From Phycisphaera sp. (GTDB taxonomy: Bacteria; Planctomycetota; Phycisphaerae; Phycisphaerales; Zrk34), in contig WGMA01000047.1 in the NCBI GenBank assembly GCA_016125285.1, positions 1 through 42,102 on the forward strand: 42,102 bases of DNA. Direction: 5' to 3'. Shown one piece after another: positions 1-42,102 of the stretch. A program made the position numbers and the translations under genes. The stretch's first letter is position 1; the number at the start of each line of letters is the position of its first letter. The notes beneath the pieces are model-generated. The model worked only from the letters and a program-made list of their open reading frames with translations, had not been told where the DNA came from and ran no database searches.

Positions 1-345
1 CAGTTCGGTCATCGCGCCAGCGACCTGCGCAGCGGTGAACGACGTGGTGCGGCCGAGGAGTTTGGCCTGGTCGGTCAGTCGCGCGAACTCGTCTTCGGTC
101 GCGCCGGTCACCGCCTTGACCGTCAGCATCTGGTCGCTGAAGGACGTGAACACGCGCGTGGCGCCGATGAACGGAACGGCCGCCGCGCTGCCGATGGCAG
201 TGATGCGGCGGCCGATGGATGTGACGCTCGCACCGAACGCCTTGAGACGCTTGTCCGCCAGGTTCAGACCGCGCACCAGCTTGCTGTCGGTGATGTACAG
301 CTCGACGTAGGCGGCGCCGGCGCGGATGGCACGTGGAGACACCAT
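1..345 (-). CDS. Phage tail tape measure protein, N-terminal part (runs off left edge)
   Basis: The first 115 residues of a tail tape measure protein, the scaffold that sets tail length and helps DNA entry. The gene continues beyond the left edge. The stretch FSDQMLTVKAVTGATEDEFA, then LTDQAKLLGRTTSFTAAQVA from about residue 90, is the hallmark N-terminal block of TP901-type tape measure proteins. A hydrophobic AIGSAAAVPFIGA segment lies near residue 50. The start is ATG (345-343) followed by VSPRAIRAGAAYVEL, and no good ribosome binding site precedes it. It follows the tail tube and tail-assembly genes on the same strand, the usual order. The family call is firm; the start is less sure. Confidence 0.9.
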   Translation of the reverse strand, partial: MVSPRAIRAGAAYVELYITDSKLVRGLNLADKRLKAFGASVTSIGRRITAIGSAAAVPFIGATRVFTSFSDQMLTVKAVTGATEDEFARLTDQAKLLGRTTSFTAAQVAGAMTEL

Positions 346-402
346 GGGGAAAGGGCCTGGGGACTGGGGCCAAGGGCCGGGGGCACCCCCGGATGCCTGG
401 GG

Positions 403-543
403 TCAGTTGCCGGAGGTTCCGTCGATGTGGTCGATCTTGTTGCTCAACTCGCTGCGCAGCTTGGAGAACGAGACGATGCGTTCGATCCAGCTGCCCAGCA
501 GGATGCCGATGGCGAGCAGGCCGATGATTTCGAGGAGGGTCAT
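403..543 (-). CDS. Tiny single-span membrane protein (46 aa)
   Basis: A 46-residue protein beginning MTLLEIIGLLAIGILLGSWI: one N-terminal transmembrane helix, then a charged amphipathic tail (ERIVSFSKLRSELSNKIDH). AAGGA lies about 8 bases before the ATG. It sits between the membrane lipoprotein and the tape measure gene. Small membrane proteins in this position may be part of a lysis or injection set, but nothing in the sequence fixes the role. A longer frame reading into it from upstream is antisense-like and rejected, because the hydrophobic start and the ribosome binding site fit this ATG. Real but of unknown function. Confidence 0.6.
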   Translation of the reverse strand: MTLLEIIGLLAIGILLGSWIERIVSFSKLRSELSNKIDHIDGTSGN

Positions 544-574
544 GACGAGGGTCCTTGTGTAAGAGGAAGTGGGG

Positions 575-610
575 GTGTTCACAGGGGGGGTGGGGTTGGG
601 GTGGGTGGAG
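575..610. repeat. Dispersed GTGTTCACRGGGG repeat, copy 1
   Basis: GTGTTCACAGGGGGGGTGGGG in plus orientation. It covers the end of the lipoprotein gene (encoding its Pro/Thr-rich tail) and the junction with the next small gene. Confidence 0.6.
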
Positions 611-1109
611 GTCCGGTCGGTGTGGGTGCTGGCTTGGGTTTGAGTTTCTTGTGGTTGTCCCACCACGACAGGCCGTACATCAGCGCCACCGCCGCGATCG
701 CCGCGAACATCAGCCACCACGCCTCCTGCACGATCTTCGGCGCCGCGATCAGCGCCGCGCCCACGCCCATCGCCGCCAGGGACGCGGAGATCGGCACCGA
801 CGGGAACCACGTCCGCAGTGTCAGCGTCCCGGCGCCGAACACGATCAGGCCCGCGCCGATCACCGGGATGATCCACAGCTGCTGGATCGCGGTATCCGGG
901 GTGTCCGGCTCCCGCGGCGCCGAGGCGATCGCCTGCATCTGCCCGCCCGGTCCCCGCGTCAGCGAGGCCGGGCTCGATGCTTTTGGGGGGTTGGTTACCG
1001 TCCACGACTCGCCGGTGGACTGGTTGGCGTACTCGATCAATCCCGGCGTCTCGCACGCAACCAGCGCGGCGAGCGCGACGATCAGTAGTGTGATGATGAG
1101 GGGTTTCAT
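579..1109 (-). CDS. Membrane lipoprotein with three predicted helices and a Pro-rich tail
   Basis: A 176-residue protein with a lipoprotein signal: MKPLIITLLIVALAALVAC, with the lipobox LVAC at residues 16-19. It then has hydrophobic segments around residues 80-98, 105-125 and 128-148, and a C-terminal tail of lysine, proline and threonine (KLKPKPAPTPTGPPPTPTP). The ATG overlaps the stop of the upstream tail-assembly frame as ATGA, so translation is probably coupled. No enzymatic motif is visible. The position just before the tape measure gene and the membrane anchoring would fit a host-interaction, superinfection-exclusion or lysis role, but that is inference. The tail is partly encoded by a dispersed repeat. 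Confidence 0.7.
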   Translation of the reverse strand: MKPLIITLLIVALAALVACETPGLIEYANQSTGESWTVTNPPKASSPASLTRGPGGQMQAIASAPREPDTPDTAIQQLWIIPVIGAGLIVFGAGTLTLRTWFPSVPISASLAAMGVGAALIAAPKIVQEAWWLMFAAIAAVALMYGLSWWDNHKKLKPKPAPTPTGPPPTPTPPPL

Positions 1110-1402
1110 GGTTGGCTTCCTTGCCGTCTTGGTTTGATGAAAACGTCCTTGAGGATCGTGATGTCGCTCTTGGGCTCCTGCGGGGCGCTACGCGCCTTGG
1201 GCGTAAAGTCGTCTGCCTTGAACGGACTCGGCTTCTTCTTCGGGTCGCGGTGGGCGTTGGCGATCAGGGCCATCAGCGATGCGGTGTGCGACCAGTTCTC
1301 CTTCGTCTTGGCTTCGGCCATCCACACGAGTTGCCGCAGCGTCAGCGGCCCGGGGTCGACGCCGATGACGCCGGCGAGTTCGTGGATTGACTTCCAAACG
1401 CC
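1106..1402 (-). CDS. Tail assembly protein, downstream part reached in the -1 frame
   Basis: About 98 residues reading VWKSIHELAGVIGVDPGPLT, then LRQLVWMAEAK, SHTASLMALIANAHRDPKK and KADDFTPK. This is the pattern of the small phage protein encoded just upstream of the tape measure gene, equivalent in place to the T part of a G/GT tail chaperone. The frame has no ATG, GTG or TTG upstream of the conserved WKSIHEL block; the first in-frame starts are the GTG and ATG in LVWMAE, which would cut the conserved block away. It overlaps the preceding gene in the -1 frame, which suggests a ribosomal frameshift fusion. The coordinates begin at the GGC GTT TGG codons where the overlap plausibly switches. 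It ends ATGA-coupled to the lipoprotein gene. Confidence 0.6.
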   Translation of the reverse strand, partial: GVWKSIHELAGVIGVDPGPLTLRQLVWMAEAKTKENWSHTASLMALIANAHRDPKKKPSPFKADDFTPKARSAPQEPKSDITILKDVFIKPRRQGSQP

Positions 1403-1839
1403 TCCTCGACCGCTTCGTCCACGTTCACGCTGTTGATCGCGGTCGTCGCCCGGTCCACCGCCGCGTGCACCAGCTCGATCTGCTTGTCGATCGCCTGCGC
1501 CACGTCGCCGCGGCGGACCTTGCGGAAAAAATCCGCCAGCTCCCGCCAGAACGCGTCGTGCGCCGCGGCGATCGCGTCGCCGCCCAGCGCCGCACCAAAC
1601 TGCTCGTCGCTGACGTTGTGACTGTCGGCCTGCGGCTTGCACAGCGCGTAGATCACGTCGCACAGAAGCATGATGTCTGTCTCGATGCGCGTCATCAGGG
1701 GCACGCCACCTCCTTCCGCACTTCCGGGGGCGTTGATCTCGGCGAGGTTCACGTCGAGCAGCCCCTTGACGCGTTTGATCGCGTCGACGGTGATGTCGAT
1801 CTGCCAGTCGCGGCCTTCGTTGTCCTTGAACGTGGTCAT
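1342..1839 (-). CDS. Tail assembly chaperone (G-like)
   Basis: A 165-residue protein starting MTTFKDNEGRDWQIDITVDA, typical of the phage protein encoded directly after the tail tube and thought to chaperone the tape measure during tail assembly. It is mostly helical with no catalytic motif; the middle reads DEQFGAALGGDAIAAAHDAF and the end is an unstructured STNSPASSASTPGR. GGAGTGA lies just upstream of the ATG. The last ~20 codons overlap the next frame, in which a conserved tail-assembly sequence starts without its own start codon. The order tail tube, this gene, -1 frame partner, tape measure matches the lambda G/GT arrangement. Family assignment rests on position and general look. Confidence 0.65.
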   Translation of the reverse strand: MTTFKDNEGRDWQIDITVDAIKRVKGLLDVNLAEINAPGSAEGGGVPLMTRIETDIMLLCDVIYALCKPQADSHNVSDEQFGAALGGDAIAAAHDAFWRELADFFRKVRRGDVAQAIDKQIELVHAAVDRATTAINSVNVDEAVEEAFGSQSTNSPASSASTPGR

Positions 1840-1851
1840 GATTCACTCCGA

Positions 1852-2310
1852 TTAGGGCGCGGCGCCGACCTCATACCAGTCGGTGAACGACGACGGCTTG
1901 ATGGTGACCGACACGGTGATTGCCTCTTCGAGCGGCTCGGAGCGTGAGAAGTTGGTCACGGTGAAGTTCGATACGAGCCCCTGACTGCCGTTGTCGGCGA
2001 TGTCGGCGTCCATCGCGGCCATCGCGATCTCTTCGTTGTTCAGCCAGGCGTTCTTGATGGCGGTGAATCCGGGGTCGCCGGGGTCCCAGACCATCTCGAA
2101 TTCCAGCGAGCCGTCCTTGAGTGTGCCGATGGTGGCGCGCCAGCCCTTGTTGGCGCGCGTGGTGACGTCCGCCTCTGCCGACTCGGCGTTGACCGTCAGG
2201 TCGCGCACGTTGGCCTGCTCGTCCCACGTCACGTCGCCCGGGGCAACGGCGTCGGACAGCAGCGATTGGCCGATGAACAGCTTGGCGTCCATGCCGCGGC
2301 GGAATCCCAT
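1852..2310 (-). CDS. Major tail tube protein
   Basis: A 152-residue protein starting MGFRRGMDAKLFIGQ and ending FTDWYEVGAAP. Tail-tube marks include TRANKGWRATIGTLKDGSLE, a FEMVWDPGDPGF segment, and beta-rich spacing throughout. It forms the inner tube of a long non-contractile tail. GGAGG lies 6 bases before the ATG. It follows the gp10-like and tail terminator genes and precedes the tail chaperone, exactly where a siphophage tail tube gene belongs. Its residues match the TP901-1-type tail tube family used by planctomycete prophages as I know them. Confidence 0.85.
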   Translation of the reverse strand: MGFRRGMDAKLFIGQSLLSDAVAPGDVTWDEQANVRDLTVNAESAEADVTTRANKGWRATIGTLKDGSLEFEMVWDPGDPGFTAIKNAWLNNEEIAMAAMDADIADNGSQGLVSNFTVTNFSRSEPLEEAITVSVTIKPSSFTDWYEVGAAP

Positions 2311-2320
2311 CGCGTACCTC

Positions 2321-2725
2321 CTACTTCACAGAGCCTTCCCACTGCTTGGGCAGGCGGTCCTTGGTCTGTTCCAGCGCCGGGCCCATGAAGGGCCGGGCGT
2401 CGTACTGCTCCTGACGGAACTTGCCGCCGAACTCGTGGGCGCGACCCACGTCGGCCACGGCATCATGCGACGGCCCGATCACCACGCGCTGCTTGGTCTT
2501 CTCCACGGCGTAGAGAATCGCGCGACGCAGGCGGTTCGTCCGCGTCACAGGCGGCGTCCCCGGCTCAGAGGGCTTCGCCTTCCGCGGGCGTTTGCGGATC
2601 GATCGCATCGCGACCAGGCGGATGGCGCCACCGGCGCGGCTCAGCGACTCGATAGATGCGCGGCGCGCCTTGCGAAGCAGCTTCTTGAAGCTCGATCGGG
2701 TTGTGGCTCTCATCGAAGCGGGCAC
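2321..2725 (-). CDS. HK97 gp10-like / virion morphogenesis protein
   Basis: A 134-residue basic protein with an N-terminal amphipathic helix (SSFKKLLRKARRASIESLSR), a run of basic residues (RSIRKRPRKAK), and a C-terminal VVIGPSHDAVADVGRAHEFG ... RPFMGPALEQTKDRL block. The HEFG and RPFM-P-L pattern is characteristic of HK97 gp10-like head-tail/tail morphogenesis proteins. GGAGG lies 6 bases before a GTG start (2725-2723), preferred over the in-frame ATG at 2713. It sits immediately after the tail terminator gene (2 bases past its stop), in canonical order. Good confidence in the family. Confidence 0.8.
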   Translation of the reverse strand: MPASMRATTRSSFKKLLRKARRASIESLSRAGGAIRLVAMRSIRKRPRKAKPSEPGTPPVTRTNRLRRAILYAVEKTKQRVVIGPSHDAVADVGRAHEFGGKFRQEQYDARPFMGPALEQTKDRLPKQWEGSVK

Positions 2726-2728
2726 GTC

Positions 2729-3151
2729 TTACCTCCGTGTGCGATACGTGAGCGTCGTCACCGCCGTCAGCACGCTAAACCGTTCAAGGTGGTCGGGCGA
2801 GTAGGTCGGCTTGTGCTCGGTCTTGATCCACGCCGCGCCTGCCGGCCTGACCGTTCGCAGGTGATCGGCGATGGCGCGCATCAGTTCCATGAGCGTGTCG
2901 ATCGCTGCGGTGTCGTTCGGGTCCACCTTCTTCTGCACTGCGACGTCGACCTGCACGTCGTGCTGGGCGCGCGTGCGATCCGCGGTGATGATCACTTCGC
3001 CCTTGGGCACGACCGTCACGTGTAGGTTGGCCAGCTCGGGCAGTTCCGCCTTGGGCAGATACCCGCGCTCTGCCATGAACGGCGGACTGAACGTCGCGGC
3101 GTTCAGCGCGTCGGTCACCGCGATCGAGATGTCAACAACGGGAGTGGTCAC
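2729..3151 (-). CDS. Tail terminator / tail completion-like protein
   Basis: A 140-residue protein (TTPVVDISIAVTDALNAATF) with an alpha/beta pattern and a strongly beta C-terminus (LERFSVLTAVTTLTYRTRR). This size and shape fit tail terminator or minor-capsid completion proteins that cap the tail tube at the head interface. The start is GTG, overlapping the previous stop as GTGA, so translation is coupled. The call rests on position between the connector and gp10-like genes and on general fold; no diagnostic residues are known to me. Confidence 0.6.
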   Translation of the reverse strand: MTTPVVDISIAVTDALNAATFSPPFMAERGYLPKAELPELANLHVTVVPKGEVIITADRTRAQHDVQVDVAVQKKVDPNDTAAIDTLMELMRAIADHLRTVRPAGAAWIKTEHKPTYSPDHLERFSVLTAVTTLTYRTRR

Positions 3152-3474
3152 GGTTTTGGATTCCCTCCGCTCTTCTGTCCTTCGAGGAACGACAGGCGCC
3201 GGTCGATGTCGCGGTACTCGTCACGCAGCCCTCGCGTCTCGAAGATCAGCTCATCCAGACGCTTGTCCATCTGATCCAGCCGCGCGTTGACCATGCCCCA
3301 CTGCACGCTGACCGCCAGCAGCGCCAACAGCAGCGTGAGAATGATGCTCCACTTGCGCCACTCCACACCCCCGGAACCACCCCCGCCCCCGGAACCTGCC
3401 CCGGAACCCGCGACCGCGAACGGCATAGCAGTGTCGGCGTGCGTCACTGTGACCTTCCCGTTCGTCCCACTCAT
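3148..3474 (-). CDS. Single-span membrane protein with coiled coil
   Basis: A 108-residue protein with a disordered Gly/Ser N-terminus (AGSGAGSGGGGGSGG), one transmembrane segment (WSIILTLLLALLAVSVQWGM, about residues 42-61), then a heptad-rich coiled coil (RLDQMDKRLDELIFETRGLR ... DIDRRLSFLEG). AGGAGG sits 7 bases before the ATG at 3474 and 4 bases before a GTG at 3477; the ATG has the better spacing. Start and stop overlap both neighbours (GTGA-like), so it belongs to the head-tail operon. The Gly-rich stretch contains three CCCCGGAA-type repeats on the other strand. The role is unknown; a lysis or injection accessory is possible. Confidence 0.7.
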   Translation of the reverse strand: MSGTNGKVTVTHADTAMPFAVAGSGAGSGGGGGSGGVEWRKWSIILTLLLALLAVSVQWGMVNARLDQMDKRLDELIFETRGLRDEYRDIDRRLSFLEGQKSGGNPKP

Positions 3475-3866
3475 CACGCCGCCTCCTTGCTCACGAGCTT
3501 CGTGTGCACGCGGATCGCCTTGCTGTACGCATCGCTGTACCGCCAGTCGGGTTCGTCCCCGCCCGGGCCCATCACCTCGTAGGTCAGCATGAACCCGTCG
3601 ACGACCTCTTTGATCTGGTCCCCGCGCTTCGGCTCGGTCGGCACACCGTTGAGCACCAGCGCCGCGGCGAGGAACACGTAGTCGCGGCTGACGTGTCGGA
3701 TCACTGCCCCGTACTCATCCGCCAGGCGGAACGACGTCTGACCCACCGTCGCGTTGAGCACGGTCGCTGTCGCATCGCTCGGACGCGTGTACTGCACCGC
3801 GCGCGTCATGTGACGCGTGCGCTGGTCTTCCAGCCAGTCCGAGCCGTGTTGGAGCAGGTCGGTCAT
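3474..3866 (-). CDS. Head-tail connector (adaptor/stopper-like) protein
   Basis: About 130 residues starting MTDLLQHGSDWLEDQRTRHM. The order of blocks (RAVQYTRPSDATATVLNATV, FRLADEYGAVIRHVSRDYVF, then VPTEPKRGDQIKEVVDG) is the small phage protein that lies between capsid decoration and tail completion genes and acts as head-tail adaptor or stopper. An upstream in-frame GTG at 3875 would add three residues (MTT); I prefer the ATG because family members begin near MTDLL. No clear ribosome binding site is seen for either start. The stop overlaps the next gene. Confidence 0.7.
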   Translation of the reverse strand: MTDLLQHGSDWLEDQRTRHMTRAVQYTRPSDATATVLNATVGQTSFRLADEYGAVIRHVSRDYVFLAAALVLNGVPTEPKRGDQIKEVVDGFMLTYEVMGPGGDEPDWRYSDAYSKAIRVHTKLVSKEAA

Positions 3867-3899
3867 CGTGGTCACGGGTGTTGGGGTGGTTCCGGGGGT

Positions 3900-4232
3900 T
3901 TAGGGGGTCAGCTTCACGAGGATCGTCGCGTCGTCGTCACCGGCGTCTGCCACGGCCTTGCCGAGCAGTTTGTTTCCCGTCGAGGTCGTGGTCACGACCT
4001 TGTTTGCCTCGTCCCAGTACACCTTCTTGCCGATCGCGATCGCGGTGCCGGCGCCAACCGCCTTGTCCAGGTTGAACACGCCAACGACCGCCAGCGTGCC
4101 GAGCGTGTTGGCGGGGATCGCGGTGCGGGCGATGCCGAAGAGGGTGTCGAGCAGAACGACTTCGCCGGCCGCGACGTCCGCCGCGGGCACGTAATCGATC
4201 GCGTCGCCGATGTGTACGAATGCGCCTGTCAT
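3900..4232 (-). CDS. DUF2190 capsid decoration / head fiber-type protein
   Basis: A 110-residue protein with the DUF2190 signature: an N-terminal GDAIDYVPAADVAAGEVVLL, a central FNLDKAVGAGTAIAIGKKVY and a WDEANKVVTTTSTGNKLLGK tail before DDDATILVKL. Members are beta-rich trimeric proteins that decorate the capsid or form head fibers, often encoded right after the major capsid gene, as here. GGAGA lies about 9 bases before the ATG. The 57-base gap to the capsid gene carries a TTCCGGGGG motif, and another TTCCGGGGG lies just past its stop. Confidence 0.85.
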   Translation of the reverse strand: MTGAFVHIGDAIDYVPAADVAAGEVVLLDTLFGIARTAIPANTLGTLAVVGVFNLDKAVGAGTAIAIGKKVYWDEANKVVTTTSTGNKLLGKAVADAGDDDATILVKLTP

Positions 4233-4290
4233 ATCTGAGGTCTCCGTGCGTCTGAGGTTCCGGGATCGGGAGTTCCGGGGGCCCGGGGGT

Positions 4291-6498
4291 TTAGTCCATC
4301 ACTTCGCCGTCGTTCTTGATGCCGCCGCGGGGCTCCTGCAGCGCCACGCCGAAGTCGTGGTAGCCGCGCATCTGGATGCCCAGCACGTTGAAGTCCGCCT
4401 CGGCGGTCTCGATCGTGGGCGACTCCTGACCGTTGAGGAACGCGACCTCGATGACCGGCAGGTCCGCCGGGTCGGCGAGGAGATACCACCCGGTGTCGCT
4501 GCCGCCGGCGTACTGGCTGTTGGACAGGTAGCGGCTGACCTCGACGCGGAACTTGCCGGCGTGCGGGTTGGCCACGGGGTAGGTCTGATCGGCCGCGGTG
4601 GTGCGGATCTCCAGCGACTTGAACAGCACCGTAGCGATGGCGCTGAGCGACGTGGGCACCAGGATGATCGCCGGCATCACGCCGATCGGCTTGCCGTCGG
4701 AGTCGACCTGGTTGAGGAACGCGACCTCGGCGGCGGTCAGGCCGTCGATGTTCAGGACGCTGTCGCCGCCGGTCAGCAGGTTCTTCTTCGTGGCGGTGAA
4801 GAACGCGCCGTTGTCGAGGAACTCCGCCCAGAACACGTCGTTGATCTTCAGGCCCGACCCGCGACCGAGCTTCCGGGGCGCGGTGGTGATGGCGCCAAGG
4901 TCGTCGTTGATTACATCGCGCCGGTCGATCGACAGCATCAGCGCGTACGTGTCGGCCTTGTTGGAGTACTTCTCCTCGCCAAGCGTGCCGTGCTTGATCT
5001 CGCCGCCGGGCGCGACCTTCTCGTACTGGTCCTTGCCGATCAGCCGGTAGCTGGTGATGGTCTTGAAGTCCGAGACGTTGCGGCGCGACGCGATGTTCCG
5101 CCACGTGCGCTCGACGCTGAAGAAGCCCTCGAGCAGGAACTTGTTGGCGACGTTCGAGAGGATGCCGCCGATGTCGATGGTCGAGAACGACGCGGCCTGC
5201 ACCCCCGGATACCCGTCCGGATGATGCGACGCGAACGCGAAGCGCAGCACGTCGCGCGACGCGCGGAAGTTGCGGCCGGTGTACCCGTTGGCCCACGCCG
5301 CTTCGAGCAGCAACTCCTGCAGACCGATGCCGCCGCGGAAGCGCCGCGCGGCGATATCGAGGGGCTTCTCGTCGCAGTGATCCTCGGGCTTGGCGATGCC
5401 GGCGGTCAGGATGCAGGCGGCCTCGAGCACCGCGCCGTCAACAGGCGCGTCGCCACCACGCGCGAACGCCATCGGCGCGCCATCCACGCTGGGCCGGCTG
5501 GCGCGCAGCACCTCGAGTTCCGTGCGCGTCTCGTCCCAGCCCTCGCCGATCGCCTTCGCCTCGATGTCGGCGTGGCGATCGCCGCACACCTTGCGCACCG
5601 CGGCGATGCGACGGGCTTCGGCGGCGGCGCGGGCGCGCATCTCCGCCACCGGGTCCGGCACGCTATCGGGTTCGGGCTGCGTCACCGCGGCCGCCTGCAC
5701 CGTCTTTGGCGTATCCCCCGGAACCCCCGCGGCCCCCGCCCCCGGAGCACCCTGTGTCGGGGTGTTCACGGGGGTGGTGGGTTGCGGATTGTCCGCCTGA
5801 CCGGCGGTGTCGGGGGTCTTGGTGGTGGTCTTCGTGTTGGCGTTGCTGGAGTTGGTGCCAGGCATATCAACCGTCTCCGGGTTGGGGGTGGTGTTGGAGT
5901 GTTCCGGGGAAGTGGCGGCGATCGTGGCGGCGGTGTCGCCGTCGGCGCCGAGGTCGACGAAGCTGATCTCGCCGAGCGTCGAGCGCCGCGCGACGTACAC
6001 GGGGCCTTCGAACTGGCGGTCGTTGACGGTGACGAACTTGCCACCGCGGACGAACTCGGCGTGCTGGACCGACGCGCCCAGCGACGCCTGCCACGGGAAG
6101 CCGCGGCGGCCGCTGGTCACGACCTCGCGCGCCGCCGGCGTGTCGCGTGACACCACGCCCTCGGCGACAAGGTGGCCTCGCTCGACGGTGATCCGCTCGG
6201 TGTGGCCGATGCCCTGATGGGCGCTGTGGTTGAAGCGGATCGGCCGGCGCTGCGACGGGATGGACAGACCGGTCAGATCCACGACGACCGGGTGACGCCA
6301 GCCCTCCACACGCAGCGCCCCGCCGGTGTAGGCGACCATCGAGAAACTCGGCAGCCCCACGGAACCCTTCGGGTCGGAACCGTCCGCCTTGCTTCCGGGG
6401 GCGGCGATGATGGAGATGTCGCCGGCGGCGCACAGCAGCGACACGTGGTCGGGTGTGGCGTGGTCGATCGAGTTGTCAGGCTGCGCTTGCTGCGGCAT
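4291..6498 (-). CDS. Prohead protease fused to HK97-type major capsid protein
   Basis: A 735-residue fusion. Residues about 20-200 are a maturation protease: AGDISIIAAPG, LPSFSMVAYTGGAL, RPIRFNHSAHQG (candidate His near residue 90), then GFPWQASLGASVQ (candidate Ser near 138) and LGEISFVDLGADG. Residues about 200-350 are a low-complexity Thr/Pro/Ala linker followed by a helical, scaffold-like delta region (AEMRARAAAEARRIAAVRKV). From about 350 to the end is an HK97-fold capsid with DVLRFAF near 425, FSTIDIGGILSNVANKFLLE, LPVIEVAFLNGQESPTIETA and a C-terminal IQMRGYHDFGVALQ. Separate protease and capsid genes are more common; the fusion gives one protease per capsid subunit. ATG 6498 is preferred over GTG 6519; the start overlaps the portal gene. 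Confidence 0.9.
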   Translation of the reverse strand: MPQQAQPDNSIDHATPDHVSLLCAAGDISIIAAPGSKADGSDPKGSVGLPSFSMVAYTGGALRVEGWRHPVVVDLTGLSIPSQRRPIRFNHSAHQGIGHTERITVERGHLVAEGVVSRDTPAAREVVTSGRRGFPWQASLGASVQHAEFVRGGKFVTVNDRQFEGPVYVARRSTLGEISFVDLGADGDTAATIAATSPEHSNTTPNPETVDMPGTNSSNANTKTTTKTPDTAGQADNPQPTTPVNTPTQGAPGAGAAGVPGDTPKTVQAAAVTQPEPDSVPDPVAEMRARAAAEARRIAAVRKVCGDRHADIEAKAIGEGWDETRTELEVLRASRPSVDGAPMAFARGGDAPVDGAVLEAACILTAGIAKPEDHCDEKPLDIAARRFRGGIGLQELLLEAAWANGYTGRNFRASRDVLRFAFASHHPDGYPGVQAASFSTIDIGGILSNVANKFLLEGFFSVERTWRNIASRRNVSDFKTITSYRLIGKDQYEKVAPGGEIKHGTLGEEKYSNKADTYALMLSIDRRDVINDDLGAITTAPRKLGRGSGLKINDVFWAEFLDNGAFFTATKKNLLTGGDSVLNIDGLTAAEVAFLNQVDSDGKPIGVMPAIILVPTSLSAIATVLFKSLEIRTTAADQTYPVANPHAGKFRVEVSRYLSNSQYAGGSDTGWYLLADPADLPVIEVAFLNGQESPTIETAEADFNVLGIQMRGYHDFGVALQEPRGGIKNDGEVMD
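5762..5784. repeat. Dispersed GTGTTCACRGGGG repeat, copy 2
   Basis: GTGTTCACGGGGGTGGTGGG lies inside the linker-coding part of the protease-capsid gene, where it is read as PVNTPT. CCCCCGGAA (5715) and CCCCCGGAG lie just before it. Confidence 0.6.
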
Positions 6499-7963
6499 CG
6501 CGTTGCGTCCCTGCTTCACGTGCGTTGGAGGTTGTGGTGTTGTCGGTCTGTGCCGGCGTAACTTGCTCGGTGACGAGCCCCAGTTCTTTCATCAGCGCGA
6601 CTTCCTTGGCGCGCTGGCGGAGTTCGTTTTCCCAGTCGAGGCCCGCCTTGGCGTACTCCGCGGCGAGCGTGGTCGTGTTGCTGCTCAGGCGCGTGGCCTG
6701 CGCGTTGGCTTCTTTCGCCGGGTCGACGTGCTCGAAGCCGTCCCAGAACCACTGCAGCGCGCCGACGGCCTCGTCGCGGAACTCGATCGTACGAGCGCTC
6801 TGCGGCAGCAGCCCCTCGATCAACACCGCCTCGTCGAGCCACCCCCGGAAGATGGGTTCAAGAACCACAGAAGCGATGTGCGCCTGATCGATGCGGATGG
6901 CCTTGAAGAACGCCTGATGGTCGAGGCGACCGGAGGCGTAGTTGTAGCCGGCGCTGTTGCCGGCGGCGATGTTGAACGGCATGTTCAGCGGCCGGGCGAT
7001 CTCGTTGATCACCTCGTGCTTGAACTGGTTGTACGCCGTGGCCGGCTGCTCGGCGCGGACCTGGCCGATCTTCCAGCCGAACGGCATCGTCAACCAAGTG
7101 CCGCGGTCCATCTCGACCTGATCCATCGGCTCGACGTTCGCCGCCTCGTGATCGGCCGGTGCGTCGGTGTAGATCACGCCGCTGGGTAGCGCCGCCTGCT
7201 CCGCGGCGCTGAGCACCGCCAGCGTGTAGCGCCGCAGCATCGCGAACAGCGACAGCGACGACGTGACCTCCGGCACACCCCGGCTCTGGCCCGGCCGCTC
7301 GCCCCGGAACAGGTGGATCATGGAATCGGCGGGCAATACGTCGTACGCCCCGGAACCAGTCGGGCCGAATGGTCCGGGGTCTCCGGGGTGGCGGCGCGTC
7401 ACGACGTACGCCTCGGGGTTGCCGTACGCGTCGAACACGATGCCGTCGACCAGGCGATTGTCGTCGCGCATCGACATGGGTGTGGCGACACGGTCGGCCT
7501 CGATCAGGCGCAGGTCCAACTGCACGGCCGAGTCGATCTTCGGGTTCGTCGACAGCGCCGAGAACACCTCGCCGGACTCCGCCTGTGAGACGCGCATCGT
7601 CCAGAGCTTGCGGGGCAGGCCCACCGCTCGGGCCCAGCGTGCGAACTCACGCTCGACGGCGCGATTCGCTTCGGGCATCGACGTGAGCATCTGCAGGCGC
7701 GGGCCCGTGCCCACCACGTAGTTGGCCAGCGTGGTGACCATGCCGCGGGCGTAGCCGTTGTTCGCCACCTCGTAGCGCGAACGCGCCCGCAGGATGCGCC
7801 GCACCTGCGGGCTGGCCGCGGCGTCGGCGCTGAGCAGGTCGGCGCCCGCCCAGTGGCGGCGGTTCTCGTGCGACGTCTGCGCCGCGTCGTATTTGCCGCG
7901 GATGTGGAAACGCACCGCGTGCGCCTTGATCCGTCGGCCGAGATGTCGGAGCCAGTGGAACAT
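6476..7963 (-). CDS. Phage portal protein, lambda family
   Basis: A 495-residue portal of the lambda gpB type, forming the dodecameric ring at the capsid vertex through which DNA passes. Recognisable blocks are KYDAAQTSHENRRHWAGADL near residue 25, a RSRYEVANNGYARGMVTTLA segment with NYVVGTGPRLQ, WTMRVSQAESGEVFSAL, DGIVFDAYGNPEAYVVTRR, DSMIHLFRGERPGQSRGVPE and AGNSAGYNYASGRLDHQAFF. These are consistent with a complete gene; length is usual for the family. The start ATG lies 6 bases past the stop of the gpW-like gene, so translation is probably coupled. The C-terminus (TTTSNAREAGTQRDAAASAA) is disordered and overlaps the capsid start. Confidence 0.95.
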   Translation of the reverse strand: MFHWLRHLGRRIKAHAVRFHIRGKYDAAQTSHENRRHWAGADLLSADAAASPQVRRILRARSRYEVANNGYARGMVTTLANYVVGTGPRLQMLTSMPEANRAVEREFARWARAVGLPRKLWTMRVSQAESGEVFSALSTNPKIDSAVQLDLRLIEADRVATPMSMRDDNRLVDGIVFDAYGNPEAYVVTRRHPGDPGPFGPTGSGAYDVLPADSMIHLFRGERPGQSRGVPEVTSSLSLFAMLRRYTLAVLSAAEQAALPSGVIYTDAPADHEAANVEPMDQVEMDRGTWLTMPFGWKIGQVRAEQPATAYNQFKHEVINEIARPLNMPFNIAAGNSAGYNYASGRLDHQAFFKAIRIDQAHIASVVLEPIFRGWLDEAVLIEGLLPQSARTIEFRDEAVGALQWFWDGFEHVDPAKEANAQATRLSSNTTTLAAEYAKAGLDWENELRQRAKEVALMKELGLVTEQVTPAQTDNTTTSNAREAGTQRDAAASAA

Positions 7964-7969
7964 GATTGA

Positions 7970-8164
7970 TCAGCTCGCGCCCGGAGGCACCACCTTGGTC
8001 ATGCGGACGCCGATTCCGCTCTTTGCCGCCTTCTTCGACGCCAGGTAACGGTCGGCGGCGATCTGGTCATTCAGGTCGTGCTGTTCGACTTCGCTGCTGT
8101 CGCCCCGGGCGCGCTTCGGCCCGGCGGCGTTGTCGGCGATGGTCTGTTCGAGGTCGTCAGCCAT
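7970..8164 (-). CDS. gpW-like head-tail joining small protein
   Basis: A 64-residue protein MADDLEQTIADNAAGPKRAR ... DLNDQIAADRYLASKKAAKS ending in RMTKVVPPGAS. The DNAAGPK, DQIAADRYLA and KxxPPGA blocks recur in the short protein encoded between terminase and lambda-type portal genes, positionally equivalent to lambda gpW. An upstream in-frame ATG at 8206 (MAPPAAGSTPAPAV...) has GGAGG very close to it and is the alternative start. I prefer 8164, because homologues as I know them start near MADD and the upstream stretch is a tRNA-like element rather than protein-like. Confidence 0.8.
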   Translation of the reverse strand: MADDLEQTIADNAAGPKRARGDSSEVEQHDLNDQIAADRYLASKKAAKSGIGVRMTKVVPPGAS

Positions 8165-8166
8165 AA

Positions 8167-8232
8167 CAGCGGGTGCCGGAGTCGAACCAGCGGCTGGTGG
8201 GGCCATGAACCCTCCAGCAAACCCTTCCCGCT
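8167..8232 (-). other. tRNA-like element lacking a D arm (CAU anticodon-like loop)
   Basis: The minus strand folds into an outer AGCGGG/CCCGCT stem. Inside it are a hairpin GCTGG-A-GGG / CCC-CA-CCAGC with the 7-base loop TTCATGG, and a T arm GCTGG-TTCGACT-CCGGC. GGTTCGACTCC matches the tRNA B-box consensus exactly, and the anticodon-like loop has T at position 33 followed by CAT. A D arm is absent and no CCA is encoded. It could be a tRNA relic, an RNA mimic or a leader structure for the gpW-like gene; the ATG at 8206 is in its loop. It is not called as a functional tRNA. Confidence 0.35.
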
Positions 8233-8467
8233 ACGGACAACCCATCGACGCTTGGCCAAAAGAAAAAGCCACGTAGGGATGTGGGCCCCACATGGCTCTC
8301 TTCTGGTTCGACGATGTATGGGGATCAGCCACTCACCGGCGTGGTTGGGTTGTCTAGTCTTGTTTTAGCACGCGGGGATCGAGGATCAATACCCCTGCGG
8401 GGTGAGTGGGGGGTTTGGGTACAGATCTGTACGGATCGGTTGAGCGGGGCCAAGCTAGATTCGATTA

Positions 8468-8498
8468 TTTCGACTGTTGCGTTTGTTTCGGTTGTTGC
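8468..8498 (+). promoter_or_regulatory. Tandem 13-bp direct repeats, candidate antitoxin operator
   Basis: TTTCGACTGTTGC (8468-8480) and TTTCGGTTGTTGC (8486-8498) match at 11 of 13 positions, 18 bp apart. They overlap the -35 and spacer of the promoter that drives the toxin-antitoxin pair, the expected site for autorepression by the HTH antitoxin. The operator role is inferred. Confidence 0.5.
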
Positions 8499-8505
8499 CT
8501 ATAAT
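8477..8505 (+). promoter_or_regulatory. Sigma-70-type promoter for the HTH/PIN pair
   Basis: TTGCGT (-35) and TATAAT (-10, 8500-8505) are separated by 17 bp. Transcription would start near 8512, giving a short leader with GGAGG (8523-8527) five bases before the antitoxin ATG. The surrounding 300 bp are otherwise noncoding and noticeably more AT-rich than the flanking phage genes. Confidence 0.75.
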
Positions 8506-8532
8506 GTAACACCCGATCAAGTGGAGGTAGAC

Positions 8533-8973
8533 ATGATCGCCACACACGAACCCATCTCGCCCACGCAGCGCGAATCCGAGTTGGCCCGCGAATCGAGCCG
8601 GCAGTTGGCGCGGTTCGGTAAGAAGAACCTGCGCATCCAGGTGCCCGAAGTTGACGATCCGATCGTGCTGCCCGCCGCCGCCGTCCAGTTGCTGATCGCC
8701 CTGCTCACCGAGATGGCCGAAGGCAACGCGGTGACGCTCTACCCGATCCATGCCGAACTGACCACGCAGCAGGCGGCAGACCTGCTCGGCGTCTCGCGCC
8801 CGTTCCTGATCAAGCAGCTCGACGGCAAGAAGATCCCGTTCCACAAGGTCGGCACGCACCGCCGCATCCTGTTCAAGGACCTGATGAAGTTCAAGCAGCA
8901 GATCGACCGCAAGCGTCTCAAGGCCCTCGAAGAGCTGGCCGCACAGGGCCAGGAACTGGACATGGGTTACTGA
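8533..8973 (+). CDS. HTH (excisionase-family) antitoxin
   Basis: A 146-residue protein. Residues 1-65 are helical (RESELARESSRQLARFGKKN, then PAAAVQLLIALLTEMAEGN). Residues 76-120 are an excisionase/MerR-type winged HTH: LTTQQAADLLGVSRPFLIKQ, then KIPFHKVGTHRRILFKDLMK. The C-terminus (RKRLKALEELAAQGQELDMG) is a helix that could bind the toxin. Start ATG 8533 is fixed by GGAGG five bases upstream and the promoter at 8477-8505; the frame is open further upstream but that part would precede the promoter. One base separates its TGA from the PIN gene. Antitoxins of this type pair with PIN ribonucleases and usually repress their own operon. Both genes lie opposite the flanking phage genes, as an inserted unit. 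Confidence 0.85.
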   Translation: MIATHEPISPTQRESELARESSRQLARFGKKNLRIQVPEVDDPIVLPAAAVQLLIALLTEMAEGNAVTLYPIHAELTTQQAADLLGVSRPFLIKQLDGKKIPFHKVGTHRRILFKDLMKFKQQIDRKRLKALEELAAQGQELDMGY

Positions 8974-8974
8974 C

Positions 8975-9544
8975 ATGGATTCGTTTACGGCGCTCTACGA
9001 TGCCTGCGTGCTCTATCCCGCGCCGCTGCGCGATTTCCTGATGCACCTGGCCGTGGCCGATCTGTACCGCGCCCGGTGGACCGATCAGATCCACGACGAG
9101 TGGATCGACGCCCTGCTCGAAAAGCGGCCCGATCTCAAGCGGGCGCAACTTGAGCGAACACGCGACCTGATGAACGCCCACGTCCGCGACTGCCTCGTCA
9201 CCGGCTACGAATCCCTGATTGACGGACTCGACCTGCCCGATCCCGACGACCGGCACGTGCTCGCCGCCGCGATCCGCGCCGGGGCATCGGTCATCGTGAC
9301 GTTCAACCTTAAAGACTTCCCCACAGACCGGCTCGAGCCCTACGGCATTGAAGCACAGCACCCCGACGAGTTCATCATGCACGCGATCGACCTGTGGCCG
9401 GGCGCGGTCTGCGCCGTGGCGAAACACCATCGCTCGATCCTCAAGAACCCGCCCAAGACCGTCGGGCAGTACCTCGACACGCTGGCGCGGATGGAACTCC
9501 CGAACACCGTGGCGCAGCTACGGCAGTTTGACGAACTGCTGTAG
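8975..9544 (+). CDS. PIN-domain ribonuclease toxin
   Basis: A 189-residue PIN-domain protein, a probable Mg-dependent ribonuclease toxin inhibited by the upstream HTH protein. Visible acidic residues are D9 in ALYDACVLYP, E42 in IHDEWIDAL, D91/D92 in DLPDPDDRHVLAAAI and D114 in TFNLKDFP. This is the four-acid layout of PIN nucleases; the DDRHVLAAA and TFNLKDF blocks are typical of this VapC-like subgroup. The C-terminal 60 residues form a helical extension ending LRQFDELL. It is translated one base after the antitoxin stop, so expression is coupled. In a prophage it could serve maintenance or exclusion of other phages (inference). Confidence 0.85.
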   Translation: MDSFTALYDACVLYPAPLRDFLMHLAVADLYRARWTDQIHDEWIDALLEKRPDLKRAQLERTRDLMNAHVRDCLVTGYESLIDGLDLPDPDDRHVLAAAIRAGASVIVTFNLKDFPTDRLEPYGIEAQHPDEFIMHAIDLWPGAVCAVAKHHRSILKNPPKTVGQYLDTLARMELPNTVAQLRQFDELL

Positions 9545-9650
9545 ATCGCCAGTCAATCACAGACTGTTTCCCTCACGGCTGATCCATCGAGGGGTTACCC
9601 AGTAACTCGTCATGGGGCACCATGCGCATCGGTGTCTGCTCCAACACCGT

Positions 9651-9672
9651 TCCGCGCCGCGGAGTTGATTTT
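9651..9672 (+). terminator. Weak terminator-like hairpin after the PIN gene
   Basis: TCCGC-GCC-GCGGA followed by GTTGATTTT about 105 bases past the PIN stop. The stem is short and the T run is broken, so function is doubtful. The rest of 9545-9701 shows nothing else clear. Confidence 0.3.
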
Positions 9673-9701
9673 CAAATCCGTCCCGGATTAACCCCGATTC
9701 A

Positions 9702-9899
9702 TCACATCCGCTCGCGCGTGATGACGCGCCGCCCGCAGTCCTGGCACTCCCGCACACGCAGGATGCACCGCGCCTTCTGGCGCGTGTACAGCACGGGCAG
9801 ACGGCCGCCGCCGCACGCCGGGCACGCAAGTCCCAGCGCCGGCATTTTGTGGGGGGTGGTCACAGGGGTGGGTGTGTTGGGAGGATCGTGCTCCGTCAC
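9702..9899 (-). CDS. Small zinc-ribbon protein
   Basis: A 65-residue protein with a disordered N-terminus (TEHDPPNTPTPVTTPHKMP) and a zinc ribbon: CPACGGG near residue 31, then CQDCGRR near 53, i.e. two CxxC knuckles about 20 residues apart. The start is GTG, overlapping the terminase TGA as GTGA. Small zinc-ribbon proteins next to terminase genes are common and are thought to bind nucleic acid or assist packaging; a specific role cannot be read here. Its N-terminal Pro/Thr stretch is encoded by a dispersed repeat. Confidence 0.7.
   Translation of the reverse strand: MTEHDPPNTPTPVTTPHKMPALGLACPACGGGRLPVLYTRQKARCILRVRECQDCGRRVITRERM
9855..9881. repeat. Dispersed repeat, copy 3
   Basis: GGTGGTCACAGGGGTGGGTG followed by TGTTGGG. 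It encodes the PTPVTTPHK stretch of the zinc-ribbon protein. Confidence 0.6.
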
Positions 9900-12187
9900 C
9901 GACCACCCTCCTTCCGCAACTGCGACAGTTTGACGATCGGCCGCGGCCGATCGTCCTCCCGCTCCACGCCGAGTTTCACGCCGCACATCGACGCCGCGAC
10001 CGCGCACCCCACCAGGCAGTCGAACCAGTGGTTGTCCGGCTTCGACGGCCGCGCGCTCCACTCCTGAACCACCCGCCCGTGCCCCTCGGTCATCACCCAC
10101 ATCTCCGAGCTGACGACGTGCTCTGCGAACAGGCGGTGGTCGTCCGGCCCCTTCCCGAACAGCGTCACCGCTCCGCGATCACCCGGCGCCGTCAGCAGCC
10201 GCGCATGCACGAAGCTCTTCCAGTAGTTGGCGTCGAACCGCACGTGCGGCAGTTCCGCGGTGCGGCTGACGTTGGGCACGTACCAGTGATGGCCGTGGCG
10301 CTCCCCGGGCCGGCGCCGGTACGTGCTCATCGGCTTACCGCCGGCGCGGATACCCACGCCCTTCGACGCCATGAGCACGCCGCCGAGCTTCACGCAGACG
10401 TTCGACACCACGCCGGGTAGGTAGCCGGCGTCGACCAGGCAACGCTCTATGCGTAGCGACGTGGTATTGCCGCGCGTCCACGTGCGATGCAGATACTCAC
10501 CGAGCAACGCCTCGAGCCCGGCCTGAATGGCGCCCTCGACGTTCATGCCGCGATGGATGGTTCCGAGCGTGCGCGTCGCGTCCCGCATCGTGAAATACCG
10601 CCGCCGCTGATCCGGGTACGTGCCGTAGTCGATCACCGACCCGCCGAACCCCTCGTCCCACGCGCACACCGCGTAGTACAGCAGCTTGTCGTGCACGTCG
10701 ACGAACATCGTCACACACGACGCGCTGGCGGGCACGATCATCCGTGGCCGGCCGTTGAACCTCTGCACCACCTGCTCCGGGGTCAGCACGTTCTCGTCGG
10801 TTTGACCGCTGATCGGTTCGTTTTGGTACTCGGCGAAGAACGCCTCCTCATCCCGCAGCTTCAGGTTCATCGCGTGCTGCAGGGCGGACAACTCGTCGCC
10901 GTTGTGCCGGTCGGGCCAGGCGACCGCAGCGCCCTCGTCCATGTGATCACGATGCGCGGCGTAGAAGTCGGTGGCGCGCTCGCCGCCGTCGCCTTCTCGC
11001 AATCCTTCAGCACGCAGTTGTGCGTATCGGTCCCACAGCTTCTCGGCGCGCTCCGTGCTTGGGAACGCGTACACCATCTTGGTGCATTCGCCCTGCCACT
11101 CGGGATTGCGCTGCCGGTCGAGGACCTGATCGGCCAGGTCGTCGTGGTAGATCTTCGTGCACGGCATGAAGCCGGCGATCTTCACGTTCGGACCGGCCAT
11201 GCCCAGCACGTCGCCGTTGAGAATGCTCAGGCGGTGCTTGGTCTGCGCCGGCGACGCGGCGGACTGGCGAGTCTGCGGGTCGTCGAGGATCACCAGCGAC
11301 GGGCGGATGATCGTGCCGTCCATCCGCGTGTGGAACTGCCCGCGGATGTTCGAATCCAGACCCGCGACCGTGATGATGCCCCCGGAAGCAATGGAGTCGT
11401 GGATGGTGGGCAGCACAAGACGGTCAGCCGCCCACGTGATGTACGTCGGCTGGCCGCCGCACAGCTGGCCGATCTGCTTGCGCGCGTTGTTCTCCAGGCA
11501 GCGGATCGGGTACAGGATCTCGGGGAAGTCGGCGGCCAGACGATCGTTGCCGAGCATCTCGCGTTTGATCGCCAGCAGGTTCGCCTTGGCCTGGTCCTCG
11601 GCTGAGCCGATCAGGCACACGTACTGCCGGTACCCGTAGAATATCGCCCACATCGCAGCGCACCGCGCGAGCGTCGTCTTGCCGCTGCCGCGAGGCATCG
11701 CGAACGCGAACAGCCCGCCCTCGATCACCGCGCGTTCGATCTTCGCGATCACACGCAGGTGGTCTTCGGACCACGGCAGGCAAAACGCCGCGGGGAAGTA
11801 GGTCTCACAGTACAGGCGGAACGATGTGCGGCACCGTTCGCGCCGATCGGGATCGGCCACTTCGGGGATCGAGCCGATGTCGCGACCGGCACGCGAGCGC
11901 ATGAGCTGGCGGTCCAGATCGCGGCGTAGCTTCTCTTCGTACGACTGCGTGCTCGTCTTCGCCTGCGGGCGATGCTTTACGAGCCACGACACATACCGCA
12001 CGAGATGAATCCGCTTGCCGTTGGTCCCGGGCGTGGCGATGCGCATGCCCGCCGCGTCGCGCTGGCGGTACACCTTCGACGAACTGATCACCGTGCCCAG
12101 CGGCGTGGAGTTCAGCAGGCGCACCAGCTGCGACGGCGTCAGTCGCGTCGTGTCCAGCGGTCGAGGGTGTTTCGGGTCGGTCGGCAT
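9896..12187 (-). CDS. Terminase large subunit
   Basis: A 763-residue large terminase: ATP-driven DNA packaging motor plus headful/cos nuclease. Residues about 10-75 carry an HTH-like region (LTPSQLVRLLNSTPLGTVIS, SSSKVYRQRDAAGMRI). Walker A is MPRGSGKTTLA at about 163-173, Walker B SLVILDDPQT at about 295-304, followed by the coupling segment SAASPAQTKHR. The RNase H-like nuclease has candidate acids in MFVDVHDK (near 493), CLVDAGY (near 582) and KPDNHWFDCLVG (near 718). ATG 12187 is preferred over an in-frame ATG at 12295, because the latter would overlap the upstream HTH gene and its added sequence is Pro/Thr/His-rich repeat DNA. Longer than usual terminases because of the N-terminal HTH. 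Confidence 0.9.
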   Translation of the reverse strand: MPTDPKHPRPLDTTRLTPSQLVRLLNSTPLGTVISSSKVYRQRDAAGMRIATPGTNGKRIHLVRYVSWLVKHRPQAKTSTQSYEEKLRRDLDRQLMRSRAGRDIGSIPEVADPDRRERCRTSFRLYCETYFPAAFCLPWSEDHLRVIAKIERAVIEGGLFAFAMPRGSGKTTLARCAAMWAIFYGYRQYVCLIGSAEDQAKANLLAIKREMLGNDRLAADFPEILYPIRCLENNARKQIGQLCGGQPTYITWAADRLVLPTIHDSIASGGIITVAGLDSNIRGQFHTRMDGTIIRPSLVILDDPQTRQSAASPAQTKHRLSILNGDVLGMAGPNVKIAGFMPCTKIYHDDLADQVLDRQRNPEWQGECTKMVYAFPSTERAEKLWDRYAQLRAEGLREGDGGERATDFYAAHRDHMDEGAAVAWPDRHNGDELSALQHAMNLKLRDEEAFFAEYQNEPISGQTDENVLTPEQVVQRFNGRPRMIVPASASCVTMFVDVHDKLLYYAVCAWDEGFGGSVIDYGTYPDQRRRYFTMRDATRTLGTIHRGMNVEGAIQAGLEALLGEYLHRTWTRGNTTSLRIERCLVDAGYLPGVVSNVCVKLGGVLMASKGVGIRAGGKPMSTYRRRPGERHGHHWYVPNVSRTAELPHVRFDANYWKSFVHARLLTAPGDRGAVTLFGKGPDDHRLFAEHVVSSEMWVMTEGHGRVVQEWSARPSKPDNHWFDCLVGCAVAASMCGVKLGVEREDDRPRPIVKLSQLRKEGGR

Positions 12188-12214
12188 CCGTGCCGCGGTC
12201 CTTCCCCCGGAGGG

Positions 12215-12239
12215 GTGTTCACAGGGGTGGGGTGTTGGG
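12215..12239. repeat. Dispersed repeat, copy 4
   Basis: GTGTTCACAGGGGTGGGGTG followed by TTGGG. It covers the last codons of the HTH gene and part of the spacer before the terminase ATG; CTTCCCCCGGAGGGG precedes it. Confidence 0.65.
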
Positions 12240-12455
12240 TGTTCCGATTTCGGGGTTCGGGTCGGGGGCGTTGAGCCATGCGGCGTAGTAGACAAGGTTG
12301 ATCGTGCCGTCCCGGTTGATCGGCGCGCCGGCGTCGATGTCGCTGCGGATCGTGTCGACGGACACGCCGACGAGCTTCGCCAAATCCTGCGGCGTCAGCG
12401 CCGCGGGGTTGATCGCGGGCGCTGCGCCACTTCGAGATGTTCCGGGGTTACGCAC
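12219..12455 (-). CDS. Small HTH protein, possible terminase small subunit
   Basis: A 78-residue protein with a helix-turn-helix: LTPQDLAKLVGVSVDTIRSD at about residues 20-39, then IDAGAPINRDGTINLVYYAA. The size, the HTH and the position immediately upstream of the large terminase fit a DNA-recognition (small terminase-like) subunit, though the family is not specific. The start is GTG with GAGGA about 9 bases upstream. The C-terminus (PDPNPEIGTPNTPPL) is Pro-rich and partly encoded by a dispersed repeat. Divergent from the plus-strand genes starting at 12558. Confidence 0.6.
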   Translation of the reverse strand: MRNPGTSRSGAAPAINPAALTPQDLAKLVGVSVDTIRSDIDAGAPINRDGTINLVYYAAWLNAPDPNPEIGTPNTPPL

Positions 12456-12557
12456 TTGCCTACTTCCTCTAGGACTCTTGAAAAACAGGGGTTTTCAGCT
12501 TGATGTCTGTCGCCGGTCATGGCTCCATGTGTCTGTACCAAACCAAAGGAGCCACGC

Positions 12558-12827
12558 ATGCGAACCACACGAATCGAACTCGACGGCAGCGCCGGGCACG
12601 TCACCATCGAGCGGCCCGCCGGCCGGCCCAACATCTGCATCGCTTCGATCGTCCGCCAGCCCCGGCAGGGGCAGCGGGCGTGGATGGTTTGGGACGTGCC
12701 GGCCGACATCGGCGCCGACGCGTTGTTCCAGATCGCCACCGAGGTTCAGCGGCGCACCGACGGCTCCCGCGGCACCAACAGCATGATCCACGACTACTAC
12801 CGCGACCTGCGGCGGTTCGCGGACTGA
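12558..12827 (+). CDS. Unknown phage protein (89 aa), plus-strand island
   Basis: An 89-residue protein MRTTRIELDGSAGHVTIERP with alternating beta pattern, then RAWMVWDVPADIGADALFQI and a helical C-terminus (SMIHDYYRDLRRFAD). I do not recognise a family. AAAGGAG sits 6 bases before the ATG. A weak promoter (TTGAAA at 12478, 17-bp spacer, TGATGT) and a TGAAAA/TTTTCA hairpin lie 60-80 bases upstream. It is the first of four plus-strand genes between two minus-strand operons. Confidence 0.7.
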   Translation: MRTTRIELDGSAGHVTIERPAGRPNICIASIVRQPRQGQRAWMVWDVPADIGADALFQIATEVQRRTDGSRGTNSMIHDYYRDLRRFAD

Positions 12828-12857
12828 ACCACACACCGGGCGCGAAAGGAGCACCCC

Positions 12858-13127
12858 ATGACGCACGCCGACAAACGCAAGACCCAACGATCCCGCACGC
12901 CCCGCGACCCCAAAGACGCCTACGCCGCCGCGCGCCGCGACATCGATCGCCTGATGGGGTGGATGACCACCCGCCTCGACGAGCACGCCGGCACCGACTT
13001 CGGCGACAAGGACTGGGCCGACGTCGGCGACCTGCGGAAGGTCCGATCGGACCTGTGCCAGACGCTGGCGTTCATCGCCAACGTCGAGACCGTCGACATC
13101 GAGCGGATGCTCACGCCCCGGAAGTAG
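12858..13127 (+). CDS. Unknown small basic/helical protein (89 aa)
   Basis: An 89-residue protein with a basic N-terminus (THADKRKTQRSRTPRDPKDA) followed by a long helical stretch (AAARRDIDRLMGWMTTRLDE) and VETVDIERMLTPRK at the end. No family is recognised. AAAGGAG lies 7 bases upstream of the ATG and the gene follows its neighbour by 30 bases, so both are probably cotranscribed. A terminator-like hairpin follows 18 bases after its stop. Confidence 0.7.
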   Translation: MTHADKRKTQRSRTPRDPKDAYAAARRDIDRLMGWMTTRLDEHAGTDFGDKDWADVGDLRKVRSDLCQTLAFIANVETVDIERMLTPRK

Positions 13128-13144
13128 ACCGACTGAACCAACCG

Positions 13145-13174
13145 AGCCCTCGGCGAAGGTCGCCGGGGGCTTTC
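13145..13174 (+). terminator. Strong hairpin with short T run between small genes
   Basis: AGCCCTCGGCGA-AGG-TCGCCGGGGGCT forms a 12-bp stem (one G-T pair) with a 3-base loop, followed by TTCC. It lies between the second and third plus-strand genes and may terminate or attenuate transcription into the HARE-HTH gene. The T run is too short for a firm call. Confidence 0.55.
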
Positions 13175-13202
13175 CATTGACCGCCAGATCAGGAGAACCG
13201 AC

Positions 13203-13727
13203 ATGGCGAAGAAGACGACGACGAAGAAGGCTACGAAGAAGACCACCAGCAAGAAGGCCGCGACCCGCGCAAACATGCGTGCGGCGCACCCCCGGATCAA
13301 GGCCGATCAGGAGAACGCGCGCCTCGCCGAGCAGCGCGCCAAGTCGCCCGACGGCATGACCGCGTCGGAGCGCGCCATGGCGAGCAGCGCCAAGCCCGGG
13401 AGCGGCGGCGCGAAGCCCGGGGGCGCGAAGAAGGCATCCGGGGGCAAGGCGAAGGCGAAGATGAGCGGGCTCGACGCCGTGGCCAAGGTCCTCGGCGAGG
13501 GCGGCGAGCCGATGAACACCAAGGCGATGGTCGAGGCCGCCATCGCCAAGGGCTACTGGACAACCGGCGGCAAGACGCCGGCGGCCACGATCTACGCCGC
13601 GATACTCCGCGAGATCACCACCAAGGGCAAAGACGCGCGGTTCAAGAAGGTCGGCCGCGGACAGTTCGTCCTGTCCGCCGCTTTCGGAACTTCCGGGGCT
13701 TCCGGGGCTTCCGGGGGGGAGGGCTGA
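13203..13727 (+). CDS. HARE-HTH winged-helix protein with lysine-rich N-terminal tail
   Basis: A 174-residue protein. Residues 1-25 are a histone-H1-like Lys/Thr tail (MAKKTTTKKATKKTTSKKAA), residues 26-93 are low-complexity Ala/Gly/Lys, and residues 95-165 are a HARE-HTH winged-helix domain: SGLDAVAKVLGEGGEPMNTK, MVEAAIAKGYWTTGGKTPAA, TIYAAILREITTKGKDARFK and KVGRGQFVLS. HARE-HTH domains are DNA-binding modules known from RpoE-delta and ASXL; this tailed version is common in planctomycetes and their mobile elements. It probably binds DNA as a nucleoid-associated or transcription factor. The C-terminus (GTSGASGASGGEG) is encoded by three tandem TTCCGGGG units. AGGAG lies 9 bases before the ATG. 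Confidence 0.8.
   Translation: MAKKTTTKKATKKTTSKKAATRANMRAAHPRIKADQENARLAEQRAKSPDGMTASERAMASSAKPGSGGAKPGGAKKASGGKAKAKMSGLDAVAKVLGEGGEPMNTKAMVEAAIAKGYWTTGGKTPAATIYAAILREITTKGKDARFKKVGRGQFVLSAAFGTSGASGASGGEG
13691..13719 (+). repeat. Three tandem TTCCGGGGC units
   Basis: TTCCGGGGC is repeated at 13691, 13700 and 13709, the last with an extended G run. They encode the SGASGASGG tail of the HARE-HTH protein and are a local expansion of the dispersed 9-mer. Confidence 0.7.
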
Positions 13728-13730
13728 GCG

Positions 13731-13949
13731 TTGAACCCCATCATCCACCAGATGCTCACGAACCTCCACCGCCTCCGCGGCGAACTCGCCGACGAGCTGC
13801 GCGACATGGACAACGACCGCTTCGCGGCGATCATGACCGCCTGCGCCGCCGGCGGCTTCGACGGCCTGCCGTGGGCCGACCGCGTCCTGATCGGCATGCT
13901 CGCGATGAGCGCCGCGTTCGACCTGCTCGGCGATAGCATCGACGCGTAG
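13731..13949 (+). CDS. Unknown small helical protein (72 aa)
   Basis: A 72-residue helical protein (NPIIHQMLTNLHRLRGELAD ... DRVLIGMLAMSAAFDLLGDS). No recognised family. The start is TTG, three bases after the HARE-HTH stop, with GGAGGG about 9 bases upstream. It ends 2 bases before the stop of the opposing 87-residue gene, so the two operons converge here without a recognisable terminator. The hydrophobic C-terminal helix is short of a convincing membrane span. Confidence 0.6.
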   Translation: MNPIIHQMLTNLHRLRGELADELRDMDNDRFAAIMTACAAGGFDGLPWADRVLIGMLAMSAAFDLLGDSIDA

Positions 13950-13951
13950 CA

Positions 13952-14215
13952 TCACACCACCTCCATCTCTTTCGCCCCGGTCGAATCGGCCGGGGCGTTG
14001 TCGTCAGCGTCGAGATCGAACAGGGTCGGTCCGCTGTCTGCGGGCGGATCGACCGGCTGATCGCCGATCAACCCCATCGCCCGCATCGCGTCGCGCGCCT
14101 CGGCGTCGGTCATCTCGCACACCCACTGGATCAGCGGCCAGCGCGGCGAGAAGATCGCGCCCCACGCGTCGAGATAGGTGACGCGGCGCTTCGATGGGTG
14201 ATCACTCCGCGACAT
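13952..14215 (-). CDS. Unknown protein downstream of methyltransferase (87 aa)
   Basis: An 87-residue protein: basic N-terminus (SRSDHPSKRRVTYLDAWGAI), a SPRWPLIQWVCEMTDAEARD block, then an acidic tail (TLFDLDADDNAPADSTGAKE). The TDAEARDAMRAMG stretch is helical. I do not recognise a family. The ATG overlaps the methyltransferase coding end by 14 bases, so it is probably translated from the same mRNA. It may be an accessory of the methyltransferase, but only position supports that. Confidence 0.6.
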   Translation of the reverse strand: MSRSDHPSKRRVTYLDAWGAIFSPRWPLIQWVCEMTDAEARDAMRAMGLIGDQPVDPPADSGPTLFDLDADDNAPADSTGAKEMEVV

Positions 14216-15551
14216 CGCCCACCTCCGTCTTTGCCGCCGCGATCCGCTCGGCCTTGTTCCCCGTGAACGCCTCCCACCGCTGCACGATCACGTCGCAGTA
14301 CGCCTCGTCGAGTTCCATGAGGAACGCGCGGCGCCCCGTCTGCTCGGCGCCCATCAGCGTCGAGCCCGACCCGCCGAACAGGTCGAGCACGTTCTCGCCG
14401 GGCTTGGACGAATACTGGATCGCGCGCACGGCCAGCTCGACGGGCTTCTCGGTCAGGTGCACCATCTTCTGCGGCGAGACCTTCTTGACCGACCAGACGT
14501 CGGGCACGTTGTTCGGGCCGTAGAAGTGGTGCGCCGCGCCCTTGAGCCACCCGTAGAAGCACCACTCGTGGTTGCCCATGAAGTCTTTGCGCGTCAGCAC
14601 CGGGTGTTCCTTCACCCAGATGATCGCCTGGCTGAAGTACAACTCGTGCCGCTTGAGCACGGGAGGGTAGTTCGAGCAGTTCGCGTAGCCGCCCCAGATG
14701 TAGAACCCACGCCCCGGCTCCAGCACGCGCGCGATGTTGCCGAACCACGCTTCGAGCAGGCGGTCGAACTCTTCGTCCGACACGAAGTCGTTGGCCAGCG
14801 GCCGGTCCTTCGCCCGCATCTTGCGGTGCGTGGGCTTCGACTTGCCTGGATGCCGCTCGACGTCGAGCTTCTGGTGATGCCCCCCGGAACCTTTGGTCTT
14901 TTCGAACGACGACAGCCCCGCCGCAATCGCGTTGTTGCTTCGGGGTTCGAGCATCACGTTGTACGGCGGATCGCAATGGCACAGGTGGATCGGCGCTCCG
15001 TCGAGCAGGCGGTCCAGGTCGCCCGCCGACGAGCTGTCGCCGCACATCAGCCGATGGCTGCCCAGCATCCAGATGTCGCCTCGCCGTGTCGTCGGCTCGT
15101 CCGGCGGCTCGGGCACCTCGTCGGGGTCGGTCAGCCCCTCGGTCACCCGATCGCCGATGCCCAGCAGCTGACCCAACTCCTCGTCGTCGAACCCCAGCAG
15201 CGGCATGTCGAAACCGTCGGCCACGAGCCCCTCCAGCTCGATCGGCAGCAGCTCCGCGTCCCACGTCGTCAGCTCGTGCAGCTTGTTGTCCGCGATCCGC
15301 AGCGCCCGCACCTGCTGGGGCGTCAGGTCGTCGGCGCGCACCGCGGGGACGAGCTTCATGCCCGCCTTCCGCGCCGCGCGGACGCGCGTGTGTCCGGCGA
15401 TCAGCTCGTTGTTGGCGTCGACGATCACCGGCACGCGGAACCCGAACTCTCGGATCGCCGCCGCCAGCGCATCCGCCGCCGCCTCGCTGATGGTGCGCGG
15501 GTTGCCCGCGTAGTCCTTCAGTTCATCGATTCCGATCATCTCGATCTGCAT
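14202..15551 (-). CDS. ParB-domain DNA methyltransferase (N4/N6-type)
   Basis: A 449-residue protein. Residues 1-95 are a ParB/Srx-like N-terminal domain (EMIGIDELKDYAGNPRTISE ... NELIAGHTRVRAARKAGM). Residues about 155-440 are a DNA methyltransferase: CHCDPPYNV is motif IV (DPPY, amino-methyltransferase), HLTEKPVELAVRAI follows, and VLDLFGGSGSTLM is the AdoMet motif I. Motif IV before motif I is the beta-class order, giving N6-adenine or N4-cytosine methylation. The ParB fusion is frequent in phage methyltransferases that protect phage DNA or regulate it. GGAGG, 6 bases before the ATG at 15551, fixes the start over an upstream ATG at 15611. No cognate endonuclease is encoded nearby, so it is an orphan. 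Confidence 0.9.
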   Translation of the reverse strand: MQIEMIGIDELKDYAGNPRTISEAAADALAAAIREFGFRVPVIVDANNELIAGHTRVRAARKAGMKLVPAVRADDLTPQQVRALRIADNKLHELTTWDAELLPIELEGLVADGFDMPLLGFDDEELGQLLGIGDRVTEGLTDPDEVPEPPDEPTTRRGDIWMLGSHRLMCGDSSSAGDLDRLLDGAPIHLCHCDPPYNVMLEPRSNNAIAAGLSSFEKTKGSGGHHQKLDVERHPGKSKPTHRKMRAKDRPLANDFVSDEEFDRLLEAWFGNIARVLEPGRGFYIWGGYANCSNYPPVLKRHELYFSQAIIWVKEHPVLTRKDFMGNHEWCFYGWLKGAAHHFYGPNNVPDVWSVKKVSPQKMVHLTEKPVELAVRAIQYSSKPGENVLDLFGGSGSTLMGAEQTGRRAFLMELDEAYCDVIVQRWEAFTGNKAERIAAAKTEVGDVAE

Positions 15552-15640
15552 GTTCAACCTCCGTGTTGAGTGGCGTTTACCGTTTTTTTTCGCCGCGAGC
15601 GAATCAATCAAATAGCGTGGCCGTTCCCCCGGCCAGTAAC

Positions 15641-15657
15641 TCCTTGCTACGCAAGGA
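15641..15657. other. Hairpin in the methyltransferase leader
   Basis: TCCTTGC-TAC-GCAAGGA is a perfect 7-bp stem with a 3-base loop, about 90 bases upstream of the methyltransferase ATG. The palindrome AATCCGGATT follows at about 15676. Leader or operator roles are possible; neither is shown. Confidence 0.4.
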
Positions 15658-15686
15658 AGTACCTATATCCGTTAATCCGGATTGAA

Positions 15687-16082
15687 TCATGGATTTTCCC
15701 AAATTTGGCGGTTTTCCCGGGTTTTTCCGACGTTCGCCCGTGTCGCGTCCTGCGCCCCGGTGGGATAGCCCTCGCCACGAGTCCCACCGTCGCCACACGG
15801 GCGAACGTCGCCCAACGGGTGGCCACCGGATAACGCTTGTTTCGTTGCGGCGAGGTGGTCGTTGATGATGCGGGCCACGTCCGGATCGCACGGCGATGTG
15901 CGTGACGCGCGGTCGGCGTGCAACCGCATGGCGTACGCGAGGATCATGACGTCGAGCCAGGCCATGCGCGGGTTGCGCGTGACCAGCGGTTCGTCATCGG
16001 GCGTGTACACGGGCATGCCGGCGGCGCGTTCGGCGTCGTTCGATGCGTACGGTCGCGTGGGCGTGGGCAACTGCGTGGTCAT
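15687..16082 (-). CDS. Unknown phage protein (131 aa)
   Basis: A 131-residue protein. Residues 1-80 look protein-like (YTPDDEPLVTRNPRMAWLDV, MILAYAMRLHADRASR, CDPDVARIINDHLAATKQAL). The last ~45 residues are Gly/Arg/Thr-rich and coincide with a large inverted repeat, so the true constraint there may be on DNA or RNA rather than protein. The ATG overlaps the upstream stop as ATGA, indicating coupled translation. No family recognised. Confidence 0.6.
   Translation of the reverse strand: MTTQLPTPTRPYASNDAERAAGMPVYTPDDEPLVTRNPRMAWLDVMILAYAMRLHADRASRTSPCDPDVARIINDHLAATKQALSGGHPLGDVRPCGDGGTRGEGYPTGAQDATRANVGKTRENRQIWENP
15728..15810. repeat. Nested perfect inverted repeats (16-bp outer, 7-bp inner)
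   Basis: CGACGTTCGCCCGTGT (15728-15743) and ACACGGGCGAACGTCG (15795-15810) are perfect inverted copies. Inside lies GGTGGGA (15760-15766) / TCCCACC (15782-15788). The structure falls in the 3' end of the 131-residue gene, upstream of the methyltransferase. It could be a cruciform, a protein-binding site or a stable RNA stem. Confidence 0.7.
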
Positions 16083-16729
16083 CGCCCACCTCCATTGGCG
16101 CTGTCATCGCGATACCGGATGTTCCACCGCCTCTTCCTTGCCGCCGTGGCCGGCGCGGTGTCGTACTCGTGATCGGCGTCCACGGTCCACAGGTAGTTGA
16201 ACCGGTAGATGTCGTACGGCTTGGACATGTCGAGCGCGTGCGGTGGCATCGGCATCTGGTCCAGGTCTTCGATCAACCGCGCACGAAGCCAACCCACAAC
16301 CCACTCGGCGAAATCCGAAAGCTGCTCCAGCGTCGTGGTCAGTTCAAGGTCTGCGCCGGCGCGTATGAACCGCTTGACCTTCGCGCAGCCCGGCCATCGC
16401 CGGCACTGCGCGGTCGGCGGACCGTGGAATCGCGTGTCGAAGTAGTTGACGTACACGCGCGGGATCGGGCGCTCGTAGCGCTCGTCCAGTGGATAGCGTG
16501 GCGCATAGGTCTCGGGCGCAATGCACCCGACGTATGGTTGGACGATCACGTGGTGATACCAGCACTTGCCATCAACGATCGTGTGCGGCCACGCGTGCCC
16601 GCAGCGGACGTGCCACGGGTGCAGCGGCACGCCGGTGACTGCGGCGAGGCGTTCGTAGAACGCCTGTCGCGCGCAGACCGGGTCGGTCTGGTGGCGGGTC
16701 TTAGATGTTGTCGCTTCGGTCGTGGTCAT
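16079..16729 (-). CDS. Unknown phage protein (216 aa)
   Basis: A 216-residue protein rich in aromatic, His and Cys residues: CARQAFYERLAAVTGVPLHP, HVRCGHAWPHTIVDGKCWYH, PRVYVNYFDTRFHGPPTAQC and CAKVKRFI. The Cys/His placement (CGH, KCWYHH, CRRWPGC) hints at a metal site but no known motif fits. I do not recognise a family. ATG 16729 has GGAGA 8 bases upstream and is preferred over ATG 16744. It is coupled to the next gene by ATGA and lies 495 bases downstream of the primase gene end. Confidence 0.6.
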   Translation of the reverse strand: MTTTEATTSKTRHQTDPVCARQAFYERLAAVTGVPLHPWHVRCGHAWPHTIVDGKCWYHHVIVQPYVGCIAPETYAPRYPLDERYERPIPRVYVNYFDTRFHGPPTAQCRRWPGCAKVKRFIRAGADLELTTTLEQLSDFAEWVVGWLRARLIEDLDQMPMPPHALDMSKPYDIYRFNYLWTVDADHEYDTAPATAARKRRWNIRYRDDSANGGGR

Positions 16730-16846
16730 CGCGGTGGTCTCCATGTCGGGGTGTGCCTGTGGTCGTTCGTCGGCGCGTCGCGCACCACCGGCGCCGACAC
16801 GCGTCGCGACCGTATCGCGTTCGTTCGTGCGCCCCGCGCGCGAGCC

Positions 16847-16873
16847 GTGTGATCACGGGGGTGGGTGGTGTGG
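16847..16873. repeat. Dispersed repeat, copy 5
   Basis: GTGTGATCACGGGGGTGGGT followed by GGTGTGG, in the noncoding gap upstream of the 216-residue gene, 13 bases before the GGTGAGTCTGG repeats. Confidence 0.6.
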
Positions 16874-16879
16874 ATTCCC

Positions 16880-17224
16880 CGGCCCGGTGAGTCTGGAGAG
16901 TCTGGTGAGACTTTTCCGGCCCAGGTGAAAATCGAATATGCAACGTCTATTTCATATAAACATGCCGAATTTCTATTAGGGTTGTTTTGAGACTCACCAG
17001 ACTCACCGTGATTCTTGGATAGATATGCGACATCGGCGTTTACGCCGATTTCGCGGAAACGGTCAGACTCACCGCCCGACAGACCCCACCCCCCGTAGGA
17101 CGCTGCAAACGCCGGTGGTCGATTGCGCAACGGTGTTCGCCAATGTTGCGCGCGCCCAATGCGCAACGGCGTTCGCCATTGCTGCGCGCCGCGTTCGGCG
17201 GGCCGAGTCGGGGTGCGAGTCGCG
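16880..17224. other. Noncoding gap with AT-rich core and inverted repeats, candidate replication origin
   Basis: Between the 216-residue gene and the primase end lies a 495-base gap. An AT-rich core (about 16925-16990) is flanked by GGTGAGTCTGG (16886-16896) and its inverse CCAGACTCACC (16997-17007). Further CAGACTCACCG copies lie around 17000-17010 and 17063. Repeats around an AT-rich block next to primase/helicase genes are the usual layout of a phage origin; this is inference. A 168-codon minus frame spans the gap but has repetitive, non-protein-like composition. Confidence 0.4.
17124..17195. repeat. Two tandem 36-bp repeats with internal dyads
   Basis: The two units begin TGCGCAACGGTGTTCGCC and TGCGCAACGGCGTTCGCC and differ at few positions. 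The first carries GCGCAAC ... GTTGCGC, a perfect 7-bp inverted repeat; the second has one mismatch. They sit about 30 bases past the primase stop and may be iterons or operators. Only two units, so not a CRISPR array. Confidence 0.6.
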
Positions 17225-19738
17225 TCACGCACGGTGCAGCCTCCAGACCGCGCCGTGCTTGCGGCCGGCGCTGGGATCGATGTCGATATACGCCCCGTCC
17301 ATGACGCGCCGGCGGTACAGCCGCAGCTTGTTGCCGACCTGCCGGGGCGTAGGCGCCCGGTGCGGCGGGCAGCCGACCATCGATTCGAGGGCGGCTCGCA
17401 TCGCGGCGCTGTCCTCGTCGTTGGAAAACAGGTCGCCCGCCGCCCCGGGATACAGGCGGCGCAGCAGCGCCGAGACCACCACGCCCTCGTTGGACGGGTC
17501 GTACGACTTCCAAGCCGAAAGCAGCTGCTCCAGCGTGTCGGCGGTCGTGTCGGACGTCTCGGCGAGCTTCGCCCGCGTCAGGCACGGGTCGGGCATGCCG
17601 GCCCAGACGATCGCCTGCCGCACGACGTCCGACCAGCCCTCGAAGCTGCCGTACGGCGTGAGCGACTGGTCCGGCCGGCCGCAGCGCAGGTACGCCGACA
17701 GAACCGTCAGCGCGTCGCACAGCAGGCGGGGCCGGTTGGCGTCGATCCACTCGACCAGGTCGGGGTGCAGGAACCCCGTGCGCTCCTCGGGGCGCTCCTG
17801 CATCGCGTCGAGGCGGACGTGGATGATGCGGCGCGCGGTGTCGGCCGCCACCTGCACGTTGTTGCCCGTGGCGTACCACGACGGCGTCAGGGGCAGGTCG
17901 ATCTCTTCGCTGCGCCCGAGGATGCGGTCCTTCCAGCGCGTGGTCGTCAGCGCCCGGTCCAGCGCGTCGTTGCCGAAGGCGCCGTCGATGTTGTCGAGCA
18001 TGACCATCCGGTCGCCGGCGATGGCGATCGCCGTGATCTTCTTGCGCATCTCCTCGGGGTCGTGGGCGTAGCCGCCGGTGGGCATTTCGCGGCCGAGGAC
18101 GATCCGCCCGATGGTGTGCCCCAGCAGCCCCTTGCCGGCGCCGGCGATGTTGGCGTCGAGAAGGAACAGCGGCGACGGCCCGCGGAACGCGTACCGCGCC
18201 AGCGGCGTGAGCACCGACGCAAGCCAGGCGGCGCGGTGTTCGTCGCTCTTGAACGGGAAGTCGTGGACGACCTCGAGCAGAGACTCGATCGCGGCCTGCG
18301 CGTCGTCAACCGTCGCCTCGGGGTGCACCGACGGGAACTCGACCTTCGACGACGGCTCGTACATCACGCCGGTCTGCTCGTCGTAGCCGCGCGTCTGAAA
18401 GACCGTGCCGTCGGGACGCAGCACCGGGGCGTCCGACACGCCGCTGAGGTACGGGATGCCCGACCACTCCCCGCGAGCGTCGATCGCCGAGACAAGCCAG
18501 CCCGTTGGGTGCGCCGGCTGCTGCTCGCCGTCGCGGTTGATCTTCACGAATCTCGCCCAGCGTGTGATCCGCTCGCGGAGGTTCGCCGGCGGCAGCAGGT
18601 TGATCACCGGCGAGCCGTCCTGCCGCTTGATCTGGTCCTCGGGGAACTGCGTGCGGATGATCCGCACGAGCACGCCGCCGCGCTGGAACACGCCGGGGTC
18701 GGCGCGCAGCGCCACAACCGTCTGCTCCACGACGCGGTACTCGTCGGTGTCGATGACGACGGTCGGGCGAGAATCGTCGGCGCCCACGTCGGCGCGCCGG
18801 GGCGCGGCCCGCCGCCTTGTCTTCCGCGGTTTGTATTGCTTCGTGACCCGCGACAGCGCCTTGGCAATCAGGTCGCGGCCGTACGTGCTGTCGCCTCGCG
18901 GCTCGTCCCACTTGTCGCGGAACAGACCCGAACGTCGGTACAGCCGGTCGAGTTGGTCGGGATCTTTCGTGTAGTACGCCAGCGTGAACACGATCGACGC
19001 GTCGGATTCGCTGCGGGAGTTCGACGCGTAGTCCCACTCGCCGGCCCACAGGCGTCGGAACTTCTCGGCGTTGGCCGTGCGGCGGCCGAGTGCGACGTCG
19101 ATGATTTCGTCGTCGGTGAGTGGCGCGGCAGGCCGGGTCGGGCTGTTCGGGGTCGGTGGCGCTGGCGATGTCACCGCGTCGTCGCCGAACACCTCGACGT
19201 AGATGTCGTGGACGACATCGCCGCGAGCTTCAACGTTCAGCGGCGATCCCGACAACCGCCGCCCGGTCACCGTGAAGAACCGGTGCGAGTCGTACATCTC
19301 GATCTCACCGTTTTCGACCCGCGTGCGGCAGCGGTCGCCGGGCTTCGATCCTTCGACGAACACCTTCACGCCGCGTCCCGATGGGCTGACTTCGGTATAG
19401 GACAGCAGGCAGTCGACAAGCCGGCGTGCCCATAGATCGAGGTGGTCGCCATCCAAACAATCGTCCAGGTCGATCCCGCAGAACGGATCGTCGGCGGTGA
19501 ACACGAACCCGACGCCGTCGAGCGAACTGTCGCCGCGCCATGCCCGCATCGCATCGTCGAACGATCCCCACGTGCCGGGGTCGCTCGGGTCGGCCGCACG
19601 CCCGGACGCGGAATCGATCGGGCGTTTGCAGCGTTTGCCGCCGTCGCCGCGATCTTCGTACCGCCAACACACCCACTGGCGTCGCGCCTTCAGCACGCCG
19701 GGCACGTTGTTCGCGATGTCGCGAGCGCGATCCGTCAC
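17225..19738 (-). CDS. Phage primase-polymerase / helicase
   Basis: An 837-residue replication protein. Residues about 1-190 are a PrimPol domain: GVLKARRQWVCWRYEDR, FCGIDLDDCLDG with the catalytic acids near 88-92, SPSGRGVKVF near 118, and EMYDSHRFFTVTGRRL. Residues about 210-270 resemble the helix-bundle domain of NrS-1-type polymerases (WDYASNSRSESDASIVFTLA, YYTKDPDQLDRLYRRSGLFR). Residues about 480-800 are an SF3/AAA-like helicase: DANIAGAGKGLLGH is Walker A (near 528) and RMVMLDNIDGAFG a Walker B-like strand (near 574). It would prime and unwind DNA at the phage origin. The GTG start overlaps the RecD2 stop as GTGA; an upstream in-frame ATG at 19774 would overlap 40 bases of that gene. 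Confidence 0.85.
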   Translation of the reverse strand: MTDRARDIANNVPGVLKARRQWVCWRYEDRGDGGKRCKRPIDSASGRAADPSDPGTWGSFDDAMRAWRGDSSLDGVGFVFTADDPFCGIDLDDCLDGDHLDLWARRLVDCLLSYTEVSPSGRGVKVFVEGSKPGDRCRTRVENGEIEMYDSHRFFTVTGRRLSGSPLNVEARGDVVHDIYVEVFGDDAVTSPAPPTPNSPTRPAAPLTDDEIIDVALGRRTANAEKFRRLWAGEWDYASNSRSESDASIVFTLAYYTKDPDQLDRLYRRSGLFRDKWDEPRGDSTYGRDLIAKALSRVTKQYKPRKTRRRAAPRRADVGADDSRPTVVIDTDEYRVVEQTVVALRADPGVFQRGGVLVRIIRTQFPEDQIKRQDGSPVINLLPPANLRERITRWARFVKINRDGEQQPAHPTGWLVSAIDARGEWSGIPYLSGVSDAPVLRPDGTVFQTRGYDEQTGVMYEPSSKVEFPSVHPEATVDDAQAAIESLLEVVHDFPFKSDEHRAAWLASVLTPLARYAFRGPSPLFLLDANIAGAGKGLLGHTIGRIVLGREMPTGGYAHDPEEMRKKITAIAIAGDRMVMLDNIDGAFGNDALDRALTTTRWKDRILGRSEEIDLPLTPSWYATGNNVQVAADTARRIIHVRLDAMQERPEERTGFLHPDLVEWIDANRPRLLCDALTVLSAYLRCGRPDQSLTPYGSFEGWSDVVRQAIVWAGMPDPCLTRAKLAETSDTTADTLEQLLSAWKSYDPSNEGVVVSALLRRLYPGAAGDLFSNDEDSAAMRAALESMVGCPPHRAPTPRQVGNKLRLYRRRVMDGAYIDIDPSAGRKHGAVWRLHRA

Positions 19739-21894
19739 GCCGCCTCGCCCTCCTTGCGATCGCGCTTCGACCACATCGACAGCAGCGTTCGTCGCGCCAC
19801 CGTGCGGTTCTTCTTCGCCGCGTTACGAATCCCCCAGCGGTCCCCAACCAGCACGCACGTCTGCGACGCGCGCGTCACTGCCGTGTACAGCCAGTTGCGA
19901 TCGGCGAAGTAGTGGGACTTGTGGCAGATCACCACGACGCAGGGGAACTCGCTGCCCTGCGCTTTGTGAGCCGTCAGCGCGTACGCCAGATCGACGTTGT
20001 TGAGCCTTTCCCCGCCGACCGTCTTGACGCCCGATCCTTCGAAGTCGATCAGGTAGTCGTTGCCGTCCATACCGACGACGAAGCCGATCGTGCCGTTCAT
20101 CACGCCCAGCGTGTAGTCGTTGGACGTCTGGATGACCTTGTCGCCAAGCGTGAAGCGGCCGCGGACGTCCCCGTGGATGATCAGCTGCATCGCCTTGTTG
20201 ATGTCGCGCGTCCCCAGCGGCCCCTTGTGTGTGGGCGTGAGGACCTGCACGTCGCGGATCGGGTCGTAGCCGAGCTTGTCGGGGATCTGCGTGAGCACCA
20301 GATCGCGGATGTACGTTTGGATGTGGTGCGCTTCGGCGAAGCGATCAACGACCGCCCATCGTGTCGTATCGTCCGCCTCGGACTCGCGAACTTCGCCGGC
20401 GAGTACGGCGGCGCTGTTGGCGCGGAGCACGCCGGCCTGACGGAACACGCGGTCGAACACGACGGTCGGGACCAGCCCGTGGTCGATGACGTCTCGCAGC
20501 ACGTTGCCCGGTCCGACCGGCGGCAACTGATTGTGATCGCCGACCAGAACGAGACGGGTGTGGTCGATGTCGACGCGCCGCAGCAGATCGGCCATCAGCA
20601 GCGTGTCGACCATCGATACCTCGTCGACGATGATCATGTCGGCGTCCACCTGCTCGACGCCGAATTTCGAGCCGTTGTACTCGAGCATGCGGTGGATAGT
20701 CTGGGCCTCGACGGACACGCCGTACTTGCCGCGCATCACCTGCTCGATCCGCTTGGCGGCCTTGCCCGTCGGCGCGCACAGCTTGACGCGCTTGCCGGCG
20801 TCGATGAGCGATCGGGCGATATGGGCGACGACGTACGTCTTGCCCGTGCCGGCGCCACCGCTGATCACGCACACGCGGTGCGATAGCGCCGTGCCGAACG
20901 CCTCGGCCTGCCGCCCCTCCAACCCAACCCCGGAACCCCCCCCGGAACCAACACCACCCCCGTGAACACCACCCCCATCGCCACCGAACAGCGGCGCGTC
21001 CTTCGCCCACCCATGACGCGCGAACGTGTCGAAGATGAGGCGCTCGGCGTCGAACAGCGAGCGTGTCGTGATCGACGTGTTTTCGGCGACCACATGTTCA
21101 CCATCGAGCAGACGCTGGCCGGCCTCTCGGATCAGCTGATGCGAATCCATCGAGTCGAGCAGGAGCAGGTCGTTGGCGAAGTGCACAAGGTCGCTGCCTG
21201 CCGTCCACGTGTGCCCGCTCTTGATCTGCTCGCGCAGGCAGTGCATGACGCCGGCTTCGACGCGACCGGGATGATCTTTCGCCAGACCGGCGGCACGTGC
21301 GATCTTGTCGACGCGTTTGAACCCGTACCCGCGCACATGCTCGATGAGTTTGTACGGGTCGGCGCGCAACACACTGCCGGCGGCGTCCCCGTAGATCTTG
21401 ATCAGCACGTTCATCTGGTGGTGGGTGAGCCCGAACCCGGCGAGGAATCCCCGCAGGTCGTTCTCCATGGCGTTGGCGATCCACGCCGTCTGCAGCGACT
21501 CCAGCGTCGACATCGGAACGCGCAGCTTCTCGCGGAGTTCGTCGATGCCGTTGCGGATGAGATCGTCGAGGCGTTTGGAATCGCCGGCGTACTCGACAAT
21601 CTTGTTGGCCGTGGCGTCGCCGATCCCCACGAACGCCGGGTGCGACGACAGGTAGTGTTTCAACCCATCGGCGCTCGGCGGCAGGTCGTACCGCAGCTTC
21701 TTGACCACGAATTGTGGGCCGTACTTCTGGTCGATGTGCCATTCACCGTCGGCGGCGATCACGTCGCCTTCGGTCGCGCAGAACTTGCCGCGGAACCGCA
21801 CGCTCTTGCCGTGGTCGGTGTCGATGATGCCGGCGCTGAACTTCGGCGACGCGAAGTGCACCTTGCCGATCGTGCCTCGGATGGTCCTAGTCAC
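19735..21894 (-). CDS. RecD2-type SF1B DNA helicase
   Basis: A 719-residue helicase. The N-terminus is an OB-like/RecD2 domain (TIRGTIGKVHFASPKFSAGI); the middle has helix-hairpin-helix motifs (SHPAFVGIGDATANKIVEYA) and ADPYKLIEHVRGYGFKRVDK. Helicase motifs: Q-motif region GLEGRQAEAFGTALSHRVCV, motif I ISGGAGTGKTYV (near 342), Ia LCAPTGKAAKRI, II MIIVDEVSMVD, III LVLVGDHNQLPPVGPG, V-VI YALTAHKAQGSEF and YTAVTRASQTCVLV. It moves 5' to 3' on ssDNA. The GTG start has GGAGG 6 bases upstream and overlaps the ERCC4 stop by 8 bases. A Gly-rich insert (GGDGGGVHGGGVGSGGGSG) just before the ATPase core is encoded by both dispersed repeats. Confidence 0.9.
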   Translation of the reverse strand: MTRTIRGTIGKVHFASPKFSAGIIDTDHGKSVRFRGKFCATEGDVIAADGEWHIDQKYGPQFVVKKLRYDLPPSADGLKHYLSSHPAFVGIGDATANKIVEYAGDSKRLDDLIRNGIDELREKLRVPMSTLESLQTAWIANAMENDLRGFLAGFGLTHHQMNVLIKIYGDAAGSVLRADPYKLIEHVRGYGFKRVDKIARAAGLAKDHPGRVEAGVMHCLREQIKSGHTWTAGSDLVHFANDLLLLDSMDSHQLIREAGQRLLDGEHVVAENTSITTRSLFDAERLIFDTFARHGWAKDAPLFGGDGGGVHGGGVGSGGGSGVGLEGRQAEAFGTALSHRVCVISGGAGTGKTYVVAHIARSLIDAGKRVKLCAPTGKAAKRIEQVMRGKYGVSVEAQTIHRMLEYNGSKFGVEQVDADMIIVDEVSMVDTLLMADLLRRVDIDHTRLVLVGDHNQLPPVGPGNVLRDVIDHGLVPTVVFDRVFRQAGVLRANSAAVLAGEVRESEADDTTRWAVVDRFAEAHHIQTYIRDLVLTQIPDKLGYDPIRDVQVLTPTHKGPLGTRDINKAMQLIIHGDVRGRFTLGDKVIQTSNDYTLGVMNGTIGFVVGMDGNDYLIDFEGSGVKTVGGERLNNVDLAYALTAHKAQGSEFPCVVVICHKSHYFADRNWLYTAVTRASQTCVLVGDRWGIRNAAKKNRTVARRTLLSMWSKRDRKEGEAA
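20928..20972. repeat. Composite of dispersed 9-mer and GTGTTCAC repeat, copy 6
   Basis: CCCCGGAA and CCCCCGGAA are followed by CCAACACCACCCCCGTGAAC ACC, the inverse orientation of the other copies. The whole stretch encodes the Gly-rich linker of the RecD2-type helicase. Confidence 0.65.
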
Positions 21895-22336
21895 GGCTCA
21901 CCTCCACGATCGACGCGAGGCGCACGAACATGCGGAGGAAATTCTCGGTGTATCGGTGCGCGGCCTGGCGGCTGCCGCACCAGATCACCGGGACGTTGAA
22001 CGCATGTTGAATGCGGATGGACGCGCCGAGTATGGACGCCGGGGACACGTCGCGGAGGGACTTCCGCTCGTATCCCCTTAGCACCTTGTCGAGGTCGGCT
22101 TCGACGACCACGCACGCGCGGTCGAGAGACTGGAGGCGCAGCAGTTCGGCGTCGAACCTTGCCGCGTTGTGAATGACCGTGCCGACGAAGTCGCGAAGGC
22201 TCTTTCGCTCCACGGCGACCCGGCGTTCATGCCCGAGTACTGAATAATCCCCGGCGTCGAGCTTGCGCCGGATGCAATGGCACGGGAACTCGTACGCCTC
22301 GGTCTCGCGCGTATCGATGATGATCTGGAAGTCCAT
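21887..22336 (-). CDS. ERCC4-type nuclease
   Basis: A 149-residue protein consisting of an ERCC4/XPF-like nuclease domain: MDFQIIIDTRETEAYEFPC near the N-terminus, DAGDYSVLG, then RRVAVERKSLRDFVGTV. The DTRE, GDY and VERK(S) motifs supply the metal-binding acids and lysine. Such small phage proteins cut branched DNA or process recombination intermediates. AAGGA lies 8 bases before the ATG at 22336. It overlaps the start of the RecD2-type gene, so the two are translationally coupled, and its partners in this operon (helicase, DUF669 protein, recombinase-like ATPase) point to recombination-linked replication. Confidence 0.9.
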   Translation of the reverse strand: MDFQIIIDTRETEAYEFPCHCIRRKLDAGDYSVLGHERRVAVERKSLRDFVGTVIHNAARFDAELLRLQSLDRACVVVEADLDKVLRGYERKSLRDVSPASILGASIRIQHAFNVPVIWCGSRQAAHRYTENFLRMFVRLASIVEVSRD

Positions 22337-22487
22337 GGCAGCGTCCTTGCTGTGAGCGGTCGAAATCAAGATGCCCCGGGGCGGCCGGGGGCGGGCGCGG
22401 TCTGGCTCGAGATCCGCGGGGCATCTGTGGCCCCAAAGTGGTCCCAGCGCGTGCCGGCCCGCCCCGGCCGGGGATGAGAATGAGCGA

Positions 22488-23033
22488 TCAGAACGGCGTA
22501 TTGCCCGGATCGTGATCCGCCGGCGGCCGGCTGGCGCCGGTCCCTGCCGGGACGTTCAGCCGCTTGTTGAAGTACACGTTGGCGAACTCGTCGCGCGTCT
22601 TCTTCGTGACCTCCAGCGTCAGGTCCAGCAGCGAGTCGAGGTGGTTGGGCAGGTCGCTGAAGCGGCCGAGCTTCAGGCCGAGCGTCTCGAGGTCGCCCTT
22701 GATGAAGCCCAGCGTCTTCTCGTTGATCACCGCCGTCTTGAAGATGTGGCGCCCCTCGTGCGGGCCGCTGATCACGACCAGGTCCCACTTCAGCGCGTCG
22801 TTGCCTTTCGACGTGCGGCCGGGCTTGACCGTGTGCACCTTCACCTGGTACTTGCCGTCGGGCACCTCGTCGTGGTCGACCGCCTGCGCCGCGGCGTACT
22901 CGTCGTCGTACTGCGACAGGTCGCCGTCGTACGTGTCGCTGGGGTCGCCTCCGGGGCCGGGGGCGTCGAAGGCGCCGCCGGGCTGGGGGTTGTCACGGGT
23001 GGGTGTGGTGGTTGTGGTGTTCGGTACGTTCAT
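22488..23033 (-). CDS. DUF669 protein, probable ssDNA-binding
   Basis: A 181-residue protein. Residues 1-45 are Thr/Asn/Pro/Gly-rich and disordered; residues about 60-165 match the DUF669 pattern: VPDGKYQVKVHTVKPGRTSK, ALKWDLVVISGPHEGRHIFK, TAVINEKTLGFIKGDLETLG and LTLEVTKKTRDEFANVYFNK, then RLN. DUF669 proteins occur in phages beside recombinase-like ATPases and are thought to bind ssDNA like SSB. AAAGGA precedes the ATG by about 11 bases. A GC-rich 150-base gap separates it from the ERCC4 gene. Confidence 0.85.
   Translation of the reverse strand: MNVPNTTTTTPTRDNPQPGGAFDAPGPGGDPSDTYDGDLSQYDDEYAAAQAVDHDEVPDGKYQVKVHTVKPGRTSKGNDALKWDLVVISGPHEGRHIFKTAVINEKTLGFIKGDLETLGLKLGRFSDLPNHLDSLLDLTLEVTKKTRDEFANVYFNKRLNVPAGTGASRPPADHDPGNTPF
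22987..23011. repeat. Dispersed repeat, copy 7
   Basis: GGGTTGTCACGGGTGGGTGT followed by GGTGG, in the N-terminal disordered part of the DUF669 gene (encoding TTTTTPTRDNPQP). Confidence 0.5.
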
Positions 23034-23107
23034 CGGTCTGTCCTTTCCTTGTTGGAATGAGATTGGTTGGGTTGGTCTGAATGGGGTGATTGGCGGTGCG
23101 AGTCGGG

Positions 23108-24868
23108 TCATTCGCTGCGCGTAAACGCTTCGACGAACGCGCCGTAGTCCAGCGGCATCACCTCGGGCAGCCTGCCCGTGCGGTCGCCGGCCTCGTAGGT
23201 GGGGTGGGGCTTGGTGCGGATGACGCGCTCGACGACGACGTTGCCCGCCTCGTCCTTGCGCTGCGCGGTGTCGCAGTAGAGGATCATGTCGACCAGGCCG
23301 AGCACGACGTGGCGTGCGCGGTCCGGCAGGCTCGGCTGCACACGCGTGTACGGGCCGGTGCGCGTCTTGACCTCTTTCTCGGTGGCGTGGGAGATGAGGA
23401 TCAGGCCGTACGGCAGGGACGCCAGCTTCGTCAGCACGCGGTGCCACTCGTTCTTGACGAACGCCCAGCCCTTGCCGTGGTCGAGGTCGCCCTCGTACTC
23501 CACGCCGTGCTTCTTGCAGACGTACTCCGAGCAGTACTTAAACGCGTTGTCCACCGTGTCGATGACGATCGTCTGGAACTCGTGCTTACCCGCGCCGACC
23601 AGGCGGCAGGCCTCGAGCAGGTCTTCCCACGTGTACGTGGGCACCTTGTACACCTCGAGCTCGCTCAGCCCCGGCTCGCACTCGAAGAACAGGGCGTCGG
23701 GGAAGCGGGAGGCGAACGTGGAGTTGTGGACGATGAAGTCGTTGGCCACGAAGTTGTGTGTTCCGGCGACCTCCAGGTCGTACACCGGCTCGACGCCCAG
23801 CGGCTCGATGCAGCGGATGCGATCGAACAGGACGGCGCCCGGGCGGTCGAGCTGCGTCTCGGCGGCGCGGATGTTGTACAGGGCGCGCCGCAACTGCTCG
23901 GCTCTCACCGCCTTCTCGCCGACCAGCGGGATGTTGTCGATGAACCGAAGGATGTCGGCCTTGGCCGCGACGTACAGCTCGGCGCCGTAGAGCTTGCCGT
24001 CGATGTAGCGGTCGCGGATGACGCTGACGATGCCGAACCGCAGCAGCAGGTGCTGGACCTGGCGGACCAGGCGGATCGACTTGGAGCTGTACGACACGCG
24101 GTGCCGCTCGACGCTGCCGTCGCAGGTGAACAGGCAGCCAAGGAACAAGGCCAGGCGCGACCGCTTGGCGGTGAACACGAAGTCGGGGATGAACTTCTCG
24201 CCGGATCGCACCCCGTCCAGCCCCACCTTCCGCAGGAAGCCCAGCACGTTGTTGCGGTCGCCGCGGCGGCCCTTGATCCGCGCGGCGGGCACGCCGGCGC
24301 TGCTGGTCAGCTCGCTGAAGTCGGCGCCGACCGCTTCCACCGCCTGCTGGAAATCCTCCATCACCACCGGGTCCGACTTGGTGAACAGCGGTGACGAGGC
24401 GCCCAACGACCCGTCGGCGATCAGGTACGCCAGGATCTTCATCCAGTGGCGGTTTGTGTTGCACCCGCCGAACAGGCCGGGGTACTCGGCGACCACCGCC
24501 ACGCGGTCGTTGGGCTCCAGGTCGCTCAGCGGCTTCCACCCCTCCCGCGTCAGCAGCGGGTGGTTGCCCGTCGCCTCGATGACGCGGCCGGTCTGCGTGG
24601 TCAGGCGGTAGAGCTGATCGGCGGGGTTGCGGATGTAGTCGGCGGGCGTGGCGCGGCGGATCACGCCGGCCGGCGCCATGGTGTGCACGTCGCCGTCGCG
24701 CCGCTCGATCATGTCGGCCAGCGTGCGCGGGCAGCCCGTCTGCGGGTCGTAGAGGATCGTGCCGCCGCCGAGGCACTTGCCCGCCTTCGGCACGGAATAT
24801 AAGAGGATGCTCTTCGACGACAGATCGGTGTTCGGCTTGGTCGGCTCGCTGGGCAGTTGGACGGGCAT
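23108..24868 (-). CDS. Phage AAA/RecA-fold ATPase (AAA_24, Sak4-like) interrupted by an intein
   Basis: A 586-residue precursor. Without the intein (residues 32-382) the host protein is 235 residues: LPSEPTKPNTDLSSKSILLY, then a Walker A SVPKAGK/STFASRFPD that the intein splits between K31 and S383. After it come YTWEDLLEACRLVG, FQTIVIDTVDNAF (Walker B), KGWAFVKNEWHRVLTKLASL and GLILISHATEKEV. The AAA_24 family in phages acts in recombination, often as a Sak4-like annealing ATPase. GGAGG sits 8 bases before the ATG. It lies between the DUF669 and nuclease genes. The ATPase would be inactive until splicing. Confidence 0.9.
   Translation of the reverse strand: MPVQLPSEPTKPNTDLSSKSILLYSVPKAGKCLGGGTILYDPQTGCPRTLADMIERRDGDVHTMAPAGVIRRATPADYIRNPADQLYRLTTQTGRVIEATGNHPLLTREGWKPLSDLEPNDRVAVVAEYPGLFGGCNTNRHWMKILAYLIADGSLGASSPLFTKSDPVVMEDFQQAVEAVGADFSELTSSAGVPAARIKGRRGDRNNVLGFLRKVGLDGVRSGEKFIPDFVFTAKRSRLALFLGCLFTCDGSVERHRVSYSSKSIRLVRQVQHLLLRFGIVSVIRDRYIDGKLYGAELYVAAKADILRFIDNIPLVGEKAVRAEQLRRALYNIRAAETQLDRPGAVLFDRIRCIEPLGVEPVYDLEVAGTHNFVANDFIVHNSTFASRFPDALFFECEPGLSELEVYKVPTYTWEDLLEACRLVGAGKHEFQTIVIDTVDNAFKYCSEYVCKKHGVEYEGDLDHGKGWAFVKNEWHRVLTKLASLPYGLILISHATEKEVKTRTGPYTRVQPSLPDRARHVVLGLVDMILYCDTAQRKDEAGNVVVERVIRTKPHPTYEAGDRTGRLPEVMPLDYGAFVEAFTRSE
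23723..24775 (-). mobile_element. Intein with LAGLIDADG homing endonuclease at the Walker A site
   Basis: A 351-residue intein from C32 to N382 of the precursor, with S383 as the first C-extein residue. Splicing block A is CLGGGTILYDPQTG; block B TGNHPLLTREGW has the TxxH histidine; the C-terminal blocks are LEVAGTHNFVANDFIVHN then S. Two LAGLIDADG-like helices are present: KILAYLIADGSLG near 145 and LALFLGCLFTCDGSV near 240, so the homing nuclease looks intact. Class 1, Cys/Asn/Ser chemistry. It sits exactly inside the P-loop (GK/ST), a favoured site because the sequence is highly conserved. Confidence 0.9.
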
Positions 24869-24895
24869 AGGTGGGACCTCCTTGTGTGCGTGTGA

Positions 24896-26032
24896 TCAGA
24901 ACGGTGAATCGATGTCGTCGTCGAGTCCGTCGGTGAGTCCGGGGGCGAGTCCGGGGGTGCCGATCGAACTGGTCAGCTCGATCAGTTCCTCGTGCGGCGC
25001 GACCGACTCGAACAGGTTGTCGCGGACGTTGGGGTTGAAGCCGGACTGGCAGTACGGCAGGTACGGGCAGGGGCGCTGGTACGAGAAGCAGTTGGACGTG
25101 TTCAGCAGCCACTTGCCGCGCCGGCGCGCGTCCAGGTACTGCTGCGTGACCTCCCAAACTTCCTCGGTGAGCAGGTTCATCCGGTCTTCGGATAGGAACA
25201 CGACTTCGCGATGGAACGCGCCCCCGGAATCCGTCTTGGCGTACCAGTCGGCCAGACGGGCGCGGAACTCGTCGTCGGTCTCGGGCAGCTGGCGCTTCGC
25301 CGTCGACTTGCCCGACTTGTTCTTCGCGGCGAGCGCGGCGCGTCGCTGTTCGTATTCCACTTCGGTCTCGCCGGCCTTCTGCTGCAGGCGGGTCTTAAGC
25401 AGCACGTTGTAGATGACGCCGACGATCGGATATCCCAGCTCGCGCAGGCAGTGGCTGTACAGCGCGATCTGCGTGTCGGTCCACAGCTTGTCGAGGTAGT
25501 TCGAATCCAGCACCGACGCGGTCTTGTGCTCGAGCAGGTACAGCTCGCCGTTGAGCTTGACGATGCCGTCGGCCTTGCCGGCCATGACGAAGGTTTGGCT
25601 GACGCGGCCGGTATCCGGGTTGCGGATCGGGCAGAGGAATTCCTTTTCCACCTCCACAACCTCGAACTCTTCCTTGGGATACCGGGCCGCGTAGCCTTCG
25701 AACATGGCACGCGCCAGATGATGCTGATGACGCTGGACGGGGTCGGCGGCGCGGTTATTAAAATCCCCGTCGATGTAGTCGAGCGTCGAGAACAGGCGCG
25801 CCGTGGGATCGGTCGACGGCGACAGCGTGTACCACCGCTCCAGCGCCCCGTGGATCACGCTGCCGAACGCCAGGGCGTCGGGGCGCTGCGGGCGTCGGAT
25901 GTGATCGACATAGCGGTGCTTGTACTTCCTCGGGCAGTTGCGGAAGGTGTTCAGCGCGCTGTACGTGAGCACCTGCCGGTTGCCGATCGCGGGGCTCGTC
26001 TCTGCGGGTGTGTCGTTCGTGATGGTGTGCAT
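24896..26032 (-). CDS. PD-(D/E)XK nuclease, RecB/Cas4-like with Fe-S cysteines
   Basis: A 378-residue RecB-family nuclease. LTYSALNTFRNCPRKYKHRY near residue 25 and FGSVIHGALERWY are typical of the family. The catalytic core is VMAGKADGIVKLNGELYLLE then HKTAS, i.e. D near 152, E-x-K near 166-168; QIALYSHCLRELGY follows. Four cysteines, one near residue 33 and three near 309-322 (NTSNCFSYQRPCPYLPYC), match a Fe-S cluster. The C-terminus (GTPGLAPGLTDGLDDDIDSP) is acidic. It would trim DNA ends for recombination. ATG 26032 is preferred over TTG 26050. It is the first gene of the long minus-strand operon. Confidence 0.9.
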   Translation of the reverse strand: MHTITNDTPAETSPAIGNRQVLTYSALNTFRNCPRKYKHRYVDHIRRPQRPDALAFGSVIHGALERWYTLSPSTDPTARLFSTLDYIDGDFNNRAADPVQRHQHHLARAMFEGYAARYPKEEFEVVEVEKEFLCPIRNPDTGRVSQTFVMAGKADGIVKLNGELYLLEHKTASVLDSNYLDKLWTDTQIALYSHCLRELGYPIVGVIYNVLLKTRLQQKAGETEVEYEQRRAALAAKNKSGKSTAKRQLPETDDEFRARLADWYAKTDSGGAFHREVVFLSEDRMNLLTEEVWEVTQQYLDARRRGKWLLNTSNCFSYQRPCPYLPYCQSGFNPNVRDNLFESVAPHEELIELTSSIGTPGLAPGLTDGLDDDIDSPF

Positions 26033-26182
26033 GGCCGTGTCGCTTCTCAAAACGGCGGCCCCCGCCCCGGAATTCCGCCCCGGAAGTCCGGGTGGAGCGT
26101 CCGGCGGGGTGTTGGGGGCCGCCAGGGTTGTTCGGTGTCTTGGTTCCGGGTGTTCCGGGGTCGGACGCTCTGCCCCTCACTG

Positions 26183-26323
26183 GCGACATGTCGCAAACGG
26201 CCGGTGCGACAAAACGGGTCGATGGAATAAGACAAGAAACGACAGCGGTTAACGGCCGGAAGATTTTTTGGAACTTTTTCAAACCCCTCCGCGACATGTC
26301 GCATTTGTCGCAGGTTTGTCGCA
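26183..26323. promoter_or_regulatory. Cluster of GCGACATGTCGC palindromes and half sites
   Basis: The 12-bp palindrome GCGACATGTCGC occurs exactly at 26183-26194 and 26291-26302. Half sites follow: GCGACA at 26206, and TTTGTCGCA at 26304 and 26315, the last two as 11-bp tandem repeats with GG between. This looks like binding sites of a dimeric regulator controlling the divergent operons; the regulator is not identified here. Confidence 0.65.
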
Positions 26324-26425
26324 GGCGGGGCGCAGCGAAAACACCCGCCGATGGACGCCGGGGGACGCCGGCGCGCACGGGGGGGTGGGGTTCAATTTAT
26401 TTCGGATGATACCCTAACAAACGCC

Positions 26426-26454
26426 TTGTATCTCGACATGCGTGTCGCTACAAT
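26426..26454 (+). promoter_or_regulatory. Rightward promoter with an operator-like site in its spacer
   Basis: TTGTAT (-35) and TACAAT (-10, 26449-26454) with a 17-bp spacer. CGACATGCGTGTCG (26434-26447), with CGACA/TGTCG arms, fills the spacer. A bound repressor would block RNA polymerase directly. It drives the four plus-strand genes from 26517 on; start near 26461, leader about 55 bases ending in GGGAGG. Confidence 0.75.
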
Positions 26455-26516
26455 CCACCCATCGGTTAGGGATACATCAGGGTATTTGAATCACGTTCAC
26501 GTATGGGAGGTCGCTC

Positions 26517-26873
26517 ATGAAATACCGCGTCATCATCGAAGAGTACGAAGACGGATTCGACGATCCGATCAGCCGCCACGAGGTCCGGTCCATGAACCGC
26601 GAGCCGGACGCTGACGACGACGATCTGGGTGAGCACCTGGGGTGCATCATCGGCCTGGCGATCAACGCCGCGTGCCACGGCGATCTGCCGAACGCCTACT
26701 TTGTCATTTCTGGCATCCTGCAGCGGGCGCATCACAACGAATCGCTGCTCTATGAGATCGGCCGCGCGATTGTCAACTGGGACCCCGACGACGATACGCG
26801 ATCGGGCCTTGATATCTGGGTCGACGACAAGTTTCAGAAGGTCGCGACCGGCAAGAAGTCCAGCGCCGCGTGA
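26517..26873 (+). CDS. Unknown early phage protein (118 aa)
   Basis: A 118-residue acidic protein MKYRVIIEEYEDGFDDPISR with an acidic loop (NREPDADDDDLGEHLGC), a helical middle (IIGLAINAACHGDLPNAYFV) and a basic C-terminus (FQKVATGKKSSAA). No family recognised. GGGAGG is 7 bases before the ATG. It is the first gene after the operator-controlled rightward promoter, the place for an early host-takeover or regulatory protein (inference from position only). It shows no HTH motif. Confidence 0.7.
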   Translation: MKYRVIIEEYEDGFDDPISRHEVRSMNREPDADDDDLGEHLGCIIGLAINAACHGDLPNAYFVISGILQRAHHNESLLYEIGRAIVNWDPDDDTRSGLDIWVDDKFQKVATGKKSSAA

Positions 26874-26976
26874 TCCAGCCGAGTCATTGCAGACACACGC
26901 GCGGCATGGGCGAGGTGGGATCGCTCTCCGCGTGATCGATCGAGACATTCATACACATCACAGCGAGGAGGTCAGC

Positions 26977-28212
26977 ATGTCCACATTCCATCTCAGGCGG
27001 TTCGGTCGCGTCGAAACGCTTGCATCCATGAACCCGCGGCGGCTGGCGGAACTGCTTGCGCCGCACGCGGAATACTTCGCCGGCCACGGCGTCGACGTAT
27101 CGGAATCCAACATCGACTACGAGGGCGTGACCGGCGTGCTGCGGGCGCTGAACACAGACGCGCCGCCCGGGTTGTGCGAGGCGTTGTATTTTATTCACGA
27201 GATGGCCACGCCCGGCGGGATGGACGCGCTGGTTGAGAGCGCGAGGTCGGCCGACATTCATGTTGATCCATCGGGCACGCCGGCGGACGTGGCGGTGTCC
27301 GCGTGGCTCGCATCTCCACCGCTCGTGCAGCGCGCTCACGCCCAGCAGCGGATGCGCCGCCCGCGTTCGTTCGAGACGTTCCGCAGTTGCGGATCGAACT
27401 ACGACTTCCCCGTGCCGACGTCCGACGAACTGGCCGCGCTCGAGTCGCGCCTCGACGACTGGTTCGATGGGCGCAGCCGCGGGCGCGGGGTGCGCGTGTT
27501 CGTGTTTTCACGGGGTGGGTGGGTGTGGTTCATGGTGCGTCACGGTGAGCCGATGAAGCGCGAGGCGACGATGGACGGGCATCGCCCGTGGATCATGTAC
27601 CGCCCGCAGCGGTACGACGTGCTGATCTACAACCCCGCGACCGGGGACCTGCGGGTCAACGCGCGGTCGGACGCGGATAAGGAAGAGTACCGCCGCGCGA
27701 TCGGGCGATGCGTGTTCGGCAGCGACGCGTTCTTCGAGCGCAAACCAAAATACTCGCTCGAGCCCATCCGCGAGGCGGGCCGTCAGTCGATGGTCTGCAG
27801 CGACATTCCCGGCGTCGCCCGCGTCACGCTCACGAGGCTGAAGGTGAAGGTCGGCGGGCCGTTTGTGCGCGTCGACACCATCGAGGCCAGCGACGTGTTC
27901 GCCGAGTATGCGCGGGCGCCGTGGGGATATCCTGACGACGCCGTGCTGGTCTCGGCGACCTTTGAGGTTCGCTTCACCGGGTCGAGCAAGCCGCGCATGG
28001 TCACGATTCTCTCTTCGTCCAAGGCGCAGTTCGTCCGCGACGAAGACGGGTTGCTCATTGAGGAATGGATGAACCGCAGAGGATTCTGCACAACGGGAGG
28101 TCAATATGACATCGACGACGCCAACGACAGCGGCAGCGACGAATCCATCGCCGGCCGCATCGCCATCGACGCTTCAACCGGTGAAGCTCGACCGGTTCTG
28201 GCGCACGCTTGA
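26977..28212 (+). CDS. Unknown early phage protein (411 aa)
   Basis: A 411-residue protein: MSTFHLRRFGRVETLASMNP, a helical LAELLAPHAEYFAGHGVDVS, then FETFRSCGSNYDFPVPTSDE and a beta-rich stretch (RGVRVFVFSRGGWVWFMVRH, PWIMYRPQRYDVLIYNPATG, DLRVNARSD). AIGRCVFGSDAFFERKP and VTLTRLKVKVGGPFVRVDT follow. No family recognised. GAGGAGG 6 bases upstream fixes the ATG at 26977 over an upstream in-frame ATG. The last 35 codons overlap the next gene in another frame. One GTGTTCAC-type repeat encodes FSRGGWVWF. Confidence 0.7.
   Translation: MSTFHLRRFGRVETLASMNPRRLAELLAPHAEYFAGHGVDVSESNIDYEGVTGVLRALNTDAPPGLCEALYFIHEMATPGGMDALVESARSADIHVDPSGTPADVAVSAWLASPPLVQRAHAQQRMRRPRSFETFRSCGSNYDFPVPTSDELAALESRLDDWFDGRSRGRGVRVFVFSRGGWVWFMVRHGEPMKREATMDGHRPWIMYRPQRYDVLIYNPATGDLRVNARSDADKEEYRRAIGRCVFGSDAFFERKPKYSLEPIREAGRQSMVCSDIPGVARVTLTRLKVKVGGPFVRVDTIEASDVFAEYARAPWGYPDDAVLVSATFEVRFTGSSKPRMVTILSSSKAQFVRDEDGLLIEEWMNRRGFCTTGGQYDIDDANDSGSDESIAGRIAIDASTGEARPVLAHA
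27502..27529. repeat. Dispersed repeat, copy 8
   Basis: GTGTTTTCACGGGGTGGGTG followed by GGTGTGG inside the 411-residue gene. It is the only copy in a plus-strand gene, read as FSRGGWVW. Confidence 0.5.
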
Positions 28213-29221
28213 GGCGCTGCCCGGCCACACCGACGTGATAGAGGCGTGGCGGCGGTACATGCTCGGCGAGTTGCCACTCATCCGGGGGTGGCTCGTCCCG
28301 ACGGACGAGGCGGCGCCGTCCTATCCGTGTCCGGCCAAGTGGTGCGGGACGCGCCACAACGTGGTCACGTTCGGCGCCGACGACCACGTGGCGATCAACC
28401 ACGACTGCCACGTCAAGGCGGCCCTAAAGGACCAGGACATCGCGATGTGGCGGCTGGACATGGTCGCCGTGCGGCGCGCGATCGCTTCGGCGATGGGTGT
28501 CGCGTTCGACGACGCGGCGATCGACGGCGCGCACGGCACACATCGCGTCGGATGGTACGAGCCGGTCGCCGGGTTCCGCTTCGGGGTGTACATGACCACG
28601 GCGAACACGCCCGATTGGTTCGACCGGGCGGTCCTCGCGGTCGCCGGGGCCACGGAGGGCCCGTTCATGCTGCTCGCGCCGACCGATCGATCGTTCGAGT
28701 CGTCCGCCGAGAGGATGGTACGGCAGCGCCGGGGGTTGTTCGTGTCGCTGCGTGAATCGCTCGCCTTCGACGGTGCCTGCCGGATCGTGGCGGCGGACGG
28801 CCTGGACGTGATCATGCGGAGGTTCCGCGACGCGGTGTTGCCGAAGGGCGGTGTTGATCCCGAACCCATGTTCTTCGCGACACCGACGGGTTCGACGTGG
28901 TCGGACGTGTCGATCCGATTCCTCGACGGTCACACCGTCACCGTGCGCGTCGGCGATGTCGTTCAAACCCTCAACTACACGCAGATGGGGATGGTCGACC
29001 TGCGGTCGGGATCGCCGAGCGCGCAGTGGGAACTGCTGCGTGTGTTCGCCGACGAACACGGCACGCTCACCTGGCGCAGCCGACAGGCGGATCGGCGCAA
29101 CGCCAAACGCAAAGAGCGTCTGGCGCGCGACCTTGGCCGGTTCCTGCGCATCGAGGGCGACCCGTTCGAGTGGGCAGACGGCGGGTGGCGGGCGAGGTTC
29201 CACATCCTCGACGGCGCGTGA
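28106..29221 (+). CDS. Unknown early phage protein with winged-helix-like C-terminus (371 aa)
   Basis: A 371-residue protein with a Thr/Ala/Pro N-terminus (TSTTPTTAAATNPSPAASPS), then LDRFWRTLEALPGHTDVIEA and CPAKWCGTRHNVV, HDCHVKA (two Cys/His pairs that may bind metal). The C-terminal 100 residues hold VSIRFLDGHTVTVRVGDVVQ and WELLRVFADEHGTLTWRSRQ, then KRKERLARDLGRFLRIEGDP, reminiscent of winged-helix C-terminal domains in planctomycete proteins. GGGAGG lies 6 bases before the ATG. Its first 35 codons overlap the previous gene out of frame. Confidence 0.7.
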   Translation: MTSTTPTTAAATNPSPAASPSTLQPVKLDRFWRTLEALPGHTDVIEAWRRYMLGELPLIRGWLVPTDEAAPSYPCPAKWCGTRHNVVTFGADDHVAINHDCHVKAALKDQDIAMWRLDMVAVRRAIASAMGVAFDDAAIDGAHGTHRVGWYEPVAGFRFGVYMTTANTPDWFDRAVLAVAGATEGPFMLLAPTDRSFESSAERMVRQRRGLFVSLRESLAFDGACRIVAADGLDVIMRRFRDAVLPKGGVDPEPMFFATPTGSTWSDVSIRFLDGHTVTVRVGDVVQTLNYTQMGMVDLRSGSPSAQWELLRVFADEHGTLTWRSRQADRRNAKRKERLARDLGRFLRIEGDPFEWADGGWRARFHILDGA

Positions 29222-29269
29222 TCCAATACATCCACAACCGAATTTCCAACCCCATAGAAAGGACACGTC

Positions 29270-29677
29270 ATGACCAACTCAATCACCTGCATCGGACACA
29301 TGGGCCGCGGGCGCTACGCCGAGTTGAACTTCGACGGCGCCGAGGCCGTCGTCGTGGACCGAACCCCCAACGGGCGCGTCGAGGTCGCCAGCGTGCCGAT
29401 CGGCGTGTACTACGCCGAGACGGACGAGCGATGCGCCCAGCTGATGCCCCAGGACCCGCAGAACCGGGCGCTGGCCGAGATCGTCGGCGCACCGGACTTC
29501 GTCGCGGCGCTGCGGGAGATCGTCCGTGTGCTGGGCGCGCGGTTCGGCGACGGGCTGTGCGACGTGGAGGCCAAGAATGTGACCGACGAGGAAATGCAGC
29601 GGTGGATTGACGAAGACTACGATCTGCTCTACGCGGCCCGCGACGCGCTGGTGTGGGCCGAGGTGCCGACGGATTGA
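29270..29677 (+). CDS. Unknown phage protein (135 aa)
   Basis: A 135-residue protein: a beta-rich N-terminus (CIGHMGRGRYAELNFDGAEA, VVVDRTPNGRVEVASVPIGV) and a helical C-terminus (DFVAALREIVRVLGARFGDG, DEEMQRWIDEDYDLLYAARD). No family recognised. AAAGGA lies 9 bases before the ATG. It is the last gene of the rightward early operon; a long structured gap follows. Confidence 0.7.
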   Translation: MTNSITCIGHMGRGRYAELNFDGAEAVVVDRTPNGRVEVASVPIGVYYAETDERCAQLMPQDPQNRALAEIVGAPDFVAALREIVRVLGARFGDGLCDVEAKNVTDEEMQRWIDEDYDLLYAARDALVWAEVPTD

Positions 29678-29708
29678 ACGGAAAACGAGAGAGCGCGCCG
29701 CATCACCG

Positions 29709-29850
29709 TCCAACATTCAACCCGCGGCCGGGACGTCTCGAAACGTGAGACTTTGACACCGGCGGGCGCATCCCACCGGGTTGACGATGCTTACGCGGAC
29801 GGGCCCGGTCTCAACGTGCGGTTGGCGTGAGACCGGCGTTGGACCCGCTG
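29709..29850. repeat. Diverged ~135-bp repeat, copy A
   Basis: Starts CCAACATTCAACCCGCGGCC and ends in GGTCTCAAC ... GTGAGACC, which is a 7-bp stem (GGTCTCA/TGAGACC). About three quarters of positions seem to match copy B by eye. It contains no likely gene. Confidence 0.6.
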
Positions 29851-29920
29851 GCGGACAGCGTGGAGGCGGGCGGCGCGCGGCACGCGCGGATGCCGCCGGT
29901 CGATCGTCGACCTGCCGATC

Positions 29921-30017
29921 GTGTTCACAGGGTGGTGGGTGTGTGGGTTGTTGGGTGCGGCGGCTGCGCCGCCGAGCGGTCTTCGAAAAAACCAACCCCC
30001 ACCCACCTGTGACCACC
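29921..30017. repeat. Inverted pair of dispersed GTGTTCAC-type repeats with GC hairpin
   Basis: GTGTTCACAGGGTGGTGGGT (29921) faces CAACCCCCACCCACCTGTGA (29994) in inverse orientation. Between them is CGGCGGC-TGC-GCCGCCG. These are copies 9 and 10 of the dispersed repeat. The pair could form a long stem in RNA or a cruciform. Confidence 0.6.
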
Positions 30018-30123
30018 ACCCCACACAAGCCCCCCGCACGCCCACTGCGGGCCGCGCGTTGTGCGGCGGTCCCAACCTTCACCTCGAACGCAATCCACGC
30101 GCGACCACACATCGCACCGCCTC

Positions 30124-30262
30124 CCCAGATTCAACGTGCGCCCCGCGGCCGGGATGTCCCGACATGTGACACTTCGACACCGGCGGACGCAAGCCGCTGG
30201 ACGGTCGCAATATGTGCGACGGGGCGTGGTCTCAACCCGCAATCCGTGTGAGACGCGAGCCG
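30124..30262. repeat. Diverged ~135-bp repeat, copy B
   Basis: Matches copy A in CCGCGGCCGGGA, GACACCGGCGG and GGTCTCAAC ... TGTGAGAC, with the terminal stem kept (GTCTCA/TGAGAC). It contains CCGACATGTGAC, close to the GCGACATGTCGC operators at 26183. It ends at the stop of the HU-like gene. Confidence 0.6.
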
Positions 30263-30263
30263 G

Positions 30264-30566
30264 TCACGGCGATCCGTTCAGCGCGTCGTTCATCAGCCGC
30301 CCGGGCTTCAACTTCACCACGTGTTTGGCCGGGACATTGACTTTTTCGCCCGTCCGCGGGTTGTGCGCCACGCGCGGCCTGCGGCGCCTGACCGAAAGCA
30401 CGCCGAAGCCGCGCAGCTCGATGCGGTCGCCGCGCGCGATGTGCGCGGTGATCTGCGCGAACAGCGCCTTGACGATGCGGTCGGCGCGCCGCTTGCTGAT
30501 CCCGTGCTCGTCGCCGCCCCCGGAATCGTCGCGGCCCGAGAGGTCTCGACGTCTGATGGTGGCCAT
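30264..30566 (-). CDS. HU/IHF-family DNA-binding protein
   Basis: A 100-residue HU/IHF-like protein: KRRADRIVKALFAQITAHIA, RGDRIELRGFGVLSVRRRRP and RVAHNPRTGEKVNVPAKHVV then KLKPGRLM. RGFGVLSVRRR and NPRTGEKV are the classic beta-arm region that bends DNA. The N-terminus is longer and more disordered than in HU (ATIRRRDLSGRDDSGGGDEH). ATG 30566 is preferred over TTG 30578. Its CCCCCGGAA copy (30517) encodes part of the DSGGG stretch. It may be host or phage; it marks roughly where phage-like genes end. Confidence 0.9.
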   Translation of the reverse strand: MATIRRRDLSGRDDSGGGDEHGISKRRADRIVKALFAQITAHIARGDRIELRGFGVLSVRRRRPRVAHNPRTGEKVNVPAKHVVKLKPGRLMNDALNGSP

Positions 30567-30698
30567 GCGGTTCCCCAAGTAGGTGCGTCGTCGACTGTAA
30601 TGCCGAACGCGGCCGGCGGCGACAGATCGGGTTCCACCGATCGCGCCGCTGCGTTACAGTGTTCGCATCGACCATTCAACGCCCCGGGCCACTCCGCG

Positions 30699-30992
30699 AT
30701 GATCAAGCGCCGCCAACACCCGCGACACCCCGTGTTCCTCGGCGAGCCGTCGCCGGCGCTGGCGAAGATCCAGCGCATGCCGATGCGGGAGCTGCGGGCG
30801 TACGTCGGGCGGCTGAGCGAGGAGATCGGCCACGTCCGCAAGAAGATCGCGATGCTGCGCGGCAAGAACCCCGTGCCCGGCGCTGCGCTGGCCGGCCTGC
30901 GAAGGTTGCTCATTCGTTTGGAGGCGCTGCGCGTCGAGGCCGACAAGCGGCTGGAGGCCGGCGGCTACGAGGCGGGCGCTGGCAATGCGTAG
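30699..30992 (+). CDS. Small basic coiled-coil protein (97 aa)
   Basis: A 97-residue protein (IKRRQHPRHPVFLGEPSPAL) with heptad-like helices MRELRAYVGRLSEEIGHVRK and LRRLLIRLEALRVEADKRLE. No family recognised. ATG 30699 is chosen; upstream in-frame sequence runs antisense to the HU gene. It is convergent with the sugar kinase fusion gene, 26 bases away. Probably host. The 130 bases between it and the HU gene show no strong promoter; TACAGT at 30653 is a possible -10. Confidence 0.5.
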   Translation: MIKRRQHPRHPVFLGEPSPALAKIQRMPMRELRAYVGRLSEEIGHVRKKIAMLRGKNPVPGAALAGLRRLLIRLEALRVEADKRLEAGGYEAGAGNA

Positions 30993-31018
30993 CGCACACG
31001 CCGTTTGCCCCGCGCTGA

Positions 31019-32194
31019 TCAATGATATTCCGCTGCCGGCCGCCGAATGCGGATCGGGATGCCCTCCGCGGCGCTACTCGCAACGTCGAGCACATACCCG
31101 CCGCCGCCCGCGCCGGACATCTTCGCGCCAAGACCGCTGGCGGCGATGGACTCGACCTGGCGCAGGATGTGCGGCGGCGCCATCGCGGGGAACATCTCCA
31201 GTTGGGCATGGAGCGACGCGGTAAGCGACTCACCGAGCGCCGCGGCGTTGCGCGATTCGATCGCGCGCCAGCAGTTGTCCGTGGCGGCGGCGAGGCGCTC
31301 GGCCGACGCTGCGCTGGGCCGCATGTTCGCCAGCGGATCGAACGATTCGTCGCGAGCGTTCAGCGGCACGAGCCGCAGCACGGATTCGAGCCACGCAAGC
31401 GTGGACTCGTCGATGATCGACGCGATCGCCTGCGGCCAGTATTCCCCGGCGTAGTTCAGCCGGTTGACGCCCGGCAGCAGGAGCCCGAGGTGATCCTGCG
31501 AACCGCTGACATGCGGTGACCTTCCCGGGGCGTTGTCGTACGCGAAGAGCATCCGCGCGTGGCGCACTGCGTCGCCGGTTGGCATCGCACCGCCCCACAG
31601 TTCGATCGCGCTGTTGCGGCTGGACGCCGCGAGGCCGGAATGCTGGGCGAATCCTTCGCCCGCTTCGATCGACCCGACGATCACCGGGCCCGGATGGAGT
31701 TTGGAGACGAACGGCTGGTCGAGCCAACCCCCGGCGATCTCGATGCGGAATGGGAATAGCAGCCGCTGGCGGACCGCCGACGCGCTGGTCGCCGCGACGC
31801 CGTCGCCGGGCGTGCGTTCGAGCACGACGTACTCGATGCCGAGTGCCTCGCAGAGCGATCGCTTCTCGGGCTTGTCGCCGTCGTCGTTGACCACGAACAC
31901 GTCGGGGCGGACCGCCCGCAGTTCCGGCTCGAAGTCCAGCCACCCCGAGCCGCTTGCGACCCGAGCGTCGTGCACGTAGCGGATCGCGCGGACGACTTCC
32001 AGTCGCTGACGCTCGTCGTTGACCGGATACCGCCCCTTGAGCCCGCGGATGGTCTCGTCGGAGCCGATGACCACGTGCAGGCGACCGTACTCCGCCGCGC
32101 GCCGCAGGAACTCGACGTGCCCGGCGTGCAACAGGTCGAAGCATCCGCTGGCCAGCACGGCGCGATCGGTATTCACGTTGGCCTGCTGAGTCAC
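31019..32194 (-). CDS. Nucleotidyltransferase fused to GHMP-type sugar kinase
   Basis: A 391-residue bifunctional protein. Residues about 10-145 are a cytidylyltransferase-type domain: ASGCFDLLHAGHVEFLRRAA with the HxGH motif (H23-H26), VVIGSDETIRGLKGRYPVND and TSASAVRQRLL. Residues about 150-391 are a GHMP kinase: FRIEIAGGWLDQPFVSKLHP is motif 1, HSGLAASSRNSAIELWGG motif 2, DHLGLLLPGVNRLNY, and GAKMSGAGGGGYVLDVASS motif 3. Similar to HddA- and fucokinase-type kinases joined to an RfaE/HddC-like transferase. It would phosphorylate and activate a sugar, possibly a heptose, for surface glycans. The start is GTG with AGGAA 9 bases upstream, 13 bases past the previous stop. Downstream of two glycosyltransferase genes. 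Confidence 0.85.
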   Translation of the reverse strand: MTQQANVNTDRAVLASGCFDLLHAGHVEFLRRAAEYGRLHVVIGSDETIRGLKGRYPVNDERQRLEVVRAIRYVHDARVASGSGWLDFEPELRAVRPDVFVVNDDGDKPEKRSLCEALGIEYVVLERTPGDGVAATSASAVRQRLLFPFRIEIAGGWLDQPFVSKLHPGPVIVGSIEAGEGFAQHSGLAASSRNSAIELWGGAMPTGDAVRHARMLFAYDNAPGRSPHVSGSQDHLGLLLPGVNRLNYAGEYWPQAIASIIDESTLAWLESVLRLVPLNARDESFDPLANMRPSAASAERLAAATDNCWRAIESRNAAALGESLTASLHAQLEMFPAMAPPHILRQVESIAASGLGAKMSGAGGGGYVLDVASSAAEGIPIRIRRPAAEYH

Positions 32195-32207
32195 GGGCGC
32201 GTTCCTG

Positions 32208-32987
32208 TTAAGCAAGACGCTTGACCTTGTGCCAGATCCCCGGCGATCGAATCTCGGTTGGATCGAATTCAACGTCGCCAGACAGCGTACGTCCCGCGTC
32301 CGCCGAGATCGGCTGCGCCACGAATCCAAGATACTCAGCGACCGATCCCAGCCGAAGCTCACAGAAGACCGGCAGCAAGTCAGGGGCCGACAGCACCAAT
32401 TCGGATATCTCGCTCAGTGCCCGATCAGAGAATAGCGTCCCCGCCAGCGGCGCCGCGCCAGCCGCGTGGCAGGAAAGCCAGCCAGGAAGCTGCCGCATCT
32501 CTTCCGGATTGAACCAGTACCACTGCCACTTGCCCGCCCCGCGACTAGCGTTGTATACAGCGCTGGCGGCAACATCTGCATCCCAGACCTGCGCGTAGAA
32601 GTCCCTAATCGACGTGTTGCAGTGCACGTCCCACTCGACCACGATCCAGCGGCGCGCCCGCTCGGCCCGCTGGCGATACCACAGGTAGATCGCCAGGTCT
32701 GTATTGCGCCAGATCAGGATTTTCTGCTTCTCGGTGAGCGTCGCGCCGACGTCGCCGAGTGGCGCGAACAGATCGGCGAGCCACGGCGCCTGCTCGACCA
32801 GTTTTCGCGTGTCGTATCCGCCGGGCAGCACCTTGCCCCATTGGCTGATGGTCACGACGGGACAGCCGGGGTTGTGCTCGCGGACCAGTTCCAGATGCCG
32901 CTGCGTGACCGGATCGGTGTCGTGGTGCAGGAACACGATGCCCAGTTCCGCGGGGCCGGCGATACGATTTGCGGGCGTTGTCGACAC
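32208..32987 (-). CDS. Putative glycosyltransferase-like protein
   Basis: A 259-residue protein starting AGPAELGIVFLHHDTDPVTQ, then RHLELVREHNPGCPVVTIS, KILIWRNTDLAIYLWYRQRA and RRWIVVEWDVHCNTSIRDFY. The EWDVHCNTS segment resembles a GT-A DxD site; it has no signal peptide and no membrane span. Flanked by a GT1-like glycosyltransferase and a sugar-activating fusion on the same strand, it probably transfers a sugar to a surface glycan. The family is not one I can name. The start is GTG; ribosome binding site weak. Soluble and cytoplasmic by sequence. Confidence 0.6.
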   Translation of the reverse strand: MSTTPANRIAGPAELGIVFLHHDTDPVTQRHLELVREHNPGCPVVTISQWGKVLPGGYDTRKLVEQAPWLADLFAPLGDVGATLTEKQKILIWRNTDLAIYLWYRQRAERARRWIVVEWDVHCNTSIRDFYAQVWDADVAASAVYNASRGAGKWQWYWFNPEEMRQLPGWLSCHAAGAAPLAGTLFSDRALSEISELVLSAPDLLPVFCELRLGSVAEYLGFVAQPISADAGRTLSGDVEFDPTEIRSPGIWHKVKRLA

Positions 32988-33005
32988 GGCCTCGATTCTA
33001 CTCCG

Positions 33006-34217
33006 TCACGCCAGGCCGTGGGTGCGCAGGAACGCGTCAAGGTACTCGGCGACGCGCTGCTCGTGGGGCGTATCGTGCTCGTGGCGTGCGGCGAACCGCT
33101 CGGCGGCGGCGCGGAAGGACGGGTCGCCGATCATCTGCTCGAGCATCGGCATCGCGCCGTCCGTTCGCATGTGCGGAAGCGTCAGCGAGACGCCGAGCGC
33201 GTCGGTGCGGCGGGCGAACAGCAGCTGCTCGACGGTCAGGGGGATCTGCAGGATCGGCACGCCGAGTCGAAGCAGGTCGCAGCTCGCGCCGTGGTTGCCG
33301 TTGAGGATCGCCAGATCGCACGTGCGGCCGACCTGCTTGATGTCCAGGTGCTCGGCGGCGAAGCGCATCGACGGGCCGGTGAAGCGGTCGCGGACGTTCG
33401 GCGGGATGCCATCGGGGGTGATCAGCGTGGGCCAGCCGATCTCGAACAGCGTGGCCAGCAGTTGCTCGATGCCGGTGAACGGCTTGAGGTAGGCGAAGAT
33501 GCGCGGCCCGGGGTAATCGGGCCACTGCGGTAGCTTGCCGGCGGGCGGATCGGGCGGCCCGAGGTAATCGACACCGTCGCGCTCACCGAAATGATCGAAC
33601 TCGCCGTAGGTGCCCAGCGCCGCGCCGTCCGCCTGGTCGTAGATGTCGCCGAGTTGCTCAAGCGGCGGAATGTCGAACTCGCGCAGGACGCCGTTGATCG
33701 TTTCGACGACGCGCGACTCGTCGGCGATCGCTTGATTGCGCTGCGCGTCGTCCATCGGCCGAAGCGGCGCGAGCGGCGTGCCTGACTTCGGGCGGAAGAA
33801 GCCGGTGCCGAGGATGAGTCGCTTCGTCTGGTAGCCGCGCATCGCCAGCAGCGCCGCGGGGCTGTGCTCGAATACAACCAGTTCCGGTTCGACGCTGTCG
33901 AACAGCTCGCGCCACGCGCTGATCATGGTGCGGAGCGTCGCGGGCTCGGCGATGCCGGTGTTATGCAGGATGTGGGCGTAGCACGTCGGCCTGTCGATCG
34001 GGACGTGATCATCTGGGGCGGGGCGGCGGACCTCGTGCAGTTGGACGGGCGCGCCTGCGAAGAACCGCCGAGCACGCTCACGATCGCGGACCGCCGCGGT
34101 GACACTAAAGCCGCGCTGCGCCAGAGCCGCCACCCATGGCCGAACGAGACACAGGTGGCCCGAGCCGACGCCCAACTCCCAGCAGACGAGGCTGTGTCGC
34201 ATGGGGCGACTATCCAT
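33006..34217 (-). CDS. GT1-like glycosyltransferase (GT-B fold)
   Basis: A 403-residue protein. The N-terminal half begins RHSLVCWELGVGSGHLCLVR, RPWVAALAQRGFSVTAAVRD, typical of the acceptor domain of MGT/UGT-like enzymes. The C-terminal half has GPRIFAYLKPFTGIEQLLAT, then DLAILNGNHGASCDLLRLGV and PILQIPLTVEQLLFARRTDA, LGVSLTL: the donor-binding region (NGNHGxxxxxLxxGVPxLQIP). ATG 34217 (MDSRPMRHS) is chosen; ATG 34202 is equally possible. It is the first gene of the minus-strand sugar cluster and would transfer a sugar from a nucleotide donor. Confidence 0.85.
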   Translation of the reverse strand: MDSRPMRHSLVCWELGVGSGHLCLVRPWVAALAQRGFSVTAAVRDRERARRFFAGAPVQLHEVRRPAPDDHVPIDRPTCYAHILHNTGIAEPATLRTMISAWRELFDSVEPELVVFEHSPAALLAMRGYQTKRLILGTGFFRPKSGTPLAPLRPMDDAQRNQAIADESRVVETINGVLREFDIPPLEQLGDIYDQADGAALGTYGEFDHFGERDGVDYLGPPDPPAGKLPQWPDYPGPRIFAYLKPFTGIEQLLATLFEIGWPTLITPDGIPPNVRDRFTGPSMRFAAEHLDIKQVGRTCDLAILNGNHGASCDLLRLGVPILQIPLTVEQLLFARRTDALGVSLTLPHMRTDGAMPMLEQMIGDPSFRAAAERFAARHEHDTPHEQRVAEYLDAFLRTHGLA

Positions 34218-34322
34218 AAGCACCCAGCACGTTGAAGGCAGTTCAACTGGAATGTAAGTAGCCAGGGGATTCCGGGCAACCCTCGAGGATCGGCCCGAGC
34301 ACGACACTGCGCCGGCAGGCCC

Positions 34323-34350
34323 TTGGGGCTGCGATCGGCTTTGCTACAAT
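34323..34350 (+). promoter_or_regulatory. Promoter of the repeat-protein gene
   Basis: TTGGGG (-35) and TACAAT (-10, 34345-34350), 16-bp spacer. The -10 overlaps an early in-frame ATG (34349), so translation must start at ATG 34361, only a few bases after the expected transcription start, making a nearly leaderless mRNA. Confidence 0.65.
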
Positions 34351-34360
34351 GCCCCTCGTC

Positions 34361-35767
34361 ATGACCGGGCATCGCCGCCGCCGAAGCAAACCGTCGCTGA
34401 CCGTCGACCGCGTCTTGAAGCTGGCCGAGGCGCACCGCGTACGCACGGGGCGCTGGCCGACCGAGCGGTCGGGCCGCGTGCACGACGCGCCCGGCGTGAC
34501 GTGGCACCGCATCAACCTGGCGCTGTGGCAGGGGCGTACGGACGCGCCGGAAGGGACGCAGCTGCGCGATATGCTGCGCGAGCACTTCGGCGTGATGACG
34601 CCGCGCGCGTCGCGGCCGCTGAGCGAACAATCGATCCTCAGCTGGGCCGACAAGCAGCACAAGCGAACGGGGCAGTGGCCCAACATCACCAGCGGCCGGG
34701 TCTTCGATGCGCCCGGCGAGTCGTGGCGTCCGATCGATAACGCGATGCGTAAGGGGTTCCGCGGGTTGGCCGGCGGTACGTCGCTGGCGCAGCTGCTGAC
34801 CGAGCAACGCGGCGTGGCCAGCCGCGCGGCGCGGCCCGGCTTAAGCGAGTCGCAGATCCTGCGGTGGGCCGACGATCACTACGCCTCGACGGGGCGCTGG
34901 CCGAACCTGCTGTCCGGAGCGGTGGCCAGGCACCGCGGTTCATATCCCGAGAGCTGGAAGAACATCGACCAGTCGCTGATGCGCGGTGATCGGGGTCTAC
35001 CCGGTGGCGACACGCTCAGCCGGCTGCTGGCCCGCGAGCGCGGCGCGCGGGTCAAGGCGATGAGCGTGGATTTGAGCGTCGAGCGGATTCTGGAGTGGGC
35101 CGACGCGCATCACGGGCAGACCGGCCAGTGGCCGAACTCCTACGGCGGCGCTGTGCTCGGGCACGAGGACGAGACCTGGCCGGCGATCAACAGCGCGCTG
35201 TACGGCGGCTGGCGGGGACTGCCCGGCGGCACGTCGCTGGCTCAACTCCTGGCCGAGCGCCGCGGCGTCAAGACCCCGCTGACCGAGCGGCAGATCCTTG
35301 AGTGGGCCGACGACCACCACGCGCGCATCGGCGCGTGGCCGTCGTCGGAGTCGGGGGCGGTGCTGGCGGCCGACGACGAGCAGTGGAAAGCGATAGCCGA
35401 GGCGCTGCGCGTGGGGTTCCGCGGCCTTCCGGGCGGACAGTCACTGGCAAAGCTCCTGGCGTCGACCGGCCGGTGCAAGCGGCTGGCGGTGTCGGGTCCG
35501 AAGATCCGCGAGCTTCGCGATCGGCGCGCGCTGAGCGTCGAGCAGGTCAGCACGTCGGTCGGGTGGGCCGATCGTGCGGCGTGCGGTTTTTTTCGAGACG
35601 GGGCAGAGGAAACAGATGAGGGTCGCCGACATCGCCCGATTGGCCGAGGTCCTGGGCTGCCGACCCCCGGACCTGCTGACCGAGCCGTCACAGTGGCGAG
35701 GATGAGTCGGCCGCCTCCGGGGCGGGCCGAGGTCCGGGGTCCGGGGGTCTGCGTTAAGACACAATAA
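34361..35767 (+). CDS. Homing-endonuclease-associated repeat protein with a frameshifted C-terminal XRE-like HTH
   Basis: 468 codons as read. Six copies of a ~55-70-residue repeat of the homing-endonuclease-associated type: VDRVLKLAEAHRVRTGRWPT, SILSWADKQHKRTGQWPNIT, QILRWADDHYASTGRWPNLL, RILEWADAHHGQTGQWPNSY, QILEWADDHHARIGAWPSSE, with FRGLAGGTSLAQLLTEQRG endings. After residue 370, KIRELRDRRALSVEQVSTSV begins an XRE-type HTH. At T7 (35587-35593) the frame shifts: with T6 it would read GFFETGQRKQMRVADIARLA, EVLGCRPPDLLTEP and stop at 35705. In the present frame the tail is non-protein-like. The gene may be mutated, misread, or restored by transcriptional slippage. Typical of planctomycetes. 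Confidence 0.75.
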   Translation: MTGHRRRRSKPSLTVDRVLKLAEAHRVRTGRWPTERSGRVHDAPGVTWHRINLALWQGRTDAPEGTQLRDMLREHFGVMTPRASRPLSEQSILSWADKQHKRTGQWPNITSGRVFDAPGESWRPIDNAMRKGFRGLAGGTSLAQLLTEQRGVASRAARPGLSESQILRWADDHYASTGRWPNLLSGAVARHRGSYPESWKNIDQSLMRGDRGLPGGDTLSRLLARERGARVKAMSVDLSVERILEWADAHHGQTGQWPNSYGGAVLGHEDETWPAINSALYGGWRGLPGGTSLAQLLAERRGVKTPLTERQILEWADDHHARIGAWPSSESGAVLAADDEQWKAIAEALRVGFRGLPGGQSLAKLLASTGRCKRLAVSGPKIRELRDRRALSVEQVSTSVGWADRAACGFFRDGAEETDEGRRHRPIGRGPGLPTPGPADRAVTVARMSRPPPGRAEVRGPGVCVKTQ

Positions 35768-35794
35768 AGATATAGTGGATACACGTCCGGGCCA

Positions 35795-35823
35795 TTGACA
35801 GCCCACGCGGGTCCGAATAAACT
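35795..35823 (+). promoter_or_regulatory. Strong promoter and leader hairpin of the giant surface protein
   Basis: TTGACA (-35, exact consensus) and TAAACT (-10) with a 17-bp spacer. The leader (about 74 bases) holds TGGGAA (35865-35870) pairing with TTCCCA (35888-35893), directly before the AGGGGG ribosome binding site (35893-35898), five bases before the ATG. The stem touches the ribosome binding site and could modulate translation. Confidence 0.75.
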
Positions 35824-35903
35824 CGCCCCGCTCATCCTGTCCGTGCCGAGGGGTGGCCGAGCGATGGGAATCCTTACATAGACCCGCTTCCCAGGGGGCA
35901 AGC

Positions 35904-38900
35904 ATGTCCGAGCGTCAGTCGCGTCGTGCCCGTGTTTTGTGGCTGTGCCGTTGGTTCTTGAGCAGGCTGCGCCGCGGCGCGGCTCGCGTGGTGGCGTCCA
36001 CGGATTGCCGCGAGACTCGGCTCGCGACATGGCGCGACCTGGAAACCCTCGAGCCGCGCGTGCTGATGTCCGCCAGCGTCGCGGGCAAGGTCTTCGACGA
36101 CACGAACCAGAACGGTCTCTACGAATCCGGCGAACAGGGGCTAAGCGACTGGCGCGTCTACGTCGATGCCGACGGGGACGGCGTGCGGGACATCGGCGAG
36201 ACGTACGTCATGAGCAGCGCCTCGGGCGACTACGTGCTGCCCAACCTCGTGGCGGGTACGCATCAGATCCGCGTCGAGTATCCCGCGGGCTGGGAGGCGA
36301 CGGACCCGTGGCTGGAGGTCAACAACGTGACGGTCGCCGACGGCGACAGTCTGACGGGCGTCAACTTCAGCGCCCAGTTCGTGGACTTCGGGATCATCAC
36401 GCAGTCCGGCAGCGCCAACCTCATCAGCGGACCTTCGACGGTCGACGAGGCGGATGTCTTTACCCTGGCCCTGAACACCGGCGGCAACACCGCGGTGGGA
36501 TGGACGATCGCATGGGGGGACGGCACCGTCGATGAGATTCAGGGCACGCCCTCGTTCGCTACACATGAATATGACGATGGCGATATCACGCGGGTCATCA
36601 CGGCCACGCTGCAGAACTCGTACGAAGGCGTGTCGCGCGCGTACTGGAGAAATCATCTCGAAGACTGGGTTGGCGCGTCACCTACGGACAGCTTCAACGC
36701 CATCTTCGGCGTCAGCGCCACGGGCAACCCCACGCTCGACGACGCGATCAACGCCAACGGCGGCCACGAGAACCACCTGCTCCGCGAGGCCACAGCGGCG
36801 CTGCTCAACGCGCTGCACCCCGAGCTGTTCGCGTCGCTAAGCTTCGATGATCTCAAGTCGCTGGTCCAGCAGGCGTACGCTACGGGGGACTTCACTTCGT
36901 TCGCCGTGCAGATCAACCAGGCGTCGACGAACTCGGGCATCATTCAGGGCGGTGAGCTGACCGACACGCTGAGCGTGTTCGTGGAAAACGAGCCGCCCAC
37001 GCTGATTCTCAGCGGCCCGTCCAGCGTTAATCAGGGCGAGACGTACACACTCGGGCTGTTCTCGAACGACACCTCCGCGGACACCATTACGCACTGGACC
37101 GTCAACTACGGGGACGGCAACATCGTGACCGTACCGGGTGACCCAAGCGAGACGACCCACGTCTACGCCGCGCCGGGCAACTACATCATCAGCGCCACGG
37201 CGACGGATGAGGATGGCACTTTTTCCGCCAATTCCATCGGCGTCACTGTGTCGTCGGTCGGATCGCCGGTGACGATCTCGGGACCGGGGGTCTCGAACGA
37301 GGGCAGTGTCTACACGCTGGGCATCGCCACGTCGGGCACGATCCAGAGCCTGTCGGTGAACTGGGGCGACGGCGTGGTCGAGTCGCTGGCCCCCGGAGTC
37401 ACGTCCGCAGCGCACACCTATATAGATGGCGCGAATGTCTTCCCCGTGGTCGCCGAGGTCACCACGGCCAGCGGCACGTTCTCGTCGAACACGATCAGCG
37501 TGAACGTGGCGAACGTGGCTCCGATCGTGACGATCTCCGGTCCCCCGGAAGTCGACGAGGGAACAGCGTACGTCTTGACGCTCGGGGCGACCGATCCGGG
37601 GGCCGACACGATCACGCAAACCGTCATCAACTGGGGTGACGGGACCGTCGAAACGGTGACGGGTCTACCTTCGTCGCGCAGTCACGTCTACGATGATGGC
37701 TCGGCCAGCTACACCGTGGTCGCGACCGTGACGGACGAAGACGGTTCGACGAACTCGAACAACCTGACGGTGACGGTCAACAACGTCGCGCCCACGGTCA
37801 CCATCAGCGGCGCCCCGGAAGTAGACGAGGGATCCTCGTACGTCCTGACGCTCGCGGTGACGGACCCGGGGCTCGACACGGTCACGCAGATCGAGGTGAA
37901 CTGGGGCGACGGCCACATCGAAACCTTCGCCGGCAGCCCGACGTCGGTGTCCCACGTGTTCGCCGACGGCCCGAACACTCATGTGATCAGCGCGACGGTC
38001 ACCGACGAAGACGGCGTGACGAGTTCGAACACGCTGTCGGTGGATGTGCTGAACGTCGCGCCAACGGTGACGATCTCCGGCGGCGCGGTGGTCAACGAGG
38101 GATCGGGCTATTTGCTGACGCTGAGCCTGATCGATCCCGGCGACGACACGGTCACATCATGGCAGATCACGTGGGGCGATTCGACCGTCGAGACCGTTGT
38201 GGGCAGCACCACGCAGGTCGGCCACACGTACGCCGACGGTTTCAACAGCGTGACGATTAGCGCGACGGCATTCGACGAGGATGGCGCATTCGCGTCGAAC
38301 AGCCTGGCGGTGTCGATCCAGAACGTCGCGCCAACACTCATCATCTCGGGCCCCCCGGAAGTAGATGAGGGAACAGCGTACACGCTCGGCCTGTCCTCTT
38401 CCGACCCGGGGCAGGACACGATCAGTCAGTGGGAGATCGCGTGGGGTGACGGCTCGGTCGAGACCTTCCCCGGCGCCGCGACGCAGGCCACGCACGTGTT
38501 TGCCGACGGGCCCGGTATGGTGACCATCACCGCCACGGCGAGCGACGAGGACGGCAGTTTCCCGTCGAACGCGATCAGCGTCACGGTCAACAACGTCGAT
38601 CCGACCTTCACCATCAGCGGTCCCCCGGAAGCCGATGAGGGATCGACCTACACGCTCAACCTCGCCTCTTCTGATCCGGGGGCGGACACGATCACGCAGG
38701 TCGTCGTCAACTGGGGCGACGGCAACGTCGAAACGTTCGCCGGAATTCCGGGGGCTGTCTCTCACGTGTTCGCCGATGGCGACAACGCCTATGTCGTCAG
38801 CGCCACGGCGAGCGACGATGATGGGGCGTACGCGTCGAACGCGGTCAACGTGACCGTCAACAACGTGGCTCCGACGCTGACCATCAGCGGCGCCCCGGAA

Positions 38901-41900
38901 GTCGACGAGGGATCGATCTTCACACTCGGCCTCGCCTCCTCTGATCCGGGGGCGGACACCATCAGTCAGTGGGTCATCGACTGGAACGACGGCAACGTCG
39001 AAACGTTCGCTGGCAACCCGATGTTCGTGTTCCACTCGTATGCCGACGGCCCGGCCGCACACACCATCAGTGCGACCGCCTCGGACGATGACGGTTCGTA
39101 TGTTTCCAACGCTCTGAGCGTGACGGTCAACAACGTCTCGCCCACCATCACGATCTCCGGCGACGCGACGGCGACGATCGGGCAGGCTTACACGCTGAAC
39201 CTCACGGCGACCGATCCCGGTGACGACACGATCTCTCAGACCGTCATCGACTGGGGTGACGGGAACGTCGATACCCTCGCGGGTCTGCCTTCATCGGTGT
39301 CTCACACCTACACCGCCGCAGCGCCGGCTCAGATCAGCGTTGCGGTCACCGATGAGGACGGCGTGACGCAGTCGGACCCATTGAGCGTTCTGGTGGGTGT
39401 GGGCAACGAGCCTCCGTCCGACATCTCGTTCTTCACGTCGGGAGGCGATGAGGGCGACTCGGCCAACCTCACCGTTCGGTTCGTGGACCCGGACCTTGCC
39501 GACCTGCACAACGTGACCGTCAACTGGTACGACGTGAACGACACGTTGATCGGCAGCGAGATGCAGAGTGGCAGCGGCAACGTCGACGCGGCGGGTGTGC
39601 GGACGTTCAACTTCGCGCAGCTCTACGCGCAGGACACGGCCGCGTACGCCGACGTCGAGGTGGTTGAGCAGAACGCCAGCGCCGGTACCACCACGGGCAC
39701 GGCTTCGTTCGGTGTGGCCAACGTCGCGCCCTCAGAACTGGTGATCAGCGCCAATGTGCTCAGCACGCTCGCCGAAGGCGGTTCGATCACGTTGGAGGGC
39801 AGTTTCCTCGATCCGGGCACAGAAGACCCGCACGAGGTATGGGTCGACTGGGGAGACGGCGATCCGCCGACCACGCCCGAACTGGTCTTGGCGAGCGGGG
39901 TATTGAGCTTCAGCCTCGACCACCTCTACGAGGACAACGGCGGCTACACGATCGCGGTGACGATCGAAGACGAAGACGGAGCCGCCACGACGCGGACGCT
40001 CGACATTGAGGTGCTCAACGTCGGCCCCTCGGCGATCGTCCTCAGCGCCGCGGCGGGCAACTCCCAGACCGTGCTGAGCGGCTCGTTCCTCGATCCGGGC
40101 ATACTCGACACGCACGACGTGTCAATCGCGTGGGGCGACGGCGGGACCACGGACCTGAGCCTCGGCGAGGGTGAGCTGACGTTCGAGGCGCTTCACAACT
40201 ACGGCAGCGGCTTTTCCTACACGGCGACCGTGACGGTGACCGACAAGGATGGCGCGGTGGGCATGGGTTCGGCCACCTTCTACATCGGCGACGTGGAGTA
40301 TCGTGTCAGCTCGGTCGGGGCCTTCACGCCGGTGACGACCGATCCGCAGATCACTTCGCTCTCTGGCTCGTTCAGCCAGAGCGGTTCGGACTGGTATGCC
40401 GATTGGGTCGACGCGGTCAACAACAGCGTGACGGGCTTCGTCGACGAATCGGGCAACTCGCCTTACTTCGGCAGCTATACCGCCAGTTCGTATTTCCCGG
40501 ACCCGTACGGGCCGTTCCAAGTGACGACCGCGGGCATGATCGGCGGCGATTTCAGCAGTCTTGATCCCGATCAGAAACTCATCGCCTACGACGCGGGCTA
40601 CGGCGGATTCATCTCCGACTACGACTTCGATGATGCTTACGTGCCCATCGAGGTCGAGACCCGTCAGCAGATCGTCCAGTCCGACGTCGTTGTGCTTGAA
40701 GGATACAGCCCCGGTCAGACAACAGACCAGATCACGATCGACCAGGCGGTGACGGTTGGTCTCAGCGGCAGCAGTTCAACCTCGGGACAGTGGCGTCTAT
40801 CGGCGTCGAGCAACATCCAGGTCGCCGGCGTCACGCTCGACACGTGGCAGTCGCTGCCCGCGCCGGGCAGCGTGCAGGTGACGGGGCTTTCGACCGGCGC
40901 GGCCTCGATCACGCTGGAGGTGCAAGGCGACGCGGGGTACGGCGGCGGAGTGACGGCGTCGGACACCGCGAACCTGACGGTCTACGACTACGGTTTGACG
41001 ATCCAGCAGGGCTCGGCCTCGGTGACCGATGACTGGAACACCACCACCGCACCCGATCCGTTCTACGTTTGGGCCGATGAAAACGGTATCGCGACCTTCA
41101 ACGTGCTGGGCTCATTCCTGGATTCCGAGCCCGAAGGCAACATGGTGCTCTGGCAGATCACCGACACGACGGGCGCCACGCCACCGAATGGCGTGCTGGT
41201 CAGCGCTGGCGGCGAGGTCACGATCGACACCAACGTCATCACGCTGCCCGTTGAATACACCGTTTCGGCGCACTGGGACCTGAACCACGACGGCATCCCC
41301 AACGACGGGATGAAACGCAGCATCACGGTGCGCCCGGCGAAGATCGACCTCGACGTTGACAGCGACAACACGAACGAAGGCGGCACGCCCGATCGCACAA
41401 CGGCGGAAGATGCGATCGAGCTGTCGGGCGAGGGCAAGTACATCGCTCTGCGCGCCAAGTCGCCGGAAGACGTCGACTACGACAATTACAAGTACGTGCC
41501 GGTGGTTCTGGATCTCATCCCGTATGGGGCGCCCGACGACGGATATCTGATTTTCTCCGGCGGCAATGTAGAGTTCTATACCAGCAGCGACGGCATGAAC
41601 TTCTCGCCGTTATCGACCGGTGAGTTGCATACGCCCAGCGAAATCGGCCTTACCCCCGGTAGTCCGCTCACGCTCTATCTCGAAGGTGTGTCCGAAGGAA
41701 CGGGCGAAGTTTCCGTCGAGTACTACACGTCCAACGGTGTGAGCGCCATTGACAAGGTGACCGTGACCGTGCTCGGTCCGCACGCCACCTGCGGGTGCGG
41801 CGCGTCGGTCGGTCCCGATGGCGACTACGAGACGTCTAGCGCCGGTGTCTCCGGCGGACAGCTCTCGTCAGACACCTATCTGAGCGGCGACAGCGCCAAC

Positions 41901-42102
41901 AACGAACTGGTGAACCTGCCGGAGATCGTGCTGGCCGGCAACGCAATCGTGTTCCGCCAGAACCGCGAGGTGCGCATCTATGACCTGCTGAAGTCCGGGG
42001 GCATCGTCCCCCGCGTCGAGGAGCAGGGGCAACTGGCGATCGTTGGCGGCAACTACGTCGAGTCCGATCCCGCCGGTTACAAGTCGACGTATTCCGGTGC
42101 TC
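35904..42102 (+). CDS. Giant secreted LEPR-XLL / PKD-repeat surface protein (runs off right edge)
   Basis: At least 2066 codons, open to the edge. Residues 1-46 are basic (SERQSRRARVLWLCRWFLSR); LETLEPRVLMSA (residues 47-58) is the planctomycete LEPR-XLL export/sorting signal region. Residues 59-145 are an SdrD B-like domain (GKVFDDTNQNGLYESGEQGL, DADGDGVRDIGETY). A block with WRNHLEDWVGASPTDSFNAI, HENHLLREATAALLNALHPE lies near residues 245-310. From residue 363, nine PKD-like domains (NWGDGNVETF, DPGADTITQ, TATDEDG) follow, then three looser ones to about residue 1460. DLNHDGIPNDG near 1793 is a calcium-binding-like loop. The last part (CGCGASVGPDGDYETSSAGV ... LPEIVLAGNAIVFRQNREVR) may lead into an RHS-like region. 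Function: cell-surface adhesion or matrix, inferred. Confidence 0.9.
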   Translation, partial: MSERQSRRARVLWLCRWFLSRLRRGAARVVASTDCRETRLATWRDLETLEPRVLMSASVAGKVFDDTNQNGLYESGEQGLSDWRVYVDADGDGVRDIGETYVMSSASGDYVLPNLVAGTHQIRVEYPAGWEATDPWLEVNNVTVADGDSLTGVNFSAQFVDFGIITQSGSANLISGPSTVDEADVFTLALNTGGNTAVGWTIAWGDGTVDEIQGTPSFATHEYDDGDITRVITATLQNSYEGVSRAYWRNHLEDWVGASPTDSFNAIFGVSATGNPTLDDAINANGGHENHLLREATAALLNALHPELFASLSFDDLKSLVQQAYATGDFTSFAVQINQASTNSGIIQGGELTDTLSVFVENEPPTLILSGPSSVNQGETYTLGLFSNDTSADTITHWTVNYGDGNIVTVPGDPSETTHVYAAPGNYIISATATDEDGTFSANSIGVTVSSVGSPVTISGPGVSNEGSVYTLGIATSGTIQSLSVNWGDGVVESLAPGVTSAAHTYIDGANVFPVVAEVTTASGTFSSNTISVNVANVAPIVTISGPPEVDEGTAYVLTLGATDPGADTITQTVINWGDGTVETVTGLPSSRSHVYDDGSASYTVVATVTDEDGSTNSNNLTVTVNNVAPTVTISGAPEVDEGSSYVLTLAVTDPGLDTVTQIEVNWGDGHIETFAGSPTSVSHVFADGPNTHVISATVTDEDGVTSSNTLSVDVLNVAPTVTISGGAVVNEGSGYLLTLSLIDPGDDTVTSWQITWGDSTVETVVGSTTQVGHTYADGFNSVTISATAFDEDGAFASNSLAVSIQNVAPTLIISGPPEVDEGTAYTLGLSSSDPGQDTISQWEIAWGDGSVETFPGAATQATHVFADGPGMVTITATASDEDGSFPSNAISVTVNNVDPTFTISGPPEADEGSTYTLNLASSDPGADTITQVVVNWGDGNVETFAGIPGAVSHVFADGDNAYVVSATASDDDGAYASNAVNVTVNNVAPTLTISGAPEVDEGSIFTLGLASSDPGADTISQWVIDWNDGNVETFAGNPMFVFHSYADGPAAHTISATASDDDGSYVSNALSVTVNNVSPTITISGDATATIGQAYTLNLTATDPGDDTISQTVIDWGDGNVDTLAGLPSSVSHTYTAAAPAQISVAVTDEDGVTQSDPLSVLVGVGNEPPSDISFFTSGGDEGDSANLTVRFVDPDLADLHNVTVNWYDVNDTLIGSEMQSGSGNVDAAGVRTFNFAQLYAQDTAAYADVEVVEQNASAGTTTGTASFGVANVAPSELVISANVLSTLAEGGSITLEGSFLDPGTEDPHEVWVDWGDGDPPTTPELVLASGVLSFSLDHLYEDNGGYTIAVTIEDEDGAATTRTLDIEVLNVGPSAIVLSAAAGNSQTVLSGSFLDPGILDTHDVSIAWGDGGTTDLSLGEGELTFEALHNYGSGFSYTATVTVTDKDGAVGMGSATFYIGDVEYRVSSVGAFTPVTTDPQITSLSGSFSQSGSDWYADWVDAVNNSVTGFVDESGNSPYFGSYTASSYFPDPYGPFQVTTAGMIGGDFSSLDPDQKLIAYDAGYGGFISDYDFDDAYVPIEVETRQQIVQSDVVVLEGYSPGQTTDQITIDQAVTVGLSGSSSTSGQWRLSASSNIQVAGVTLDTWQSLPAPGSVQVTGLSTGAASITLEVQGDAGYGGGVTASDTANLTVYDYGLTIQQGSASVTDDWNTTTAPDPFYVWADENGIATFNVLGSFLDSEPEGNMVLWQITDTTGATPPNGVLVSAGGEVTIDTNVITLPVEYTVSAHWDLNHDGIPNDGMKRSITVRPAKIDLDVDSDNTNEGGTPDRTTAEDAIELSGEGKYIALRAKSPEDVDYDNYKYVPVVLDLIPYGAPDDGYLIFSGGNVEFYTSSDGMNFSPLSTGELHTPSEIGLTPGSPLTLYLEGVSEGTGEVSVEYYTSNGVSAIDKVTVTVLGPHATCGCGASVGPDGDYETSSAGVSGGQLSSDTYLSGDSANNELVNLPEIVLAGNAIVFRQNREVRIYDLLKSGGIVPRVEEQGQLAIVGGNYVESDPAGYKSTYSGA
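37521..39410 (+). repeat. Exact 270-bp (90-codon) tandem PKD repeats
   Basis: The starting Pro codon recurs at 37521, 37791, 38061, 38331, 38601, 38871 and 39141, always 270 bases apart. Each unit has P(T)(V/L)TISGxPEVDEG, SxDPGxDTI, xxWGDGxVETF, SHVFADG, ISATAxDEDG and VNNV. Two more diverged units precede at about 36991 and 37268. Confidence 0.9.

Follow-up and report, generated by a model that had tools for sequence, protein, structure and literature searches.

The window analyzed here, a stretch of 42,102 bases, is an entire contig of a 6.09-Mb, 90-contig genome. On its minus strand, positions 24868-23108 form one open frame of 586 codons with no internal stop codon or frameshift. By family, the gene encodes a Sak4-type phage single-stranded DNA (ssDNA)-annealing ATPase, for which annealing activity is predicted. 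An insert of 351 amino acids (residues C32-N382), occupying exactly positions 24775-23723, lies between the Lys and Ser of the Walker A motif; the junctions read YSVPKAGK/CLGGGT at residue 32 and NDFIVHN/STFASRFP at residue 382, with the slash marking the boundary. The N-extein (24776..24868, minus strand) comprises residues 1-31, ends in SVPKAGK and aligns with the intein-less protein of locus L002 and with others. The C-extein (23108..23722, minus strand) comprises residues 383-586 plus the stop codon and begins with the Ser expected to serve as the +1 nucleophile.

Family models recognized both parts of the protein. Without the insert, the extein is 235 amino acids long; it matched Pfam AAA_24 at residues 383-564 (E = 3e-41) and the PHROGs family phrog_124, Sak4-like ssDNA annealing protein (E = 8e-40). 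The insert matched Pfam Intein_splicing (PF14890; 69 bits, E = 5e-19, cut-off 35.8) and LAGLIDADG_3 (PF14528; 61.5 bits, E = 9e-17), as well as the NCBIfam models for the intein C terminus (TIGR01443; 34.3 bits, above the cut-off of 15.6) and N terminus (TIGR01445; 26.8 bits, above the cut-off of 24.5). It also matched NCBIfam models for intein-bearing DnaB, RecA and other proteins, below their whole-protein cut-offs. PF14890 and PF14528 each matched once in the genome, at the window copy, and no second intein was found.

The intein (23723..24775, minus strand) combines a class 1 splicing domain with a LAGLIDADG homing endonuclease, as indicated by family models, the predicted structure and PDB matches. 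As in class 1 inteins, Cys occupies position 1 (C1) in 28 of 28 aligned intein rows, and the TxxH residues of block B, T69 and H72 (TGNH, intein residues 69-72; 24560..24571, minus strand), are invariant in all 28. The C-terminal splicing block, HNFVANDFIVHN (intein residues 340-351; 23723..23758, minus strand), which was recognized by TIGR01443 and in the aligned rows, ends in H350 and N351 followed by Ser, again the class 1 arrangement. The same alignment located the two LAGLIDADG helices of the homing endonuclease with their acidic residues: LAYLIADG (intein residues 115-122; 24410..24433, minus strand) with catalytic D121 and LFTCDG (intein residues 215-220; 24116..24133, minus strand) with catalytic D219. 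These results bear out the sequence-only reading, which had proposed an intein with these boundaries at the Lys/Ser (K/S) site of a Sak4-like protein, with its splicing residues and a LAGLIDADG domain in place. In the window Walker A motif, SVPKAGKS, Ser replaces the first Gly; this replacement also occurs in the occupied gene of locus L138 and the empty gene of L011, and it is therefore not an effect of the intein.

Modeled by itself with AlphaFold2 from the 28-row alignment, the intein reached a pLDDT of 92.8 and a pTM of 0.91. The top matches of this model among solved structures were TliVMA (7qsu, Z 32.6, 2.9 Å over 311 residues; 7qss, Z 31.9 over 321 residues), PI-PkoII and PI-PfuI, all of them endonuclease-bearing inteins. 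The splicing part of the model matched NpuDnaB (Z 24.3, 1.4 Å over 138 residues) and the Mtu RecA intein (Z 24.1). The window intein is thereby predicted to have the HINT fold. The model of the full precursor was weak (pLDDT 69).

The Sak4 gene sits within a phage replication-recombination gene block. Next to it are an exonuclease gene (phrog_1218; 24896..26050, minus strand) and a gene for a single-strand DNA binding protein (SSB; 22488..23033, minus strand), whose phrog_378 match lies inside the open reading frame 22488-23447 and whose start at an inner ATG is our reading. The block continues with an ERCC4-type nuclease (21887-22369), an exoV/Dda-like helicase (19735-21894) and a primase/helicase (17225-19774). 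Farther along the contig are ParB/methyltransferase, TerL, portal and head protein genes, with a tRNA-Thr (GGT) at 12558-12639 between the TerL and methyltransferase regions. Positions 31019-34307 contain cytidylyltransferase/GHMP-kinase-like and weakly EryCIII-like open reading frames, perhaps host genes or phage cargo. The window exonuclease has no intein; its homolog at L007:3286-4410, beside an occupied Sak4 gene, carries its own, inserted after the Lys of an EHK motif that is probably the ExK of a PD-(D/E)XK nuclease. In L008, otherwise like L007, the flanking blocks of the exonuclease abut and the site is empty.

We compared the extein with intein-less homologs, a check that the sequence-only reading had named. 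Thirteen Sak4 relatives lacked the 351 residues and read through the K/S site without a scar, which excludes chance. One Sak4 gene without an intein, 76% identical to that of the window, lies on contig C51 of the same genome. It adjoins homologs of window genes: exonuclease (71%), SSB (62%), ERCC4 (60%), exoV (64%), primase (48-54%), methyltransferase (69%), TerL (70%) and portal (61%). Thus, one assembled genome holds related occupied and empty prophage-like regions. Homing has so far left the C51 site empty, which may reflect site changes, timing or inactivity and counts against active homing. The codon for Ser+1 was TCN in 12 out of 12 occupied genes versus 8 out of 13 empty genes (Fisher p = 0.039), but this test ignores relatedness and the pattern was noticed after looking, so the TCN bias is a hint only.

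Relatives were sought with the window protein and an intein alignment, the scan of genome contigs keeping the best 80 of 477 relatives, and duplicate contigs were merged. The same intein clade occupied the same K/S site in at least 12 Sak4 genes: those of the window, L138, L009, L060, L140, L141, L058, L059, L006, L143, L007 and L008. L014 is a cut fragment carrying an intein of this clade. The sequence-only reading knew of no such intein in a planctomycete prophage Sak4-like protein, a statement now partly overtaken, as the carriers include other phage contigs as well as contigs of two Planctomycetota metagenome assemblies (L058 and L060) and one Acidobacteria metagenome assembly (L059), and another intein lineage is present in Lactococcus phages (see below). 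A sister of the clade, the L010 intein (45% identity), lies in another Sak4/AAA_24 protein. At L023:4914-7025, on a 157-kb viral contig, an intein of the clade interrupts what we call, from its sequence, a divergent Sak4-like protein with an odd Walker A motif (GPPKTWK/ST). Its C-extein has no Pfam match, and we considered a jump into an unrelated ATPase; we rejected this because the PHROGs search recovered a weak match to Sak4 (E = 2e-8). A relative search for an empty version of this site found just the L023 contig. A decayed relative of the clade at L146:3646-4692 has lost the C-terminal His-Asn, has a changed first LAGLIDADG Asp and is flanked by sequence that no longer reads as Walker A. 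Of 151 genomes searched with the window protein, 40 matched; judged by query range, most of these rows cover the C-extein only, and those examined in detail were L002-L004, L029-L034 and L054. Five plasmid records matched, all weakly.

To place the inteins and their hosts, we built separate trees. The intein tree, which drew on the 15 closest of 58 full-span rows plus the 22 that ranked after them (37 in all), united the window-type inteins in a single clade (support 100/99). The extein tree held 12 occupied and 13 empty rows after the very long rows L010, L003 and L004 had been dropped; the partial loci L014, L018 and L021 were left outside all trees. On the extein tree, the occupied/empty label required at least six changes, four of them forced by the starred branches. 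A single clade of occupied exteins was rejected (AU p = 5.6e-58), and occupied and empty genes interleaved, indicating that presence has been scattered by gain, loss or both.

Pairs of occupied genes were also compared. Between L140 and L141, a phage pair, the intein dS was 0.22 (0.16-0.29) versus 0.81 (0.58-1.16) for the C-extein, and nucleotide identity was 89-95% inside the intein versus 62-89% outside, with the rise spanning the intein; intein transfer was thus more recent than the divergence of the flanks. The L007/L008 pair leaned the same way (intein dS 0.019-0.073, C-extein 0.077-0.210, ranges just apart). By contrast, L009 and L060 had C-exteins 97.4% identical in amino acids and inteins only 69.2% identical (61-75% nucleotide identity in the intein, 71-96% in the flanks), so that near-identical genes hold different intein alleles.

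Selection on the endonuclease was gauged from the two close pairs. Its dN/dS was 0.090 in L007/L008 and 0.095 in L140/L141, each resting on a small number of changes (identity between the endonuclease parts of L007 and L008 is 99%), below the values of 0.34 and 0.26 for the N-terminal splicing part; the C-extein gave 0.082 and 0.063, and L009/L060 was saturated for the endonuclease. Both catalytic Asp residues, D121 and D219, were kept in 14 out of 14 rows (12 Sak4 carriers, L023 and L010), whereas outgroup inteins had Asp at site 121 in 7 out of 14 and at site 219 in 10 out of 14. Seven outgroup rows lack D121, and in five of them the first catalytic site is occupied by Glu, a residue that may be functional there too. 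Because the closest listed relative of the window intein is just 65% identical, these selection figures come from relatives rather than from the window copy. The proposal that the intein is mobile is supported for the clade, indirectly, by the kept Asp residues, the dN/dS values, the interleaving and the L140/L141 transfer signature; for the window copy itself, mobility is a prediction.

Taking these results together, we think it likely that the window holds a full-length class 1 intein in the Walker A motif that excises itself to leave a 235-amino-acid ATPase and whose LAGLIDADG endonuclease homes between related phages. By the standard splicing pathway, an acyl shift at Cys1 after translation would be followed by transesterification to Ser+1 and cyclization of Asn351, and excision would rejoin GK to ST to yield the 235-residue ATPase; the unspliced precursor, with its P-loop broken, should be inactive. 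The endonuclease would cut intein-less Sak4 genes at the K/S codon pair, recombination would copy the intein in, and the element would persist as a parasite homing between related phages. For the window copy, we infer splicing, cleavage and homing.

Other readings of the locus were weighed against this one. That the 351 residues are a normal ATPase domain fits an in-frame insert without a stop codon; the intein models and the fold match speak against it, and the 13 scarless intein-less homologs rule against it, making it wildly improbable. We consider it unlikely that the intein splices but has a dead endonuclease in this copy and is inherited with the phage only: the empty site persisting in the same genome and the fairly long end branch of the window intein (0.38) favor this, but both catalytic Asp residues and the predicted fold are intact, with no frameshift or stop codon.

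A splicing switch is conceivable by analogy with the RadA and DnaBi1 inteins: splicing would be slow until a cue such as ssDNA activates Sak4. The P-loop position within a member of an ssDNA-annealing family would suit such control. Fast splicing of the Pyrococcus horikoshii RadA intein is reported to need ssDNA and temperature (PMC5790916), and the P-loop DnaBi1 intein is inhibited by oxidants (PMC6195587). However, close relatives manage without the intein, the C51 copy included; the near-identical exteins of L009 and L060 hold intein alleles that are 31% different, hardly the mark of a finely matched pair; and the only constant Cys residues in 14 clade rows are C1 and C218, so that no conserved partner for a DnaBi1-type redox switch is evident except C218, in the endonuclease part. 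We therefore regard regulated splicing as very improbable. A more elaborate scenario is a long shot: the Sak4 Walker A motif would be a hot spot for at least two independent intein lineages, ssDNA would control splicing in the window phage, as it does in archaeal RadA, and the parasite would thereby time the phage recombinase to replication, and silent Ser+1 changes (AGC for TCN) would let the sister prophage escape homing.

The Sak4 site also hosts inteins outside the window clade. In Lactococcus phages 949 and AM5, a Sak4-like protein, whose AM5 extein matches AAA_24 and phrog_124, is interrupted by an intein at the Walker A K/T, and in L032 and L034, genomes of the window's order, an intein lies at K/T or K/S of a Sak4-like protein. 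In a tree, these four inteins clustered with one another and separately from the window clade (100/100, on long branches). Separate intein lineages at one Sak4 site mark this host site as a repeat target. The 949 and AM5 inteins are 82% identical, yet 949 begins with Ala and AM5 with Cys, which suggests changed first-step chemistry or a damaged intein. The L032 and L034 inteins start with Ala, carry Trp at the second position past the block B His and have a Cys ahead of the C-terminal block; this motif makes them candidate class 3 inteins.

The Lactococcus precursors (AM5, L190:1036-3144; 949, L191:853-2946) are annotated as AAA or hypothetical proteins, and sister records call the protein "terminase large subunit" or PhoH. 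From end to end, the AM5 precursor matches phrog_19299 ("terminase large subunit") and is the full-length best match of that family, whose name is probably an error that may have come from terminase inteins. Inteins thus seem to have led phage annotation astray. Among the 40 of 189 records listed, Lactococcus AM4 and LW81 were also close rows, and the query ranges of Caulobacter and Mycobacterium phage rows covered the intein part only. Elsewhere, the RecA P-loop of Bacillus phage fHSPT3 (L194:1303-3780) contains a 422-residue insert that reads as an intein (GK/C...HN/ST). Two candidate carriers were discarded: Sak4 of Brevibacillus phage Sundance is continuous through GKT with no insert, and the intein of MT835482 lies in another protein.

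The window intein is a real intein, ordinary in kind, in a little-described host protein, Sak4; we found no printed report of a Sak4-hosted intein in a literature search that reached few subscription papers. The find extends the range of proteins with mobile inteins in their P-loop to phage Sak4 recombinases, and the two prophage-like regions of one genome, together with L009/L060 and L140/L141, offer natural occupied/empty or two-allele pairs for studying homing and splicing cost. The P-loop K/S or K/T junction is a textbook intein site. According to PMC5050341, ATP-binding proteins host about 70% of the inteins of bacteria and archaea, and the P-loop K/T insertion of the TerL1-a inteins in mycobacteriophage terminases is called "classic"; its Table 1 of mycobacteriophage inteins, which includes 11 hypothetical proteins, does not name Sak4. 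The window intein shares the P-loop site with TerL1-a, but its host is Sak4 rather than a terminase. The 949 and AM5 inteins share with it the Walker A site of a Sak4-like protein (there K/T) but belong to a separate lineage, and the proteins there are not labeled as containing inteins. For the RadA protein of P. horikoshii, a P-loop intein reportedly disrupts the ATPase function (PMC6195587). DnaB P-loop inteins are also close, as the best solved sequence match to the window intein is the DnaB intein 1mi8 (E = 5e-14) and, in 11 of the 22 outgroup rows of the intein tree, the sequence on either side of the intein reads to us as a DnaB Walker A motif, although the extein differs from that of the window. 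Mycobacterium smegmatis DnaBi1, as described in PMC6195587, is a class 3 mini-intein without an endonuclease, whereas the window intein is class 1 with one. The TliVMA intein (7qsu, 7qss) likewise unites a splicing domain and a homing endonuclease, but it is about 21% identical to the window intein and its host is a V-ATPase.
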